DNA of 64,000 nucleotides from Scytolyngbya sp. HA4215-MV1 (GTDB lineage Bacteria; Cyanobacteriota; Cyanobacteriia; Leptolyngbyales; Leptolyngbyaceae). The position numbers and the translations under genes are program-made. The stretch covers positions 372,001-436,000 of the forward strand of contig JAHHIA010000003.1 of the NCBI GenBank assembly GCA_019359045.1. The letters are read 5' to 3'. Shown here one piece after another: positions 1-64,000 of this stretch. The notes beneath the pieces were generated by a model. It was not told the DNA's origin, made no database searches, and was given only the letters and a program-made list of their open reading frames with translations. The stretch's first letter is position 1; every line of letters starts with the position of its first letter.

Positions 1-519
1 CTGCCCGTCTTTATTGCCTACAGTAATTAGGCGATCGTGAACTTTTAAAGCTTCTGTAAACGGAAACAGAGATGCAGTATGTCCATCATCGCCAATCCCT
101 AACAGCACCAAATCAAGGGCTGGAAATTGCCCCGGCGGAATTTGAAAAAATGTCTGTAAGTGAGCTTCGTACTTTTGGGCTGCCAAAGCTGGATCCGCTT
201 CATCGGTTGGCATTGGGTGCACATTGGTTTCAGGAAAACCGACCTGATCCAACCAGGCATGGCGAGCCATGCCCTGATTACTATCAGGATGATCGGGGGG
301 CACATACCGCTCATCTCCCCAGAAAATATGAATTTTCTGCCAGGGCAAACCCTGAGTTACGATAGCTTCGTACAGAGGTTTAGGAGTGTTTCCCCCTGCC
401 AAGGCAACAGTGAAGACTCCCCGTTCAGCGATCGCTGCTTGGGCTTTCTCTAAAAAGATGTCCAATGATTTTTGAATCAGGGCGGTCTTGTCTATTAAGA
501 CTTCGACTATTTTTTTCAT
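1..519 (-). CDS. pgl: 6-phosphogluconolactonase, 5' part (3' end outside window)
   Basis: Hydrolyses 6-phosphogluconolactone to 6-phosphogluconate in the cytosolic oxidative pentose phosphate pathway, the main NADPH source of cyanobacteria in the dark. The visible 173 residues, translated from the ATG at 519, carry the family blocks in order: AGGNTPKPLY at 41-50, WGDERYV at 67-73 and GIGDDGHTASLFP at 141-153. The family is usually about 240 residues, so roughly 65 C-terminal residues lie beyond the left edge. The gene reads leftward and is divergent from the hpsJ-type gene at 780. I see no frameshift in the visible part. Identification rests on the motifs and is firm. Confidence 0.93.
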   Translation of the reverse strand, partial: MKKIVEVLIDKTALIQKSLDIFLEKAQAAIAERGVFTVALAGGNTPKPLYEAIVTQGLPWQKIHIFWGDERYVPPDHPDSNQGMARHAWLDQVGFPETNVHPMPTDEADPALAAQKYEAHLQTFFQIPPGQFPALDLVLLGIGDDGHTASLFPFTEALKVHDRLITVGNKDGQ

Positions 520-779
520 AGATTCCCCGGAGTAAAGAGGGCTAACAGTTAGAATACTGACATCTTGCGATTTTGTTCACGTTTGTTGTAACAGATTCAA
601 TGATTCAGCTTTTAATTTTACTGAGCGCTTAGAATTCTGGGTGTATATGGATTTTTGAGCCTGGTTATTGATGTCCTCAGCCACGATCCGAAAACGTATC
701 TGGCTCGCTGCATTGCGCCAGTTCATCTCTAGAATTTTGCGAACCACTCCATATTCCTCATTCGATTTGTTAAGTACTG

Positions 780-1589
780 ATGAAAGCATCTGATAATCGA
801 CAACTGTCTTCCTTTACGTCTCTAATCTTGATTCTGATTGGGGTCTTGATGGCTCTGGCGTTTCTGGTAGATTGCTTCACGCTCATTGTTCCTTCTGATC
901 AACCGAGCCAGTTGGGCAGTCTCGATGGGGTTCGCTGGCAATTAAATTTGGTCAACCAAATCGTAGATCGAGGGGTTGTGCCCCTTGTGGGACTCGTTTT
1001 GGTGGTGCTCGGTATTTGGGTAGACAGTTTGTTTGGCATTGCTGCCAAGTCAAAACTTCGGCAGAATCTGGGGTTGGCTGCCTTTATTTTGTCCAGTTTT
1101 TTGGGGTTGCTTTTTTTGTTGATGGTACCGATTCACGTCAATAATTCCTACCGAGCTTATGGTTTGACGATGACTCAGGTACAGCAACAAGCCACCCAGT
1201 TGGAAGGTCAGTTAGGTCAGCGTCTACAGTCAGAAGTCGAGCTCATTAGTCAACTGAGTAAAGATGATCAGAAACTGCAACAGGCGCTTGCGAGTGGTCA
1301 ACTTGCTCCCCCTCTGGCTCAAGCCTTGCAACAAGGAAAAAATAATCCAAAGGCGCTGCAAGATTTTATTGATAAACGATCGGTCGAAGTTAAAAACAAG
1401 ATTCAGACCGAAGTACGCACTCAGCAACAGCAGGCTGAGCAAAAAGCGAGTGTGGAGTATTTTAGAACAGGTGTCCGAATCAGCTTGACCAGTCTCTTGT
1501 TAGCGATCGGTTATGTCACGATCGGTTGGACGGGTCTCAAAAACTTGGGGGTGCAGAGAACAGAACGTCGTAAAACTCCCGCTCGATAG
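780..1589 (+). CDS. hpsJ: HpsJ-family membrane protein
   Basis: A 269-residue membrane protein with predicted helices near residues 11-36, 65-84, 96-119 and 228-250. A Gln-rich coiled-coil stretch spans about 128-215. The architecture and sequence match my recollection of the cyanobacterial HpsJ family, implicated in export or assembly of hormogonium polysaccharide in gliding filaments; the exact biochemical role is unknown. It starts at an ATG at 780 without a clear Shine-Dalgarno. A glycosyltransferase gene follows only 20 bases after the stop, so the two are probably co-transcribed, which fits a polysaccharide role. The family name is by recognition, not alignment. Confidence 0.7.
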   Translation: MKASDNRQLSSFTSLILILIGVLMALAFLVDCFTLIVPSDQPSQLGSLDGVRWQLNLVNQIVDRGVVPLVGLVLVVLGIWVDSLFGIAAKSKLRQNLGLAAFILSSFLGLLFLLMVPIHVNNSYRAYGLTMTQVQQQATQLEGQLGQRLQSEVELISQLSKDDQKLQQALASGQLAPPLAQALQQGKNNPKALQDFIDKRSVEVKNKIQTEVRTQQQQAEQKASVEYFRTGVRISLTSLLLAIGYVTIGWTGLKNLGVQRTERRKTPAR

Positions 1590-1609
1590 CATCCCTAAGC
1601 AATTTCGGT

Positions 1610-2500
1610 ATGTTCTCAATTTACATTCTCACCTACAACGAGGAAGTTGAGATTGCTGCCTGTATTGAGTCAGCCCAACTTTCGGATGATGTCGTTGTGG
1701 TTGATTCATTCAGCAGCGATCGCACGGTTGAAATCGCCAGCCAGTATCCTGTACGGGTTGTGCAACATGCGTTTGAAAGCCACGGTCGTCAGCGCACCTG
1801 GATGCTCCAAGAAGTGCCGGTCAAGCATGATTGGGTTTACATCCTGGAAGCAGACGAGCGTATGACCCCTGCTTTGTTTCAGGAATGTTTAACAGCGATA
1901 CAGAGCGAGGAATATATCGGTTATTACGTGGCTGAGCGGGTTATGTTCATGGGGCGATGGATTCGCTTTAGCACGCAATATCCTCGCTATCAAATGCGGC
2001 TTTTTCGTCAGAATAAGGTGTTTTTTACGGACTATGGACATACAGAGCGGGAGGTTTGTGAGGGTAAGACCAGCTTTCTCAAAGAAACCTACCCGCACTA
2101 CACCTCTGGCAAGGGTTTAAGCCGCTGGATTGAGAAGCATAACCGTTATTCCACTGATGAAGCGATCGAAACGCTGCATCAACTCGCAAAAGGTTCCGTC
2201 AACTGGTGGGACTTGCTTTGGGGACAGTCAGAAGTTGAACGTCGTCGTGCACTTAAAGATCTGTCTCTGCGGTTGCCTTTTCGACCTTTGATTCGGTTCA
2301 TCTACATGTATTTTTTTTTGGGAGGGATTTTAGATGGCAATGCTGGGTTTGCCTGGTGTACATTGCAGGCTTTCTATGAATACTTGATTTTGCTCAAGGT
2401 TGAAGAATTGAAACAGCCCTCCAGCGTGTCTGAAAATGTTTCGGTGAAATCCGTTGGAGTAGAAGCGCCCCCAACCAAAGTTGGTACCTCTGGTTTTTGA
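1610..2500 (+). CDS. GT2-family glycosyltransferase (WaaE/KdtX-like)
   Basis: A 296-residue GT-A fold glycosyltransferase. N-terminal signatures are YILTYNEE (residues 5-12), VDSFSSDRT (31-39) and EADERMT (80-86), the last in the place of the metal-binding acidic motif. The C-terminal part has an amphipathic/hydrophobic stretch around 225-245 and an aromatic-rich tail, as in the lipopolysaccharide-core WaaE/KdtX branch of family 2. It probably adds a sugar to a surface polysaccharide or lipid-linked acceptor on the inner face of the plasma membrane. It directly follows the hpsJ-type gene (20-base gap), so a role in the same exopolysaccharide pathway is inferred. Substrate unknown. Confidence 0.85.
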   Translation: MFSIYILTYNEEVEIAACIESAQLSDDVVVVDSFSSDRTVEIASQYPVRVVQHAFESHGRQRTWMLQEVPVKHDWVYILEADERMTPALFQECLTAIQSEEYIGYYVAERVMFMGRWIRFSTQYPRYQMRLFRQNKVFFTDYGHTEREVCEGKTSFLKETYPHYTSGKGLSRWIEKHNRYSTDEAIETLHQLAKGSVNWWDLLWGQSEVERRRALKDLSLRLPFRPLIRFIYMYFFLGGILDGNAGFAWCTLQAFYEYLILLKVEELKQPSSVSENVSVKSVGVEAPPTKVGTSGF

Positions 2501-2755
2501 TCCCTCAACCTATTACCTTACCCATGGCATAAATGCTGAGCCTAATTTCCCTAGGATTTTGTGGGTAAAAATCTTAGAACGGATCTGAAGGATTAGAGTA
2601 GGACAGCAACCACTTCAATCAGGTTGGGTTAATCAGCCAATGATCGGTATAAGCAAGAATTGTTTCTTTTCGGTGTGATTTCGGTTGCCAAATCCCGTTC
2701 AAACAGTCGCTAATAGATTTTAAGCAATGGCTACATCTTTACTAGACAGCGAAAG

Positions 2756-3022
2756 ATGCAGCCATTTTTGCCTCTAAAGACTGTTCTCAAAGAAAAACAA
2801 CTCGCGATAAATAGCTGGATTGTTGCGCTTGTTCGCGATCGCTTTAGCTCCATGAAATCGGTTCAACAGAGTGTTATTGTTAAATGTGATACGAACGAGT
2901 CGTCTATCAACTTTGAATTGAAGATTGATCAGTTTGTAAAAAATATTGCTTCAGAGAAATTCATTCAACAGAAAGTTCTTGACAAAACACTTTCTGCCAT
3001 TTCGGGGCGATCCTCAAAATAA
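2756..3022 (+). CDS. hypothetical small protein (88 aa)
   Basis: An 88-residue reading frame with a Lys/Ile-rich composition and no transmembrane segment. I do not recognise it. It starts with ATG at 2756 after a weak purine stretch (GCGAAAG). In its favour: it fills an otherwise empty interval, contains a HIP1-like site as coding DNA here often does, and a weak hairpin with a T-run lies about 65 bases after its stop. Against: no recognisable motif, a poor ribosome site and AT-rich surroundings. It could be a chance frame. Confidence 0.3.
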   Translation: MQPFLPLKTVLKEKQLAINSWIVALVRDRFSSMKSVQQSVIVKCDTNESSINFELKIDQFVKNIASEKFIQQKVLDKTLSAISGRSSK

Positions 3023-3086
3023 TAGTGGACGGAAAAAATTTGTTGGTGCTATTTAAGGAGATAACCAGGTAAGATCTAGAGAGAAT

Positions 3087-3112
3087 TTGTGAAACAAATC
3101 TTCACAATTTTT
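3087..3112 (+). terminator. weak hairpin plus T-run
   Basis: TTGTGAA at 3087-3093 pairs with TTCACAA at 3101-3107 across a 7-base loop, followed by five T. The stem is AT-rich, so termination strength is doubtful. It lies between the small frame ending at 3022 and the DUF502 gene. Confidence 0.3.
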
Positions 3113-3307
3113 GATGGATAAGATAGAAAGAGAGGTATTGGCGTAGTCATGCAATGTGTTTAGGCAAGGTTTTTGTCAGTGCACTTTGCTAGTCCAATGC
3201 TTTCATCGTTTAAGTCTCTTCAACAAAATTTTACTGAAGTTTCTACCAATTTTGGAGTCGAGATCGTCATCATTACCTGCAACTAAGTGAGGGAGAATAG
3301 GGTACTC

Positions 3308-4030
3308 GTGTCCGTTATCCAACGCCTTAAGCAAGATCTCAAAAACGACCTGATTGCAGGTTTGTTGGTGGTTATACCGCTCGCAACAACAATCTGGTTG
3401 ACGATCACGGTTGCAAATTGGGTGATTAACTTTTTGACACGTATTCCCAAGCAACTCAATCCTTTTGATGGGCTGCATCCCATTCTTGTCAATTTGCTGA
3501 ATTTACTGGTTGGTTTAGCGGTTCCGCTGTTCTGCATTCTGCTCATAGGCTTAATGGCTCGTAACATTGCAGGGCGTTGGCTCTTAGATTTCGGTGAGCA
3601 ACTGTTGCAGGCTATTCCGCTAGCTGGTTCGGTCTATAAAACGCTGAAGCAACTCCTGGAAACGATTCTGAAAGACTCGAATAGTAAGTTTCGGCGGGTA
3701 ATTTTGGTTGAGTACCCGCGTCAAGGAGTTTGGTCGATTGGATTTGTTACAGGTTCACTTAGCAGTGAGTTTCAGGCTCGTTTGCAGGGAGCTATGGTGA
3801 GTGTGTTTATTCCTACGACACCAAACCCGACCACTGGCTGGTATGCTGTTGTACCCGAAACTGATGTAATCGACCTTTCCATGTCGATCGAAGATGCCTT
3901 TAAGGTTGTTGTCTCTGGCGGGATTGTCTGTCCAGATTCGATGGCATTTCTATCGGCTGCTTCTAGCAAAGCTTTAGAATCAATGGCAGAGTTTGGGCTG
4001 CAAGCTGTCCCTTTAAAAGAAGAGTCATAA
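3308..4030 (+). CDS. DUF502-family membrane protein
   Basis: A DUF502 protein of about 240 residues. There are two N-terminal transmembrane segments separated by a loop with the strongly conserved [12 protein letters not shown]-type stretch. The soluble C-terminal half contains [18 protein letters not shown] and [12 protein letters not shown] blocks typical of the family. Molecular function is unknown. The GTG at 3308 is preferred over the GTG at 3287: it has AGGG about 8 bases upstream and gives an N-terminus ([15 protein letters not shown]) like the family's usual one. nusB begins 5 bases after the stop, so the two form an operon; DUF502 next to nusB recurs in cyanobacteria as far as I recall. 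Confidence 0.88.
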
Positions 4031-4035
4031 TTTTC

Positions 4036-4671
4036 ATGCAAGCGCGACGCATTGCTCGTGAACTGGCACTCCTGAGTATTAGCCAGTTGCCTGCAAAGGC
4101 AACTCGTCTAGAAGCTCAGCAGCTACAAGATGTGATTTTGGCGGCTGTTCGAACCCTGGCTGCTGAAGTTCGAGATGCGCTGGAAAGTGCAACTGCTGAA
4201 CTGCAACGGAGTGATGCTCAACTTTTGATCAGTGAGACTCGGTCTAGTGATCTCAAAAGTGCTCGAATCATGGTTCAGGATGCGATCTCGTTGATGCAAT
4301 CAGCCATTAACCGATTGGGGATTGCAGTCGATTTACCTGAATTTATCCAGCTTGCTAATCAGGAAGAGGTTCATGCCTATGCGCTAGATTTACTCACAAC
4401 GGTGAGTTTGCATCGTGCTGAAATTGACGCAGTGCTTTCTCAGGCGCTGGTTGACTGGCAACTTTCTCGCTTGGCTCGGATTGACCAAGATATTTTACGT
4501 TTGGCGGTGGCAGAGATAAATTTTATGCTGCTCCCGGATAAGGTCGCCATTAATGAAGCGATCGAATTGGCAAAGCGATATAGCGGTGATGATGGACATC
4601 GCTTTATTAATGGTGTTTTGCGCCGGGTGACTGAACAACTGAAACTGCAATCTGAAGGAAAAAGGGATTAG
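4036..4671 (+). CDS. nusB: transcription antitermination factor NusB
   Basis: A 211-residue NusB with the long cyanobacterial form: a family N-terminal stretch ([17 protein letters not shown]), a lineage-specific insert, then the all-helical RNA-binding core. The core signatures are [15 protein letters not shown] and [24 protein letters not shown] near the C-terminus. NusB binds boxA of rRNA leaders with NusE (S10) and promotes antitermination. It sits 5 bases downstream of the DUF502 gene in a two-gene operon. ftsY, often next in cyanobacteria, is absent here. After the stop come a hairpin-less copy of a dispersed repeat and the terminator of the convergent gene. Confidence 0.95.
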
Positions 4672-4691
4672 TGTTCCATTCAGATAATTTC

Positions 4692-4730
4692 GGTTATGTT
4701 CTAGACATGTTGTTGGCATTTTTGAAACAC
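4692..4730 (-). repeat. hairpin-less copy of the GTGTTTC...CATAACC repeat
   Basis: Read on the minus strand this 39-base stretch begins GTGTTTCAAAAATGCCAACA and ends TGTCTAGAACATAACC. It matches both outer ends of the element at 15219-15303 but lacks that element's left hairpin arm, loop and the inner part of its right arm. It is either a deletion derivative or the simpler form of the same repeat. It lies in the nusB/Alr0857 convergent spacer. Confidence 0.7.
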
Positions 4731-4775
4731 CACCAAAACTTCACTGAAGCTGGAATCATTGATGACAGAGCGAGT

Positions 4776-4818
4776 GAATAAAAATAAGGGCAGACAGCAT
4801 TTTGAATGGCTGTCTGCC
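4776..4818 (-). terminator. Rho-independent terminator of the Alr0857-type gene
   Basis: GGCAGACAGC (4789-4798) pairs perfectly with GCTGTCTGCC (4809-4818) across a 10-base loop. On the minus strand it is followed by CTTATTTTTATTC, a U-rich tract. It lies 15 bases past the stop of the minus-strand gene. The plus-strand side has no T-run, so it serves the minus strand best. Confidence 0.8.
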
Positions 4819-4832
4819 TGATTCACTTAAAC

Positions 4833-5219
4833 TTAAGCAAGAGAAGACACTTGTGCCTGGGTTACCTGCCACAGCTTGTAAACAAAGAACTCTGCCCGAT
4901 CGCTGAAAGCTGTGATGAACATCCCTTCATGAGCTTCAACGCTGTCAGCAATCCAGCTACCGTGCAGGCTGACTTCGACAAACTCATCATCCACAGGGAT
5001 GATAGTGATCACCTGGCTTTGGTCCAGGCGCAGTGCCATTTCCAACTGGAACAACCCAGCGGCATCCGCAGGCAGCAAGAAAGACGCTTTCCCTGGTTCG
5101 ATGTACATGGGTTGTCCGGCACGCAGTGCCAAAACGACCCGCTGAGCAATCAGTGTTTCCAGCGGAACGGCAACCCGCTCCAGGTGCAATCCAACTTCGG
5201 TGTAGGTCAGCTTCAACAT
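4833..5219 (-). CDS. Alr0857-family conserved cyanobacterial protein
   Basis: A 128-residue soluble protein matching my recollection of the Alr0857 family, found in most cyanobacteria and without assigned function. It opens MLKLTYTEVGLHLERV and has alternating hydrophobic/charged strands with no transmembrane segment. The start at 5219 is chosen because AAGGAGG lies 9 bases upstream; the longer frame to 5318 has no such site. It is convergent with nusB and closed by a strong hairpin terminator. Family assignment is from sequence recognition only. Confidence 0.72.
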   Translation of the reverse strand: MLKLTYTEVGLHLERVAVPLETLIAQRVVLALRAGQPMYIEPGKASFLLPADAAGLFQLEMALRLDQSQVITIIPVDDEFVEVSLHGSWIADSVEAHEGMFITAFSDRAEFFVYKLWQVTQAQVSSLA

Positions 5220-5369
5220 CCTGCGTGCCTCCTTAGACAAAGCGGTTTGAGTTGAAAGGTTGAAACAGGGGTGAGGGGATCGTTGAGAATGGTGAGTTCG
5301 CCAAGAGGAGGTATTCAACCTGCGATTTGAGGTTATTAAGCCCTACATGCAAAACTCACGACTCGCGGC

Positions 5370-5897
5370 TCAACTTTCTATCTGCTGTGCTTTCCAAAAT
5401 TGATCGGCAAAGGCAACAGCAGGATGAATGGGGGCTTTCGGTTTCGTTTTGAGGATCAGGTTGGTTTCGTGGAGAATGCGATCGCCCTTGCGGGAATTGC
5501 AGGTCTCACAGGCTGCTACCACGTTGTCCCAGGTATGTCCTCCCCCTTTGGAGCGCGGAATCACATGGTCGATCGTCAATTTCTTGGTGCTGCCACAGTA
5601 CTGACAGGTGTGGTTGTCGCGTCGAAAGAGTTCGCGACGGTTCACCGGAGGCACTTTCCAATGGCGTTCGGGGTTGCCTGCGGTGAGCCGAATATGCTCT
5701 GGCACCTGGAGCACCAGGCTAGGAGAACGTACCTGCCAATACTGGGTACTGGTCAACTCCAAAGACTCTGCTTGTCCAGTGACCAAGAGGACGATCGCCC
5801 GCTTGAGGTTAATTCGCGCCAGGGGCAAGTAGTTTTTGGAGAACACCACGACGGAGTTCTGGAGAACCGTTACTTCAGTGTGTTGTCGAGGTTTCAT
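5370..5897 (-). CDS. HNH endonuclease family protein
   Basis: A 175-residue protein. Its N-terminal half (residues 1-85) is the strand-rich domain typical of cyanobacterial stand-alone HNH proteins. The C-terminal half is an HNH/zinc module: CQYC at 98-101, IDHVIPRSKGG at 109-119 (metal-binding Asp-His), N125 and CETC at 130-133. All ligand cysteines and the catalytic His are intact, so it should be an active nuclease. Its physiological substrate is unknown; similar genes are widespread and single-copy in cyanobacteria, which argues for housekeeping rather than mobile DNA. Start at the ATG 5897; a longer frame to 5915 would begin inside the upstream terminator's T-run. Confidence 0.85.
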   Translation of the reverse strand: MKPRQHTEVTVLQNSVVVFSKNYLPLARINLKRAIVLLVTGQAESLELTSTQYWQVRSPSLVLQVPEHIRLTAGNPERHWKVPPVNRRELFRRDNHTCQYCGSTKKLTIDHVIPRSKGGGHTWDNVVAACETCNSRKGDRILHETNLILKTKPKAPIHPAVAFADQFWKAQQIES

Positions 5898-5914
5898 GAT
5901 TGAATCACTCCGCA

Positions 5915-5953
5915 AAAAATAGCCCCCGCTGTCTGATATCCAGAAGCGGGGGC
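5915..5953 (-). terminator. strong terminator downstream of the 5979-6215 gene
   Basis: GCCCCCGCT (5922-5930) pairs with AGCGGGGGC (5945-5953). TCTG/CAGA inside the loop extend the stem. Read on the minus strand the stem is followed by TATTTTTTG. It lies just after the stop of the small minus-strand gene and before the HNH gene, so it separates two transcription units. Confidence 0.82.
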
Positions 5954-5978
5954 AAGCAGTTGAGGCTGACTTTTTGCC

Positions 5979-6215
5979 TTATGTGAGTGCAAGTAAATAC
6001 CTACACTTCCCGCTCTGGGTCGATCGATCCGCATTCAGCCATACCCGAATGGCACCCAAACCATTGCCGCCCAAGGGGGCTTTGCCAAAACTCACTTCGC
6101 CAAAACTCTGTGGATAGCGTTCCTCACCTGAGAACTGCACAGCGGTCCCTGACACCATTTTTTGGAAGTGGCGCGGTGTCCTGCAATGTAAGTTCTCGGA
6201 GTAAGTGCGTATCAT
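5979..6215 (-). CDS. small uncharacterised protein (78 aa) with its own terminator
   Basis: A 78-residue, Arg- and Gly-rich soluble protein that I do not recognise. It contains two Cys (residues 11 and about 71), a RYPQSFGEVSF stretch and ends in CRYLLALT. It has no membrane segment. The context supports a real gene: a GC-rich hairpin with a T-run follows within 30 bases of its stop, and an 18-bp inverted repeat lies 32-49 bases upstream of the ATG, a common operator position. No Shine-Dalgarno is visible. Because it is monocistronic and apparently controlled, a small regulatory or stress-related protein is possible, but that is conjecture. Confidence 0.6.
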   Translation of the reverse strand: MIRTYSENLHCRTPRHFQKMVSGTAVQFSGEERYPQSFGEVSFGKAPLGGNGLGAIRVWLNADRSTQSGKCRYLLALT

Positions 6216-6654
6216 GGAAGGCTTGTGATAAAAACTCGCTGTTTACATACTACACATGTAGTATTTGCTTGTCCACTAGATTTCTGGTAAAAAGAGATCT
6301 TTTTTAAGGGCAAAAAAGTGATCTTTCTGTTGATAGGAATCTAGTTGCTCGGTAAAGCGGCTACTCCGCTCCATCGATTTTGCACAATGCTTTCCTGAAT
6401 ACATTTCAGGACGATGAGATTACGGAAAACTGATCGTATTTTTTTAGGGTGTTGGGCACGATGCCTGCTGCTTTGGCTTTGGATCTCCTGTGTTGATGAT
6501 AAAAGCAGAATGCCAGATGCGCTTTCCTGCCGATAACTGACTCGCTCACCCATTCTTTTCTTGTGCCTGCGTGAAACCTGAGATCGTCTTCCTCTTCTTC
6601 CACGTTCTGACCATTTGGATCTACATTGGTCAGTACCCTCTGCCAACTGAAATC
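6216..6654. other. intergenic region between divergent genes
   Basis: About 440 bases separate the small minus-strand gene from prolyl oligopeptidase. The only clear structure is the inverted repeat at 6247-6264. The plus-strand frame from 6571 into the peptidase would add a hydrophobic leader (see that entry). I see no RNA gene. Confidence 0.5.
6247..6264. promoter_or_regulatory. 18-bp perfect inverted repeat, candidate operator
   Basis: ATACTACA (6247-6254) and TGTAGTAT (6257-6264) are exact reverse complements separated by CA. The site sits 32-49 bases upstream of the ATG of the 5979-6215 gene, where a repressor or activator would overlap its promoter. It somewhat resembles the shape of a LexA-type site but does not fit the cyanobacterial AGTAC-type consensus exactly. 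Confidence 0.5.
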
Positions 6655-8733
6655 ATGACTGCGCCCAATCCTGCGATCGTTTATCCTTCCAGTCCCAAAG
6701 TCGAACAAGTGGATGACTACTACGGGACAAAAATTGCTGATCCTTATCGCTGGCTAGAAAATCCCGATTCTGAGCAGACTCAAGCTTGGGTGACTGCGCA
6801 AAACCAGGTCACATTTGAGTATTTGACAAAAATTCCACAACGACAAATAATTCAGCAGCGATTGACAAAGCTTTGGGATTATGAAAAATACAGCATTCCT
6901 TTTAAGCAGGGCGATCGTTATTTCTATTTCAAGAATGATGGCTTGCAGAACCAGAGTGTGTTGTATACGTTGCGATCTCTGGCGGATGAGCCACAAGTTT
7001 TGCTCGACCCCAACAAGTTGTCTGAGGATGGCACCGTAGCGCTGACCGACCTGGCAATCAGCGAAGATGGCAAGCGAATGGCTTACGGCTTATCGGCGTC
7101 CGGGTCTGATTGGCAAGAATGGAAAGTGCGCGATGTTGAGACCTGTCAGGATTTGTCCGATCATTTGCAGTGGATCAAGTTCTCCAGCGCCAGTTGGAGC
7201 CACGACAATCAGGGCTTTTTTTATTCCCGCTACAACGAACCCAACGAAAAGACCAAGCTCGAAGATACCAACTATTTCCAAAAGCTGTACTACCATCGCT
7301 TGGGCACCGCTCAAAGCGAAGATATTCTGGTCTATGAACGTCCTGATCAAAAAGAATGGGGGTTCTCGGGTGATGTCACTGAAGATGGACGCTATCTGTT
7401 AATTTCGGTTTGGTTGGGCACCGATCCACGCAATCTGGTGTTCTACAAAGACCTGACCAACCCTGCAGCAGCGGTGGTTGAGCTAATTGACGAATTTGAA
7501 GCGGATTATAGTTTTATTGACAATCAAGGACCGATTTTCTGGTTCAGTACCGATCGTGATGCGTCGCGTAAACGGGTGATTGCGATCGATACTCGCCAAC
7601 CCAATCGGGCACATTGGCAAGAAGTCATTCCCCAGACTACCGAAACCTTGCAAGGCGTTGGTGTGCTCAACCATCAGTTTGTCGCCTCCTATTTGAAAGA
7701 TGCTCATACCGAGATTCGCATCTTTAACTTAGATGGCACTTTTATCCGTCAGGTCGAATTGCCGGGATTAGGTTCGGCTGGAGGATTTGGGGGCAAGCGC
7801 GAAGACACCGAAACCTTCTATAGCTACACCAGCTTTACTACGCCGCCCACGATTTATCGCTACGACATGGTGACGGGTAAAAGTACGCTGTTTCGACAGC
7901 CTCAGGTCGATTTCAACCCAGCAGATTATGAAAGTCAGCAGGTGTTTTATCACAGTAAAGATGGCACACGGGTACCGATGTTCATCACTTACAAAAAGGG
8001 ATTGAAGCTGGATGGTAGCAATCCCACTTACCTGTATGGCTATGGCGGTTTCAACGTTTCGCTGACGCCCAGTTTCTCGGTCAGTTTGCTGGTCTGGTTG
8101 GAAATGGGTGGAGTGTATGCCGTACCCAACCTACGTGGAGGCGGTGAATATGGCGAAGAGTGGCATCAGGCAGGCATGAAGCTGAAGAAGCAGAATGTGT
8201 TTGATGATTTTATTGCGGCGGCAGAATGGTTGATTGAGCATCAATACACGCGCTCCGAAAAGCTGGCGATCGGGGGAGGGAGCAATGGTGGGTTACTGGT
8301 GGGTGCTTGTATGACCCAGCGTCCCGATCTGTTTGGGGCAGCGCTGCCAGCAGTGGGGGTGTTGGATATGTTGCGGTTCCACAAGTTCACGATCGGCTGG
8401 GCATGGGTATCGGAATACGGCTCCCCCGATGATCCGGAGCAGTTCAAAGCGCTCTATGCCTATTCGCCGCTACACAATCTGAAACCCGGCACGGTTTATC
8501 CCTCTACTTTAATTACTACGGCGGATCATGACGATCGGGTGGTGCCTGCCCACAGCTTCAAATTCGCCGCAGCGTTGCAGGCTGCCCACGCCGGAAGCAA
8601 CCCCGTGTTGATTCGCATTGAGACGAAAGCTGGACATGGGGCAGGCAAACCCACTGCTAAAATCATTGAAGAAACCAGCGATAAATGGGCATTTTTGACC
8701 AAAGTTCTGGCTGTTCAGGGGGACAAGTCATGA
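6655..8733 (+). CDS. prolyl oligopeptidase (S9A family)
   Basis: A 692-residue serine peptidase that cleaves short peptides after proline. Residues 1 to about 410 form the seven-bladed propeller (opening DDYYGTKIADPYRWLE) that gates access. The C-terminal alpha/beta-hydrolase has the nucleophile in GGGSNGG near 543, the Asp in TTADHDDRVVP near 626 and the His in KAGHGAGKP near 660, so the triad is intact. Length is normal for the family. The ATG at 6655 gives the standard N-terminus. The frame is open to a GTG at 6571, which would prepend 28 residues with a hydrophobic stretch; I consider that unlikely. A Uma2 remnant overlaps its stop (ATGA). Confidence 0.95.
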   Translation: MTAPNPAIVYPSSPKVEQVDDYYGTKIADPYRWLENPDSEQTQAWVTAQNQVTFEYLTKIPQRQIIQQRLTKLWDYEKYSIPFKQGDRYFYFKNDGLQNQSVLYTLRSLADEPQVLLDPNKLSEDGTVALTDLAISEDGKRMAYGLSASGSDWQEWKVRDVETCQDLSDHLQWIKFSSASWSHDNQGFFYSRYNEPNEKTKLEDTNYFQKLYYHRLGTAQSEDILVYERPDQKEWGFSGDVTEDGRYLLISVWLGTDPRNLVFYKDLTNPAAAVVELIDEFEADYSFIDNQGPIFWFSTDRDASRKRVIAIDTRQPNRAHWQEVIPQTTETLQGVGVLNHQFVASYLKDAHTEIRIFNLDGTFIRQVELPGLGSAGGFGGKREDTETFYSYTSFTTPPTIYRYDMVTGKSTLFRQPQVDFNPADYESQQVFYHSKDGTRVPMFITYKKGLKLDGSNPTYLYGYGGFNVSLTPSFSVSLLVWLEMGGVYAVPNLRGGGEYGEEWHQAGMKLKKQNVFDDFIAAAEWLIEHQYTRSEKLAIGGGSNGGLLVGACMTQRPDLFGAALPAVGVLDMLRFHKFTIGWAWVSEYGSPDDPEQFKALYAYSPLHNLKPGTVYPSTLITTADHDDRVVPAHSFKFAAALQAAHAGSNPVLIRIETKAGHGAGKPTAKIIEETSDKWAFLTKVLAVQGDKS

Positions 8734-9120
8734 CGATCTCGCAACCCGCATTCTTGACCTTGGCAGAATTTCTGAAGCAGCCAGAAACACAACCTGCCAG
8801 TAAATATATTGACGGTAAAATTAACCAGAAACCCATACCCAAAACTCGCCATTCTAAACTTCGGAGCAAGTTGATGGATGCTAAGTAGCTGGGCTAAATT
8901 CAATTGAAGATGTTTTGGGGGGTGGAGAGGGTAAAGCTCCTGCCTGGGGGCGCAGCCCCCAGACCCCTTGCTTCCAATTAATTAGAACTACCTACCTATT
9001 AATGCAGTGACTGAGGCTCAGAAAATTGCATATGCTTTCCCACAGTTGTTCTGCACGTTTGGAGGACGCTCAATTGTCCCGATGTTGCAGTGCTGCGCTG
9101 GCACCTATCGAATTGGATGA
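8730..9120 (+). pseudogene. Uma2-family endonuclease, interrupted and frameshifted
   Basis: The N-terminal part of a Uma2 (DUF820) PD-(D/E)XK-type protein. It opens MTISQPAFLTLAEFLKQPE and continues KYIDGKINQKPIPKTRHS, then SKLMDA, and hits a stop at 8886-8888 inside an inserted element. After the element the frame resumes as AVTEAQKIAYAFPQLFCTFGG and RSIVP. Near 9080 one base is missing, so the conserved PDVAVLRW block is readable only in the next frame. The C-terminal half is absent. The ATG overlaps the stop of prolyl oligopeptidase. The gene is dead three times over: insertion, frameshift and truncation. Confidence 0.88.
8882..9001 (+). mobile_element. 120-bp MITE-like insertion (copy 1) in the Uma2 gene
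   Basis: ATGC occurs at 8878-8881 and again at 9002-9005. Removing 8882-9001 plus one ATGC rejoins the Uma2 frame as ...KLMD-AVTEAQ..., so these look like the element's boundaries with a 4-bp target duplication. The element starts TAAGTAGCTGGGC, has a TTGAAGATGTTTTGGGG core and a central hairpin (CTGGGGGC/GCCCCCAG around GCA). It ends CAATTAATTAGAACTACC...TATTA. No coding capacity. Related copies lie at 35881-35992 and 52796-52880. Confidence 0.72.
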
Positions 9121-9163
9121 GTATGAAGAATCCCGTGATGATGTGCTCACAGAGTATTGAACT
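9121..9163 (+). other. unassigned coding-like tail before tlyA
   Basis: From about 9104 to the TGA at 9158-9160 a frame reads APIELDEYEESRDDVLTEY, acidic and protein-like, but with no start of its own. It may be the end of another lost gene fused to the Uma2 remnant. I cannot identify it. Confidence 0.25.
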
Positions 9164-9985
9164 TTGAAACAGCGACTCGACACGCTTCTAGTAGATCTCA
9201 ATCTCTGCGATTCCCGGCAACAGGCGCAGCGGCTCATTCGGGCTGGCGAAGTGCGGGTGAATCAGCAACTGGTTGATAAACCTGGCACCGAGATTGATGT
9301 AACGGCTCAGGTCGAGGTCAAAGCCCGATCGCCCTTTGTCTCCAGAGGGGGTGAAAAATTGGCAAAAGCGCTTCAAGTATTCTCGATTCCAATATCTGGA
9401 CGCATTTGTCTGGATGGTGGAATTTCTACTGGGGGATTCACCGATTGCCTGTTGCAAGCCGGGGCAAAGCAAGTCTATGGCGTGGATGTGGGCTATGGGC
9501 AGGTCGATTGGCAACTCCGCAATGACCCGCGCGTTGTCTTGCGAGAACGCACCAATTTGCGTCATTTGAAACCAGAAGATCTATACCCCACCCCCTCCCC
9601 TGAAGCGGATCTGGGGGTAGTCGATGTTTCGTTTATTTCTCTCACCAAGGTACTGCCTGCTCTGTGGCAATTGCTGTGTCCCCTGCGTGAACTGGTGTTA
9701 CTAGTAAAGCCCCAGTTTGAGGTGGGACGGGAGAAGGTTGGCAAAAAAGGCGTGGTTCGTGATGCCCACGACCAAGCAGGGGCGATCGCCCAGGTGCTCC
9801 AGTCTGCTCAGGTGCTCGGTTGGCAATACCGGGGCTTGACCTGGTCACCTTTGCTGGGTCCCGCAGGGAATCTTGAGTACTTGCTGTGGTTATCGATGGA
9901 GGAGGGAGAGCCGTTAGGGGCAGGCGCGATCGTGGAAATGACTCAAATGGCTCAGCAAACTTTGCTGACGGGTAAGTCAGGCTAA
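9164..9985 (+). CDS. tlyA: TlyA-family rRNA 2'-O-methyltransferase
   Basis: A 273-residue protein with an S4 RNA-binding domain at residues 1-60 (KQRLDTLLVDLNLCDSRQQA, AGEVRVNQQ). An FtsJ-type SAM methyltransferase domain follows: SRGGEKLAKAL near 60-70, DGGISTGGFTDCLLQAGA near 84-101, VDVSFISL near 150 and LVKPQFEVG near 180. TlyA proteins methylate ribose hydroxyls of 16S and/or 23S rRNA; older annotation calls them hemolysin A. Translation begins at a TTG (9164), which gives the canonical N-terminus; no ATG fits. It follows the Uma2 remnant and converges with the membrane glycosyltransferase gene. Confidence 0.93.
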   Translation: MKQRLDTLLVDLNLCDSRQQAQRLIRAGEVRVNQQLVDKPGTEIDVTAQVEVKARSPFVSRGGEKLAKALQVFSIPISGRICLDGGISTGGFTDCLLQAGAKQVYGVDVGYGQVDWQLRNDPRVVLRERTNLRHLKPEDLYPTPSPEADLGVVDVSFISLTKVLPALWQLLCPLRELVLLVKPQFEVGREKVGKKGVVRDAHDQAGAIAQVLQSAQVLGWQYRGLTWSPLLGPAGNLEYLLWLSMEEGEPLGAGAIVEMTQMAQQTLLTGKSG

Positions 9986-10029
9986 ACCCCTCTGCCGTGC
10001 TCCGATTGACCTTGATCTATTGCGCCGAT

Positions 10030-12018
10030 TTATTGCACCACGAAAATGCTGACCGGTGGGTTTGACCAGGCTTGGGTGAAGGTTTTGTGGCGGAATGTCA
10101 TGGTTTTGCTGTCTAGGGGCTCCTCTTTTGTTCTCACCACAAAAATAGCGCAAGGATCAAACTGATCGTGGGGCGGGGTCTCTGATTTGCGGATCGAAAT
10201 ATTCTTCATATTGATATGTTCTAACCGATCGGCTTGAGCATTGGTATTGCCAAACAAATGCCACAAAGGATATTCCCAATAATCATTGCCAACCGTGATT
10301 CCCGTTCCCAAAGATAAGCCCACGTTGGTACAAGATTTCGATCGAATAAAATCGACCCCTTCCGTATAGGGCTGAATTAATTGAGGACGTTGTTTGAAAT
10401 ATTGTTCAATTCGACTGGTGTTAAAGACATTTTGGGCACCCAAGACGGGACGAATCGTGTTCTTGAATGCCCAAGGCAAAGAACTCACTAGAATGACTAC
10501 TGCCAAAATATTGACAATCCGATAATTCAACGCCTGGGAAAAGACCACGCCGATAAAAGCAGAGAACAGCACAAACAGCGCCAGATGATGCCGACTTTGA
10601 TAAGGCTGGACTTTGAGCATAATACAGAACAACAGAAAAGCCCCGATCACTGTTAACCCATAAGCCAGCAGTAATTTTTGAGTTCGCAAGTGTTTTTGCA
10701 TCAAAAAGAGGACGATCGCCCCTGCAATTAACAGTAGATGGAGCGGGTTTCCAGCAACATTTTCATCAAATGAAATGCCCGGAACTCGATAGCTTTGGTC
10801 TGGAAATGTGGTGCGTGAATCATTCATATCCAATCCCAACAGGGAATGTAGGAGACGAATCATTTTCTCAATTATGCCTGTGAGCGGTGTAATGACTCCT
10901 TGCAAGTTGAAATAGCGCACGATATCAACATGCAAAGATAGGTTTCTCACAATATTAGAAATTAAGGCAGGAAGACCGTAGATCTCCATTTTGTATTCTC
11001 TGGTGAAGTTGCTGGGCGTGCCAAGCGGTGTTCCAAAGAGATCCAGATTGCGTAAGTAATGATTCAGATTGAGTGCCAGCATTAGCACAACAATGACTAG
11101 CAAGGGTTTCCAGAACTTCCAGAACTTCCAGCGTGATTGTTGTACTTTTGCCAAAAATAGCCAGACCAGAAATGGGAATGCGTGGATATAGCCCGATGAT
11201 TTGGTTAAGATTGCCAACCCGACACTAGCACCCACTTTTGCAGATTGGGTGAGATCCAGCTTGGTCTGTACAGATTGCAGGACACAATGCGCCAAACAGA
11301 CAATCCAAAAGCAGACTGCATAGTCGTTTTGGGTGCTGGTGCTTTGCAACATGCCCATGGGAAGGGTCGCAACCAATACCGCTGCTAAAATTTGTCCTCG
11401 TGTATTGGCACCCAACTGTTGGGCGATGAGGGATACGCCCAACACGCTGCCCACCATACTGAACCATTGCACCAGGTTGGCAAAGCGATCGCCCCCGCTC
11501 AAAATTTGCAGATGCATGATGGCGAACTCGGCAAAGGGGGGATGAAAGAGTTGGGGCAGGTTATAGGTGGGATAGTGGGCAACACTATGATTTTGCATCC
11601 AGTGCATTGCCCGACTCATGTGGTAGGTCATGGAGTCCCAAGTGTTGGGGGGTGCCACGATCGCGATCGTTCCTAGCATGAGGAGGATGAATCCCAAGCC
11701 TGCTAACCAGACCAGTGGGAAGGCTTGTAGCTTTAGAATGTCACTGATCTCGAACTGAGAGGTTAGCGGTTCTGTCCGATTGTCCCGACGACGTAAGCGA
11801 GTGTAGAACAGTCCGGCAAGAATACAAACCGCGCTCCAACTGACCAGTACTCCGCTAAAAGAGAGCCAGTGAACTGCACTTAACAGTTCGGTGATGGCAG
11901 TGAGGAGGGTGCCCCAGGCGATCGCTGCCGTCAGAAACGCACCGCGCCAACTGTCACCTTTCTGTTGAATGATCAGCGCCAACAGAATCAGAGCAATCAG
12001 GGGGAGAATTGCAAGCAT
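10030..12018 (-). CDS. polytopic membrane glycosyltransferase (GT39/ArnT-like GT-C)
   Basis: A 662-residue integral membrane protein with about a dozen hydrophobic helices through residue 500 and a soluble C-terminal region. After the first four helices a periplasmic loop carries the acidic NTWDSMTYHMSRAMHW stretch, the position of the catalytic Asp in GT-C enzymes that use polyprenyl-phosphate sugars. A following loop has HYPTYNLPQLFHPPFAEFA. It probably transfers a sugar from a lipid carrier to a surface glycan or lipid on the outer face of the plasma membrane. It lies 200 bases downstream of the TVP38 and GtrB-like genes on the same strand, which could supply that donor. Acceptor unknown. 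Confidence 0.8.
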   Translation of the reverse strand: MLAILPLIALILLALIIQQKGDSWRGAFLTAAIAWGTLLTAITELLSAVHWLSFSGVLVSWSAVCILAGLFYTRLRRRDNRTEPLTSQFEISDILKLQAFPLVWLAGLGFILLMLGTIAIVAPPNTWDSMTYHMSRAMHWMQNHSVAHYPTYNLPQLFHPPFAEFAIMHLQILSGGDRFANLVQWFSMVGSVLGVSLIAQQLGANTRGQILAAVLVATLPMGMLQSTSTQNDYAVCFWIVCLAHCVLQSVQTKLDLTQSAKVGASVGLAILTKSSGYIHAFPFLVWLFLAKVQQSRWKFWKFWKPLLVIVVLMLALNLNHYLRNLDLFGTPLGTPSNFTREYKMEIYGLPALISNIVRNLSLHVDIVRYFNLQGVITPLTGIIEKMIRLLHSLLGLDMNDSRTTFPDQSYRVPGISFDENVAGNPLHLLLIAGAIVLFLMQKHLRTQKLLLAYGLTVIGAFLLFCIMLKVQPYQSRHHLALFVLFSAFIGVVFSQALNYRIVNILAVVILVSSLPWAFKNTIRPVLGAQNVFNTSRIEQYFKQRPQLIQPYTEGVDFIRSKSCTNVGLSLGTGITVGNDYWEYPLWHLFGNTNAQADRLEHINMKNISIRKSETPPHDQFDPCAIFVVRTKEEPLDSKTMTFRHKTFTQAWSNPPVSIFVVQ

Positions 12019-12124
12019 AGGGAGAGGGGATGTAGAGAAGAGAGAATCGATTATCTAAGCGTTAGAGGATTTGATTGCCATGGAGACATGAAGACAGTGG
12101 GATACAGGCATTTTCGCTAATTTT

Positions 12125-12167
12125 GCTGGCTCTCGGCATCTCCGCGTTTCCCGTTCTCCGCGTTAGG
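12125..12167. repeat. CCGCGT-rich intergenic repeat
   Basis: The stretch with CTCCGCGTTTCCCGTTCTCCGCGTTAGG is a short GC-rich degenerate tandem of (CT)CCGCGT. Its complement resembles the GGGACGCGGGGAGCGGGGGACGCGGAGACG-like sequence found inside mutS2 at 47031-47065. It lies between the TVP38 and GT39-like genes. Confidence 0.45.
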
Positions 12168-12218
12168 TTCAACGACTGTCCTTAGCACCAGACGTCTGGA
12201 GAAAATAGAGTCATCAGT

Positions 12219-12914
12219 CTACGATTCGCGATCGAGATCCTGCTGCTCTGCTTTTTGCAAGTCTTTTCGGGGATCTTGACGACGACGATAGTACCAAGTG
12301 CCGCCCCCAATCAGGATCCCAACCAGTCCCAAAGCGCCCAGCAACGGCAACACATCGCCAGTGCGAATGGCTTTCAGTCCAGAGTCGCCCAACATGACAA
12401 AGGGCAATACGCCAGGAATGGTGCCCAGTGCCGTGCCCAAAACGTAGTCTTTGAAGCTGACGGAGGTTAACCCCGCTGCCAGGTTGACGATGCCATAGGG
12501 AATCACAGGTTGCAATCGGATGGCAAACATATAGAAAAGTCCACCCTGCCGCAGCTCGGCGTCGATTGCTTGCCAGCGTCCTGCTAGCTTTTGCATCACC
12601 CAATCCCGTCCGACGGTGCGAGTAAAGGTGAAGGTGACGATCGCCGCTAACACCGCTGCAATGCTCGTCCACACCGTACCCATCCAAGGACCAAAGATGG
12701 CACCGCCTGTCAGGTTGAGGGGGGTGGAGGGCAACACCAACACCGTCGCCAAGATGTAGAAAACGATATAGATAATTGGTGCCCAGACGCCTGCATGTTT
12801 GAGCCAGGCTTGAATCTGTACTGGTGAAACGCCGCCAATGAGATACATCCCGATTGCTGTTGCCAGGATGCAGATCAGGATGAGTAAGACTAGGCCTTTC
12901 TTAAAACTCAGCAT
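12219..12914 (-). CDS. TVP38/TMEM64 family (DedA superfamily) membrane protein
   Basis: A 231-residue membrane protein. Helix 1 is at residues 6-27. The VTT (SNARE-assoc) domain runs from about 50 to 190 with the two re-entrant-type blocks: LPSTPLNLTGGAIFG and the Arg-containing AIRLQPVIPYGIVNLAAGL. The last helix is near 195-215, with a charged cytosolic tail. DedA-superfamily proteins include recently described translocases of undecaprenyl phosphate, but TVP38-branch function is unsettled. The start lies 4 bases after the stop of the GtrB-like gene, so translation is likely coupled. The neighbourhood suggests recycling or flipping of a polyprenyl carrier; that is inference. Confidence 0.88.
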   Translation of the reverse strand: MLSFKKGLVLLILICILATAIGMYLIGGVSPVQIQAWLKHAGVWAPIIYIVFYILATVLVLPSTPLNLTGGAIFGPWMGTVWTSIAAVLAAIVTFTFTRTVGRDWVMQKLAGRWQAIDAELRQGGLFYMFAIRLQPVIPYGIVNLAAGLTSVSFKDYVLGTALGTIPGVLPFVMLGDSGLKAIRTGDVLPLLGALGLVGILIGGGTWYYRRRQDPRKDLQKAEQQDLDRES

Positions 12915-12918
12915 AAAT

Positions 12919-13914
12919 TTAAGTTTTATCCGTGCGATTGTCTGTAAAGCCGTAGCTGTCTCGCACTAAATATAGCGGTCGTCCTTTCACTTCTTCATAA
13001 ACTCGCCCCAGATATTCGCCAATTACGCCCAGGGTAATGAGTTGGATGCCACCCAAAAAGAGAATTGCGACCATTAAGGACGCATAACCGGGGAAATCAA
13101 TACCAAAAATCAAGGTTCGCATGAAGATAAAGAGGGCATACAGCAGTGCCACGCAAGAGATGAAGAGTCCGATGTAGGTCCAAATTTTGAGGGGAGCGAG
13201 GCTAAAAGAGGTAATACCATCCAGAGCAAAGTTCCAAAGTTTCCAGTAGTTCCATTTGGTGGTGCCCTTGTAGCGTTGCGGGCGATCGTAGAGGATGTAG
13301 GTTTGTTTGAACCCCACCCAGGCAAACAGCCCTTTCATGAAGCGGTTGCGTTCGGGGAGTTTTTCCAACGCTTCGACGACACGCCGATCGAGGAGCCGGA
13401 AGTCGCCAGTGTCTTGAGGAATCGGCACCCGGCTCATCCGCCCAATAATGCGATAGAAGGATTTAGCGGTGGTTTTTTTGAGCCAGCCTTCTTCGTTACG
13501 GGAGCGTCGCCTTGCCGACACCACATCGTAGCCTTCTTTCCACTTGACGACCAGTTCTTCGATCAGTTCGGGCGGATCTTGTAAGTCGGAGTCGATTGGG
13601 ATCACTGCCGCGCCTCTCGAGTAGTTGATGCCTGCGGTCAGTGCCACTTCTTTGCCAAAGTTGCGTGACAGGTTGACAACTTTAATCGCCGGGTTACGAA
13701 CGTGATGACGAATCAGGCACTCCAGGGTGTTGTCCCGACTGCCATCGTTGACGCAAATAATCTCATAGCTTAGATTGAGGCGATCGAGGACGCTTTCTAA
13801 GCGTTCGAATAAATAGTCAATATTTGGCTCTTCGTTGTAGCAAGGAGCCACGATAGAAATTTCTGTAGACTTTTCTTCTGAGGTTTTTAAGTCTAGGGGC
13901 ATGGGCAGAAGCAT
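12919..13914 (-). CDS. GtrB/DPM1-like GT2 glycosyltransferase with two C-terminal helices
   Basis: A 331-residue enzyme of the polyprenyl-phosphate glycosyltransferase type. The cytosolic GT-A domain has IVAPCYNEEPNIDYL (residues 21-35), NDGSRDNT (55-62), SDLQDPPE (around 107-114, the DxD equivalent), the VSARRRSRNEEGW block and DTGDFRLLDRRVVEAL. Two transmembrane hairpin helices follow at about 230-255 and 265-290, as in GtrB. Such enzymes make undecaprenyl-phosphate glucose or a related sugar for transfer outside the membrane. It heads a minus-strand run with TVP38 and the GT39-like enzyme. Confidence 0.9.
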   Translation of the reverse strand: MLLPMPLDLKTSEEKSTEISIVAPCYNEEPNIDYLFERLESVLDRLNLSYEIICVNDGSRDNTLECLIRHHVRNPAIKVVNLSRNFGKEVALTAGINYSRGAAVIPIDSDLQDPPELIEELVVKWKEGYDVVSARRRSRNEEGWLKKTTAKSFYRIIGRMSRVPIPQDTGDFRLLDRRVVEALEKLPERNRFMKGLFAWVGFKQTYILYDRPQRYKGTTKWNYWKLWNFALDGITSFSLAPLKIWTYIGLFISCVALLYALFIFMRTLIFGIDFPGYASLMVAILFLGGIQLITLGVIGEYLGRVYEEVKGRPLYLVRDSYGFTDNRTDKT

Positions 13915-14204
13915 AGCAAATTCCTACGGGGAGGAGCAAACACTGACTGAACCCTCTCGTTAGCTGAATCCATGCTATAGCAGGGAATTCCGGAGAACTA
14001 GCACCCCAATTTGAGGTTCCCTCAATCTTTAAGCACCCGGGTGGATTATAAACTTTATAAAAAGACCCTGAAGCTTTTCTGGAAAGGATTATTTGGCTTG
14101 CAGCGTTTGATTCAAAATTTGGGCTTTTAGCGCAGATCCGCCAGTTGCTGCCTCAGACTGAAGTGTGTGTGACGCGATGCATCGTAGCCAGGAAGCGGAG
14201 TCCT
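13915..14204. other. intergenic region, nothing recognised
   Basis: About 290 bases upstream of the GtrB-like gene and downstream of the small membrane protein gene. There is a T/A-rich stretch near 14045-14065. No hairpin terminator or RNA gene is evident. Confidence 0.4.
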
Positions 14205-14417
14205 TCAGGTAAAGCGGCTGAGTGCCCCTGACTTGACTGCCTGATAAGCCAGCGCCAGGATCAATGGCAAGACGATCGACATCGTAATGATTAACCCTTG
14301 TTTGCCAATGCGAATTTCTTGGTTGTCAGCTTTGAGCAGAGCAATCACAGCGGCAATGCCCATTAGCACCCAAACACAGCCAAAAATGATGAAAATGATA
14401 AAGGCTGAGTCTTTCAT
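14205..14417 (-). CDS. small two-helix membrane protein (70 aa)
   Basis: A 70-residue protein made of two hydrophobic helices (residues 5-28 and 41-60). A short charged linker with DNQEIRIGKQG joins them, followed by a basic tail. I do not recognise the family; cyanobacterial genomes have many such small membrane proteins. The clean hairpin topology and start at an ATG support a real gene. The absence of a Shine-Dalgarno is not unusual in this window. It is monocistronic; nothing nearby indicates a role. Confidence 0.55.
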   Translation of the reverse strand: MKDSAFIIFIIFGCVWVLMGIAAVIALLKADNQEIRIGKQGLIITMSIVLPLILALAYQAVKSGALSRFT

Positions 14418-14588
14418 GGCGATTCGATTCTCTTCACAACACCGCTTTCAAACTAACACTCCTATTCGCTGATAGTGGTCTGCACTCAGAAGTTTCAGAC
14501 GAGAACTCAGTCTGACGCTGATTTGTGATATGGACTCCTATTGTGTTGCAGATACGATCGTATATTCTTCTTGAGGAAGGTGCAGGCG

Positions 14589-14954
14589 ATGGTGGCGATC
14601 GTTGCAAAGTGGAGAAATAGTTTGGCTGTTATATTCCAGAGCGGGGCGATATCGTTTATTTAGACTTTCATCCAACCAAAGGATATGAGCAACGGGGACA
14701 TCGATCTGCTTTTGTAATCTCACCTCGTGGTTACAACGAGAGAATTTCCCTGGCTTTGTTCATGCCAATTACGAAACAACAAAAGGTATCCCTTTGAGGT
14801 GCTCTTACCATCAAAATTGAAGACCCAGAGAGTGATTCTGGTGAATCGGATCAAGTGTTTAGACTGGAAAGCCCATGGGGTTCAGATGGTTGAATCTTTA
14901 TCCCACAGTGTGATTGAGGAAGTTCAAGCAAAAATTGAACCGTTGTTGCTGTGA
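14589..14954 (+). pseudogene. collapsed mazEF toxin-antitoxin remnant
   Basis: The first 14 codons from the ATG at 14589 read MVAIVAKWRNSLAV, the start of a MazE-type antitoxin. They run directly, in another frame, into a MazF/PemK toxin body beginning PERGDIVYLDFHPTKGYEQRG (from 14636). So most of mazE and the toxin start have been deleted. The toxin then frameshifts near the A-run at 14781-14784: SAFVISPRGYNE...MPITKQQK continues only in the next frame as RYPFEVLLPSK to the TGA at 14952-14954. No active toxin is expected. The locus is an isolated relic beside a repeat element. Confidence 0.82.
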
Positions 14955-15305
14955 CACTTGACTTACCGTTGTTACTTCTGTCGCTGGTTCTCAAAAAACT
15001 GTCGGTGTTACCTGTCTAACGAATTCAGCAACCCTGTTCGTTTGCTAACGAGCATTAATGCCTCCACAGGTTAACTATGACTATGATCGCCATGTCCACA
15101 ATTTTTTACTTCCGGAAAGCCAAAGCTTTTAAGTAGAAATGCCAGCGATATTCCTGGAAGTGGATAAATTGCACCCTCTGTTGCTAAATTTTTCAATTTT
15201 CTGTCAAATTATGTGGTCGTGTTTCAAAGGTGTTGTTGATATTTTTGAAAGCTTTGCGAAGCAAAGCTTTCAAAAATATCAACAACATGTCTAGAACATA
15301 ACCAA
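14955..15305. other. spacer with a hairpin repeat
   Basis: A 350-base gap between the mazEF relic and the convergent cruA-type gene. Its right end is occupied by the hairpin repeat at 15219-15303. The remaining 260 bases show no gene or RNA that I can identify. Confidence 0.5.
15219..15303 (+). repeat. long hairpin repeat, copy A
   Basis: GTGTTTCAAAGG is followed by a 27-base arm (15231-15257, starting TGTTGTTGATATTTTTG), a GAA loop and the exact reverse complement (15261-15287). The element then ends TGTCTAGAACATAACC. There is no T-run after the stem. Copy B is at 20405-20481 and a form without the hairpin at 4692-4730. The stems of A and B differ at one position on each side, and both remain perfectly paired. 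Confidence 0.9.
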
Positions 15306-17477
15306 TTATATATCCGGTGTGGGATCTGCTTTTTGAGTGCTCAGTGACCCGTCTAAATCGAGGTTAACGGATGAGAAATCTGAGTTTTTCGTTGGCTTTT
15401 TAGGAGATGCCTGTTGGGGATGCCCTGTACCGTAGGTTAGCGCATAGCTTTGTGCCAGCAGCCACAGCCAAAAAGCCGCGAAATGAGCTTCCAGCCAGGG
15501 TTGTAACTGGCGTACCCAACCTGGAAACCATCCGCCCAAGAGCAAATTCAGCAATGCCTGCCAGGTGAAATCGACATAGCTCCCCAGCCAGCGCAGTAAG
15601 TCTTTGGGTCCTGCCATTTGCCAGATCCAGAGCAGCAGAGCTGGATTTTGCCAGGCGGCTCGCAATGCCATGCGGTTAAAAGAGAGCCAATCTGCCCGGT
15701 CTTTAATGAAGGCTTCGGAAACGGTCGGCGACTCTGCTGCCAATACACCAAAGAAGGTATTGAGCATGGTATTGACCCGCTCTGGTGGCAGATGTTGATG
15801 AGTAGGCACCATCATTCCTTTAGAAAAGAGCCAGGTGACAGAGACATTGCTCTGATAGGCTCGAATTTGATTGAGATGTTGCACCTTGAGCAAATCGTGC
15901 TTCAATGCGGTGTCTAGCAGATCGGTAAGACGGGGCAAGTTGCGAACTAGCGAACCAAAACCTGTGAAGATGAGCGGGGATTGCAGGGATGCCGCATCCC
16001 CGATCGCAATCAGTCGATCGAAGGCGACTTGACGATCTCGACTCCCCACACTGAAATGACCAGGAATATATCCAAACGTGGGCTTCTTCCAAGTCAATTG
16101 ATCCAGTTCACAACGACGATACTCTGGCAGAATGGTGAAAAAATCCTCATACATCTCCAGCAGAGAACCAGGGTTGTCGGGATGCACCTGATGATAGTGA
16201 AATAGATAGAAGGTGAGGTCATTCCCTTCTCCAGGAAAGAGTTCCCAGATCAACTGGCGACCTCGCGAAATGTCGCCATGGCTGTTGAGCACATCTCCAT
16301 ATTGAGCATCCCACACAGATGGGTCGAAGCCAGAAACCACAGCCCCCACCGTAGGACAAACGCTATCAAACGCGCGCCCACCATTGAGCTGCCAGGAGAT
16401 CGGGGAAGCTGTGCCCATAGCATCCACCAACAAGCGTCCGCTGACTTGCCGGGTTGTCTGGGTGGGCAGGTGCTTTGCCTGGATGGTTACCTGCGATCGC
16501 CCTACATCGGCGCGAATAAACTCCGTCTCATCCCAGATCTCCCCTCCTGCCTCTCGCAATTTTTCGCCACAGCGTTTTAGCAACTTTTCAGAATCGATCG
16601 CGATATTGAGCACCGTTGGCGTGTGCAAAATCGGAGCCTTGGCATTGACAGGATTGTTGGCATCAAAGAACTTGTTAAACCCATCCACATATTCTCTGGC
16701 AATTAATCCCTCAAATTCTGCGGAGGTGAAGAGACCCAACTGAATCAGGCTTTGAAACTCCGATCGCGAAATATTCCACTCTCGATTCATCCGTCCGAAG
16801 GGGAGGCGCTCCAGCAACAGGACTCGATAACCTAACCGTGCCATCACCGCTGCATGAATAATGCCTAATGCCCCCCCTATATAGATCAGGTCATAGGTAA
16901 TCGATTCGGTAGCCGATGAGGGAGACTGGTGAGCAGGAAAAATTACTTGCTTGGGCTGTTGAGGCTGACACACGCCTTCTCGCCAGCGTTGCTCCCACCA
17001 ATAGGCACGAGTCAGGTCATATTCCCCATTGGGAAACTTCTGGAAATATTGAACAGTTAAAGGATATTGTTCTGCTAATGCCTCAAAAATAGGTTGCTGA
17101 GTGAAATCGACTTGCGGGGGCGAAGGATAGCTGGGCGGAAAGCGATCGCGAATATCCCTCACCAAATGGTTGAGTAGTCGCTGCTCCTGGGATAAGGGTT
17201 GTGCTGCCCATCGAAACGCTTTTAGGTAGGTCGTACGCTGTACTGTCCAGGCAAAAATCGCCAACTCATCGGATTCCAATTTTTCAGAAATTGCCTGATG
17301 GGAAGATGTAGAAGATTTATCAGCCTGCAAAGCCATTGCGACTGTAGGAAATTGCATCCGAATCCCGGTCAAAGTCAGGACTTTGTCACCCACTTCTGGT
17401 TGCCATTCTTGCTGCAACCAGCGAATGACCTTCGCCGGATCGGGTGTCGGAATTTCGAGATAAAGAACTTCTTTCAT
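15306..17477 (-). CDS. cruA: CruA-type lycopene cyclase family flavoprotein
   Basis: A 723-residue FAD/NAD(P)-binding protein of the CruA/CruP lycopene cyclase family. These enzymes act on the psi-ends of lycopene at the thylakoid or plasma membrane during carotenoid synthesis. The dinucleotide-binding fold starts at YDLIYIGGALGIIHAA (195-210) and is followed by RLPFGRMNREWNISR (224-238), a family hallmark. A second flavin-binding block AFDRLIAIGDAASLQSP lies near 510. The first 190 residues are a lineage-specific N-terminal domain. The C-terminal 120 residues are Trp-rich and amphipathic, probably membrane-associated. The length favours CruA over the shorter CruP, but I cannot exclude another paralogue. 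Confidence 0.72.
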   Translation of the reverse strand: MKEVLYLEIPTPDPAKVIRWLQQEWQPEVGDKVLTLTGIRMQFPTVAMALQADKSSTSSHQAISEKLESDELAIFAWTVQRTTYLKAFRWAAQPLSQEQRLLNHLVRDIRDRFPPSYPSPPQVDFTQQPIFEALAEQYPLTVQYFQKFPNGEYDLTRAYWWEQRWREGVCQPQQPKQVIFPAHQSPSSATESITYDLIYIGGALGIIHAAVMARLGYRVLLLERLPFGRMNREWNISRSEFQSLIQLGLFTSAEFEGLIAREYVDGFNKFFDANNPVNAKAPILHTPTVLNIAIDSEKLLKRCGEKLREAGGEIWDETEFIRADVGRSQVTIQAKHLPTQTTRQVSGRLLVDAMGTASPISWQLNGGRAFDSVCPTVGAVVSGFDPSVWDAQYGDVLNSHGDISRGRQLIWELFPGEGNDLTFYLFHYHQVHPDNPGSLLEMYEDFFTILPEYRRCELDQLTWKKPTFGYIPGHFSVGSRDRQVAFDRLIAIGDAASLQSPLIFTGFGSLVRNLPRLTDLLDTALKHDLLKVQHLNQIRAYQSNVSVTWLFSKGMMVPTHQHLPPERVNTMLNTFFGVLAAESPTVSEAFIKDRADWLSFNRMALRAAWQNPALLLWIWQMAGPKDLLRWLGSYVDFTWQALLNLLLGGWFPGWVRQLQPWLEAHFAAFWLWLLAQSYALTYGTGHPQQASPKKPTKNSDFSSVNLDLDGSLSTQKADPTPDI

Positions 17478-17623
17478 CAGGAGACTATCAACTCCGGTAA
17501 ATTTACTGAAAAAGGGAAGGTCAACCTAAGCAAAAGTACGTTAAACTGCCTATACGATTTTTCTCAAAAAACTTTACAACATTCTCATAATCAGATAAAA
17601 AGCATCTTTTGCGATCGTTAACC

Positions 17624-17857
17624 ATGAATTATCCTATTCCAGTCAGCCCCCAAGAAGTTGTTGATCTTCGGCAAAAAAATGTCTCCGAAGATCTGGTCGC
17701 AGCGGCGATCGCTGGAGTCGTCCAAGTCGCACGGGCTAAGGGGCAATCATTGGATGACCTGACGGCTGAAGTCATGGCGGATGATAGCCTACTCGATCGG
17801 CAGCAACGTTATTGGTTGAGTGAAATTGTTGCTCAGGCTTGGCAAACCCTGCCTTAA
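17624..17857 (+). CDS. small conserved cyanobacterial protein (77 aa)
   Basis: A 77-residue, mostly helical acidic protein (PVSPQEVVDLRQKNVSEDLV near the start, ending IVAQAWQTLP). I do not recognise a named family, but the composition and the HIP1 site in the frame look like an ordinary cyanobacterial gene. The ATG at 17624 is preferred to one five codons upstream because it gives the more plausible N-terminus. It is divergent from the cruA-type gene across a 146-base spacer that should contain both promoters. Confidence 0.6.
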   Translation: MNYPIPVSPQEVVDLRQKNVSEDLVAAAIAGVVQVARAKGQSLDDLTAEVMADDSLLDRQQRYWLSEIVAQAWQTLP

Positions 17858-18097
17858 GGGTTAAGAGGCAGAAGAAATCAAACATTGATAGAGCATAAAA
17901 TGTGGGCAGATTGTCCGCCTTGTAAGTAGGGGGGACACTCTGCTCGACCTGATCATTGAGCCTGACTGATGAGGCAGTCTCTCATGAGTAGCACACTCTA
18001 GTCCTGAACCATTGTCTGAAACTCAAAATCTACGCATCACACTAAACAGCAGCCGACCATGCCAAAAGTTGATCCCCTATGCCTGCTCTGCTCCACT

Positions 18098-19006
18098 TCA
18101 AGGCAAAAGGGGCAAAAATAATGTCACAAAGTAGTAGACCAAAGGTGCAGTAAAGACGTAACTATCGGCGCGATCGAGAATGCCACCATGCCCTGGAATC
18201 AATTGTCCAGAGTCTTTTACTCCAGCATCCCGCTTCATCATCGACTCAGTTAGATCACCCAATAGACTGGCAATCCCAATCAATAAACCCAGGGCACTCC
18301 CGGTCAAAAACCACCATTCCCAGTGGAAGCTCCAGCCACCAAAAGCGGCAACGGCAACACTGGCAGAAACACCAAATACGGACCCTTCCACAGTTTTCTT
18401 GGGGCTAATGTCCGAAAGCCGAGTGCGCCCAAATAGCTTACCGATTGTATAAGCACCAATATCGGCTGCCCAGATGCAGCCAAATGCCAGCAAAGTCAAA
18501 ATTAACCCCTGGGGTAAATGATGCAGATCTGCCCAGGAGTGGGGCAAATATCCATCAAGAGGAAAATTACTGGATTCGCGGCTTCCCAATGATCGCAACC
18601 GAATCCAATAGCTGGGGAGGTAACCTCCATAAAACAACCCCATGATAGAGGCGGAAATATCAGCGATCGTGGCAAATTTGGGTTGGAACAGGAGATAGAA
18701 GCAAATAAACGTCCCAGCAACTGGAAAAATTGCATCTGCCAGCGTGGGGGAGAGATGAGAAATCACTAACAAAGCCTGACTTACCACCAAGGTTGTCTTT
18801 GCGGCTGGCTGAATTCCCTTAGCACGAGCCAGTTGAAAATACTCCAATTGCCCCAGGTACACCAGAATGCCGAAGCCCAAGGTAAAATACCAACCGCCTA
18901 AACAAACCATTACCAGGGCAATCACGATCGCCACAATGCCACTGATAATCCGCGACCAAGGCATCGTCATGACTTCTTTTTGAGGTGACTTGGTCGAACT
19001 ATCCAT
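18098..19006 (-). CDS. cdsA: phosphatidate cytidylyltransferase
   Basis: Makes CDP-diacylglycerol from phosphatidate and CTP, the branch point to phosphatidylglycerol (and cardiolipin where present). A 302-residue polytopic membrane protein with about eight helices. The CDS signature is complete near the C-terminus: [20 protein letters not shown] followed by GILDRADS. The ATG at 19006 has AGGAG five bases upstream. The frame continues to a TTG at 19123 through a Ser/Asp-rich stretch that includes a 15-base direct repeat and is probably leader. It lies downstream of cbiT on the same strand, an arrangement I also recall in Synechocystis. Confidence 0.93.
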
Positions 19007-19094
19007 TGGACTCCTGCTACAGGCAAAATCGCGATCTGAAATTGGGGCGATCTGAACTACATCCGTTGGTGAGCCATCCACCCTATCTTGATTT

Positions 19095-19127
19095 AATTCT
19101 GACAAATTCAGCAATTCTGACAAATTC
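19095..19127. repeat. 15-base direct repeat in the cdsA leader
   Basis: AATTCTGACAAATTC occurs at 19095-19109 and again at 19113-19127, separated by AGC. It lies about 90 bases upstream of the preferred cdsA start. It might be a paired regulatory site or a small slippage product. Confidence 0.45.
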
Positions 19128-19285
19128 GGTGCACTGAGTGAGGGCGCGCACCGAACCCCTTACCGATGAAAACAGGTGAGCCTTCACCTGCCATTTATCA
19201 GGTTATTTGAAGATTAAGAAGGTTAAGAATCGCTTTGCAACACTTTAACCGATTCAGGGACACCACAACAGCCCTAAGATCTGGG

Positions 19286-19888
19286 TTAATCCAATTTCTC
19301 GCCACTCAAAACAAAAATTGGATCGGCGGCAACAAAAATCTGGCTGGTTCCACGTTTTTCCAGACGGTTAATTCCCGATTGCACCACTTCAATGTTACGA
19401 ACTTGTAATTCCGAAAAACTTTCTGAAATAAAGTATAGGCTTTCTAAATTATTGGCTGTTGCAACCAACCGACCTTTGGGTTGCAGGTATCGCCAAACTT
19501 CTTTCAAAATTGCTTTGACAGAGCGTGCCCCTTCAATGCAAACACAGTGTGGGGTATCGGGGATATCCTTGAGACAGTCAGGCGCGCTACCCTCGACCAC
19601 CTCGACGTTGTGAACCTGAAAGCGATCGCAGTTTCGTCGAATTAAACTGGCAACTTCTTCGTCCCGTTCGATCGCAATAATTCGCCCTTGGGGACATAAC
19701 AGCCCCACTTCAACAGGAATGGTGCCGGTTCCTGCACCAATATCCCAAAGTACTGAATCTGGCTGGAGTCGTAAATGGGAAATTAGCAGTAACCGAATTT
19801 CTCGTTGGCTAAGCGGAATTCCGGGTAAGCGCTCAAATAAATCATCAGGGATGCCAGGAGTAATATAAGGCCAGAGAGAAGATGGCAT
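19286..19888 (-). CDS. cbiT: precorrin-6B C5,C15-methyltransferase/decarboxylase subunit CbiT
   Basis: A 200-residue SAM-dependent methyltransferase of the cobalamin (here probably pseudocobalamin) corrin pathway. It covers the C15-methylating, C12-decarboxylating half that is fused to CbiE in CobL proteins of aerobes. Signatures: GIPDDLFERLPGIPLSQREI (12-31), the SAM loop WDIGAGTGTIPVEVG (48-62), AIERDEE and EGSAPDCL. The protein is full length and stand-alone, as usual in cyanobacteria. It is followed after 279 bases by cdsA on the same strand and is divergent from an FHA gene. No cobalamin riboswitch is visible upstream. Confidence 0.9.
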   Translation of the reverse strand: MPSSLWPYITPGIPDDLFERLPGIPLSQREIRLLLISHLRLQPDSVLWDIGAGTGTIPVEVGLLCPQGRIIAIERDEEVASLIRRNCDRFQVHNVEVVEGSAPDCLKDIPDTPHCVCIEGARSVKAILKEVWRYLQPKGRLVATANNLESLYFISESFSELQVRNIEVVQSGINRLEKRGTSQIFVAADPIFVLSGEKLD

Positions 19889-20003
19889 GGGGAAAAGAAG
19901 AGATGGAAAATCGCCAATACAATTGAATTAAGTCTAATCTTGGAAATTGCAGAATTTTTTCGGATCGATTGCCCATTCACCGTCTGCGTATTTTTTTGGA
20001 ACA

Positions 20004-20384
20004 ATGCCTGCCGAGCCAAAACCCGTTCCCCTACTACTGATTTCGGATACCAAAGGCAACCGAGAGTTCCTTCTGGACAAAGAGCTGTACATCATTGGGC
20101 GGGATTCTAAGTGCGATATTCGCTTAGTATCTCCTTTTGTCTCTCGACACCATGCTACGTTGGTCAGATTTCAGGAAGCGAATGGAGCTTCCTACTACCG
20201 AATTGTAGATGGTGATCTTAGAGGCCAGCCTAGCACTAATGGCATTCTAATCAATGGTCGTAAATTAACATCTCACAAGCTAAAAAATGAGGATGAGATC
20301 GTCTTTGCGCCCAATGTGATGATTGTGTATTACGGGCTAGAACGGGGCGATGAGATGGAATGTAAAAAATTAGTTGCCTCTTAA
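20004..20384 (+). CDS. stand-alone FHA-domain protein
   Basis: A 126-residue protein that is essentially one forkhead-associated domain, which binds phosphothreonine peptides. Phosphopeptide-binding signatures are complete: IIGRDSKCDI (30-39), SRHH (47-50), and STNGILING (77-85). The C-terminus adds a short charged tail with a Cys. FHA-only proteins in cyanobacteria usually act with Ser/Thr kinases in signalling or secretion; no kinase is nearby. Start at the ATG 20004, since the frame upstream overlaps the cbiT promoter. Its FHA closely resembles that of the TPR-FHA protein at 25248-26297. Confidence 0.88.
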   Translation: MPAEPKPVPLLLISDTKGNREFLLDKELYIIGRDSKCDIRLVSPFVSRHHATLVRFQEANGASYYRIVDGDLRGQPSTNGILINGRKLTSHKLKNEDEIVFAPNVMIVYYGLERGDEMECKKLVAS

Positions 20385-20404
20385 CGGTTCAGGTGGGTAG
20401 GGTA

Positions 20405-20481
20405 GTGTTTCAAAGGTGTTGTTGGTATTTTTGAAAGCTTTGCCCAGCAAAGCTTTCAAAAATACCAACAACATGTCTAGA
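20405..20481 (+). repeat. long hairpin repeat, copy B
   Basis: GTGTTTCAAAGG leads into a 27-base arm (20417-20443), a CCA loop and its exact reverse complement (20447-20473), then TGTCTAGA. Compared with copy A one stem pair is G-C instead of A-T and the loop is CCA instead of GAA. It lies in the convergent spacer between the FHA and decarboxylase genes, 20 bases after the FHA stop. Confidence 0.9.
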
Positions 20482-20498
20482 CGGTGGGTAGGAGGCGG

Positions 20499-22016
20499 TC
20501 ATGCGAGAATGACGCGCAATGTTTCTAAGGTAGGGTCTGCACAGCCGCTAATCATGCCACCGGCGATACAAATTTGTTGTAAATAAGCAATGGCTGCGGG
20601 CGAGATCACTTCTCCCGGCATTAGAACGGGGATGCCGGGAGGATAAGGGCAAACCAACTCGGCACTCATGCGCCCCAGGGTCTGGGCGATCGGGATCGTT
20701 TCACTCGGTGAAAAAAAAGCATCGCGAAGGGTTAGTGGGCGCTCGGTCGGTGTGGAAAAATTTGCATTCTGGCTCGTGAGTGCAGCGCTGCGAATTTCTT
20801 TGGAGATAGTGTTGGGTTTACCTGCTTTAAGAACATGAGAATGAGATGCTTGAGCGAGTTGCTGAAATGCCTCAACCAACCGTTCAATATCTTCTTCCGT
20901 ATTGCCTGGGGTGATGATAAACGTCAGATGTTGGAGAGAGGGCAATTCTGCGGTAATTCCCCAAGTTTTGTGCAAGAGTTCATCCGCGGTAAAGCCATCT
21001 AGCCCTAAACCGGATACGGTGACTGTGAGGCGAGTGCGATCGAGTGCCACAAATCCAGGTGTGTTTGCGGAGTCTGTTTCTAAAACTGCAAGTCCATAAA
21101 TCTGGCGCAGGCGCGATCGCGCAGACTCCGCCAGATCAAGCGCTCGTTGCATCAAACTCGCTCCTTGGGTTGCCATTTGTTGTCGCGCGGCATCTAACGA
21201 AGCCAGCAGGAGATAGCTGGGACTGGTAGATTGCACCAGTGCCAGTGCCTTGCGAAGACGATCGTCTTGTACACGGTTACCACGTCGATGGATCATCGCT
21301 GCTTGGGTCATCGCTGCCAGCGTCTTATGAATTGATTGCACTGCGAGATCAGCACCCGCTAGCAGGGCTGGAGTGGGTAAATGGGTATGGAAGGCAAAAT
21401 GGGCACCATGCGCTTCATCAACGAGGAGCGGAATATTGTGTTGGTGCGCTAGATCAGCGATCGCTGCGACATCGCCGCAAACCCCGTAATAAGTCGGTGA
21501 TACCAGCAGTACAGCTTTGGCGTCTGGGTGTTGAGTGAGTGCTGCTGCGACCGCAGTGGGAGTAATACTATGTGCAATGTCCCTCACTGCGTCATATTCA
21601 GGGGCTAAAAAGATTGGAATTGCACCCGATAGAATCAGCCCTGAAATGGCTGACTGGTGTACGGTGCGGGGCAGAATGATTTTTTCGCCCGGATTGCATG
21701 TCGCCAAAATGGCGGCAATCACGCCACTGGTTGAACCGTTGACCAAAAAATCGGTCTGCTCCGCTCCAAAGGTTTGTGCTGCCAGCGCTTGTGCGGCGGC
21801 GATCGCCCCCTGCGGTGCGAATAGATTATCTAACTCTGGCAGCTCGGGCAAGTCAGCTTGAAACACGGCTTGCCCCCACCAATCGCCCAATGCCCTCGCA
21901 ATTCCTTTGCCTTGTCGATGTCCCGGTGTATGAAAAGGCGCACCTCTTCTTTCAGCAGCTGTTTTCAGCGCTGCTACCAGTGGCATTTGTGCCGCATGAA
22001 TGTGATAACTATCCAC
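20499..22016 (-). CDS. Orn/Lys/Arg decarboxylase family PLP enzyme
   Basis: A 505-residue fold-type I PLP enzyme that decarboxylates a basic amino acid, giving a diamine or agmatine for polyamine synthesis. Seen: PFHTPGHRQG (27-36), NGSTSG (93-98), VDEAHGAH (199-206, cofactor Asp and His) and the PLP-lysine motif SIHKT with K231. The C-terminal part carries LTLRDAFFSPSE and CPYPPGIPVLMPGE, typical of the family. Length fits the short cyanobacterial/Bacillus SpeA-like type. Substrate (arginine or lysine) cannot be decided from sequence. Sucrose synthase lies 67 bases upstream on the same strand; co-transcription is possible. Confidence 0.9.
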   Translation of the reverse strand: MDSYHIHAAQMPLVAALKTAAERRGAPFHTPGHRQGKGIARALGDWWGQAVFQADLPELPELDNLFAPQGAIAAAQALAAQTFGAEQTDFLVNGSTSGVIAAILATCNPGEKIILPRTVHQSAISGLILSGAIPIFLAPEYDAVRDIAHSITPTAVAAALTQHPDAKAVLLVSPTYYGVCGDVAAIADLAHQHNIPLLVDEAHGAHFAFHTHLPTPALLAGADLAVQSIHKTLAAMTQAAMIHRRGNRVQDDRLRKALALVQSTSPSYLLLASLDAARQQMATQGASLMQRALDLAESARSRLRQIYGLAVLETDSANTPGFVALDRTRLTVTVSGLGLDGFTADELLHKTWGITAELPSLQHLTFIITPGNTEEDIERLVEAFQQLAQASHSHVLKAGKPNTISKEIRSAALTSQNANFSTPTERPLTLRDAFFSPSETIPIAQTLGRMSAELVCPYPPGIPVLMPGEVISPAAIAYLQQICIAGGMISGCADPTLETLRVILA

Positions 22017-22083
22017 AAAAATTGCCTAGCGAATCCCCATTTCAATATAGGGCGTTGATAGGCAAAGTTGAGGGTCACTTGTG

Positions 22084-24507
22084 CTAGCGTTGCTTGTGCT
22101 GTTCTAGCAAAGCCTGTGCTCTAGGCTTATAGAGCAAATAGAATAGCGATTCCAGATAGCGCAGCATATCTTCTCGGTTCTCCTGCGACGTGTAATTCCA
22201 GAAGCCATAAATTTTGGATAACGAAAGCAGTTTGGTGGTGTGGATTTTCCAGGTATAGGTGTTGTAAACCCGTTCTACACCCCGTTGAGAAATTTCATGC
22301 CAATAATTGGGACTATGCTCACAGGTTCTGACAAATTGCAAAATAATCTCTGCCATTTCTTCTTGCAGGGTGGGATTAATATAAAATCCGTTGACTCGAT
22401 CCTGAATAATTTCTAGAGGCCCCCCAAACCGAGTCGCAAAGGTAGGCAACCCCGTAATCATCGATTCCAGGATGGTGAGACCAAACGCTTCAAACAGAGC
22501 GGGTTGCACAAAAATGCCCTGACGATCAGCAATTACCCGATAAATCTCTCCAGAGTCACTTTTGGGTAGACGGACCCCTAGCCAGCGAATCTTACCGTGC
22601 AAGTGATATTGTTCAATAATCTGGTAGAGCTTTTGGATTTCGCTAATTTCTTCGTGGTCGGTGGAATCTTCGGTGCGTAGTTTGCCCGCCACCAAAATCA
22701 AGTTACAGCGTTCTTGTAGTGCTGAACTTTTACCAAAGGCTTCTGCCAATCCTGTGAGGTTTTTGATGCGATCTAGCCGCGCCATGGAAAAGAGGGGGCG
22801 CTTACTGGGATCGTCCAGGGTGCCATACACCTGGCCGGAATCATCTAAGGTAAACAGCAGTTCTTCTAAGCGATCGCGATCGCTGAGTAAGCGATCTTTC
22901 TCACGAGTGTAGGGAAAGTAAACGTCCTCGTTGACCCCTGGCGGCACAACGTTGAACTTGGGACTGAATAACTCAATGCCACTGACAACGTGATAAAGCT
23001 CCGGCATGGTGAAGCTTTTATAGGATTCATACTGTCCGACGCTTTCGGGAGTGCCGACAATCTCCTGATAGGTACTGCTGATGATGAAGTTTGCGGCATT
23101 CATGGCGATCAAATCAGCTGTAAACTGGAGCGAAAAATGGTACTTATCCTCCAGGTCTTGCCAATAAAGATTACTGAATAGGTATTTGGATTTTTCCAAT
23201 GCATGGGCAATGTTGCACTGAGTCACCTTGAGACGTCGCGCTAACAAAAAAGCAACTAAGTTGCCATCCGAATAGTTGCCAACAATCAAATCCGGTTTAC
23301 CACCAAATTCTGCACGCAGCTCGAGTTCTGCATCGATCGCATAAGTTTCCAGGTAAGGCCAGATTTCAAAGCGCGAGATCCAACCTTGCGTGAGTTTGGG
23401 GTTAAAGTCTCGAAAAGGCACCCGCAAAATCCAGGCATCTGCTGTCCCATGAATTTTTTCGAGACGTTCATTACAAAGAGTCCCATCGCTATTGGGGATC
23501 AGCCGTGTTAAGACGATTACTTTCGGATGTACACCTAACACATCTAACCCAGCTAAGGCGATATCTTCTTGAAGTTGTTGTTCGAGACTTTTGACTTGAT
23601 CAAGAATATAAACAACTTGACCGCCCGTATCCGGTCGTCCTAACACCCCTTCCTGTCCGAACCAACCATGGGGCGACACCAGTGTCACCCGAAAAATCAT
23701 TGGAATGCGAGAAATAAAAGTCTCTAATGCTTGATGATCCGGGGAATCAATCAGCTGATCGAGGATTTCAAGCGTTTCTTGAACCCGTTGTGCAGTATTT
23801 CCCCAACCTGGCTCAAATCCCAAATTTTGCAGTTCAAACCGAAATGATTCATAGGGTTGTTCAGCAGAAAACCCGCCCACTATTGCCAGAGCCTGCTTCA
23901 GGGCATCAGACAACTGTTGATGAGATTGAATGCGCTCATTAATTAACAGCTGATAGCCGTTATACCGATGTAACCGCAGGAATCTAAAAAGTGCTTCTTG
24001 TCCCTGACGGGGATCGCCTTGAAAGAGTTGGCTGGAGAGATAACGGTTAAGAAATTCTACACCTTTGCCAATATTTTTAGGATCTCGAATGCTGGGTGAA
24101 TAGTCATAAAACGGTTGAAAGTCAATCTCAAAGACATCGCCTTCCTGAGGATTGTGCCGATTGACAAAACGATCGCGTAAATCCAAAAGTTCTTCAATTT
24201 GGATAGGTTCAACGGTTAAATCTTCTAGGATTCGGTAGGCTTCTTGATAGGCAATTTTGGGGCGAATGATCATGCAAAGACTCTCATTCTCTAGAATAAT
24301 TTCTTGCACGTAATAGATCAATTTGCCTAGACGGGACGTATGGTAAAACTGCTCAGATTTTTCGTAATTCTTGCAGTAATCTACAAATTCAGTTAGGATT
24401 TCGTTTCTCAAAAAATAGCGTTTGTCTGTAGCGCGCAATTGACTGGAGAACTGACGGAGGTTTGTTCTCTCGTCACTATTGAGAACAGCCTGAATCAGAT
24501 TAGACAT
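22084..24507 (-). CDS. susA: sucrose synthase
   Basis: An 807-residue GT4 enzyme that reversibly converts sucrose plus (U/A)DP to nucleotide-glucose and fructose. It therefore mainly cleaves sucrose in cyanobacteria to feed glycogen and cell wall synthesis. The N-terminal ~270 residues are the sucrose-synthase regulatory region. The GT-B core has SPHGWFGQ, GRPDTGGQVVYILDQV, PDLIVGNYSDGNLVA, FSMARLDRIKNL and PALFEAFGLTILE (the E-x7-E donor site). Length matches plant and cyanobacterial Sus. GGAGA lies 6 bases before the ATG. It precedes the decarboxylase gene on the same strand; upstream is a long non-coding region that probably carries its promoter. Confidence 0.95.
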   Translation of the reverse strand: MSNLIQAVLNSDERTNLRQFSSQLRATDKRYFLRNEILTEFVDYCKNYEKSEQFYHTSRLGKLIYYVQEIILENESLCMIIRPKIAYQEAYRILEDLTVEPIQIEELLDLRDRFVNRHNPQEGDVFEIDFQPFYDYSPSIRDPKNIGKGVEFLNRYLSSQLFQGDPRQGQEALFRFLRLHRYNGYQLLINERIQSHQQLSDALKQALAIVGGFSAEQPYESFRFELQNLGFEPGWGNTAQRVQETLEILDQLIDSPDHQALETFISRIPMIFRVTLVSPHGWFGQEGVLGRPDTGGQVVYILDQVKSLEQQLQEDIALAGLDVLGVHPKVIVLTRLIPNSDGTLCNERLEKIHGTADAWILRVPFRDFNPKLTQGWISRFEIWPYLETYAIDAELELRAEFGGKPDLIVGNYSDGNLVAFLLARRLKVTQCNIAHALEKSKYLFSNLYWQDLEDKYHFSLQFTADLIAMNAANFIISSTYQEIVGTPESVGQYESYKSFTMPELYHVVSGIELFSPKFNVVPPGVNEDVYFPYTREKDRLLSDRDRLEELLFTLDDSGQVYGTLDDPSKRPLFSMARLDRIKNLTGLAEAFGKSSALQERCNLILVAGKLRTEDSTDHEEISEIQKLYQIIEQYHLHGKIRWLGVRLPKSDSGEIYRVIADRQGIFVQPALFEAFGLTILESMITGLPTFATRFGGPLEIIQDRVNGFYINPTLQEEMAEIILQFVRTCEHSPNYWHEISQRGVERVYNTYTWKIHTTKLLSLSKIYGFWNYTSQENREDMLRYLESLFYLLYKPRAQALLEQHKQR

Positions 24508-25247
24508 GGCAACTCTCCTGTACGATTATTGGCAAAAACTCAACGACGACTGCCTAAAAGATCGATTAGTTCAAGGCAAAAAGTAGCTGAGTGGAACATC
24601 CCTTTGTTAAGTCAAACGAAATCTAGATCTGAGAAGATAGCCCTTATCTGATAGCATCCCATTCATACTGCACGATGGGATAATCAGAGTCCTTTATAGT
24701 CGAGGTTGAAAAAGTAAGCTTCTACCCCAAGTCTCAAAATCGATCAACTCTTCAAATGCACTTTGCAGCTATGTTGAAGGCTTATTGTTTTTTTGTAACA
24801 AATAGCCCAAATTATGCAATAGGTCTAAATGAATAAATTTCAGAGTTCATTTAGAATTTGTCAAAAAACATCGTTAAAGATGCACCGCAAATATTTGCGC
24901 AGAGGTGATGATCTGCACAAATTCCTTTCAGGGATTAACTAAGCTCGATGCAATGACTTGAAAAGACGAGGCATCCAGATTGGTTTGAGCGCTCTGGATA
25001 TATCGATAAACTTTGATTGGCTCGACTGAACGGCTGCCTGAAAGAAGGATCAGAAAAATCCCTTATCAAACATCTCACAGAATGATTCGTGATAGCGTAA
25101 AGCGATCGGTCAAAAATTTGAAGTTCTGGTAAAGATACCGGATATTACAAAAATGTGGGGGCTTGATTTCAACTTGCTTCCAGGCGCCCAAGCATCTCGC
25201 TGCTGTTAAAATATATTTGCTTTGAACGCAGGAGAACGCCGCCGAAC
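24508..25247. other. 740-base intergenic region upstream of susA
   Basis: AT-rich and without a convincing frame. It should hold the susA promoter at the left end and the 3' end of the TPR-FHA transcript at the right. I found no tRNA, perfect palindrome longer than 8 bp or terminator hairpin in it. Confidence 0.45.
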
Positions 25248-26297
25248 TTAGTAAAAAATTGCCCTGACATGAGGTCCGAACACCACAATATCCCCCGGAT
25301 TTAAGTCCCATGTATGACACTTTTGCCCGTTGATAATGAGTCCATTCGTGCTGCGTTTCCCTTGCAAGCTGCCATCGACAATGCGATACAAATAGCTCTC
25401 ATCTTCAGTTGGAACCTGAATCAGCGTCGCGTGTTGACGAGAAGCAAACTGTGAGTGCAGGCAGATATCATTCCGCGGATCTCGCCCGATCGAATACAAA
25501 TCGTTTTCTAACCAAATATCCCGTTTACCAAAATCATCTTCGACGACTAGGCGTGGTTGGTAAGGACGGGATTCAGCAACTTCCTCCTGGTGATCGCCAA
25601 TTTGAGTATCCCGATCTCCACTAATGAAGGTGGAGTCTGTGTAACCGCGCCCATAAAAAGAAGGATTAGTTGTGGGTTGCTTTTCGTCCAAACCCGCTTG
25701 CCCCATCACCAACATCCGGGCTTGCCAGGCAATTTGATCGTCCGGTTTAATTGCCAAGGCACGCTCATAACTTGCGATCGCTTCCTCGTAGCGCTTGAGG
25801 TCCACCAAGGCATTGCCCCGATTACGCCAGGATAAATGATCGTCTGGGTTGATGCAAATGGCACGGTTGTAACTTGCGATCGCATCTTCATAATGCTTTA
25901 ACCCATATAAAAAGGCATTGCCCCGATTTTGCCATGCCGCATTAGATTCTGGGTCAAGCTTCAAAACCTGGTCATAACAACGAATTGCCTCCTCATATTG
26001 CCCCAGTCCATATTGCCAAGCATCCCCTCGTGCTTGCCAAATTGAACTCCCCACTTCGCTTTTAGGGTGTAGATTTAAGGCTTTGTCATAACTGGCAATT
26101 GCTTCTGGATACAGCCCTAACATTTCCAGAGCTAAACCTCGTTCGTACCAAGCTTCATAGAAATCCGCTCGTTCCTGAATGACACTATTGAAGCTGACAA
26201 CCGCTTTTTCATAATTTTCCGCGGCAGCAAAGGCAAGCCCCTGCTTAAACCATAAAAGCGCGTTACCGGTAAGTGGCTGTTGACCCGTGTCGAGCAT
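25248..26297 (-). CDS. TPR-FHA signalling protein
   Basis: A 349-residue protein. Residues 10-205 form about five to six 34-residue tetratricopeptide repeats (recognisable YEEAIASYDRAL-type helices and AWxxRGNA cores). A linker rich in charged residues spans 205-250. A C-terminal FHA domain lies at about 255-345 with LYSIGRDPRNDI, SRQHATLI and STNGLIINGQ. The combination suggests a scaffold that binds partner proteins through the TPRs and phosphothreonine through the FHA. The FHA is the sister of that in the 20004-20384 protein. A 19-bp inverted repeat lies 44 bases upstream of the ATG. Confidence 0.9.
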   Translation of the reverse strand: MLDTGQQPLTGNALLWFKQGLAFAAAENYEKAVVSFNSVIQERADFYEAWYERGLALEMLGLYPEAIASYDKALNLHPKSEVGSSIWQARGDAWQYGLGQYEEAIRCYDQVLKLDPESNAAWQNRGNAFLYGLKHYEDAIASYNRAICINPDDHLSWRNRGNALVDLKRYEEAIASYERALAIKPDDQIAWQARMLVMGQAGLDEKQPTTNPSFYGRGYTDSTFISGDRDTQIGDHQEEVAESRPYQPRLVVEDDFGKRDIWLENDLYSIGRDPRNDICLHSQFASRQHATLIQVPTEDESYLYRIVDGSLQGKRSTNGLIINGQKCHTWDLNPGDIVVFGPHVRAIFY

Positions 26298-26340
26298 GAG
26301 CTAAAGTCTACGGAATGTTAGCAATTACTTTAACTGATTG

Positions 26341-26359
26341 TTTTAACGCACCGTTAAAA
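26341..26359. promoter_or_regulatory. inverted repeat upstream of the TPR-FHA gene
   Basis: TTTTAACG (26341-26348) and CGTTAAAA (26352-26359) are perfect reverse complements around CAC. The site is 44 bases upstream of the start codon, a position compatible with an operator. The binding protein is unknown. Confidence 0.4.
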
Positions 26360-26853
26360 ATTCGCTGTTACGGGGGCAAGATAGCAAAAAATTGTGCTGG
26401 GGCTGCGGTAGGTAGATCTTAACCCTTTCTTTGATTAACGAGTCTGATATTACTCAATGTTAATTCTGTGATTGATCAGCGGGATCAATCACATATTAGA
26501 TCCTTATTTAGCCAAAAACTTGCCAGAACAAAATTTAGCCCCCCGGATGACCCATCCAACCCATCTCCATCCTTTCTAAAAGGGTTTAGACCCCTAAAAA
26601 AACTGAAGTAGATTCCTAATTCGTAGCACAATTTGCGAGAGGCATTCCAGAGGGCAATGCCAAAAACTGCGTTGCTAGCTAGTTTTGGCAAACTACCCAC
26701 CAACCGCACTCACAAAACCCTGATTCTGATGCAGCGAGTTTTTCACAGTTGTTGACATCACTATGAGAATTCTAACGAGAAAAGCACCCGAAAAATCCTT
26801 GAGGACTAAGCTTTGACAGAATGAGTAGCGACTTTCAATATTAGAGATGAGTA

Positions 26854-26907
26854 CTATAAAACATGCGTATCGCGAGCAATGGAATTCTTTCTATCTCTCG
26901 CGATACG
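26854..26907 (-). terminator. terminator of the M32 carboxypeptidase gene
   Basis: CGTATCGCGAG (26866-26876) pairs with CTCGCGATACG (26897-26907) over a 20-base loop. On the minus strand it is followed by CATGTTTTATAG. It lies about 50 bases past the stop of the minus-strand gene. Confidence 0.6.
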
Positions 26908-26953
26908 TGTCTTCATAGCGAGGCTTGAAGATGAAGCTGGTCAAATTTGCTTC

Positions 26954-28477
26954 CTAGAGTCCATAGATTTCGCCGTATTTTTGCTGAATATATTGCATCA
27001 GCGGTTCAATACTAAGTGCGCTTCCAGTTGCTTTCTCAACAACTTCCGCAGGAGTAAATTTGCATCCATGCTGATAAATATTTGTCTTGAGCCATTGGTG
27101 TAGCGTATTGAACTCACCGCGACGGATTTGCTCAGGAATTTCTGGATGAGCACGGAGCGCGGCGGCAAAGAACTGAGCACTTAAAATATTGCCCAAAGTA
27201 TACCCCTGGAACATACCTCCTACTTGTCCGCTGTACCAATGCACATCCTGCAAAACTCCTTCTTGGTCATTGGCGGGTACAATACCCAAATCGCTTCGGT
27301 AGCGATCGTTCCAGGCTTCCGGTAGGTCTCGTACAGCTAATTGCCCTTCCAGCAGATCCAGCTCCAAATCAAAGCGAATCATGACATGTAGGTTATAGGT
27401 AACCTCATCTGCATCAGTGCGGATTAAGGAACGATCGACCTTGTTGATGGCTCGATAAAATGTCTCGAGCGGCACCTGTCCGAGTTGATTTGGAAATGCA
27501 TGTTGAATCTGTGGATAGAAGTATTGCCAAAAGTTTCGACTACGACCAACCAGATTTTCCCACAAGCGAGACTGACTTTCATGCACTCCAGAAGAGGTTC
27601 CGCCTGCCAAGGGTGTTCCTTCAAAGTCTGGAGCAATTCCTTGTTCGTATAAGCCATGCCCCATCTCGTGTACCGTGCTGAAGAAGCCTTGGTTCAAATC
27701 ATGTTCGTAGACGCGAGTTGTAATACGGACATCCCCTAATGAAAATTTAATCATGAAGGGATGGAGGGTTTTGTCTTGCCGTCCCCGCTTGAGGTCGTAT
27801 CCTAGACGCTCGATCACTTTGAGACTAAAAGCAAGTTGTTGAGTTTCCGGAAAATGCTGATGTAGACAGGCATCATCGGCGATCGGTTGCGCTGTAATTT
27901 TCTGCACAATGGGAACCAGACGATCGCGTAGTTGGTGGAAGAGCACCCGAATTGAAGCCGTGCTCATTCCGTAGTCAGATGCTTCAATGAGTGGATCGGC
28001 GATGTGCTCGTAGCCAGGAAAGAAATTTGCCCGTTCCCGACTGAACTCGAGGGTTTTTTCCAAAAAGGGCTGAACGATCGCAAAATTATTCTCTGGACGA
28101 GCTTTTGCCCAAGCTTCGTAAGATTCTGCCCGATGTTGCGAAAGCTTCGCCATAAAAGATGATGGAACTTTGATAGCGCGATCGTACCGACGACGAGTGA
28201 CCCGCAATAGACTGGCTTCATCAGAATCGTAGGGTAAATCAGCCGCATAGGTTGCCAAATCATCCAGAAGTTGCCCAATTTCTAAACTCGTAAACTTTTC
28301 ATGAGCAATTTGTCGCAGGGTTGCGAGTTGTCGTCCCCGCGCGGCAGCTCCCCCAGCGGGCATATAGGTAGCTTGATCCCAATAAAGCAGAGAAGTTGCA
28401 GAATCGATATCATTAATTTCTGTGAGACGATTTTTCAGGACTTGGAGCTTAGGATGCGTCTTTTCCAACGTTTGCAT
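26954..28477 (-). CDS. M32 metallocarboxypeptidase (Taq family)
   Basis: A 507-residue zinc carboxypeptidase that releases C-terminal residues from peptides, cytosolic by lack of a signal peptide. The zinc site is VHEMGHGLYEQG (HExxH near 268-272), with the third ligand Glu in HESQSRLWEN about 30 residues later. Family landmarks also include YWDQATYMPAGG near the N-terminus, TRVYEHDLNQGFFSTVHE, and DVHWYSGQVGGMFQGYTLGN near 400. Length matches the family (about 500). All catalytic residues are present. Monocistronic, with a terminator downstream. Confidence 0.94.
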   Translation of the reverse strand: MQTLEKTHPKLQVLKNRLTEINDIDSATSLLYWDQATYMPAGGAAARGRQLATLRQIAHEKFTSLEIGQLLDDLATYAADLPYDSDEASLLRVTRRRYDRAIKVPSSFMAKLSQHRAESYEAWAKARPENNFAIVQPFLEKTLEFSRERANFFPGYEHIADPLIEASDYGMSTASIRVLFHQLRDRLVPIVQKITAQPIADDACLHQHFPETQQLAFSLKVIERLGYDLKRGRQDKTLHPFMIKFSLGDVRITTRVYEHDLNQGFFSTVHEMGHGLYEQGIAPDFEGTPLAGGTSSGVHESQSRLWENLVGRSRNFWQYFYPQIQHAFPNQLGQVPLETFYRAINKVDRSLIRTDADEVTYNLHVMIRFDLELDLLEGQLAVRDLPEAWNDRYRSDLGIVPANDQEGVLQDVHWYSGQVGGMFQGYTLGNILSAQFFAAALRAHPEIPEQIRRGEFNTLHQWLKTNIYQHGCKFTPAEVVEKATGSALSIEPLMQYIQQKYGEIYGL

Positions 28478-28702
28478 AGTTATGGAAGATGCTTAGAGTT
28501 TGGTTTCTACTAGTGTGCCGCAGGATTACCTGAAATATCTGTACTCTTCATCGCGCTTTATCAAAGCAAAGCAGCAGGTTGACGCTTTGCTGTAGATGAT
28601 GGCTCACGATCGCTCAGCAGTAGCGATTGTAGGAAGCAGTGTTTTATAATTGGGTTTTAAAAAATTAATATTTTGGATGTCTATCCGGAGTTGACCCAGC
28701 CG

Positions 28703-29401
28703 ATGAAAGCTTCCACTGAGACAGGTTACGTTTCAAACCAACCCACCAACCAGTCGCCCACACCGTTGCAGCTAGAGAATCATCCCGCAGTCTCTCCTCA
28801 TCACGTTGGCTGGTTTACTGATTGGAAGTGGCAAGGTTGGGATTGGAACCGTCCAAACTGGAAAAAAATTTCTCAACAAACGGTGACTGGCATCTTGTCG
28901 GTGGTGCTCAACTTGACCGTGCTGAGCAGTGTCAGTTTTGCCTATACGCTGCTTTCTCCTGGCGATAGGGGACCTGAAGTGACTGAACTCCAGATGCGGT
29001 TACAGCAACGAGGGTATAGCCCTGGTCCCATTGATGGCGTGTATGGGTCGGCGACCGAAGCTGCTGTCAGACGCTTTCAACAAGACAACGATCTCTATCA
29101 AGATGGAGTTTATGGAGAAGATACGGATTATGCCCTACGTGACGGTGTTTTACCGGATAAAGGCGCTGGTGGTTCTTCGGGTAGTGAACTAAGCTGCCAG
29201 AATATTTTCCCCAGTCAAAATTATGTGGTTGTGATTCCGGGTGACCATTTGAGGAGTGTCCCTGGTCGGGCTTGCTTGCGACAGGATGGTCGAGGCAAAT
29301 TTACCGCTGCTGGGGAGTTTGGCACTTATACGAGAGCAAAATTAAAGTCTGACCGGCTCCGTAAACGAGGATTGGATGCCAGAGTCGTTTATTTCCCTTA
29401 A
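28703..29401 (+). CDS. peptidoglycan-binding (PG_binding_1) envelope protein
   Basis: A 232-residue protein (from the ATG 28703; an in-frame TTG at 28673 would add ten residues). A Pro/Trp-rich cytosolic N-terminus is followed by a hydrophobic segment near 58-80 ending SVSFAYTLL, probably a membrane anchor or late signal peptide. A peptidoglycan-binding repeat follows, with LSPGDRGPEVTELQMRLQQR, GPIDGVYGSATEAAVRRFQQ and DGVYGEDT. After a Gly/Ser linker comes a C-terminal region with Cys pairs and NYVVVIPG...RLRKRGLDARVV that looks like a SPOR/DUF4124-type fold. It likely binds cell-wall glycan in the periplasm. No catalytic domain seen. Confidence 0.85.
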   Translation: MKASTETGYVSNQPTNQSPTPLQLENHPAVSPHHVGWFTDWKWQGWDWNRPNWKKISQQTVTGILSVVLNLTVLSSVSFAYTLLSPGDRGPEVTELQMRLQQRGYSPGPIDGVYGSATEAAVRRFQQDNDLYQDGVYGEDTDYALRDGVLPDKGAGGSSGSELSCQNIFPSQNYVVVIPGDHLRSVPGRACLRQDGRGKFTAAGEFGTYTRAKLKSDRLRKRGLDARVVYFP

Positions 29402-29440
29402 GGATGGGAGAATTCCGCTACAGATCTGACAGGCACTCTT

Positions 29441-30259
29441 TCACTGACTATCTTTCAAGAGCTGCTGAAAGCGTGGATCGCGACGGATAGGATTGAAATT
29501 CGAGTCCGAGTTTGACATAACTCGGCAAAGGTAAGGACTGTCATCCATTGCCCTTTTCAAGTGTTCGATCGCGAGGTCTACTTGCTTTTGCATGGCATAG
29601 GAGCAAGCTTTGCCATACCAAGCGTTGGGGTTCTTTGATTTGATTTTCAGGGAACTGTCAAAGCTATTCATAGCTTCTTCGTGCCGTCCTAGCTTGATCA
29701 GTACTAACCCTCGATGGTTCCAAGCATAGTGGCAGCTAGGCTTGATGGTAATCGTGGAGTTCAGGCTGGAAAGGGCATCCTGATAGCGATTGAGGGATGT
29801 GAGTGCAACCGCACGGTTATACCAGGCTTTGTAGTTATCTGACTTGAGTTCCAAGACCTTATCGAAGCTTTTGAGTGCTTCCTGATAACGACAGAGGCTA
29901 ATCAAAACTTTGCCATGGTTTTGCCATGCTCGGTAGTCATTAGGTTGTAGTGTAAGTGCTCGATTTAAGTTGACGATCGCTTCTTCATAGCGGTTCAGCT
30001 TTGCCAGTGCAATCCCTTTGCCTTGGAATGCAGGAGCAAATTTGGGATGAATTCGGATGGCTTGTTCAAAACTATCGATTGCATCTTCATACTGACCCAA
30101 CAGATCCAAAACATAGCCCCGACTACTCCAGGCTTTGTAATCATCCGGTTTGGCTGCCAGTGCTTTATCGTAGCGGGCGACCGCCCCTTCATGACGACCT
30201 AATCCGCTTAGTAAATAGGCCTGACTATAGAAAGTGTGGGAATGATCACTTTGGCTCAT
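29441..30259 (-). CDS. tetratricopeptide repeat protein (TPR)
   Basis: A protein of about 272 residues composed of consecutive 34-residue TPRs: YDKALAAKPDDYKAWSSRG, FEQAIRIHPKFAPAFQGKG, LNRALTLQPNDYRAWQNHG and so on, seven or so. It ends in a capping region that closes RRDPRFQQLLKDSQ. No signal peptide and no other domain. It should act as a protein-protein scaffold. Start at ATG 30259 (MSQSDHSH), which resembles the MSQ start of the paralogue at 30673-31521; the frame is open to 30361. The C-terminal cap RDPRFQQLL corresponds to QDQRFLALI in the paralogue. Convergent with the peptidoglycan-binding gene. Confidence 0.85.
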   Translation of the reverse strand: MSQSDHSHTFYSQAYLLSGLGRHEGAVARYDKALAAKPDDYKAWSSRGYVLDLLGQYEDAIDSFEQAIRIHPKFAPAFQGKGIALAKLNRYEEAIVNLNRALTLQPNDYRAWQNHGKVLISLCRYQEALKSFDKVLELKSDNYKAWYNRAVALTSLNRYQDALSSLNSTITIKPSCHYAWNHRGLVLIKLGRHEEAMNSFDSSLKIKSKNPNAWYGKACSYAMQKQVDLAIEHLKRAMDDSPYLCRVMSNSDSNFNPIRRDPRFQQLLKDSQ

Positions 30260-30672
30260 ATCGAGGTGATGCAACGATAATGCACAATTCAGGAACTGGA
30301 AAGACTCAAAAACTAACAATCCCACATCCAGACAACTTGCACGGTTGTATTGAAGTGGCAAGATTCACACTCTACATTGCTTTAATTATGACATTGAGTA
30401 ATAAATGATACTTCCATTACTTCGCCACCCTAAATATTTCTCTGAAAAATTTATAACTGTTTCTGAGCCATTAAAGTGTACTTATCGAAACAGCAGGGAC
30501 GACTTGATTAGACTTTAAACGAAAGAAGGTGGCATCGTATAGGAAATGCCACGATGGTATTGTATTGAAATCGAGAGTTTGCCTTATCAGGTGGCTCTCT
30601 CAAGGCTGAAAGGGTTGCTATACCTGCTGCATTTAGTCGATTATGGCAAATCAACGAACTGGCAACTGTTTC
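30260..30672. other. spacer between two paralogous TPR genes
   Basis: About 410 bases, AT-rich in the middle. The left 100 bases could encode an N-terminal extension of the downstream TPR protein. No terminator or RNA gene seen. Confidence 0.4.
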
Positions 30673-31521
30673 CTAGCTGCCATGCTTGAGTTTGACTCGT
30701 GTAGAGCCACCGATAAGGGCAAGAAATCGTTGATCTTGGTAGAGGCAGGCAAAGTCAGTATTGGTGCGGGCAATTTCCCGATACTCACTGGGGCTTAACT
30801 CGACCGCTCGCTGCAAATTCTGAAATGCCAGATCGATGTCCCCTTGCAGGGCATAGCAACAGGCTTTGTTGTACCAGGTATTGGGGGTATCTGGTTTAAT
30901 TGCAAGTGCCTCATTGTAGCTAGCGATCGCAGCTTCAAATCTGCCGAGATGATAGAGCGCGTTACCGCGATTAATCCAGGCTTCTTCAAAGGCAGGGTCA
31001 ATTTCTAGGGCTTTGTCATAGCTGGCAATGACTTTGTTCAGTTTGCCCAGTTTACGCAGAGCTAAACCGCGGTTGTACCATGCCCAGCAATAGTCTGGCT
31101 TGAATTCGATCGCCCGATCATAACTGTTGACCGCTTCTTCGTACTGTCCCAGGTTGCGCAGCGAAATGCCCCGGTTGTACCATGCCCAGTGATAGTCTGC
31201 TTTGAATTTGATCGCTCGGTCGTAGCTGACCACGGCTTCTTCGTATCGTGCCAGTTCGTCCAGGGCGCTGCCCCGGTTATTCCAGGCTTCGGCAAAGCCT
31301 GGTTCTAACTCCAACGCTCGCTCATAACTAGCGATCGCGGCATCGTAGCGCTTGAGATAGTAAAGCGCATTGCCTCGGTTGTACCAGGCATCAGAATAGT
31401 CTGGTTGAAGTTCTACGACTCTTTCATAGGATTCGATTGCCGCTTCGTAAGCAGCGATTCGGTTTAAGTAAAGTCCTTTCTGGAAGAAAAAGGTGACTTC
31501 CAAATCTGGCATCTGACTCAT
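30673..31521 (-). CDS. tetratricopeptide repeat protein (TPR)
   Basis: A protein of about 282 residues with seven to eight highly regular TPRs (repeat core YNRGNALYxLxRYDAAIASYERALELEP). Adjacent repeats are so alike that recent internal duplication is likely: for example the AVVSYDRAIKFKADYHWAWYNRG-type block followed by AVNSYDRAIEFKPDYCWAWYNRG-type. A cap similar to that of the 29441-30259 protein follows. Start at MSQMPD (31521) by analogy with that paralogue; the frame extends to an ATG at 31581. It is a scaffold protein with unknown partners. The two genes are tandem on the minus strand, 413 bases apart. Confidence 0.85.
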   Translation of the reverse strand: MSQMPDLEVTFFFQKGLYLNRIAAYEAAIESYERVVELQPDYSDAWYNRGNALYYLKRYDAAIASYERALELEPGFAEAWNNRGSALDELARYEEAVVSYDRAIKFKADYHWAWYNRGISLRNLGQYEEAVNSYDRAIEFKPDYCWAWYNRGLALRKLGKLNKVIASYDKALEIDPAFEEAWINRGNALYHLGRFEAAIASYNEALAIKPDTPNTWYNKACCYALQGDIDLAFQNLQRAVELSPSEYREIARTNTDFACLYQDQRFLALIGGSTRVKLKHGS

Positions 31522-31668
31522 AGACTTCAACTTTCTAACACTAGACCTTTCTAAAATCCAAGATGCCCAGTCTTTTGCCATAGGGGAACACCCTAACGGG
31601 GGTACTAGTGAAATCCTTACAATCGATTTCTCCTGGATGTAGAAAGTGTGAAGAGTAGACTCGTTGGA

Positions 31669-33405
31669 CTAATCAGACTTGTTTGGATTTTCGCTTTCCG
31701 GTTCAGGTAAATTTTGAAACCGCCAGGTCTGTTGAGGCACCCCGATCGAGATGCCTTTGGCATCGAGTGCAAGTTTGAGCCGTCGTCGAAACTCGCGCGC
31801 CACGTTCCATTGTTGCAAAGGTTGGGTTTTGATCCAGATGCGAATGGTGATGCCGGCGTTGTCGATGTCATCAATGCCCAGGACTTCGGGAGACTCCAGG
31901 ATGTGGGTCTGCCATTGGGCGTCTTGCAACATGGCTATCCCTACCTGTTTGATCACGGCGATCGCCAGATCCATATCTTCCTCATAAGCAATCACAATGC
32001 TGAGATCCACCCGTGACCAATCTTTTGATAAGTTTTCAACTACCGAAATCGCGCTGTTGGGAATGGTGATCAATCGTCCCTCACTGTTGCGAAGTTGGGT
32101 AATTCGCAGATTCATCGATTCCACCAGCCCAGAAACGTTGCCGACTGCGATCACATCTCCTACAGCGTACTGATCTTCAAACAAAATCAATAAGCCATTG
32201 ATCATGTCTTTGACCAAGCTTTGCGCTGCAAAAGAAATTGCCAGACCAATAATTCCGGCTCCTGCCAAAACTGGGGCAAGTTTGACTCCGACCACTGACA
32301 GTATCGTGAGTACGCTTGTGGTAATCAAGACGATCGCAGCCACACTTTTGAGGACGCGAGAAAAGGTCGAAACTCTTAGGGTTAACCTTTGAGACGCTTC
32401 TGGGCTAATGAAGTCACTCTCTTCCAGGGCATCGAAGAAGCGATCGATCAGTACATCTACAAGGCGTACCACAATGTATGTGCCCAAAATAATTGCCAAA
32501 ACTTTGAGGGGACCAGCCAACAGCAGGGGACGCAACCATCGCGTATAGGGAAATAGTCCGAGTAGGAAATAGCCGCTGCCTCCCCAAAGTATCATCTGCG
32601 CAATTTGTAAGAAGCGAAGTTGCACATCGGTTAAGTCGCGTTGCCGACGATAGGTCATTTGCTGTCGCAAGGCAGTGGTGACCGTGGCTGCATCGGTACT
32701 CTCCATGTCTTGGGGCAGCGGTGGCAATGCTGGCAATTGGGCTTTCAAAGCTTGTTGTTCTGCTCTAAGGTGGCGTTGCCATCGCTGCAAGCCCCAATTG
32801 ATCAAAAAGATGGTCAATAGGATGCCTCCTGCCAAGGCGGTTTGCCGCCAGAGAAAGGGGGGTTGGCGTTCCTGATGTGCTCGAATCAATGCAGCTTTGA
32901 TGATGCGGGTTAGTTCGTCTGCGTGTCGGACAGGATCGCGTCCTTGGATTTGGGCATCCAAGGTGGTGACAGTCATTAAATATTGCCCATTGATGCTGAT
33001 GATGGGCAGTTTGGTGGTTGCGTCGATTTTGGCATTGACGATCAGTTTTGCTGGATCAAACTGATTTTGCACTGTCCGATTGAGAATGGTTTCAATGCCT
33101 TCGACTCTTTCCTTTAAGGGATTGGTGGAGCTAGATTGGCTGGCTTCTGGTTTGACTAACGGAGCTGAGATCGCGAACAATTTATACCCATCCAGCCGCA
33201 CTTCTTGGGTTGCAATTTCTTGGGCGATCGCAGTAGTGATTGCACTACTAAAGTCTGGAATTGAGAAAATCGACGGTTTTGACTCTTGCCCTAAAGCGGG
33301 TTGATGGGTAGTTGCGGCAAGTAACCAGACAAGGGTGATTGCAAAGATGGCACGCCTGAAATGGAGTCTAAGAGCTAGTTTAATGTTCCATTTTGAAGGT
33401 CTCAT
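31669..33405 (-). CDS. MscS-family mechanosensitive channel
   Basis: A 578-residue MscS-superfamily protein. A cleavable or anchoring hydrophobic N-terminus is at about 15-37. A periplasmic domain of about 150 residues follows (40-180), then transmembrane helices near 185-205, 280-300, 310-335 and 360-385. The pore-lining/beta region is GIIGLAISFAAQSLVKDMINGLLILFEDQYAVGDVI...SEGRLITIPNSAI, followed by the C-terminal alpha/beta vestibule. The extra N-terminal domain resembles the larger YnaI/YbdG-like or cyanobacterial variants. Probably releases solutes on hypo-osmotic shock. Monocistronic. Confidence 0.92.
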   Translation of the reverse strand: MRPSKWNIKLALRLHFRRAIFAITLVWLLAATTHQPALGQESKPSIFSIPDFSSAITTAIAQEIATQEVRLDGYKLFAISAPLVKPEASQSSSTNPLKERVEGIETILNRTVQNQFDPAKLIVNAKIDATTKLPIISINGQYLMTVTTLDAQIQGRDPVRHADELTRIIKAALIRAHQERQPPFLWRQTALAGGILLTIFLINWGLQRWQRHLRAEQQALKAQLPALPPLPQDMESTDAATVTTALRQQMTYRRQRDLTDVQLRFLQIAQMILWGGSGYFLLGLFPYTRWLRPLLLAGPLKVLAIILGTYIVVRLVDVLIDRFFDALEESDFISPEASQRLTLRVSTFSRVLKSVAAIVLITTSVLTILSVVGVKLAPVLAGAGIIGLAISFAAQSLVKDMINGLLILFEDQYAVGDVIAVGNVSGLVESMNLRITQLRNSEGRLITIPNSAISVVENLSKDWSRVDLSIVIAYEEDMDLAIAVIKQVGIAMLQDAQWQTHILESPEVLGIDDIDNAGITIRIWIKTQPLQQWNVAREFRRRLKLALDAKGISIGVPQQTWRFQNLPEPESENPNKSD

Positions 33406-33705
33406 ACCGAAAATTTGGCAAAGTGCAGAGGGTTGGAGCGCTGAAATCCGTGACCTGATGAGTTGAGAATCTCGCTTACTGTCAAAACAGCAAGGATTGC
33501 GATCTGTGACACCATCGCAGGCAAGATCTTCATGTCCTCAGTCACTATACTCATATAGCAGGTGCAGGGGGTGGATGGCTGAGGAAAGGTCGCTCTAGGT
33601 CTACATGGATGGCTCCTAGCGTGCTCTTCAGGGTTATGTGGTGCGTCTTTTGGAAACGCTTGTTTGTGCGATCTAGTCTTGTATCCTGGCTAACCTAATT
33701 TTGCT
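33406..33705. other. 300-base divergent promoter region
   Basis: Lies between the starts of the mscS-type gene and ribD. It contains a small CTATA-CTCA-TATAG inverted repeat near 33545. No FMN riboswitch-like conserved core is visible upstream of ribD. Confidence 0.4.
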
Positions 33706-34839
33706 ATGACAGATTTTTCTGCTTTGTCGGATCATCCTTCCGCTTCGCTGTTCGATCGCGCGATGATGCAGCGTTGTATAGATTTGGCTCGACAAGCCTT
33801 AGGACAAACTGCCCCCAACCCCCTGGTGGGTTCAGTGATTGTGCAAGGTCAAAAAATTGTTGGAGAAGGATTTCATCCCAAAGCAGGACAACCCCACGCG
33901 GAGATCTTTGCTCTGCGTCAGGCTCAGGAGCAAGCTAAAGGGGCGACTTTGTACGTCAATTTGGAGCCTTGTAACCACTATGGACGTACACCTCCCTGTT
34001 CTGAGGCAATTATCACCGCTGGGGTTAGTCGGGTAGTGGTGGGTATGGTTGACCCTGACCCAAGGGTGGCAGGAGGGGGGATCGCCCGCCTCCGACAGGC
34101 AGGGATTGAAGTGGTGGTGGGGGTGGAAACGGCTGCTTGTCAGGAGTTGAATGAAGCGTTTGTGCATCGTATTTTGCATCAGCGTCCGTTCGGAATTTTG
34201 AAATATGCTATGACGTTGGATGGCAAGATTGCGGCAACGAGTGGTCATAGTGCCTGGGTGACGAGTCCACCTGCTCGCCAGAGGGTGCATCAAATCCGGG
34301 CGGCTTGTGATGCGGTGATTGTGGGTGGACAAACTGTGCGGCAAGATAATCCTTTCTTGACAACTCATAGTGTCACCGATCGCAATCCTTTACGAGTGGT
34401 TATGAGTCGATCGCTCGATCTGCCCATTTCAGCCAACCTCTGGCAAGCAGAAATTGCGCCAACGCTTGTCTTTACGGGGCAAGGAGTGAAGCCAGATGTG
34501 CAAGTGCTCCTCCAGCAACAAGGCGTAGAAGTGATTGAACTGGCGAAGGTTACCCCGATAGAGGTTATGACCCACCTCTACGAGCGCGGCGCGCTCTTAG
34601 TTCTGTGGGAATGTGGGGGGACTCTGGCAGCCCGCGCGATTGTGGAGGGGACTGTGCAGAAAATTATGGCTTTTATTGCGCCCAAAATTATTGGGGGGCG
34701 TGAAGCGCCTTCTCCAGTCGGTGATCTGGGATTTTCTCGTATGACGGAAGCGCTGTTGCTGAAAAACGTGCGCTGGAGTTCGATCGGGAGCGATTGGTTG
34801 ATCGAAGGCTATTTGTCCGGAAAAGCTGACGAAGCTTAG
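33706..34839 (+). CDS. ribD: bifunctional riboflavin deaminase/reductase RibD
   Basis: Catalyses the second and third steps of riboflavin synthesis: deamination of the pyrimidine ring and NADPH-dependent reduction of the ribose side chain. A 377-residue fusion. The zinc deaminase domain (about 16-160) has H64 and E66 in PHAEIFA, and C89/C98 in PCNHYGRTPPC. The reductase domain (about 165-370) begins RPFGILKYAMTLDGKIA and contains the RQDNPFLTT and WECGGTLA blocks. All metal ligands are present. Start ATG 33706. Monocistronic, as rib genes often are in cyanobacteria. Confidence 0.95.
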   Translation: MTDFSALSDHPSASLFDRAMMQRCIDLARQALGQTAPNPLVGSVIVQGQKIVGEGFHPKAGQPHAEIFALRQAQEQAKGATLYVNLEPCNHYGRTPPCSEAIITAGVSRVVVGMVDPDPRVAGGGIARLRQAGIEVVVGVETAACQELNEAFVHRILHQRPFGILKYAMTLDGKIAATSGHSAWVTSPPARQRVHQIRAACDAVIVGGQTVRQDNPFLTTHSVTDRNPLRVVMSRSLDLPISANLWQAEIAPTLVFTGQGVKPDVQVLLQQQGVEVIELAKVTPIEVMTHLYERGALLVLWECGGTLAARAIVEGTVQKIMAFIAPKIIGGREAPSPVGDLGFSRMTEALLLKNVRWSSIGSDWLIEGYLSGKADEA

Positions 34840-35199
34840 GGAATGGGGATTGAAAGGAGCGGGTTGAAAATCATTCTGACGGAGGGGTGCAAATTCATAA
34901 GCAACTGTTATAGTCACGCTAGTTTAAAATTATTTGCCAACCCAACTGACTCGCAATGCTTGATTGCGTGCAGGATGGTGACAGAAATGCAAAACCTGAT
35001 GTCCTCCAGGTTATGTACTTCATACAGATAAAAATAACTACGGAATACAGGTTAAATTTTTACAGCAAAATATCGATGTTCTGCAATTTTGATTTCGACA
35101 GTTGAGTGTCAATTTTCTGGTATGAAGGGGTCTCTCGTCGCGATCGCCAGATTACTCAACCGCATTGTGCCTTCCCTCAACGTGGTTCCCTGCTAAACA
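34840..35199. other. 360-base intergenic region
   Basis: Between ribD and the hypothetical gene at 35200. It includes a CGCGATCGCC-type site near 35140. No hairpin terminator with a T-run after ribD, no small gene recognised. Confidence 0.4.
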
Positions 35200-35817
35200 A
35201 TGGTAGAGCCGATTACAATTTGGAGCTTATTCACGGGCAGTTTAGGGTTACAAGCCACGATCGTGGGCGGTTGGATGCGACAGCAACAACGCCGCCAAGA
35301 GCAACAAAACCTACAGGAGGAGGAAGAAGAAGCAGTGACCCGGCATGAATCCAGGGATACGATGTCTTCAGTCGGACAGCCCAACGGCACCACCAAGCGA
35401 ATAGAGCGAGATCCCCGTTTGGTTGGTTGGGAGTTTAAAATTGTGCGGGCGCATCGAGATTTGTTTCGCGATTCAGCGGTGCTCAAGCGTCTCTGTGAGG
35501 AGGAAGAGTCCGCAGGCTGGATCATGCTAGAAAAACTAGACGATCGCCGCATTCGCTTCAGACGCCCGATCGCACTGCGAGACATCATCAAAGCCGAGTT
35601 TTTGCCTTTCGATCCCTATCGTTCTCATTACGGCTCCGCTTCGCCCTGGAAAACCTGGTTGCTGGCGGTCGTTGCAATCAGTTGCTTACTGTTGCCTGCT
35701 TCTTTGGGATACTGGTTAGTGGTAACCACGTTACACAAAACTCAGAGTCCTGCAAAAGCGCCCTCTCCCGTGTTTTCATCCCCCTCTGCGGCACCTCAGT
35801 CACCTCATGCTTTTTAG
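35200..35817 (+). CDS. hypothetical protein with C-terminal membrane helix
   Basis: A 205-residue protein I do not recognise by name. A hydrophobic N-terminal stretch (5-25) precedes a Gln/Glu-rich coiled segment (27-46). The compact middle domain at 65-145 (DPRLVGWEFKIVRAHRDLF, then EEEESAGWIMLEKLDDRRIRFRR) is well structured. One strong transmembrane helix is at about 150-178, with a Pro-rich tail. The middle domain looks like a conserved cyanobacterial module of unknown function. Codon and HIP1 use are like the neighbours'. The hairpin at 35832-35862 may end the transcript. Confidence 0.7.
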   Translation: MVEPITIWSLFTGSLGLQATIVGGWMRQQQRRQEQQNLQEEEEEAVTRHESRDTMSSVGQPNGTTKRIERDPRLVGWEFKIVRAHRDLFRDSAVLKRLCEEEESAGWIMLEKLDDRRIRFRRPIALRDIIKAEFLPFDPYRSHYGSASPWKTWLLAVVAISCLLLPASLGYWLVVTTLHKTQSPAKAPSPVFSSPSAAPQSPHAF

Positions 35818-35831
35818 AAGATTGAGTAGCG

Positions 35832-35862
35832 ATGGGCATCCAGAAATTAATGAGATGCCCAT
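35832..35862 (+). terminator. hairpin after the 35200-35817 gene, no T-run
   Basis: ATGGGCATC (35832-35840) pairs with GATGCCCAT (35854-35862) over 13 bases. There is no U-tract, so it may stabilise the mRNA end rather than terminate. Confidence 0.35.
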
Positions 35863-35880
35863 GCGTGATGTCTCTACTTT

Positions 35881-35992
35881 GTCTACGTGGACGGCTGTCA
35901 TTAAATTGCAGATGTTTTTGGAGGGAAGGCGGAAACCCTTGTCTAGAGGCTGCGCCCCCAGGCCACTTTCTGGCAATTCATAAGAGCTAACT
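35881..35992 (+). mobile_element. MITE-like element, copy 2
   Basis: GTCTACGTGGACGGCTGT, a TTGCAGATGTTTTTGGAGG core and CAATTCATAAGAGCTAACT align with the start, core and end of the 8882-9001 element. The middle (AGGCTGCGCCCCCAGGCC) is GC-rich as there. It lies in the convergent spacer before the pentapeptide gene. No open frame. Confidence 0.65.
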
Positions 35993-36043
35993 AATTAAGC
36001 AATCTTTAGGATGGATGAGAATTCTTACGGCTCTTTTTCTGCC

Positions 36044-36583
36044 TCAACCCGACTCTTCCTGACGGTGTCCATCTGGATAAATCGTGGTTCCATCTAGGCA
36101 AGCATCCGTAAAATTTACATCCTGAGCACGAAATAAATTACATCCCGACAATTTAGCACCTGTTAACCGAGTGCCTGTCAAAACACTGCGGCTCAAATCT
36201 GTATTGGTTAAATCTGCAAAGCTCAAATCAGCATTTGCAAGATTGGCTCCTTGTAAATTGGCATGGGTTAGGTTAGCTCCTCGCAAATCAGTCGATCGTA
36301 AGTTTGCTCGACATAGATTGGCATTTGCCAGATTTGCTTTTGACAAGTTGGCTTGAAAAAGCTGAGAGTCAGCCATCTCGGCGTTTTGTAACTGCACAGC
36401 TTGTAAATTTGCTTGACTAAGATTTGCATAAGGAAGATAGGCTTTTTGCAAAATACTGCCTGATAAATTGATTTCCGATAAATTCGCTTCAAATAGGTTT
36501 ACCTCACTGATATCAACGTCTTTGAAATCTCGTTTTCCCGCAGAATATTGATTGAGTAATTCTTCCGAACCTAACCTAAACAT
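36044..36583 (-). CDS. pentapeptide-repeat protein
   Basis: A 179-residue protein. From about residue 28 to 170 nearly every fifth residue is Leu in A(D/N)LxX repeats (ANLSQANLQ, ANLCRANL, GANLTHANLQGANLANADL). These fold as a right-handed quadrilateral beta-helix. About 25-28 pentapeptides are interrupted once near 85-95. No signal peptide or helical domain, so probably cytosolic. Such proteins are abundant in cyanobacteria and mostly of unknown function. No sign of the DNA-gyrase-protecting (Qnr-like) signature. Confidence 0.88.
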   Translation of the reverse strand: MFRLGSEELLNQYSAGKRDFKDVDISEVNLFEANLSEINLSGSILQKAYLPYANLSQANLQAVQLQNAEMADSQLFQANLSKANLANANLCRANLRSTDLRGANLTHANLQGANLANADLSFADLTNTDLSRSVLTGTRLTGAKLSGCNLFRAQDVNFTDACLDGTTIYPDGHRQEESG

Positions 36584-36952
36584 CTCAGTTTGAAATGTGG
36601 AACTTAAATGCTCTTTACATGAAAATTCGCTTGAGACTGCCTTTTTAGGATTTTTTGATATTGCTGAACGCTTTGTTTGGTAAAGCTTCTACAAGCATCA
36701 GTCTATTCCTACAACATGCTCTAGCGCTGATGGAGGATAAGCATAAATACGTATCCTCTCCTCCAAGAATGTAAATTGTTATAACGAAAAGTCTAAATTG
36801 CTTAACTTTTTCTTAGTGTTTTTTGGTGAAGATCGGTTCTGTCGGGTTGAGTAATCCATCAAGCCAGATTGGAGCGCTATCGGTTCGATCGCTCAAAACC
36901 TGATCCTTCCCTCCAATGCAGATAATGGGAATTGTGATTGCACACAGGACAT
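36584..36952. other. divergent intergenic region
   Basis: About 370 bases between the starts of the pentapeptide and DUF2358 genes. A GAGGATA/TATCCTC inverted repeat lies near 36733-36760. No other signal that I can support. Confidence 0.4.
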
Positions 36953-37429
36953 ATGCAGCGTATGGAACCGTCATCTGAGCCTTCAGAGATTTCAGCCAAT
37001 GATCGGACCGATCAATCTCACATCGATCGCCTGATTCAAATCCTTCGACAAGATCTACCCACCCTATTTGAACAAGACATTTCCTACGACATTTACACGC
37101 AGGATATTTTCTTTCGAGATCCAGTAAACACCTTCAAAGGCAAATTGAACTATCGGATTATTTTCTGGACGCTGCGATTTCATGGACGGTTATTTTTCTC
37201 GGAGCTTCACTTTGACTTGCACGAAGTAAAGCCCCTGGGCAAGGGTGGGATTCTGGCAAATTGGACGGTTCGAGGCACGCTCCGGGTACCCTGGCAAGCC
37301 CAGATTTTCTTTAATGGTTACTCCACTTACAAGCTGACACCCGCAGGCTTAATTGACGAACATATCGATACCTGGGATCGTCAACCCAGCGAGATTTTGC
37401 GGCAGTTTTTTCGTCCAAAAAATCCGTAA
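36953..37429 (+). CDS. DUF2358 (NTF2-like) protein
   Basis: A 158-residue protein of the DUF2358 family, an NTF2-like fold common to cyanobacteria and chloroplasts and of unknown function. After a disordered Ser/Glu-rich N-terminus (1-25) come LIQILRQDLPTLFEQDI, YDIYTQDIFFRDP and NTFKGKLNYRIIFWTLRFHG. Near the C-terminus is GLIDEHIDTWDRQP. These are the conserved core blocks. The ATG at 36953 has AGGA five bases upstream; a TTG at 36938 is in frame but less likely. Monocistronic. Confidence 0.85.
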   Translation: MQRMEPSSEPSEISANDRTDQSHIDRLIQILRQDLPTLFEQDISYDIYTQDIFFRDPVNTFKGKLNYRIIFWTLRFHGRLFFSELHFDLHEVKPLGKGGILANWTVRGTLRVPWQAQIFFNGYSTYKLTPAGLIDEHIDTWDRQPSEILRQFFRPKNP

Positions 37430-37495
37430 AGTATACCGACGCTTGGGTGTTAATCACAGCACCCCTTGAAGACCAACCCTTTAGCCTCGATCGGG

Positions 37496-37745
37496 ATGAA
37501 ACTCACGCACTACGACAAACTTCGTCAATATATGGATTCCGATTGTCACAGTGAGTTATGGAGGGCAAACCCCGAACGGTCGCCGCATCAATACTGTTCA
37601 TACCCCTCCAGCACATCGCAAGCAAGGCTACGCTACCTCAGCGGTCACCGCGCTCTGCCGCAAGTTACTAGTGCAAGGTCGGCGTTTTTACTGTTTATTT
37701 GCCAACACTGCAAATTTCATCTCAAACTACATCTACTAGTACCTT
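37496..37745 (+). pseudogene. GNAT acetyltransferase remnant
   Basis: From about 37540 one frame reads VSYGGQTPNGRRINTVHTPPA then HRKQGYATSAVTALCRKLL and FANTANFISNYIY, ending at a TAG at 37737-37739. These are the acetyl-CoA-binding (R-x-x-G-x-A) and C-terminal strands of a GCN5-type N-acetyltransferase. The N-terminal two thirds are missing: the preceding in-frame ATG (37496) is in another frame and only short. The C-terminal strand is cut by the stop. A dead fragment. Confidence 0.75.
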
Positions 37746-37760
37746 GGGGTAAGTTAGACG

Positions 37761-37792
37761 ACCATTCTGAGGGAGTCAGGAGTCAGAATGGT
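37761..37792. repeat. hairpin with heptameric repeats in its loop
   Basis: ACCATTCTGA (37761-37770) pairs with TCAGAATGGT (37783-37792). The loop and right arm contain two GGAGTCA heptamers (37772-37785). The same heptamer is tandemly repeated within mutS2. It abuts the GNAT remnant, where it might end a transcript. Confidence 0.6.
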
Positions 37793-37998
37793 AGGCAGAT
37801 TTCCGCCAAGTTCTACTAGTCAATTGGTTTTCACCAAGTCGGTAAAGTCTGTTTTAATTCTTTAGCAAAGACTACATTGATTTTTTAAGAAATTTCTGGA
37901 AACTTCGTACGCTCTTTATTGATTTGTAAATTGAATCTGGAAAACTGGAGGAGGCTAGTTCTTTGACTGTTTGATTTCACGCATCTCTTCCCGAAATT

Positions 37999-39051
37999 AT
38001 GAAAGACTTTACTGTTGCAATTTGTACATGCAATGGCGCAAAGCGTTTACCTGAAATTTTAGAAAAACTGCGATCGCAAGTTGGTACGGAAGGTATGCGC
38101 TGGGAAATTCTCATTGTTGACAGCAACAGTAACGACGACACCCAAAAAGTTATTCAGGAATATCAAGCCAACAAATCGATCACTGTACCAATCCGCTACT
38201 TATTTGAACCCAAGCAGGGGGTTGCGTTTGCGCGACGCTTGGCTGTAAGAGAAGCAAAGAGTGATTTGGTAGGTTTTTTAGAGGATGGCAATTACGCCAC
38301 GCCAACCTGGGTAATCGCTGCCTATGCGTTTGGACGAACCCATCCTCAGGCAGGCGCTTATGGCAGCCAAATTCGTAGTATTTTTGATAGCCAATTACCC
38401 AAAAACTTCCAGCGCATTGCCTGTCATCTGGTCACGATAGAGCGCCAGCCCGTTCTTGAGGTTGAAACATGCCAGCAAGAGGGGATTGCAGAAGCTGGGA
38501 TGGTGGTTCGTCGGCAAGCATGGTTGGCAAGCGTCTCTGAGCAACCTGTTAGCTGGGGCTCTGGGCAAGAAACTCTTGCCTCCAAAGGCGAAGAGATTGA
38601 CGTTCAAGCCTGCTTATGGAATGCAGGATGGCAAATTTGGTATAACCCAGAAATGGTCATTGACCATCACATGTCAACGTGGCGGTTGGATAAAAGCTAC
38701 TGGGTCAGCTATTTTCAAAAGATTGGTCTCAACCGTCATCGTATTCGAATGATGGGCTACCGCAAATGGCAGCAACCTCTGATGGTTTTGCCTTATGTCG
38801 TCAATGATTTACGTAAAGTTTTAATTCATCTAATCAAGTATCGGAAGACTCTATCAACCGATCTGGTGGCGACTTGTGAAATGATTCTGTTTTTGAATTC
38901 TTTTTACAGTCCGTTTCACAGTCTTAAGCAAAAGGTCCTGTGCCAGCTCAGGCTGTTGCAGCGAGGACAATCTCCCACACCCGTGGTTCATCCGGTTTAC
39001 AAGTCGTCTCTTGCCCCAAATCTGGTGATGCCCTCACGGTTGATCGATTGA
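37999..39051 (+). CDS. hpsE: HpsE-like GT2 glycosyltransferase
   Basis: A 350-residue family-2 glycosyltransferase resembling HpsE of the hormogonium polysaccharide locus. Seen: FTVAICTCNGAKRLPEILEK (4-23), WEILIVDSNSNDDTQKV, the EPKQGVAFARRLAVREAK block and AYAFGRTHPQAGAYGSQI. Further on are the acceptor-side GWQIWYNPEM and the STWRLDKSYW stretch. The usual DDDN metal-binding motif is EDGN here, and the later catalytic region reads GEEID; activity is therefore uncertain. It would act on the cytoplasmic side of the membrane. It is convergent with the C39 peptidase with only 7 bases between stops. Confidence 0.8.
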   Translation: MKDFTVAICTCNGAKRLPEILEKLRSQVGTEGMRWEILIVDSNSNDDTQKVIQEYQANKSITVPIRYLFEPKQGVAFARRLAVREAKSDLVGFLEDGNYATPTWVIAAYAFGRTHPQAGAYGSQIRSIFDSQLPKNFQRIACHLVTIERQPVLEVETCQQEGIAEAGMVVRRQAWLASVSEQPVSWGSGQETLASKGEEIDVQACLWNAGWQIWYNPEMVIDHHMSTWRLDKSYWVSYFQKIGLNRHRIRMMGYRKWQQPLMVLPYVVNDLRKVLIHLIKYRKTLSTDLVATCEMILFLNSFYSPFHSLKQKVLCQLRLLQRGQSPTPVVHPVYKSSLAPNLVMPSRLID

Positions 39052-39058
39052 GGAAAAC

Positions 39059-40099
39059 TTATCGTCTGGCAAGTCGGTGAATCCAAAGATAATCTTCGCC
39101 TTCGGGTGAGCACTTGGTTTGAATTAGCGCATTCGAGTAATGGAGATTTGCGCCAGAGAGGTCGGTTCGGTAGCCAGAAGATGTCCATTCTCCATAAGGA
39201 TCATTGACAAAAAAGCCGTACTGATCGTAACCACGCACAACAATGACATGCCCAAAGGTGGTGAAGTAGCCGTGGATGATACAGGGTCTTCCCTCTGCGA
39301 TCGCTTGTCGAAGATCTGATAAGGTGCCTCGCTTGGTCAAATCATCTACCAATCCATAATTACGGGACATTGTTGCTAAATCATCCGCATCCCAACGGCT
39401 TAGTCCGGTATTGGCCATATACCGATAGAGTTCATCCTCCAGTTGTCCAACGCCAGTGGTGCCTTTGATGCGAAAGTAGGTCATGACCATGGCAAACGAC
39501 GTCACATTACAGGATCCTGTGGGGTTGAGTACGTTATCGAGTTGGCTTTTGTGTGGGACGTTCAACTGTTTCGTGGCGGGCAACCCACCAGCGGGAGCAG
39601 TGGGTTGCGGGGTGATGAGTACTTTGGGCTGGGTATTAATAAATTGGGCATGGGGAGCGAAGACATACCAGGTATTGCGAGGCGGATCTCCAAGCGTGTC
39701 CCACAGCAAAGAAAATTTGAGATGGTTGTTATTAGCATTTGCCCAAGATTGGAGATTCAGTACGCGACCTGCAGGGGTCATTACTTTATCCTGGGTCGGT
39801 AACTGTGAAGCATTGTCAGTAGATTGTTTAAGAATTGTGTCTTGCGTAATTTTAATGCTGGCAGGCTGGATCAACTGCAAATGTTGTGTGAATACGTACC
39901 AGGTATTGCGAGGGGGATATCCCAACGTATCTTTGAGCAGCGCAATTCGGACATAGCTTTGATTGATCACCTTCCAAGAGTGAATGTCGTATACTTGCCC
40001 AGCTGAAACCGATACTTTATCGACGTCAGGCAGTTGGGCTGCAGGCTCAGTCGTTTGTTTGAAAACAGTGTCTTGGATGATCTTGAGTTGTACAGGCAT
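39059..40099 (-). CDS. C39-family cysteine peptidase with duplicated N-terminal module
   Basis: A 346-residue protein. Residues 1-70 and 75-145 are two copies of one module: KIIQDTVFKQ / KITQDTILKQ, then a Lys-x-Val strand and a PPRNTWYVF ending in each. The C-terminal papain-like domain starts near 165 (LNVPHKSQLDN). It has the catalytic Cys in NPTGSCNVTSFAMVM, the His in FGHVIVVRGY and the Asn/Asp in VNDPYGEW. C39-like domains without transporter fusion cleave or bind peptides or peptidoglycan stems. There is no signal peptide, which is odd for a wall-directed enzyme. ATG at 40099; the preceding TTG is less likely. Confidence 0.85.
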   Translation of the reverse strand: MPVQLKIIQDTVFKQTTEPAAQLPDVDKVSVSAGQVYDIHSWKVINQSYVRIALLKDTLGYPPRNTWYVFTQHLQLIQPASIKITQDTILKQSTDNASQLPTQDKVMTPAGRVLNLQSWANANNNHLKFSLLWDTLGDPPRNTWYVFAPHAQFINTQPKVLITPQPTAPAGGLPATKQLNVPHKSQLDNVLNPTGSCNVTSFAMVMTYFRIKGTTGVGQLEDELYRYMANTGLSRWDADDLATMSRNYGLVDDLTKRGTLSDLRQAIAEGRPCIIHGYFTTFGHVIVVRGYDQYGFFVNDPYGEWTSSGYRTDLSGANLHYSNALIQTKCSPEGEDYLWIHRLARR

Positions 40100-40263
40100 C
40101 AAACTTGTCCTAATCAGAATTTTCCACTCTCAAATTTAGCGATGATTGCTCCAGTTGAAATTCTAATTTTGTATAAATTGGGGCGAATTGTTCCAGGAGA
40201 TGGGTCGCTCAAGCCCAGGAGCTTTTTGGGGGAATTGTCCATGCCACTTTCTGATAGGACTGT

Positions 40264-40305
40264 GTAGCTTCAGCTACAAATTGAGATTTAGGGGGCATGA
40301 ATAAT
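40264..40305 (+). promoter_or_regulatory. candidate NtcA-activated promoter of cynS
   Basis: GTA-N8-TAC at 40264-40277 (GTAGCTTCAGCTAC) matches the NtcA consensus and is a perfect inverted repeat, TGTAGCT/AGCTACA around TC. Exactly 22 bases further is AATAAT (40300-40305), one mismatch from a TATAAT -10 box. That is the spacing of class II NtcA promoters. The cynS start codon is 68 bases beyond. Confidence 0.6.
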
Positions 40306-40372
40306 TGAGCCGGAGTCAGGTTCATAACCTCCTGATGTTTCGATCAAAATATAAGTTTCAAGAGATTGTAGG

Positions 40373-40810
40373 ATGATGCCACCATTGACAGAAAAGCTTT
40401 TGGCAGCGAAGCAGGCAAAAGGCTTGAGTTTCGCTGATTTGGAGAAGCAGATAGGGCGAGATGAAGTTTGGATTGCGGCACTTTTCTATGGGCAGGCAAG
40501 TGCTTCTGAAACTGAAGCCAGTCAATTGATTCAAATTTTGGGATTACCTGTTGAGGTTGCGGTTGAACTGATGGCTTTCCCTGCGAAAGGGTTAGGTGCT
40601 GTGGTTCCGACAGATCCGTTAATTTACCGTTTTTATGAGATTATGCAAGTTTATGGCTATCCAATGAAGGCAATTATCCATGAGAAGTTCGGGGATGGCA
40701 TTATGAGCGCGATCGACTTTACCCTGGACATTGAAAAAGTAGAAGATCCAAAGGGCGATCGCGTGAAAGTGATTATGAATGGGAAGTTTTTGCCCTATAA
40801 GAAATGGTAA
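40373..40810 (+). CDS. cynS: cyanate hydratase (cyanase)
   Basis: Converts cyanate and bicarbonate to ammonia and two CO2, so it detoxifies cyanate and supplies nitrogen; a cytosolic decamer. A 145-residue protein with the N-terminal helical domain ([20 protein letters not shown]) and the C-terminal catalytic dimer domain. The catalytic Arg and Glu are in [11 protein letters not shown] (R86, E89) and the catalytic Ser in GIMSAIDF (S112), spaced as in E. coli R96/E99/S122. Two adjacent ATGs could start it (40373 or 40376) after AGGATG. The cyanate/nitrite ABC transporter cynABD usual upstream in cyanobacteria is not here. Confidence 0.95.
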
Positions 40811-40835
40811 AGGGTTGAGTATAGCTGAGAGCGCT

Positions 40836-41987
40836 TCACTGGGCTTTGTAAGTGCGACGACGACGAGCCAAAAAGTCGGGCAGATCCACTTTGGGGGAGT
40901 GGGGCGTTTGTGTGTTGCTGGGTAAGGAGGTGGGCGTTCCAGTGGTGGGAGATTGCAGCAGGTTGAGGATTTCTGCCAGCAGCATTTCGGCTTCGGCAAC
41001 TGAACTTGCGTCTGAAGATTCTTCTGTCAAGAGCTTTGTCAAGATGGGTGATAATAATTCGCGCAGACGGGTGGCGTGGCTTTGGCTCGCCAGACAGCGG
41101 TTTTTCCAATGCTGAACAGCAGTTTCGTATTCGCTGGCTTGTTTGGCTTGCTTCAAGATTTGCTCTTGCATTTCGGCAATTTTTTGCTGTTCTTGGCTCC
41201 CAATGTTGATTTGGTGATGAGTAAGTTCTTCAATTCGGCTTTGGGCGATCGCCAATTCCCGGTTAAGCGTCACCAGTACAGAATGCTCATCCGGTGAAGT
41301 GCTTAAAGGAGTTTGCTGTAAGTGAGTGATAATGGCTTGTTGCTCTTCTAAAGCAACATACGCTTGTTTCAGTTCGGTTTCCAAACGAGTGAGGCTAGTT
41401 TGGCGGCGCTCCAATTCTGTGGAGAGGGTTTGAATTTCCCTCTGGGCAGAATTGAGCTGCTTTTCGAGTTCGTTAATTTGAGTTTGTGCAGATAAAAGTT
41501 GCCTTGCCAAATCGGCAATTTGGTAGGCTGAAAAAGAGGATTCTCTCGGTTGAGGCGTCTGACCTTGAGCTTTGAGCGCTGTTTCTTGTTCGGCTAATTG
41601 TCGTTTGAGTTGTGCGATCGCTTGCTGCTGAATATTGGCAATTTCTTCTGTGGCTGCCAATTGGGACTCTAGCAATTGCTGATCAGCGACTCGCAGCCGC
41701 AACTCTCCAAACGTTGCTAGGGATTCATCTAATGCTTGCTCTAATTGGCAAATGCGGGTCAATCGATTTTGGACGAGGGTTTGCGTCTGTGCCAGTTCGC
41801 TCAACAAAACTTGCCGCTCTTGCTCCCACGAAGCCATCGGTTGCGAAGTGCCATTGCTAGACGTCAAGGTATTCGGCATTCCTTGTACGGCAACAAAAGA
41901 TGCTGCCCTATTACCTGGGGCATCTGACTGAGAGCCTTGTTGACCCTCTGACAAATCACGATCGGTCAGGCGGTCTGGGTCAGACAC
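40836..41987 (-). CDS. coiled-coil protein of unknown function
   Basis: A 383-residue protein. A Ser/Gly-rich disordered N-terminus (1-55) is followed by long Leu-heptad coiled coil (about 55-310), with blocks such as LSELAQTQTLVQNRLTRICQ, QAIAQLKRQLAEQETAL and TLSTELERRQTSLTRLETEL. A low-complexity tail carries a basic end (LARRRRTYKAQ). No catalytic or membrane domain. Such proteins in cyanobacteria are often cytoskeletal or cell-division related, but I do not recognise this one. Convergent with cynS, 25 bases apart. Confidence 0.78.
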   Translation of the reverse strand: MSDPDRLTDRDLSEGQQGSQSDAPGNRAASFVAVQGMPNTLTSSNGTSQPMASWEQERQVLLSELAQTQTLVQNRLTRICQLEQALDESLATFGELRLRVADQQLLESQLAATEEIANIQQQAIAQLKRQLAEQETALKAQGQTPQPRESSFSAYQIADLARQLLSAQTQINELEKQLNSAQREIQTLSTELERRQTSLTRLETELKQAYVALEEQQAIITHLQQTPLSTSPDEHSVLVTLNRELAIAQSRIEELTHHQINIGSQEQQKIAEMQEQILKQAKQASEYETAVQHWKNRCLASQSHATRLRELLSPILTKLLTEESSDASSVAEAEMLLAEILNLLQSPTTGTPTSLPSNTQTPHSPKVDLPDFLARRRRTYKAQ

Positions 41988-42353
41988 TCAGAGCCTCCCA
42001 AAGAAGAGCAAGGGTAATACAACCGATAATGAGCAAACTCTCTCTAGTAGAGCAGCCAGTTCTCTGAAGAGTGTGATTCTTCAATCAAGCCTTGACCAGA
42101 GCTTTCATGCACCCCTCAAAAATCGACCGCCTAATAGCCGTTGCTATGATGAAAAACTAACACACTGATTGAGCATCTGGTCAATCTTCTCAGCATAGCT
42201 TGACATTGGAGTCTACTGTTGAAAATAAAAATGAATTTCTTTTCAGCAGCAATCTTTGTCTTCAGTGATCTAATGCATGCTTAGAACGCTGGTTTGGGGC
42301 AGTGTATCGAATAAAGCAAGAGTGGTACTGACTGCTCATCCCGGACTGACCAA
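41988..42353. other. 366-base intergenic region
   Basis: Upstream of the coiled-coil gene and downstream of the DUF5340-like gene. Contains a short CTCTCTCTAGTAGAG imperfect palindrome near 42042. No gene recognised. Confidence 0.4.
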
Positions 42354-42638
42354 TCACGCCTGTCTGCTCTGCGGTGTCGTCAGCAGATCGGTAGGTAGAA
42401 TTTTTCCCGAATTTTCTAAGGCATTGAGCGACCAACGATATTCGATCGGGATACCTGCTTGCTGGCAGCTTTGTTCTAGCTGCTTTTGTTGAGCCAACGC
42501 CTTCCGAAGCATAATAATGAGTTGATGGACTTGTTCTCGTTGCTGTTGCTTATGTTCAATGGCGGGGATCGTTTGCCGTTCCAATAGCTGAAGCAAGAGT
42601 TCGTAATGAATATGCGAAGGAAGAGGAATAGAACTCAT
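42354..42638 (-). CDS. small conserved cyanobacterial protein (DUF5340-like)
   Basis: A 94-residue soluble, mostly helical protein that begins MSSIPLPSHIHYELLLQLLE and has a Gln-rich amphipathic helix (about 28-60). It resembles what I recall as the DUF5340 family of cyanobacteria; function unknown. Start at the ATG 42638. The short hydrophobic heptads suggest dimerisation. The gene lies downstream of trpC on the same strand (109-base gap, with a hairpin between), so read-through is possible. Confidence 0.65.
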   Translation of the reverse strand: MSSIPLPSHIHYELLLQLLERQTIPAIEHKQQQREQVHQLIIMLRKALAQQKQLEQSCQQAGIPIEYRWSLNALENSGKILPTDLLTTPQSRQA

Positions 42639-42706
42639 GAAAACACAATGTTCCTTGATTTAATTTAATTTTTGATTAGCCGAGGTAGCGTAAAACACAC
42701 GAATTG

Positions 42707-42736
42707 GGAGTTGCCAATGAACCCCACGGCAACTCC
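42707..42736 (-). terminator. hairpin after trpC, weak T-tract
   Basis: GGAGTTGCC (42707-42715) pairs with GGCAACTCC (42728-42736) over 12 bases. On the minus strand the stem is preceded by TTTTTT and followed by CAATTCG, so it is not a canonical terminator. It lies 12 bases after the trpC stop. Confidence 0.4.
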
Positions 42737-42747
42737 AAAAAATGGCT

Positions 42748-43638
42748 TCAGACATCGCTTAATAGCTGTATCAGCGCCTGAGTTGGATCAGGTTGTTTGA
42801 CCAGAGATTCTCCCACCAATACGGCTCGAACGCCTGCTTGGGCAACCATGGTGAGGTCAGTAGAGGTGTGTAAGCCTGATTCACTTATCACTAGAATGCC
42901 ACGCTCTTGTAGCGGTTGCCCGCGCTCTAACAGAAGTTTACAGGTCGTTTGCAAATCGACTGAAAAGTCTTTGAGATTCCGGTTATTGATGCCAACCAGT
43001 GTCACCCCTTCCAGGCTTAAAACCCGATCTAGCTCTTCGAGGGTATGAACTTCGATCAGTGCTGTCATCTGGAGAGCATGAGCAATTTTCAAGAAGTATT
43101 GCAGATCTTTATCGGGGAGGATGGCGGCGATGAGTAACACTGCATCGGCACCATTGACTCGTGCCAGATACATCTGGTACGGATAAATGATGAAATCTTT
43201 GCAGAGGAGTGGCAAATCAACGGCTGCACGGATTTTGGTCAGATTCTCAAAACTACCTTGAAAAAAATTTTCATCGGTAAGGACAGAGAGGCAAGTCGCG
43301 CTTCCTCGCTGGTATGCCTGAGCGATCGCCACTGGATCGAAATCTTCCCGAATTACCCCTTTGCTGGGAGAAGCCTTCTTGACTTCTGCGATGACAGCTG
43401 GGTGTGTCTGGCTTTGCTGTAAGGCGGTCAAAAAGTTACGAACTGGGGGCGCTTGTTCTTGTACTTGGCGTTGCAAGTCTTTAAGCGGTAACCGCTCTCG
43501 CCACTGGTCAACCTCTTTTTCTTTTTGCCATACAATTTCCTCCAGAATGTTCTGGGGGGCGGCATCTGCCACAGGAACTTGGTAGCGTAACTGTTGAATT
43601 GAGATTGGGGGGTTAGGCGAACGACGACGAATCTGCAT
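42748..43638 (-). CDS. trpC: indole-3-glycerol phosphate synthase
   Basis: Ring-closing step of tryptophan synthesis, converting CdRP to indole-3-glycerol phosphate. A 296-residue TIM barrel with the cyanobacterial N-terminal extension ([11 protein letters not shown]). Seen: [39 protein letters not shown] (catalytic Lys, phosphate site), [23 protein letters not shown] (second catalytic Lys), [12 protein letters not shown] (catalytic Glu), [11 protein letters not shown] and [10 protein letters not shown]. All active-site residues are intact. Start at ATG 43638 gives the family N-terminus. It stands alone, as trp genes are dispersed in cyanobacteria. Confidence 0.96.
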
Positions 43639-43969
43639 AAGTAGAGCAGCCAAAAAGGACAAGTAAATCTCACAGGGTTGACTAAACCACCCTTAATTCA
43701 ATGCTAGATTCTGGGATTGACTCAAGCAAGATGTCCAGCAAGATTGAGTCTATTCGCAGACTAATCGCAACACAACATGACAACCAATACAATTCAGAAC
43801 GAATCGTGACTGAACCTGATCAATAGAAGGCTGTATGTGATAGCGTAACTTACTCTCAGCCTTTGTAGGAAAAATTACGGGTCAATCCTCACCTGCTCTT
43901 GTCAGGTCTGAGATGAAATATGGGAATCCTGAAGGAAAATTACTGTTTTGGCAAATTGCCTGCTGAGTC
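43639..43969. other. divergent intergenic region
   Basis: 331 bases between trpC and the plus-strand gene at 43970. No palindrome or RNA gene that I can support. Confidence 0.4.
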
Positions 43970-44398
43970 ATGTCGTCTTGCGATCGCGTTTTGGTTGCCA
44001 TTCTGAACAACCCCAAGGACATGGATATTGTCCGTATACAGCATTGGTATCGCATTCCCCTTGACAAGGGCGCCAAATTTTTTAGCGTCGAGCGTCCGCC
44101 GCAATGGTTGGCATTTTATCAAACCAAGGTCTTTGGACAGGAGGCGTTTGCCATCCATTACTTTGCTCAGGTCAAGCAAGTGGAGCAAGTGCCGCGATCG
44201 TCCCTTTTTGCCGACGAAGCCACCCATCCCGATCGTCACAAGCTTTACTACAAGCTAGAACTCTCGACTTTGCAACGCCTACCGCGCCCAATTCCTAGTT
44301 CGCGACTACGACGCATCACCTTTATCTTGACAACGCTGGAAAGGTTGCAAACCGCAACAGATGTGAGTGAGTTGTTTCTGATTGCTCAACCCTCGTAG
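43970..44398 (+). CDS. conserved hypothetical protein (142 aa)
   Basis: A 142-residue soluble basic protein I do not recognise by family name. It opens MSSCDRVLVAILNNPKDMDI and includes WYRIPLDKGAKFFSVERPPQW and a Tyr/Phe-rich central strand region (FYQTKVFGQEAFAIHYFAQ). A Pro/Arg stretch (LPRPIPSSRLRRITFI) comes near the C-terminus. The mixed alpha/beta pattern and conservation-like motifs suggest a nuclease-fold or PUA-like nucleic-acid-binding protein. This is only an impression. Start ATG 43970; it is monocistronic, with the HAS-barrel gene 170 bases downstream. Confidence 0.65.
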   Translation: MSSCDRVLVAILNNPKDMDIVRIQHWYRIPLDKGAKFFSVERPPQWLAFYQTKVFGQEAFAIHYFAQVKQVEQVPRSSLFADEATHPDRHKLYYKLELSTLQRLPRPIPSSRLRRITFILTTLERLQTATDVSELFLIAQPS

Positions 44399-44568
44399 GG
44401 GTTATTTGGTGACTTCTCGCAGTTCTATGTAAGATTGAAAGGCTGTGCGGGAGAAGATTCCACAGGAATTTGTCTCACCATTCTAATCGGATTCCGATCT
44501 CTTACGCAAACAAATGTTCTCTTTTCTCGGATGTCTGTTAATCTGCTGACAGTCGTGGAGGATAGATC

Positions 44569-45174
44569 ATGCGTCTGGGGAAAGTTGTGAAATCGAACTC
44601 TCATTGCGACTACATCGTGCAGTTGGATGATGCGATGGAGATGACGGATGCACCGCAAGCTGAAGACTATGGGTTTGGTTCTTTTGTGAAGCTGGAGGAC
44701 CTAGCAGGTCGGCATTGGGCAGTGGGGTTAATTTATAATACCCAGTTGTTTAATCCCATGTTTTTGAATACAGGTCCCCGTTTGACCAGTGATCCCGATC
44801 CCCTGTTTACCCCTGATCTCATTAGTGATACGCGCACACTCCTCTGGACGGTGTTGATTGGGACCTTGGAGCGGCAGAATGGGGCGACCTATGGGATTCA
44901 TGGCATTCCTCGCATGGTCGTGCCTGTGAATACATTGGTGTGCACCATGACGCAGGAAGAAGTGTATCGCTTTCACCTCAACGCAGAGGAGCGTCCTCAG
45001 TTTTGCTATTACAGTCATTTGCTGCGATGTGGGGGGACGTTCGCTGCACAACTGACTCAGCAAGTCTTGCGGGAGTTGATTGATAGTCGGTTGTTTGAAG
45101 GAAGCGATCGCCGAGCGCTAGAAATTTTGTGTAAAGAACTTTCCTGGAAAAACACGATGGCTGCCATGCGTTAG
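44569..45174 (+). CDS. HAS-barrel domain protein
   Basis: A 201-residue protein. Its N-terminal ~110 residues look like the HAS barrel found at the N-terminus of HerA-type and ATP-synthase-like ATPases: MRLGKVVKSNSHCDYIVQLDD, YGFGSFVKLEDL, WAVGLIYNTQL. The C-terminal half is helical and ends LEILCKELSWKNTMAAM. No P-loop, so it is a stand-alone barrel protein; no herA or nurA is adjacent. Strong GGAGGA site six bases before the ATG. Its role is unknown; in cyanobacteria such proteins are widespread. Confidence 0.75.
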   Translation: MRLGKVVKSNSHCDYIVQLDDAMEMTDAPQAEDYGFGSFVKLEDLAGRHWAVGLIYNTQLFNPMFLNTGPRLTSDPDPLFTPDLISDTRTLLWTVLIGTLERQNGATYGIHGIPRMVVPVNTLVCTMTQEEVYRFHLNAEERPQFCYYSHLLRCGGTFAAQLTQQVLRELIDSRLFEGSDRRALEILCKELSWKNTMAAMR

Positions 45175-45184
45175 GGCGATCGCC

Positions 45185-45637
45185 TTAAAAAGCGACCTGT
45201 ACACAGGCGCTAATTTTCAAAACGGATTCTTGTTGAAAGGTTTGTTTGTAAGTGGTGACGATGTCGGCGATTGCGCGCTCTTTCTCGGCGCTACTTTTGT
45301 AAAGCAAAATCAGAACTTTACTGGGTTCGATCACCAATCTGCCAGAGCGATCCAGATATTGCCCTCGAGCATTGACCACACTCAGCCCACCCCGGAAGCG
45401 AGGAGTCACGGTTTGGTTGAGAAATTGTTGCCATTCTAATTCGGTGATACTGCGTCCTGTCGGTTTTGCTAGCCCAAAGTAGAGTTCTGCTTTGGTGAAA
45501 GTCCCGACTTGGCAGGGCAAGGTTGGCATCGGTTGTGGCTGCGGTTGGGCTTCGTCGGCAAAGGCACGATCGGGGGCTTTTGTCAGCAGCACTCCCAAGA
45601 CCAACACACTGGGCAGTAGGCAATTAAGTGGTTTCAT
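45185..45637 (-). CDS. DUF3574 secreted protein
   Basis: A 150-residue precursor with a signal peptide (hydrophobic stretch 8-20, cleavage likely after AFA near 27) and a Gln/Pro linker. The DUF3574 domain follows: FTKAELYFGLAKPTGRSITE, LEWQQFLNQTVTPRF, YLDRSGRLVIEPSKVLILLY and the terminal Cys-containing strand. Function unknown; probably periplasmic. GGAG lies upstream of the ATG at 45637. It is convergent with the HAS-barrel gene. The spacer between the stops is a GGCGATCGCC palindrome (45177-45186). Confidence 0.85.
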   Translation of the reverse strand: MKPLNCLLPSVLVLGVLLTKAPDRAFADEAQPQPQPMPTLPCQVGTFTKAELYFGLAKPTGRSITELEWQQFLNQTVTPRFRGGLSVVNARGQYLDRSGRLVIEPSKVLILLYKSSAEKERAIADIVTTYKQTFQQESVLKISACVQVAF

Positions 45638-45748
45638 TTACATTCTCCAGAAAATATAAACTGGGTCGTCCAGCATGAGCGAGTCCCTTCATGCCGATGC
45701 AAACCACAATAGAATGAGGAAAGCATCTTACGCATCTGATTGTTGATT

Positions 45749-48370
45749 TTGATTCAAGCTGAAACCCTGGAATTGCTAGAGTGGTCGCGATTGTGCCAGC
45801 ATCTTTCTACCTTTGCTGCCACAAAACTGGGAGCGATTGTGGCAAAAAATTTGAGGATTCCCACGACTCAGGCAGAGAGCGAAGCGCTGCTGGCACAAAC
45901 GCAGGAAGTCTATACGCTCGAGCTACGGCTGGTAACCGGATTGCGGTTTGAAGGAATTTCGGATGTGGGGGAAGCGTTGGAGCGGGCAGAACGCCAGGGG
46001 ATTTTGTCTGGAGTCGAATTATTTGCGATCGCGACGACTCTAGCTGGAGCCAGAACCTTGCGCCGAACCATCGATAGCCAGCCTGACTTGCCTGTTTTGA
46101 ACGATCTGGTGGCAGAGTTACGCACCTACCCTGAACTGGAGCAAGAAATCTATCGCTGCATTGATGATAATGGCGACGTGACCGATCGTGCCAATCCCAA
46201 GCTAGCAGGGATTCGGGAGCAACAACGCCACCTGCGCGATCGCATTCATGGACTGCTGCAACGTATTATGCAGCGCAAGGCCAATGCTATCCAGGAACTT
46301 CTGATTACCCAACGGGAGGGGCGCTTTGTTTTGCCAGTAAAAGCGCCCCAAAAAGACGCCATTCCCGGGATTGTCCATGACACCTCGATGAGCGGTGCCA
46401 CGTTGTATGTGGAGCCTCAGCCAACGATCAATCTGAACAATCAGTTGCGTCAGTTACAACGGCAAGAAGAACAAGAGGAAGAAGCGGTGCGGCAAGCCTT
46501 AACTCAACAAGTGGCGGCGGTTAAGCTTGATCTGGAGCGGTTATTGGCGATCGTGACGGCGATCGACCTGGCAACGGCTCGTGCCCGCTATAGCTTTTGG
46601 TTGGAAGCCAACCCTCCGCGTTTTGTTGATTTTGATGTGCCGATTGTGGAGGGTGCCGTTGCCTCGCAACCTACTGAACCGATCGTCTTGCGGCAGTTGC
46701 GGCATCCTCTGCTGATCTGGCAACAGCGACATGAGCAGGGTACACCTGTGGTTCCGATCGACTTGATAATCCAGCCCAAAATCCGGGTGGTTGCCATTAC
46801 AGGACCTAACACGGGCGGCAAAACCGTCACGCTGAAAACCTTAGGTTTAGCAGTTTTGATGGCAAAGGTGGGGCTGTTTGTCCCGGCACGGGAACCTGTG
46901 GAACTGCCCTGGTTTGAGCAAGTGCTGGCAGATATTGGCGATGAACAGTCGCTGGAGCAGAGTCTTTCGACGTTTTCAGGGCATATCCGGCGGATTAGTC
47001 GGATTTTGGCAGCGTTGGGGGGATCAGCGGAAGGGACGCGGGGAGCGGGGGACGCGGAGACGCAGGGAGATGAGGAAGATGGGGCAGATTTGAGTCAAGC
47101 TACTCTTCACAATCCACAATCCTCTGGCGAAGCGGTGCAGAGCGTTATCCAAAATCCCCTATCCAAAACTACGTCACTGGTATTGCTGGATGAGGTGGGA
47201 GCGGGGACTGATCCAACGGAGGGCAGTGCGTTGGCGATCGCGCTATTACGTTATCTAGCGAATCATGCGTTGCTGACGGTGGCAACGACCCATTTTGGTG
47301 AGTTGAAGGCGCTGAAGTATGAGGACGATCGCTTTGAGAATGCGTCGGTGGAGTTTGATGATGTGACGCTTTCTCCGACTTATCGGTTGCTATGGGGCAT
47401 TCCGGGACGCTCGAATGCGCTGACGATCGCGCGTCGTTTGGGCTTGGATCAGGCAATTGTTCAACAGGCGCAAGGTTATGTAGGCGGTGCGTCGGAAGAG
47501 GTAAATCAGGTGATTGCGGGTTTAGAAGCTCAGCGACGACGGCAGGAAAGCAAGGCGCAAGAAGCGTCGCAGGTATTGGAGCAGGCTGAACGATTGCATC
47601 GGGAGGTTGCCCGAAAAGCGCAGAGTTTGAAAGAGCGGGAACAACAGTTGCAAGTGCAGCAAGAGCAGGCGGTGCAGCAGGCGATCTCAGCAGCGAAAGG
47701 CGAAATTGCGAAGGTGATTCGGCAACTGCAACAAGGTCCGGTGACGGCTCAGGAGGCGCAACAGGCGACAGAAGCCGTGAACCAAATTGCCGATCGTCGC
47801 CTGCCCTCTCGCCAGCAATTAGCTAAACCCAAGCCAGTTGGATTTTCACCCCAGATGGGCGATCGTGTCCGGATTCCGCGCTTGGGGCAAACGGCAGAAG
47901 TGCTAACGGCTCCGGATGGGGATGGTGTCCTGACGGTGCGTTTTGGTTTGATGAAAATGACGGTATCCCTGGAAGATGTGGAATCGCTGCAAGGAGAGAA
48001 GGCGGTGAGCCAGCGATCTGGAGGGAGTCAGGAGTCACGAGTTAGGAGTCACGAGTCAGGAGTCACGAGTCAGGAGTCAAAGCTGAAAGGGCAGAACTCG
48101 ACTCCGGTTGCTGCGCCACCACCCGTGATTCGCACAGAACGAAATACGATCGACATTCGCGGCAGTCGGGTGGCGGATGCGGAGCCTGTGCTGGAAAAGG
48201 CGATCGCGCAAGCGCAGGATCGGACGGTGTGGATTATTCACGGGCAGGGCACGGGCAAGTTGCGTCAGGGGGTGCAGGAGTTTCTTCAGCAACATCCCCA
48301 GGTGGAGCGCTTTGAGTTAGCCAGTCGGGAAGAGGGCGGATCTGGGGTGACGATCGCGTATCTCATCTAA
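45749..48370 (+). CDS. mutS2: MutS2 endonuclease/ATPase with unusual insertions
   Basis: MutS2 removes recombination intermediates and/or splits collided ribosomes, depending on the species. A TTG start at 45749 gives the usual MIQAETLELLEW N-terminus (the frame begins at 45740), 873 residues. Seen: core lever region, Walker A ITGPNTGGKTVTLKTL, Walker B LVLLDEVGAGTDPTEGSAL, ATTHFGELK switch, a long coiled coil, and the C-terminal Smr nuclease domain with IDIRGSRVADAE and IIHGQGTGKLRQGV. About 50 non-conserved residues lie between ILAAL and TSLVLLDE, and a short Ser/Glu-rich run precedes the Smr domain. Both are encoded by intergenic-type repeats. Confidence 0.93.
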   Translation: MIQAETLELLEWSRLCQHLSTFAATKLGAIVAKNLRIPTTQAESEALLAQTQEVYTLELRLVTGLRFEGISDVGEALERAERQGILSGVELFAIATTLAGARTLRRTIDSQPDLPVLNDLVAELRTYPELEQEIYRCIDDNGDVTDRANPKLAGIREQQRHLRDRIHGLLQRIMQRKANAIQELLITQREGRFVLPVKAPQKDAIPGIVHDTSMSGATLYVEPQPTINLNNQLRQLQRQEEQEEEAVRQALTQQVAAVKLDLERLLAIVTAIDLATARARYSFWLEANPPRFVDFDVPIVEGAVASQPTEPIVLRQLRHPLLIWQQRHEQGTPVVPIDLIIQPKIRVVAITGPNTGGKTVTLKTLGLAVLMAKVGLFVPAREPVELPWFEQVLADIGDEQSLEQSLSTFSGHIRRISRILAALGGSAEGTRGAGDAETQGDEEDGADLSQATLHNPQSSGEAVQSVIQNPLSKTTSLVLLDEVGAGTDPTEGSALAIALLRYLANHALLTVATTHFGELKALKYEDDRFENASVEFDDVTLSPTYRLLWGIPGRSNALTIARRLGLDQAIVQQAQGYVGGASEEVNQVIAGLEAQRRRQESKAQEASQVLEQAERLHREVARKAQSLKEREQQLQVQQEQAVQQAISAAKGEIAKVIRQLQQGPVTAQEAQQATEAVNQIADRRLPSRQQLAKPKPVGFSPQMGDRVRIPRLGQTAEVLTAPDGDGVLTVRFGLMKMTVSLEDVESLQGEKAVSQRSGGSQESRVRSHESGVTSQESKLKGQNSTPVAAPPPVIRTERNTIDIRGSRVADAEPVLEKAIAQAQDRTVWIIHGQGTGKLRQGVQEFLQQHPQVERFELASREEGGSGVTIAYLI
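47019..47172 (+). repeat. repeat-derived insertion between Walker A and B of mutS2
   Basis: GGGACGCGGGGAGCGGGGGA and ACGCGGAGACGCAGGG, then the AT-rich ACTCTTCACAATCCACAATCC and AATCCCCTATCCAAAACT, look like intergenic short repeats. They replace what is normally a short loop. The frame stays open and encodes a Gly/Glu-rich then Ser/Asn-rich linker. Confidence 0.6.
48024..48079 (+). repeat. eight tandem heptamers within mutS2
   Basis: GGAGTCA twice, CGAGTTA, GGAGTCA, CGAGTCA, GGAGTCA, CGAGTCA, GGAGTCA: a heptameric STRR of 56 bases. Because 21 bases make seven codons, it encodes the periodic SQESRVRSHESGVTSQESKL. Two more units are at 37772-37785. Confidence 0.9.
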
Positions 48371-48666
48371 ATATTCGCTATCCTTGTCTAATTGTAGAAG
48401 TGTTGTCCCCCAGCACAGAAGCCTTCGATAGAGGTGGAAAATTTCGTCAATATCATCGGATTGAGACCCTGCAAGAATATGTGCTGATTGAACCGGATCG
48501 TCCAGGCTTGGAATGCTATCGTCTGAATGAACGGGGCAATTGGGAGGTGGTGCAATCTGTGGGCAGTGACGCCAACCCGGACACCACCGAAATTCATCTC
48601 GCTAGCCTAGATTGTCGATTTGCACTGGCTCTGCTTTACGAAGAGGTGGAACTATTATCTGGCTAG
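48371..48666 (+). pseudogene. Uma2-family endonuclease, C-terminal fragment
   Basis: Immediately after the mutS2 stop the frame reads NIRYPCLIVEVLSPSTEAFDR, then GGKFRQYHRIETLQEYVLIE. It ends ...LDCRFALALLYEEVELLSG at 48666. This is the C-terminal half of a Uma2 (DUF820) nuclease, including the E-V-x-S-P and D-R-G-x-K-x-x-x-Y catalytic region. No start codon or N-terminal half is present upstream. The coding-like start at 48400 is internal. It is a truncated relic and probably not expressed, though read-through from mutS2 is possible. Confidence 0.82.
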
Positions 48667-48685
48667 AATTTCCTGCAGCGATCGT

Positions 48686-49237
48686 CTATTTTCTTGCCCA
48701 CCAGGGTTGTTGTAGGGCTGGATATCGATCGGTGATTTGGCTCATCAACTCACGAACCACGTCATCCGGCGGCAACTGCCCATTCACACAAATCACCTTT
48801 TCTTCTGAAGTAATCGATTCAAAGGTGGCAATCTGGCTATTGAGCATCTCAGCTTTCATATAGTGGTTGAGACGTTGTGCGAGTCGTTGCCGGATGATAT
48901 TGGCGGGGACATCTAGCCAGATTAGTTGCACGCGCCCTGATGCGGTCAGTTGTTGGCGGTAGGCAGTTTTCAGCGCTGAGCAGGCAATTACGATCTCTCG
49001 GTTCCGTTCCACTGCCCATTGAATTTCAGTGACGATCGTCTGGAGCCATTGTTGCCGGTCGTCATCTTCTAAAGGCTGTTGGGCAAGCATACGGGCAAGG
49101 TTGGCAGGCGAATGGCGGCGATCGCCTTCCCAATAATCGCACTCTAAGCGCTCAGCCAACCGACGCCCTACCAGGGTTTTCCCAGAGCCAGAAACCCCCA
49201 TCATCATCCAGATCAACGGGACTTCTTGATTTGACAT
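48686..49237 (-). CDS. gntK: gluconokinase
   Basis: Phosphorylates gluconate to 6-phosphogluconate. A 183-residue P-loop kinase of the GntK/IdnK type: MMMGVSGSGKTLVGRRLAE (Walker A), EGDRRHSPANLARM (substrate loop, DxxHxxxNxxKM-type), ACSALKTAYRQQL and RQRLAQRLNHYM (lid Arg). Start ATG 49237; a TTG at 49246 is also in frame. The product feeds the oxidative pentose phosphate pathway, as does the pgl gene at the other end of the window, though the two are not linked. Convergent with the Uma2 fragment. Confidence 0.92.
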   Translation of the reverse strand: MSNQEVPLIWMMMGVSGSGKTLVGRRLAERLECDYWEGDRRHSPANLARMLAQQPLEDDDRQQWLQTIVTEIQWAVERNREIVIACSALKTAYRQQLTASGRVQLIWLDVPANIIRQRLAQRLNHYMKAEMLNSQIATFESITSEEKVICVNGQLPPDDVVRELMSQITDRYPALQQPWWARK

Positions 49238-49275
49238 AGTGCTCAATGTGTAGTTGTCACTGCGATCGCACTCAC

Positions 49276-51327
49276 TTAATCCCTGGACTGACTTGCCTGA
49301 ATCTGTTCCTGCAATTGTTCCAGGCTGAGGGCAGGCTCATTGCAACTCAATCCCTGGCAGACGAGTCCCACACTACCAGATGGCAAATCTGTCATGGCTT
49401 GGCACACCGCAGTCGGTAAATATTGGCTGTGCAACCCAGCCAAGCGATCGGTGCAGGTCCGAATCAAGGTGTGATGTTGGAACCAATCGAGGGCAGAAAA
49501 CAATGTGGGACATGCCTGGGGTGTTTTTTGCATTACGCTGCTAAACGACTGAAGCGCTTGCTCGGCCTGGTCGAGATAGGCTAACTCTTCAGTCAGCAGT
49601 GCGAGCCTTACCAGGTTGGCGATCGCGACTCCATTTGCCGACGGAGTTGCGCTATCCAGGTAACTGCGCTCGCGAATCAGCAAATCACTGCTAGCATCAC
49701 TAGCGGTGTTGTAATAGCCGCCCAATTCCACGCTCCAGAGAAATTCATCGAATTCCTCTTGTACCTTTTTGGCTTGTTGCAGCCAATGGCTACTGTTCGT
49801 CGGGTCAACCTGTTGTAGATCCAATAAGGCTTTGACAAACAGGGCATAATCTTCTGCCTGCGCTGAGACGGTTGCTTGTCCATCATAATTGAGGCGCTGG
49901 AAGCGTCCCTCGCTCCACTGCTGATCCAAAATGAATTGGGCAGCTTGGGTTGCCAGTTCCAGATAGGGCGATCGTTGAAAAACAGCAGCGGCACGTGCCA
50001 ACCCAGAAATCATCAAGCTGTTCCAGGCGACGATCATTTTGGTATCGGTGACGGGAGGAATCCGTCCTTGCCAGGCGATGGATTTTGCCTCCTGATTGTT
50101 GCGGGCAGCCGGAAAAGTCGATAGGGCAGCAGCAGCCACCCCATAGCGAACTGTAAAGAGTTTTTGCAAGGTGGCTTCCAGCACATCACTCAGATGCCCC
50201 AGTTGGCGACGTTGCAAAACGTTGAACCCTTCAAAGTTGCCCTGGCTGCTGAGAGTAAATTGCTCACTAAGGGCTGCAAGTTCTTCAGGGGTTAGCCATT
50301 GGGTCAGGTTGTCATAATCCCAAACATAGAACGCACCTTCTTCTGGCTCTGCTTCGGTCGCATCGGCGAAATTGTCTGCATCCTGGGCGGCGTAGAAATA
50401 GCCTTGAGGCGCTGTCATTTCTCGTTGCAACCACTGCACAGTGAGTGTGATCGCCCGGTCAAAAGCGGGTTCTTGAAAACCGATCGCCCATAGATTTGCC
50501 AGATACTCCATAATTTGCCCATTGTCATAGAGCATCTTTTCGAAATGGGGCACCGTCCAGGTTGCATCAACCGTGTAACGGTGAAATCCGCCACCTACAT
50601 GGTCAAAAATACCTCCCAGTGACAGATCGCGTCCACGTTGCAGGCAGATTTTTGGGGCATCGTAAGGGGACGTCGTGCCAAAGCGGATATTACGAAGGGC
50701 TGCTTCTGCATAAGGAATCATCGGGAAACTGGGACCCCTGTCTTTAGCGCTGAGGATACCCGTGCTATAGTCCAACCCTTGTTTCAGTAACTTACGACTC
50801 AACGGGCTACCGGATTGCAGTGTGGCAGCATTCTGAAGATGACTCAGAATTTCTGCCTTAAGCGATTTCACTTTGTCTTTCTCGGTATCGTAGTAACGAC
50901 GAATCGTCTGCAAGACTTGCAAAAAACCGGGGCGATTGTACCGAGGTTCTACCGGAAAGTAGGTGCCTCCATAGAAGGGAATCAGATCATCGGGCGAGAG
51001 AAAAGCATTGAGGGGCCAGCCGCCCTGCCCAATCATCATTTGCACTGCCTGCATGTAGATGCTATCCAGGTCGGGGCGCTCTTCCCGATCGACCTTAATC
51101 GGCAAAAAGTGCGTATTCATAAACTCGGCAATGTCTCTATCGGAGAAGGCTTCACCCTCCATCACTGTGCACCAGTGGCAACTGGAATACCCGATCGACA
51201 AGAAGATAGGCTTGTTATCTCGACGCGCCACTGTGAGTGCTTCTTCGCACCAGGGCCACCAATCAATCGGATTTTCGGCGTGTTTACGCAGGTACAAACT
51301 TTGAGATTGGGCAAGACGATTTGTCAT
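49276..51327 (-). CDS. YyaL/DUF255 thioredoxin-like plus six-hairpin protein
   Basis: A 683-residue protein. The N-terminal thioredoxin-like domain (1-165) starts MTNRLAQSQSLYLRKHAENP, with a redox motif SSCHWC (C50, C53), EGEAFSD and the FLSPDDLIPFYGGTYFP block. The rest is an (alpha/alpha)6-barrel like N-acylglucosamine epimerases/glycosidases, with DHVGGGFHRYTVD, VPHFEKMLYDNGQI and AWNSLMISGLARA. Family: DUF255, human SPATA20, bacterial YyaL; function not established. The start at 51327 gives the family N-terminus, although an upstream ATG (51378) is in frame. The protein appears full length. Confidence 0.92.
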   Translation of the reverse strand: MTNRLAQSQSLYLRKHAENPIDWWPWCEEALTVARRDNKPIFLSIGYSSCHWCTVMEGEAFSDRDIAEFMNTHFLPIKVDREERPDLDSIYMQAVQMMIGQGGWPLNAFLSPDDLIPFYGGTYFPVEPRYNRPGFLQVLQTIRRYYDTEKDKVKSLKAEILSHLQNAATLQSGSPLSRKLLKQGLDYSTGILSAKDRGPSFPMIPYAEAALRNIRFGTTSPYDAPKICLQRGRDLSLGGIFDHVGGGFHRYTVDATWTVPHFEKMLYDNGQIMEYLANLWAIGFQEPAFDRAITLTVQWLQREMTAPQGYFYAAQDADNFADATEAEPEEGAFYVWDYDNLTQWLTPEELAALSEQFTLSSQGNFEGFNVLQRRQLGHLSDVLEATLQKLFTVRYGVAAAALSTFPAARNNQEAKSIAWQGRIPPVTDTKMIVAWNSLMISGLARAAAVFQRSPYLELATQAAQFILDQQWSEGRFQRLNYDGQATVSAQAEDYALFVKALLDLQQVDPTNSSHWLQQAKKVQEEFDEFLWSVELGGYYNTASDASSDLLIRERSYLDSATPSANGVAIANLVRLALLTEELAYLDQAEQALQSFSSVMQKTPQACPTLFSALDWFQHHTLIRTCTDRLAGLHSQYLPTAVCQAMTDLPSGSVGLVCQGLSCNEPALSLEQLQEQIQASQSRD

Positions 51328-51445
51328 GGAATCTGACAAAAAAGGTGAATTGGAGGATATGGGGGTATCCTGAAACATTCAGGACGCTCTACCGCTAGTC
51401 TAATCCTGATTGCAACCGGGATGGCGACAGGATGGTCATGAATCA

Positions 51446-51485
51446 AAACCACAAAAACAAAGGGGTCGATCAATCGACCCCTTTG
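51446..51485 (-). terminator. strong terminator of the 51509-52048 TPR gene
   Basis: CAAAGGGGTCGAT (51458-51470) is the exact complement of ATCGACCCCTTTG (51473-51485). On the minus strand the stem is followed by TTTTTGTGGTTTTG. It lies 24 bases after the TPR stop. Confidence 0.88.
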
Positions 51486-51508
51486 CCCAAGTCATGGAAG
51501 CGCGGTCT

Positions 51509-52048
51509 CTAGAAGCAGAACCGGAGTTTGGCTGTAATGCGTTGCATAAAACGCACGATCGATCGAAGGAGCTTTTTCCAGCTAAAGCCATGCTGCCGCA
51601 TACCCAAAGCCTGGTCATAGCTGTCGTAAGATTCTTGATACCGTCCTAGATGGTTTAAGGCTGCGCCACGAAATGTCCAGGCTTCAGCATCATCGGGCTG
51701 AATTTCTAAGGCGCGATCGCAACTGGCAAGGGCTTCTCGGTATCGATTTAAGTGAATCAACATGACTGCCCGAAACGTCCATGCTTCGGCATGATCGGGT
51801 TTGAGCGCCAGCACATGATCAAAATCTGCCAGGGCTGCTTCATATTGTCCCAAGTTAGCGAGGACATCGCCCCGATCGTACCAAACTTCAAAGTGGTCAG
51901 ATACCAGGTCAATGGCTTGATTGAAGCTATGCAGCGCTTCACGATAACGTCCCACACATGCGAGAGCCTGCCCACGCCGATGCCGCAACATGCTGTCCTT
52001 CAATTGAGCGTCTGAAACTTTAGCAGAAGTATCAATTACGTTACTCAT
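51509..52048 (-). CDS. tetratricopeptide repeat protein (TPR)
   Basis: A 179-residue protein with about four TPRs (LRHRRGQALACVGRYREALHS, VWYDRGDVLANLGQYEAALAD, and two AWTFRxAxLxHLxRY repeats). A basic C-terminal helix ends RFMQRITAKLRFCF. AGGA lies six bases before the ATG at 52048. No signal peptide. Shorter than the other TPR proteins in the window, so it is probably a small adaptor. The aromatic/basic C-terminus could bind membrane or nucleic acid. Monocistronic with its own terminator. Confidence 0.85.
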   Translation of the reverse strand: MSNVIDTSAKVSDAQLKDSMLRHRRGQALACVGRYREALHSFNQAIDLVSDHFEVWYDRGDVLANLGQYEAALADFDHVLALKPDHAEAWTFRAVMLIHLNRYREALASCDRALEIQPDDAEAWTFRGAALNHLGRYQESYDSYDQALGMRQHGFSWKKLLRSIVRFMQRITAKLRFCF

Positions 52049-52900
52049 AACGTCCTAAGCCGAGTCAAGGGGAATCGGTCATCCTAGCGCTTCAGAGCGC
52101 TGAACTAAACTTTTTACTGGACTAAATTCTAGTGAACACAAAAACGAATCAAAGCACCCTACCGCCATCGAGGAATCTTTACCAGAATTCTGAGATCACC
52201 GCCTTCAGAGAATACTCTAAAGGTTGTATTTGCAGAATAGGGAAAAATTGTGTCAACTTAGTGTCGAAACTATCAACCCAATGTCAACACATTAGAAAAC
52301 CCATTGTCTGGGACAGACAAACTCAACCTGGGAAGACTGATATATTAGCACCGCCGTCTTACTCAGCTAATGCTAGCAATCAACCTTTTCCTCAGTAAGA
52401 GCACTGTTACGATCAGTATTCTTTGTTAATCTTTCTTTAAAGTCTTGAATTTCGAGAAAGATGGGGAAGCAGGGAAACGAAGTCTGAGTGCAAACCCAAT
52501 GGATTGCGTTTTGCCGATCAGGCTTTCACTTCTGAAATCAGTTTAGGTTTGGATGAATAGAAAGCCTATGCAAAATTTACGGATCTGTTATCGATGAAAT
52601 TCTTAATTTATGAAGCGGTTGTACGGGATTTACGGACAATGAGAGGCGGGCAGTCTGCTTACTTCCTCAATTGGATTGATCAGCCAGGCGCGGCTGAAAA
52701 GGGGCATCGCCTGGTAAGCTAATCGACATAAAGGCTCTTCATCAATTTCTTGAACTGTTCATTCAAATGGCAATTCAAACTTGATCATCAGTAGAAAGTT
52801 CGAATGAATTGTAAAAAAGGGCTTAGGGGGTTCACCCCAAAAACATCTTCAAGTTAATTACAGCCGTTTACTTAGACGACTAGCTCAAAGCATCGGGTTC
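52049..52900. other. 852-base intergenic region upstream of ddl
   Basis: The longest gap in the window. It contains a cluster of TGTCAA/GTGTCG-type motifs at 52249-52296, AT-rich sequence and a repeat element copy at 52796-52880. The frame 52132-52398 (GTG start, 88 residues) has no protein-like pattern and I do not call it a gene. The ddl promoter must lie at the right end. Confidence 0.5.
52796..52880 (-). mobile_element. MITE-like element, copy 3
   Basis: Read on the minus strand it begins GTCTAAGTAAACGGCTGTAA and has the TTGAAGATGTTTTTGGGG core, then a short GGGG/CCCC hairpin around TGAA. It ends TTACAATTCATTCGAACTTT. Start, core and end align with the elements at 8882-9001 and 35881-35992; the middle is shorter. 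It lies about 20 bases upstream of the ddl start, so it may have replaced or supplied promoter sequence. Confidence 0.68.
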
Positions 52901-54025
52901 ATGACAAAACTACGGGTAGGACTGCTCTTTGGTGGGTGCTCTGGTGAGCATGAAGTATCGGTCATTTCTGCACGGGCGATCGCTCAGGCACTGACCAGTT
53001 CTCAAAATACCGATAAATACGAACTGCTGCCCATCTATATTCAGAAGGATGGGCATTGGCAAGGGGGAGAGTTGCCGCAACAGTTGCTGACTTCCAGCAC
53101 TCCCACCCAATTGATCAGCCAGATCAACGATGCAGCGATCGCGCCGGACGATGAACGGTCGGCGCTGGTTGCGGCTCCGGTTGCAACAGATCTCACCCTT
53201 TGGCAAACGCCACCGCAAGTGAACAACGTGGATGTTTGGTTTCCCATCTTGCATGGACCGAATGGTGAAGATGGCACCATTCAGGGGTTACTGAAGTTAA
53301 TGCAAATGCCTTTTGTGGGATCTGGGGTATTGGGGTCTGCCCTGGGCATGGATAAGCTGGCAATGAAGATGGCGTTTGCTCAAGTCGGCTTACCACAGGT
53401 GAAGTACAAAGCCGTGCTGCGATCGCAGGTTTGGTCAAACCCGTGCATCTTTCCCAAACTGTGCGACGAAATTGAGACAGCGTTGGGTTATCCCAGTTTT
53501 GTCAAACCTGCCAATTTGGGATCTTCTGTCGGTATTGCCAAAGTCCGTTCCCGTGCCGAATTGGAAGCGGCTCTGGCTAGCGCTGCTAGCTACGATCGGC
53601 GATTGATTGTAGAAGTGGGCTTAGCCAAGCCCCGTGAAGTAGAATGCGCAGTTTTAGGCAATGACCATCCCAAAGCGTCCGTTGTGGGTGAAATCACCTA
53701 TCAGAGCGACTTTTACGATTACGAGACCAAATATACTGAAGGTAGGGCAGACCTGACGATTCCTGCCAATTTGCCCACAGCGATTATCCAGCAGATTCAG
53801 GAAATGTCGCTCCGGGCATTTGCCGCAGTTGATGCCGCAGGTTTGGCACGGGTCGATTTTTTCTACGTGGAATCGACCCAAGAATTGTTTATCAATGAAA
53901 TTAATACCATGCCAGGGTTTACGGCTACCAGTATGTACCCACAGTTGTGGGCTGCCAGTGGCATTCCCTTTGCTGAACTGGTGGATCAACTACTTCAACT
54001 GGCGATGGAACGATTTGCAGGATAG
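52901..54025 (+). CDS. ddl: D-alanine--D-alanine ligase
   Basis: Joins two D-Ala with ATP to make the peptidoglycan stem terminus; cytosolic. A 374-residue ATP-grasp enzyme. Seen: [20 protein letters not shown] (8-27, substrate loop), [30 protein letters not shown] and the ATP-grasp [15 protein letters not shown]. Also seen: ECAVLGND and the Mg-binding ARVDFF...[15 protein letters not shown] end. The long-type insert after residue 60 is usual in cyanobacteria. The Lys/Tyr region fits D-Ala rather than D-Lac specificity, but I cannot verify that. A repeat element lies directly upstream. Confidence 0.96.
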
Positions 54026-54042
54026 CGATCGCGCTTAACCCA

Positions 54043-55002
54043 TTACCAGTTCCACAGGATGGGATGATTATCCATCGGAGCCGTAACGATTTGTCCGATC
54101 GCATCAATTTCTGCTAATTCCTCAGCCGAAAGCTTTATGCTTGCTGCTTTGGCGTTTTCTACCGATTGTTCAGCATTTCGAGCACCGACGATCGCGTTGG
54201 TTTGGGGTTGGGCGATCAGCCATGCCAGTGCCAGATTGCCCAGGCTGATTTGGCGGCGATCGGCAATGGGACGGAGCCTATCCAATGCCTGCTGTGCCCG
54301 TTCAAAATTCTCTGGCTGAAATAGCTTGTTTTTAAATCGATTGTCGGAGGGGGCAAACTGGTGTCCGGGGGCAAACTTGCCTGTCAATAACCCCTGCGCC
54401 AGTGGCGAGTAAGCAAGGATGGAAATGTTGTGTTCGAGGCAATAGGGTGCAGCATCTTGCTCGACTTTGCGCCAAAACAGCGAATAGGGCGGTTGCAAAC
54501 TGTCGATGCGCCCGTATTGGGCAGCTTCTGCCAGTTGTTCGCCTGAGAAATTGGAAACCCCGATCGCCCGAATCTTGCCCTCCGCCTTCAGTTGGTTCAG
54601 TGCACGCATGGTTTCCTCAATGGGCACGACTTCGCTATTAAATGAGCCAGCGGGCCAATGAATCTGGTACAGGTCGATGTAGTCTGTGTCCAGGTTTTTG
54701 AGTGACCCTTCGCAGGCAGCAATGACCTGGTCATATTTCAGTTGGTTTGCAAAGACCTTGGTGGCATAAACGACGCGATCGCGGACATCCGACAAGGCTT
54801 TTGCCACAATCCGTTCCGAATGTCCCTGTCCATACACCGCTGCTGTATCGATCGTGGTTACGCCTGCTTCAAACGCTGCCCGAATTGCCGCGATCGTATC
54901 TGTATCTTCAATCCCCACCCACATCGATTTTCCTGCCTGCCAGGTGCCCATCATGATGGGAGTAATTTGAATGCTGGAAGTTCCCAGTTGCCGCGTTTCC
55001 AT
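54043..55002 (-). CDS. aldo/keto reductase
   Basis: A 319-residue NADPH-dependent oxidoreductase of the AKR superfamily, TIM barrel. The catalytic tetrad is present: D52 and Y57 in IDTAAVYGQGHSE, K82 in VVYATKV and H about 115 in YQIHWPAGS. The coenzyme-binding C-terminus reads AWLIAQPQTNAIVGARNAEQ. Sequence landmarks (IQITPIMMGTWQAG, GVSNFSGEQLAEA) place it near the AKR11/YhdN-type group. Physiological substrate unknown; likely detoxifies aldehydes or ketones. Convergent with ddl, 17 bases apart; downstream of the M48 protease gene. Confidence 0.93.
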   Translation of the reverse strand: METRQLGTSSIQITPIMMGTWQAGKSMWVGIEDTDTIAAIRAAFEAGVTTIDTAAVYGQGHSERIVAKALSDVRDRVVYATKVFANQLKYDQVIAACEGSLKNLDTDYIDLYQIHWPAGSFNSEVVPIEETMRALNQLKAEGKIRAIGVSNFSGEQLAEAAQYGRIDSLQPPYSLFWRKVEQDAAPYCLEHNISILAYSPLAQGLLTGKFAPGHQFAPSDNRFKNKLFQPENFERAQQALDRLRPIADRRQISLGNLALAWLIAQPQTNAIVGARNAEQSVENAKAASIKLSAEELAEIDAIGQIVTAPMDNHPILWNW

Positions 55003-55029
55003 CTGTTTTCCTAAGAATTGTCATTGGCT

Positions 55030-56973
55030 TCACTTTAGCAACGGACTCCGCCATCTTCCTGTTCCTGTGGCACGATTCAAGCGCTCTCGCAGGAGTTGCC
55101 GGACTCTGGCTCTGACTTCGGCATGACGTTCGACCCCCTCGTAGGCGTAGCGGTTATAGCCGTTCTCTTGAATTTGTTCTGCGAGGTAGCGAATGCGATT
55201 TTTGGTGGCTGGGTGGCTGGAGAGCCAGCTAGGCGGGCTGTCTTGATTCTCTTTGCCGAGAGTAATCATCAGGTTGTACAGTCCGTCAGCGGCATAGCCG
55301 GAGGATGCCAGCAGGCGAGTGCCGAGGACATCGGCTTGGCGTTCCATGTCGCGGCTGTAGTTGAGGGTGAGCAGGTTGCCGACCAAACCGCCGACTCTGG
55401 GGATAAATTGTGCCAGGTTGAAGGTGAGATTGCCTTTGGTCATGAGTTGGAAGCCGTGGGATAAGATAGCGTGGGAGAGTTCGTGGGCTAATAAACCAGC
55501 AAGTTCAGCTTCAGAATTGGTTTTGGCGATCGCACCCGCATTGACAAACACTTTGCCCCCCGGCAAGGCAAAAGCATTGAGATCCTTGTCTAGGATCACG
55601 TAAAACTCATACTGAAAATCATTACGTCCAGTGGCTTTTGCCAGTTTTTGTCCCAATTCATTGACATAATCTACTACCAGGCGGTCATCTACCATCTCTT
55701 CTTGTCGCTGGACTTGTTTGGCGACTCGGGCACCAACGGCAGATTCACCTTGCAACAGCAGCGCTGTAGTTTGAATGGCAGAGAGGGGACCAAAAATATT
55801 GCCTGTTAACACGTAACCCACCGCCCCGGTGAGTACGCCCCCGATTGCTTGTTCGCGAAGCTTGCGCCGCAACCGAGACTGGTGGTGCTTTAGTTGTTCA
55901 TCTGCCAGGGTAGTGAATTCTGCTGCATCGGGACGATCGGGATGCAAGAGCGCAAATTGGCGGGCGGCGATCGAGGCTTCTAAATACTGCTTTTCATTGG
56001 CTAAAGCGGTTACTCTGGCTTTGACTATCCCTGGATGATCGGGATAGCGCGTGTTGAGTTGCTCCAGAACTTCCAGAGCTTGTTCAGATTTTTTCTCCTC
56101 GATTAACATTTGCACCCGCTGCAATTGTCCGGGTATAAACTCCGGATGCTTTTCCATCAGCAGATCCAGTGCAACTTTAGTGCGCGACTCCTGGTGCTGG
56201 GCAATGCCGGCTTCTGCCTCGCGCCAGTAAACCTGTCCGGCAGGGGAAAGTTGGCTAGGATCGAACAATGCCTGAGGGCGATCGGAAACTGTCGATTCGC
56301 CCTCCATGGGCGGCTTGACCTGACGGTACAATTTTTCTGCTTCGGCAAATTTCCCTTCTTGGTAGAGACGATCGGCTTCGGCAAGTTTGTGAAACCGACT
56401 GATTGCCTCCGGGGTTTTCTCGGCAGCTTCTGCTTCTGCCTCGGCTTCTGCGTCTGGATCAGGTTTGTTTTTGGCGGGGTTGGTCTCGGTGGGCTGGGCG
56501 TTTTTGGGGGGGGAAGGAGATGTCGTGGTTGGGGCGGTGTCGTCAGATTTAGTGGATTCTGGGGGTTTGGAATTGTCCTGCTTCAGTGCTGGGGAGGGCA
56601 AGGTCACAGCCGGTAGGGACTTGGACTGAACCGTGGATTGATTAACCCAAGCATCGGGAATTGGCGATCGCCAATCCTCTGCTTTCGCTGGGGAAAGCAG
56701 GGTTGATTGGGCTGGGAGTGGTGTCTTTGCCTGGACAAGCTGCGTGCGCTTCCCAGGTGTCCATGTTGCCAGGGTCACGCTCGCCGCTCGCCCACTTTCA
56801 TCGTGTGAACTGGAAAGAGGAGCCGATTGCACGCTTATCTCAACGGGTTGCGCTGTTTTGGGCAGGAGCGTTTTGGGGGTTGCCAGGGCGATCGTGGCTG
56901 TCGCAGGAAGCAACGCCAGACTCAGCGGTAGCGCCTGACCCAACGTGAGGAGGAGATTCCAGGCAGGTTTCAT
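55030..56973 (-). CDS. M48-family metalloprotease with N-terminal extension and repeats
   Basis: A 647-residue secreted or periplasmic zinc protease. The signal peptide is at 1-31 (LLLTLGQALPLSLALLPATA). A long Ser/Pro/Lys/Ala-rich disordered region with an EAEAEAEAAEK run lies at about 145-215. A TPR-like helical region follows (210-380). A glycine-rich hydrophobic segment near 390-415 (GGVLTGAVGYVLTGN) precedes the peptidase core with HELSH near 495, the third ligand Glu in RDMERQADVLGTRLL, and NRIRYLAEQI at the end. Probably acts like the envelope quality-control protease BepA. Start at ATG 56973; the frame extends to 57030. Confidence 0.92.
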   Translation of the reverse strand: MKPAWNLLLTLGQALPLSLALLPATATIALATPKTLLPKTAQPVEISVQSAPLSSSHDESGRAASVTLATWTPGKRTQLVQAKTPLPAQSTLLSPAKAEDWRSPIPDAWVNQSTVQSKSLPAVTLPSPALKQDNSKPPESTKSDDTAPTTTSPSPPKNAQPTETNPAKNKPDPDAEAEAEAEAAEKTPEAISRFHKLAEADRLYQEGKFAEAEKLYRQVKPPMEGESTVSDRPQALFDPSQLSPAGQVYWREAEAGIAQHQESRTKVALDLLMEKHPEFIPGQLQRVQMLIEEKKSEQALEVLEQLNTRYPDHPGIVKARVTALANEKQYLEASIAARQFALLHPDRPDAAEFTTLADEQLKHHQSRLRRKLREQAIGGVLTGAVGYVLTGNIFGPLSAIQTTALLLQGESAVGARVAKQVQRQEEMVDDRLVVDYVNELGQKLAKATGRNDFQYEFYVILDKDLNAFALPGGKVFVNAGAIAKTNSEAELAGLLAHELSHAILSHGFQLMTKGNLTFNLAQFIPRVGGLVGNLLTLNYSRDMERQADVLGTRLLASSGYAADGLYNLMITLGKENQDSPPSWLSSHPATKNRIRYLAEQIQENGYNRYAYEGVERHAEVRARVRQLLRERLNRATGTGRWRSPLLK

Positions 56974-57231
56974 AGTAAATCGCTTGCTAAAGGGAGATAA
57001 AGAATGAGAGGCGAACCCGTTGTGATCCAAATTAACGGTTCAGAGGTTTTGTTGGTAAAAGTCAAATAAAAGTTCCTGGCTGATTCAACTCTTACCTTTC
57101 CGAGGGAAGATAGAAAGAATCAAGTTTGGGCAGTGGTGTCAGTGGTGGGCTGATATTTGCCTATTTTTGCAACAGTGTACCTGGCTTGACATTGTTCACC
57201 ATTCTCTCCTCACAATCGTCTGAGTCTGTCT

Positions 57232-58044
57232 ATGAAGTCTTATTTGGCTGCCGCAATTCAAATGACCAGTCTGCCCGATCTCCACAAAAATTTGGTGCAG
57301 GCAGAAGAACTGATTGAACTGGCAGTGCGGCGCGGTTCCGAATTAGTTGCCCTACCCGAAAATTTTTCTTTTTTAGGGGAAGAAGAGCAGAAGTTGGCAC
57401 AAGTGCAAGCGATCGCCCAAGAGAGCGAAAAGTTTCTCAAAACCATGGCACAACGCTTCCAGGTCACGATTTTGGGGGGTGGCTTTCCAGTGCCTGCGGG
57501 ACACGACAAGGTGTACAACACTGCCCTGCTGGTAGACCCCAACGGGCAGGAGCTGTGTCGCTACGAAAAGGTGCATCTCTTTGATGTCAACTTGCCCGAT
57601 GGCAACACCTATCAGGAATCGGGCACAGTATTGGCAGGGTTGCAGTTGCCACCCGTCTATCCTTCCAAGGACCTGGGCAATCTGGGCTTATCGGTTTGTT
57701 ATGATGTGCGCTTCCCCGAACTCTATCGTCATCTGTCCCAAATGGGAGCAGAGGTGTTGTTTGTCCCCGCAGCCTTTACTGCCTACACAGGCAAAGACCA
57801 CTGGCAGGTTTTGGTGCAGGCACGGGCGATCGAAAACACTTGCTACGTGATTGCACCTGCCCAAACCGGGCAACATTACTCTCTGCGCTATACCCATGGT
57901 CATGCCATGATTGTTGACCCATGGGGGGTAGTGATGTCTGATGCAGGCGACAAGCCAGGTGTGGCGATCGCCGCGATTGAACCTTCTCGTTTGGAGCAAG
58001 TTCGCCGCCAAATGCCTTCGCTCCAGCATCGCGTGTTTGTTTGA
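57232..58044 (+). CDS. carbon-nitrogen hydrolase (Nit/omega-amidase type)
   Basis: A 270-residue nitrilase-superfamily amidase with the catalytic triad E43 (LPENFSF), K113 (CRYEKVHLFDV) and C156 (GLSVCYDVRFPELYR). It resembles Nit1/Nit2-type enzymes that hydrolyse deaminated glutathione or alpha-keto-acid amides, a repair function. The protein is full length without a signal peptide. Start ATG 57232. The next gene begins 79 bases downstream on the same strand, so they may be co-transcribed. Divergent from the M48 protease gene. Confidence 0.93.
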   Translation: MKSYLAAAIQMTSLPDLHKNLVQAEELIELAVRRGSELVALPENFSFLGEEEQKLAQVQAIAQESEKFLKTMAQRFQVTILGGGFPVPAGHDKVYNTALLVDPNGQELCRYEKVHLFDVNLPDGNTYQESGTVLAGLQLPPVYPSKDLGNLGLSVCYDVRFPELYRHLSQMGAEVLFVPAAFTAYTGKDHWQVLVQARAIENTCYVIAPAQTGQHYSLRYTHGHAMIVDPWGVVMSDAGDKPGVAIAAIEPSRLEQVRRQMPSLQHRVFV

Positions 58045-58123
58045 TCTCCACGTCTCTACCCCTTACCCTTTTTTCCAACTCTGCGCCATACTTGGGGAAA
58101 GAGGATCGTCAGGAGTCTCTGTC

Positions 58124-58480
58124 ATGAATGAAGCGATCGCTGCCTTGGGTACCGTTTTGATTCTGACCGCCTTTGCTTCCTCAGTTAACGCTCAGTCCAC
58201 TGCTGAACCTGGCTTGGCTGGCTCGTCCAACTCTGCCGCTTCTTTGGGTGGACTGCAAGAACGTAAAATTTCGCGAACCGATGTGCAGTTGCCGCAAGCA
58301 GAAGCGATGTCTGCAACTAGCTCTCAGAATACTGGCTCAACCCAACGCCCTTTTAACTTGCCCAAGCAAATAGAAGTGCGGGTGCAACCAGAAAGAGAAC
58401 GTAGCCAAACTCAGGTTTTTCCCGATGAAGATAACGCTAAGGGAAGCCAGGTAAGGGTGCTGTATCAACTGGATGAGTAA
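58124..58480 (+). CDS. small secreted hypothetical protein (118 aa)
   Basis: A 118-residue protein with a clear signal peptide (hydrophobic 4-20, AxA-like cleavage after SVNA near 23). The mature part is Ser/Gln/Pro-rich and low in hydrophobicity, with PFNLPKQIEVRVQPERERSQ in the middle and an acidic VLYQLDE end. I do not recognise it. AGGAG lies nine bases before the ATG at 58124. It probably resides in the periplasm. It follows the nitrilase gene and is closed by the strong terminator at 58510-58566. Confidence 0.7.
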   Translation: MNEAIAALGTVLILTAFASSVNAQSTAEPGLAGSSNSAASLGGLQERKISRTDVQLPQAEAMSATSSQNTGSTQRPFNLPKQIEVRVQPERERSQTQVFPDEDNAKGSQVRVLYQLDE

Positions 58481-58509
58481 GGGGGCGATCACACCTCTGT
58501 CTTCATGGG

Positions 58510-58566
58510 CCTACAAAAACAAAGGTGCGTGACAGCAAAGCCGTCGCGCACCTTTGTTTTTGTAGG
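58510..58566. terminator. bidirectional terminator
   Basis: CCTACAAAAACAAAGGTGCG (58510-58529) and its exact complement (58547-58566) enclose a 17-base loop. The plus strand right arm ends in TTTGTTTTTGTAGG, and the minus strand is symmetrical. It lies between convergent genes and can serve both. Confidence 0.9.
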
Positions 58567-58582
58567 CAGGATTGTGGATCGT

Positions 58583-59515
58583 TTAATCTAGCGTTACTTT
58601 TGTGGAGCGACGACGCATCCAGGTGGCAATACCCAGCGTGCCCAATGCCATCAAACCTACAGCGGAAGAAGGTTCTGGCACTGACGTTTCGCCACAAGCG
58701 GCATTGGCATCATCTGCACTAAAGCCAGCATTGCTTTGATTGGCATTCCCCCCATGGTGATACTTCTTCTGCGGAGTTCTGGTCGAGATCACAAAGCAAG
58801 CACTGCTAGGCAAGTTGAGCGTTGTCCCGGCAGGCATGTTCAGGTTGCTCAATTGACCAGTGACGGTCAAGCTGGTGACGGCGCTGGCAGTTGTAAAGGA
58901 GTTGCTCGCAGTATTAAAGTAAAAAGCATTGCCATTGGTGATATTGCCTGTGGCAAGACCGCTTAGCCCCGCAGGAACCGTCGGCGTGGCACCATTGAAC
59001 CCAAGGGTAATGGCTGGAAACTCAACACTTGCAGTGCCAGAAAGGTTTCTAAAGGAGCCACTTAAAATTTGCGTCACGGTGATCGTGCTTCCGGCTCTGA
59101 AGATGGGAGCGAGCAGAGTTCCGGTAAAGGTGTTGGAAAAAGCGGCAACTGTGCCAGAAGGACTCAGGGTGTTAACAGCGGTCAAATTCAGGTTCGTGAA
59201 CTTCAGTACAACCCCTGTGACCGAGTTCCCAGATGCGTCGATGAGCCCAGTTTGTGAAAGCAACAATGGTTGAATTTGATTACTGGTATTCACGATCGGT
59301 GTGATTGTGACTGGCGTACTTCCGATCGTTGTACTTTGGGTGTTGGAGGTTGTAAAGACAAGGCTACCGTTATTGTTGGTACCCGTAGCAGTCAAGTTGG
59401 GTACCGAACTGCCACCCACGGTCAGAGATAGCGCATGGGCAGAAGCGGGAATCAAACACAGACTGGCGGTTCCTGTCGCGATCGTCAATAGCAACCGAGC
59501 ATTTAACTGAGACAC
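58583..59515 (-). CDS. PEP-CTERM sorting-signal protein
   Basis: A 310-residue secreted protein. The signal peptide is at about 5-28 (LLLTIATGTASLCLIPASAHA). A Thr/Ser/Asn-rich beta domain of about 240 residues follows. The C-terminal PEP-CTERM tripartite signal is VPEPSSAVGLMALGTLGIAT plus a basic MRRRS tail. Exosortase EpsH would process it and anchor or release it at the cell surface. The GTG start at 59515 is chosen because AGGAG lies seven bases upstream; the frame extends to 59635. Mature-domain function unknown. Two Cys (CFVIS... and AACGETS) near the C-terminus may pair. Confidence 0.88.
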   Translation of the reverse strand: MSQLNARLLLTIATGTASLCLIPASAHALSLTVGGSSVPNLTATGTNNNGSLVFTTSNTQSTTIGSTPVTITPIVNTSNQIQPLLLSQTGLIDASGNSVTGVVLKFTNLNLTAVNTLSPSGTVAAFSNTFTGTLLAPIFRAGSTITVTQILSGSFRNLSGTASVEFPAITLGFNGATPTVPAGLSGLATGNITNGNAFYFNTASNSFTTASAVTSLTVTGQLSNLNMPAGTTLNLPSSACFVISTRTPQKKYHHGGNANQSNAGFSADDANAACGETSVPEPSSAVGLMALGTLGIATWMRRRSTKVTLD

Positions 59516-60225
59516 GATTTGACTCCTGGTAGTTGAGAAGAGAGGTGTGACTGAACCAAAGTTGTTCAGTGATTGCTGAGGAAGTAGATTGGTAACCTCC
59601 AAGCAACGCCGGATCTTGACCGAACAAACTCGCACCCTGGCACAAAAATTTTGAATTTTATCGATAGGGAACGGAGTGGTTACAGATCGAAAATGATCTC
59701 TGCCTCACGTTCAATTTCTGTATAGTCCTTAAAAAGCAAAGCGGAGCAAATTGCCTTAGAGCAAGTTGCCCTCGTTCACTCTTGCAGTTTACTTATTACA
59801 AGCAATAGAGGAAAAGTGTTTCTACTGGATCTTCACTGAAAAAAAATAATCATGATCCATAAGATTTACGGAAATCAAACAGAGTTTCTTCGTGACCGAG
59901 CAACCGTTTTTTCGGGTAAAATTACCGAAGCAAGGGGTGAGACCCCTCTGCCAGCCCAAATTATCTAAAGTTCACTGATATCCAGTCATTCGGACTTGCC
60001 ATCAGGATTTTTTGATCAGAAATGATCGGTTTTTAAGCCACTACTCATTTAAAGCCCAGATAAAGCATGGCTAAAACTAAACCTGGCAATTCCTGTGTCA
60101 CTTGATGTAGCTTTTAATACCAAACCTCCGCAAGAAAACGGAAAATTGCTTTACATTCTATGATTTTTCCCTTTGTTTCTCAGCTTTCCTTGTTAGACTA
60201 GCCCAGTCCCCGTTCCTGAAGTCTT
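59516..60225. other. 710-base divergent region between surface-protein genes
   Basis: AT-rich, separating the PEP-CTERM and TPS exoprotein genes. Contains a TTCGGGTAA-aa-TTACCGAA imperfect palindrome near 59909-59927, followed by GGGGTGAGACCCC near 59934-59946. These two adjacent hairpins are unattributed. No gene called. Confidence 0.5.
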
Positions 60226-63200
60226 ATGCAGCAGTCCTGTCAAAGGTTGTGGTCTGTTGGCAGCATCGCGCTTGGCTGCGTTTTGTTGGCTAGCCCCTCC
60301 CACGCGCAAATTGTTCCGGACAACACTCTGGCTCCAGAAAATACGATCGTCTTACCTAATCAGGTAATTCACGGTGTGTTGAGCGATCGCATCGATGGGG
60401 GTGCCATCCGAGGTGCAAACCTATTCCACAGTTTTTGGGATTTTAATGTGCTGGATGGGCGGGGGGCATATTTTAGCAACCCGATCGGCATTGAGAATAT
60501 TTTGAGTCGGGTAACGGGGGGCAACCCTTCGCACATTCTGGGGCGATTGGGCGTTTTAGGGAACGCCAACCTATTTTTGCTCAACCCAAATGGCATTGTG
60601 TTTGGTGCCAATGCCAGTCTGGATATCCCTGGTTCATTCACTGCAACCACTGCCAGCGGCATCCAACTCGGTCAAACTGGGCTATTCAGTGCCACTGCGC
60701 CCCAACAGAGTACTTTGCTGGCGGTGCAGCCGGGAGCCTTATTTTTTAATGCTGTCGCTAGCCAACCTTCGACGATCGTCAGTCAGGGCAACTTAGCCAC
60801 AGGCAAAGATTTCACACTGGCGGCAAGCAATCTCACTCTGTCGGGGCAGTTACGGGCGGGCGGTAATCTGACGCTGCAAGCCGCAGATACCCTCACCATT
60901 CGCGATAGTGCAACGGTGCCGTTTGTTGCCAGTGCGGGGGGGCAATTGTGGGTACAGGGCGATCGCCAGGTGAGTATCTTTGCCCTCAACCATCCCAGTA
61001 GTGGCTTGTTTGCGGGGGGCAATCTGACGCTCCGTTCTGCCAACCAGATCGAGGGAGATGCTCATTTTTGGGCAGGGGGCAACTTTCGGATTGAGCAACT
61101 GAACGGCAACCCCGGTAATTTTTACAGTCCCTACGATCCGATTATTCGGGCGATCGGGGATGTGGTGTTCGATGGCTATCAAGGCGCGTCGCTGCACATC
61201 CTGGCAGGCGGCTCGGTGATTGTGAATGGCATCATTCAAATTGACACGCCGGATACCACAGGCAATGCCATTAGTCCCACCACCACCCCTGGTCTCGCGA
61301 CGGTCACCCTCTCCAACGGCACCCCGGTGACGATCGATGGCACCCAGCAAGCCACGCTGGATATTCGAGCCGGCATGAATCTGGCAGCGATCGGTGCTTC
61401 GGGTCTGTTTCCTAACCCCATTCCAGGTGCTGCTAGTCCGATCGACCCCAATGCGGCGGCTACGGGAGCTGAGATCAGAATCGGAGCCATTTTGCTGACT
61501 CAGCCAAAGGGATTGGTGCTGTTGACAAATCAATATCAGCCAAATCTCACGCTACCAGGCTCCAAAGACATTACGGTGGGTCCCGTTATTGTTGGGGATC
61601 TTTTGTTTGCCGCACCTGGAGACAGTGGTGCCGTTTTTGTGGATTCACGAGGAAATTTTGCCATCAACGATCCCCTGGGACTGGTCGGAGGGGTCGGTTT
61701 AATCGATGCTTCCAACCTGAATGGAGTCGGCGGTAATGTGACCATTTTGTCCGCTGGAACGCTCAATCTAGATGGAAAAATTGATACCAGTTCTGTGAAT
61801 GGTGCTGCACCGGCTGGAGCCATTACCCTGTTCTCGCTTGGCAATATTGACCTGACGCCCAACGCCAGCTTGATTGCTGCGGGTTCTCTGGGAGGTAATA
61901 TTTCCCTCACAGGTGCAGATATTTCTCTCAACCAGAGTACGATTAGCAGCGAGAATCGGGGGGGCGCACCTGGCAGTGTGGGGGGTAACATTCGCATCCA
62001 GGCAAGATCCCTGTCTGCCACGAATAGTGCGTCGATTTCAACAGGCAGTAGCGGCACATCAGAAGCGAGTTCGGGAAATATCGAGATTCAAGCCACCGAT
62101 TTTGTCTTGCTGGATGGTCTGACTATTAACACCACCGTCCGTGCACTGAGTGCCACTTTTGGCAATGGGGGGAATGTTCAGATCATTGCACCCAATATCA
62201 CCGTAGCCAGTAATTCACAAATTACGACGGGGACAACCAACCAGGGGAATGGCGGGAATATTTTCTTGCAAGCCAATGCGCTGCAAATCAATAACAGCTC
62301 AGTTGTTAGCCGTGTTTTTGCCACTGGACAGGGAACGGGTGGCAACATCGTGATCGATACTGGCTCTTTGTCTCTGGCAAATGCAGGGTCGCTGCAAACT
62401 GCGACATCGGGTGTGGGAGATGCTGGAACGATTCAGGTGACTGCCAGGGGTGCAGTGACCCTGACCGATTTTGATACTTTCATGACAAGTCAGGTAGATC
62501 CGGGCGCGATCGGCAGAGGCGGAAATATTTCCATTGAGGCAGGTTCAGTATCCCTGGCAAATGGAGCAAAGCTGAATGCCCAAACCGATGGACAGGGCAA
62601 TTCTGGCAACATCTCGGTGTTTGCCGACAATGGCTCGGTCACTCTGACTGGGGCTGGCACTGGTATTTCGACTAAAACTACCACTGACGGAGCGGGTGGG
62701 GTGATCGCCATTCGCACCGATAACTTGCAGATGACAAATGGGGCAACCCTGGATGCCAGCACGTCAGGCAGTGGCTTAGGTGGAACACTCTTCATCAGTG
62801 TAGACAACTTCAGCGCCAATAGTGGTGCCCAAGTGCGAACCCGCACCTCTGGCAGTGGCAATGCTGGCATGATCGTCGTGAATGTCAATGATGCGCTTTT
62901 GCTTTCCGATATCGGAACTGGTTTCTTTGCGGATACGACGATCGGGTCTACAGGAACCGGGGGCAACATTAGCATCAACAACGCCAGGTTCGTGAACTCT
63001 GATACCGTTCAAATCTCGAATGGAGCAGTGCTGGATGCCAGCACATCAGGCACTGGTGAAGGTGGTAGTATCCTTCTCAGCACACGCAACTTCAGCGCCA
63101 CCAGTGGGGGACAACTGCGGACTCGCACCTCTGGCAGTGGTGCGGCTGGCAACATTGTTTTAAGTGTGCTCGATTCGATCGTGATTTCCGATGCTGGAAC

Positions 63201-64000
63201 CGGGCTTTTTGCTGATACGACGAGTGATTTTATTAGTGGTAGTGGCGGCAGCATTATCATTAACACCGATACGTTTCAGGTAACGAACGGAGCAGCGCTA
63301 GATACCAGCACCGCTGGAAGTGGGGCAGGGGGCAGCGTTAGTATCAACACCAATACCTTTAATGCCACGAGTGGTGGACAACTACGAACCCGTACCTCTG
63401 GAGCAGGTAGGGCTGGCAGCATCAGCGTGAGTGCTGACGATACGTTCGTGATTTCCGATGCTGGAACTGGGCTTTTTGCTGATACGACGAGTGGTTTTAT
63501 CAGTGGTAGTGGCGGCAGCATTATCATTAACACCGATACGTTTCAGGTGGCAAACGGAGCAGCACTAGATGCTAGTACTTCAGGTAGTGGCAATGGGGGG
63601 GAGATCACGATCATTGCCAATGATTTCAGTGCTACCAGCGGTGGACAGGTGCGCACCAATACTTCCAGCAGTGGCAATGCGGGAACGATCAAGCTCGATG
63701 TGGATGAGGATGTCACGATCGATGGCAGTGGTTCGGGCTTATTTGCCAGTGCGGAACCGGGTTCGACCGGGCAAGGGGGCAGCATTAACATCGATCCGCA
63801 GCGCGTGGTTTTGACCCATGGTGCGGGAATTGCGGTCAATAGTTTGGGTTCTGGGAATGGCGGCAATATTGATCTGACTGCAGGTTCGCTTTCGCTGGAT
63901 CAGTCCTCTTTTCTGAGTGCGTTCTCTGCCAACGGTCAGGGCGGCAATATCACCTTAAATGTGCAAGATATTTTATCTCTCCGTCGGGGCAGCTTGATTT
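60226..64000 (+). CDS. two-partner-secretion filamentous hemagglutinin-type exoprotein, 5' part
   Basis: The first 1258 codons of a very large secreted protein; the 3' end is outside the window. The signal peptide is at 1-30 (ALGCVLLASPSHA). The TPS (haemagglutination activity) domain covers about 30-300, including NLFLLNPNGIVFGANASL, which an outer-membrane TpsB partner recognises. A long Gly/Ser/Asn/Thr-rich beta-helix follows, with repeats of 89-94 residues from about 62719 (FQVTNGAALD...FSATSGGQLRTRTSGSG...GTGLFADTT). Probably a cell-surface adhesin or contact-dependent factor. No TpsB gene is visible. Confidence 0.93.
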   Translation, partial: MQQSCQRLWSVGSIALGCVLLASPSHAQIVPDNTLAPENTIVLPNQVIHGVLSDRIDGGAIRGANLFHSFWDFNVLDGRGAYFSNPIGIENILSRVTGGNPSHILGRLGVLGNANLFLLNPNGIVFGANASLDIPGSFTATTASGIQLGQTGLFSATAPQQSTLLAVQPGALFFNAVASQPSTIVSQGNLATGKDFTLAASNLTLSGQLRAGGNLTLQAADTLTIRDSATVPFVASAGGQLWVQGDRQVSIFALNHPSSGLFAGGNLTLRSANQIEGDAHFWAGGNFRIEQLNGNPGNFYSPYDPIIRAIGDVVFDGYQGASLHILAGGSVIVNGIIQIDTPDTTGNAISPTTTPGLATVTLSNGTPVTIDGTQQATLDIRAGMNLAAIGASGLFPNPIPGAASPIDPNAAATGAEIRIGAILLTQPKGLVLLTNQYQPNLTLPGSKDITVGPVIVGDLLFAAPGDSGAVFVDSRGNFAINDPLGLVGGVGLIDASNLNGVGGNVTILSAGTLNLDGKIDTSSVNGAAPAGAITLFSLGNIDLTPNASLIAAGSLGGNISLTGADISLNQSTISSENRGGAPGSVGGNIRIQARSLSATNSASISTGSSGTSEASSGNIEIQATDFVLLDGLTINTTVRALSATFGNGGNVQIIAPNITVASNSQITTGTTNQGNGGNIFLQANALQINNSSVVSRVFATGQGTGGNIVIDTGSLSLANAGSLQTATSGVGDAGTIQVTARGAVTLTDFDTFMTSQVDPGAIGRGGNISIEAGSVSLANGAKLNAQTDGQGNSGNISVFADNGSVTLTGAGTGISTKTTTDGAGGVIAIRTDNLQMTNGATLDASTSGSGLGGTLFISVDNFSANSGAQVRTRTSGSGNAGMIVVNVNDALLLSDIGTGFFADTTIGSTGTGGNISINNARFVNSDTVQISNGAVLDASTSGTGEGGSILLSTRNFSATSGGQLRTRTSGSGAAGNIVLSVLDSIVISDAGTGLFADTTSDFISGSGGSIIINTDTFQVTNGAALDTSTAGSGAGGSVSINTNTFNATSGGQLRTRTSGAGRAGSISVSADDTFVISDAGTGLFADTTSGFISGSGGSIIINTDTFQVANGAALDASTSGSGNGGEITIIANDFSATSGGQVRTNTSSSGNAGTIKLDVDEDVTIDGSGSGLFASAEPGSTGQGGSINIDPQRVVLTHGAGIAVNSLGSGNGGNIDLTAGSLSLDQSSFLSAFSANGQGGNITLNVQDILSLRRGSLI

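Follow-up and report, generated by a model that had tools for sequence, protein, structure and literature searches.

Does NtcA switch on the cyanase gene cynS at this locus, and is the promoter in front of the gene built like those of known NtcA targets? The question was pursued in the window (by which we mean the whole stretch of 64,000 nucleotides that was analysed), in the source genome (6.6 Mb, 33 contigs) and in related genomes. Judged from sequence, we give a probability of about 78% to the reading that the site described below is the NtcA binding box of a class II activated cynS promoter. The genome encodes NtcA: six matches to the NtcA family profile were found, one of which lies above the family cut-off.

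The cynS locus and its upstream region

The features discussed below are the following:

39059 to 40102, minus strand: divergent C39-peptidase-like gene; it borders the intergenic region and lies outside the promoter
40263 to 40278, plus strand: NtcA-type box TGTA-N8-TACA, with core at 40264 to 40277, 7-base inverted arms and matrix rank 1 in the window
40278 to 40299, plus strand: 22-base spacer, of the same length in the glnA and nirA promoters of this genome
40300 to 40305, plus strand: candidate -10 element AATAAT, five of six bases as in TATAAT, without the first T of TAN3T
40312, plus strand: predicted transcription start, 41.5 bases from the box centre, with a leader of about 61 bases; geometry as described in PMC3898017
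40350 to 40355, plus strand: rival -10 element TATAAG, proposed from sequence, which would place the box at about -91.5
40373 to 40810, plus strand: cynS, cyanase of 145 amino acids (TIGR00673), standing alone

The reading frame of cynS begins with the ATG at 40373, and its stop codon ends at 40810. NCBIfam and Pfam both identify the product as a full-length cyanase, the NCBIfam model TIGR00673 with 204.1 bits against a cut-off of 113.3. The upstream region contains TGTAGCTTCAGCTACA at 40263-40278, which starts 110 bases before the gene and ends 94 bases 5' of it. Its core GTAGCTTCAGCTAC (40264-40277) has the form GTAN8TAC, extends to TGTA-N8-TACA, and is separated by 22 bases (40278-40299) from the hexamer AATAAT at 40300-40305; the arrangement of GTA-N8-TAC, 22 bases and AATAAT given in a preliminary description of this DNA is thus confirmed. 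The same description called the box a perfect inverted repeat, which is correct for the 7-base arms TGTAGCT / AGCTACA but not for the TC centre, which is not self-complementary.

Box and hexamer are located in the 270-base gap between cynS and the divergent C39-peptidase-like gene. On the 3' side, cynS is followed by a convergent gene (40836-41987, minus strand), and none of the seven genes for nitrate/cyanate-type binding proteins found in the genome is on the cynS contig. Given these neighbours and the lack of a binding-protein gene on the contig, cynS stands alone, in agreement with its earlier designation as a single-gene cyanase.

Two other origins of the site were considered and rejected. 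A dispersed repeat would recur; however, GTAGCTTCAGCTAC occurs exactly once in the genome, and its copies with at most two mismatches (21 forward, 22 reverse) are fewer than those of the control (53 and 45), so that it is not a dispersed repeat. An RNA element was considered as well. Neither the box hairpin nor the leader gave a better fold than shuffled sequences (z-values of -0.86, 0.52 and -0.48), and for this reason no riboswitch or attenuator is claimed. Right after the predicted start, a small inverted repeat, AGGTT-CAT-AACCT, is found at 40318-40330, in a leader whose folding is no better than that of shuffles.

Strength of the box and the -10 element

The bare pattern GTAN8TAC is uninformative, as it occurs seven times in the window compared with 3.75 expected (at least seven in 12 of 100 shuffles). 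Therefore, a matrix was derived from promoters of the family's glnA and ntcA genes, both known targets of NtcA. It comprises 28 glnA and 26 ntcA sites, including glnA and ntcA of this genome, and no cynS sequence. The glnA control consisted of 30 upstream regions, taken from 30 of the 35 genomes over the cut-off; 29 of them have GTAN8TAC and 28 gave a site with TAN3T at N22, the two without TAN3T at N22-23 being excluded from the matrix. For ntcA, 30 upstream regions from 30 of 38 genomes were used, 26 of which contain a site with at least seven of the eight conserved bases; the four regions without a 7-of-8 site were excluded.

With this matrix the cynS box scores 17.2 bits and ranks first in the window, followed by a site with 12.4 bits. 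It lies inside the range of the glnA sites, whose median is 17.1 bits (15.5 bits for ntcA). Shuffling the 270-base gap 20,000 times gave a score this high once, and shuffling the whole window 100 times gave it in two cases; no site in the 490,647 bases of 80 named cynS loci matched it. The cynS box exceeds chance expectation and scores within the span of the family's glnA sites.

Its standing in the genome was determined with a second matrix, from which glnA and ntcA of this genome were excluded and to which three flanking bases were added. Among the 50 strict TGTAN8TACA boxes examined, out of 53 in the genome, the cynS box ranks fourth; the box of glnA is first, and that of urtA (whose product, a partial protein, has a match to the UrtA model) is sixth. 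The boxes ranking second, third and fifth (L195, L191, L205) lie within long reading frames (at least 80 codons). Since three of the five best strict boxes are placed in this way, a promoter cannot be deduced from a high score alone. Such reading frames contain 26 of the 50 examined boxes; the other 24 are outside. A genome-wide excess of the strict box is absent, with 53 occurrences versus 66 for the reversed control, and the full pattern with TAN3T is likewise not enriched across the genome (21 versus 43 in the control).

According to PMC3898017, canonical NtcA-activated promoters are class II promoters with a -10 element of the form TAN3T; a distance of about 22 bases between box and -10 element is given in PMC4073136. 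At cynS we find GTAN8TAC, a spacing of exactly 22 bases and an ntcA gene in the genome. TAN3T is missing: the hexamer at N22 is AATAAT, no TAN3T hexamer exists at N20-N24 after the box, and the window contains no match to the strict pattern GTAN8TAC-N22-TAN3T. As the -10 element lacks the first T of TAN3T, we do not file the cynS promoter as canonical. The preliminary description had recognized here the layout of NtcA-activated promoters, and of this the box and the spacing stand, the latter being the same at glnA and nirA of this genome, whereas the -10 element does not conform. A match of at least five of six bases to TATAAT is found exactly at N22 in 1.0% of shuffles and anywhere in N20-24 in 5.0%. 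In short, the cynS box is strong and its -10 element is off-consensus. A role of the box for the divergent peptidase gene was considered and rejected; there is no TAN3T on the peptidase side either.

The promoters of this genome allow a direct comparison. The class II NtcA promoter of glnA resembles that of cynS in having TGTA-N8-TACA and a spacing of exactly N22; it differs in its -10 element, which is TAGGAT (TAN3T) instead of AATAAT, and in the position of the box, which is about 340 bases before glnA but 110 bases before cynS. The nirA gene has two promoters, with TAACTT and TACTTT, each exactly at N22. These two NtcA-type promoters are arranged in tandem (G000:C31:75929-75970 and 76099-76140, minus strand; L248); their box cores are identical, their flanks differ, and their boxes score 16.3 and 4.7 bits with the second matrix. 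A nitrate-type binding-protein gene is located 3' of nirA.

A TAN3T hexamer is present at N20-24 on one side of seven of the 50 examined strict boxes, all seven belonging to the 24 boxes outside the long reading frames mentioned above; the cynS box is not among them. Other strict boxes of this genome with TAN3T were noted as well. One (L210, box at 799) has it at N23 and precedes a urtA-like gene (urea transporter). Two more (L208 and L215) have it at N22 and are beside two genes whose proteins share the sequence TSVSQLxDVQPTDWAFQALQSLVERYGC. We take these proteins to be SLH-domain porins; they are possibly nitrogen-controlled.

An imperfect -10 element has parallels at other NtcA targets. Among the 26 family ntcA loci (within L119-L148) with a box of at least seven of eight bases, only one has TAN3T at N20-24; note that the ntcA promoter is termed non-canonical in PMC3898017. 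For nirA of Synechococcus WH7803, PMC9430850 gives a predicted NtcA promoter with AAAACT, that is AAN3T. On account of the 25 family ntcA loci without TAN3T and of the WH7803 nirA promoter, activation by NtcA stays compatible with the off-consensus element at cynS.

The imperfection of AATAAT, together with the sequence TATAAG at 40350-40355, which is a fair -10 element, invites the alternative that NtcA activates from afar. The core promoter would then be TATAAG with a start near 40362, and the box would be at about -91.5 in a class I-like arrangement; a box at this distance would be in a helical phase that CRP uses at class I promoters. We consider this improbable. The 22-base spacing equals that of glnA and nirA in the same genome, and canonical NtcA-activated promoters are class II according to PMC3898017. 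A scan of the plus strand of 40050-40900 detected no promoter-like pair at its threshold. For a class II promoter at AATAAT, the absence of a sigma-70 type pair from this plus-strand scan is as expected, because such a promoter would depend on its activator.

Comparison with cynS loci of relatives

The family sample comprised 42 genomes, none other of the same genus, and a cynS match was found in 37 of them. For box counts, 110 cynS loci were reduced to 96 by removing exact duplicates. At least seven of the eight letters of TGTA...TACA with a gap of 8 occur between -150 and -30 in 18 of the 96 loci (that of the window's genome included), compared with 3.5 in shuffles. The same criterion downstream of cynS gave two of 96, and gaps of 5, 6, 7, 9, 10 and 11 in the same upstream interval gave three to eight of 96. 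In the wider interval from -250 to 0, gap 8 was found in 25 of 96 loci (7.0 expected); there, gap 11 (16 of 96; 7.0 expected) and gap 9 (13; 6.8 expected) were raised too. After weighting by similarity clusters, gap 8 accounts for 12.0 of 69, and the other gaps from 4 to 12 for 2.0 to 6.5. With the matrix, at least 10 bits were reached in 16 of 96 upstream versus two of 95 downstream regions.

The enrichment of gap 8 in front of cynS indicates an NtcA-type signal in part of the cyanobacteria examined. As 78 of the 96 loci have no box with seven or eight matching letters between -150 and -30, the box is no general feature of cynS; some of the loci without a strong box may be transcribed together with their upstream neighbour.

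These data bear on the alternative that the box is inert, resembling an NtcA site by chance, and that an unrelated promoter drives cynS. The gap-specific enrichment in relatives, the exact 22-base spacing and the rarity of the score in shuffles of the intergenic region (one in 20,000) all argue against it. Four observations can be set on its side: the missing genome-wide excess of strict boxes, the 26 boxes, of 50 examined, that lie within long reading frames (at least 80 codons), the two of 100 whole-window shuffles that reach the score, and the off-consensus -10 element. On balance we regard a chance resemblance as quite improbable. That another CRP-family protein of this genome, e.g. a cAMP-type regulator, binds the box in place of NtcA is very improbable: the six NtcA-profile matches, one over the cut-off, would allow for it, but the half-sites are GTA/TAC, not the TGTGA of CRP, and the glnA/ntcA matrix gives 17.2 bits. 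The NtcA reading is supported by the box, its score, its spacing, the presence of ntcA and the enrichment 5' of cynS in relatives; with regard to its sequence, cynS very probably carries an NtcA site at activating distance.

The relatives also provide a lead on the -10 element. For pattern counts at this element, 118 cynS loci were reduced to 104 distinct ones, 19 of which have a best box match of seven or eight letters. TAN4T is present at N21-24 in nine of the 19 and TAN3T in four, one locus having both; the expectation per window is 8.9% for TAN4T and 7.4% for TAN3T. In a grid of box gap and -10 length, the combination of gap 8 and TAN4T stands out with 8.8 of 69 clusters, the next cell having 4.5. 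TAGGAGT, TACAACT, TACAAGT, TAAAACT and others are found at N21-23 after cynS boxes, while glnA has TAN3T. The loci concerned are L108, L052, L028, L019, L036, L235, L091 and L110 (boxes with seven or eight of eight letters) as well as L116, L230, L232 and L094 (six of eight). At the cynS box of the window, the sequence at N21 is GAATAAT, one base off TAN4T. We treat TAN4T only as a lead, since the pattern was noticed and counted on the same data, since some 7-of-8 matches (L033, L055, L062) resemble hairpin stems and not NtcA sites, and since ntcA promoters mostly lack TAN3T too.

One genus of the sample (g12) has an inverted repeat, ATCAAATTCG ... CGAATTTGAT, that spans the cynS -10 element; two loci read ATCAAACTCG ... 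CGAGTTTGAT. The repeat is found at L091, L044, L112, L036 and L235, at about -46 to -7 of cynS, with arms of 10-12 bases and, between loci, one paired change from T-A to C-G. Five of the 42 genomes, all five from g12, have a single copy with exact arms, each time directly 5' of a cynS; in one genome with two cynS copies (G017) it precedes one of them. The other three g12 genomes (L009, L099, L110) have an imperfect version. Exact arms were not found in the reversed control of the 42 genomes, nor in the window's genome. The repeat could act as an operator that responds to a second signal.

Taken together, family cynS promoters might form an NtcA subtype of their own, consisting of a gap-8 box and a poor -10 element at N21-23 (TAN4T or one base off) with almost no transcription without NtcA, to which one genus would have added the cynS-only repeat as a possible operator for a second, cyanate-specific signal. 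We rate this generalization as rather unlikely.

Proposed activation and nitrogen control of cyanase

In the class II reading, activation would proceed as follows. A shortage of ammonium and the rise of 2-oxoglutarate would lead an NtcA dimer to bind 40263-40278, with its centre presumably 41.5 bases upstream of a transcription start at about 40312. The dimer would recruit RNA polymerase to the weak -10 element AATAAT, acting as an activator rather than a repressor. The transcript from about 40312 would carry a leader of about 61 bases, and the cyanase then produced would free ammonium from cyanate.

Nitrogen control of cyanate use in several cyanobacteria, which the preliminary description had invoked, is indeed published for Synechococcus WH7803, Synechocystis and S. 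elongatus 7942. For WH7803, PMC9430850 describes a predicted NtcA promoter of cynS and a 274-fold increase under nitrogen starvation versus ammonium, the largest among the nitrogen-gene values given alongside. The cynS genes of WH7803 and of the window are alike in having a predicted NtcA box and -10 element; they differ in that WH7803 has the degenerate box GTG-N8-AAC, N23 and TGGCAT (as given in PMC9430850), whereas the window has a full-consensus box, N22 and a -10 element whose first base alone deviates from TAN3T. The cynS unit of Synechocystis 6803 is stated to be ammonium-repressed at the level of transcription (PMC10094980, citing Harano et al. 1997), and the cyn operon of S. elongatus 7942 is listed as increased on nitrogen starvation (PMC4973221). 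In both organisms cynS is transcribed within an operon or larger transcription unit; the cynS described here is alone. Harano and co-workers reportedly found that NtcA is required for cynS of Synechocystis. Further regulators may be involved in the control of cynS, as the gene of Anabaena PCC 7120 (all1291) is tabled in PMC4788461 among genes lowered on altered FurA.

The literature matches listed include no study of how cynS is controlled in this family; one may still exist. Nitrogen control of cynS is already known elsewhere; the site described here is a further case that fits these reports, and a sound if ordinary prediction. Cyanase turns cyanate into usable nitrogen. The analysis leads to the well-supported prediction that this stand-alone cyanase is part of the nitrogen-starvation programme, and the comparative data offer a simple test of the idea that a weak -10 element keeps cyanase off unless nitrogen is short.
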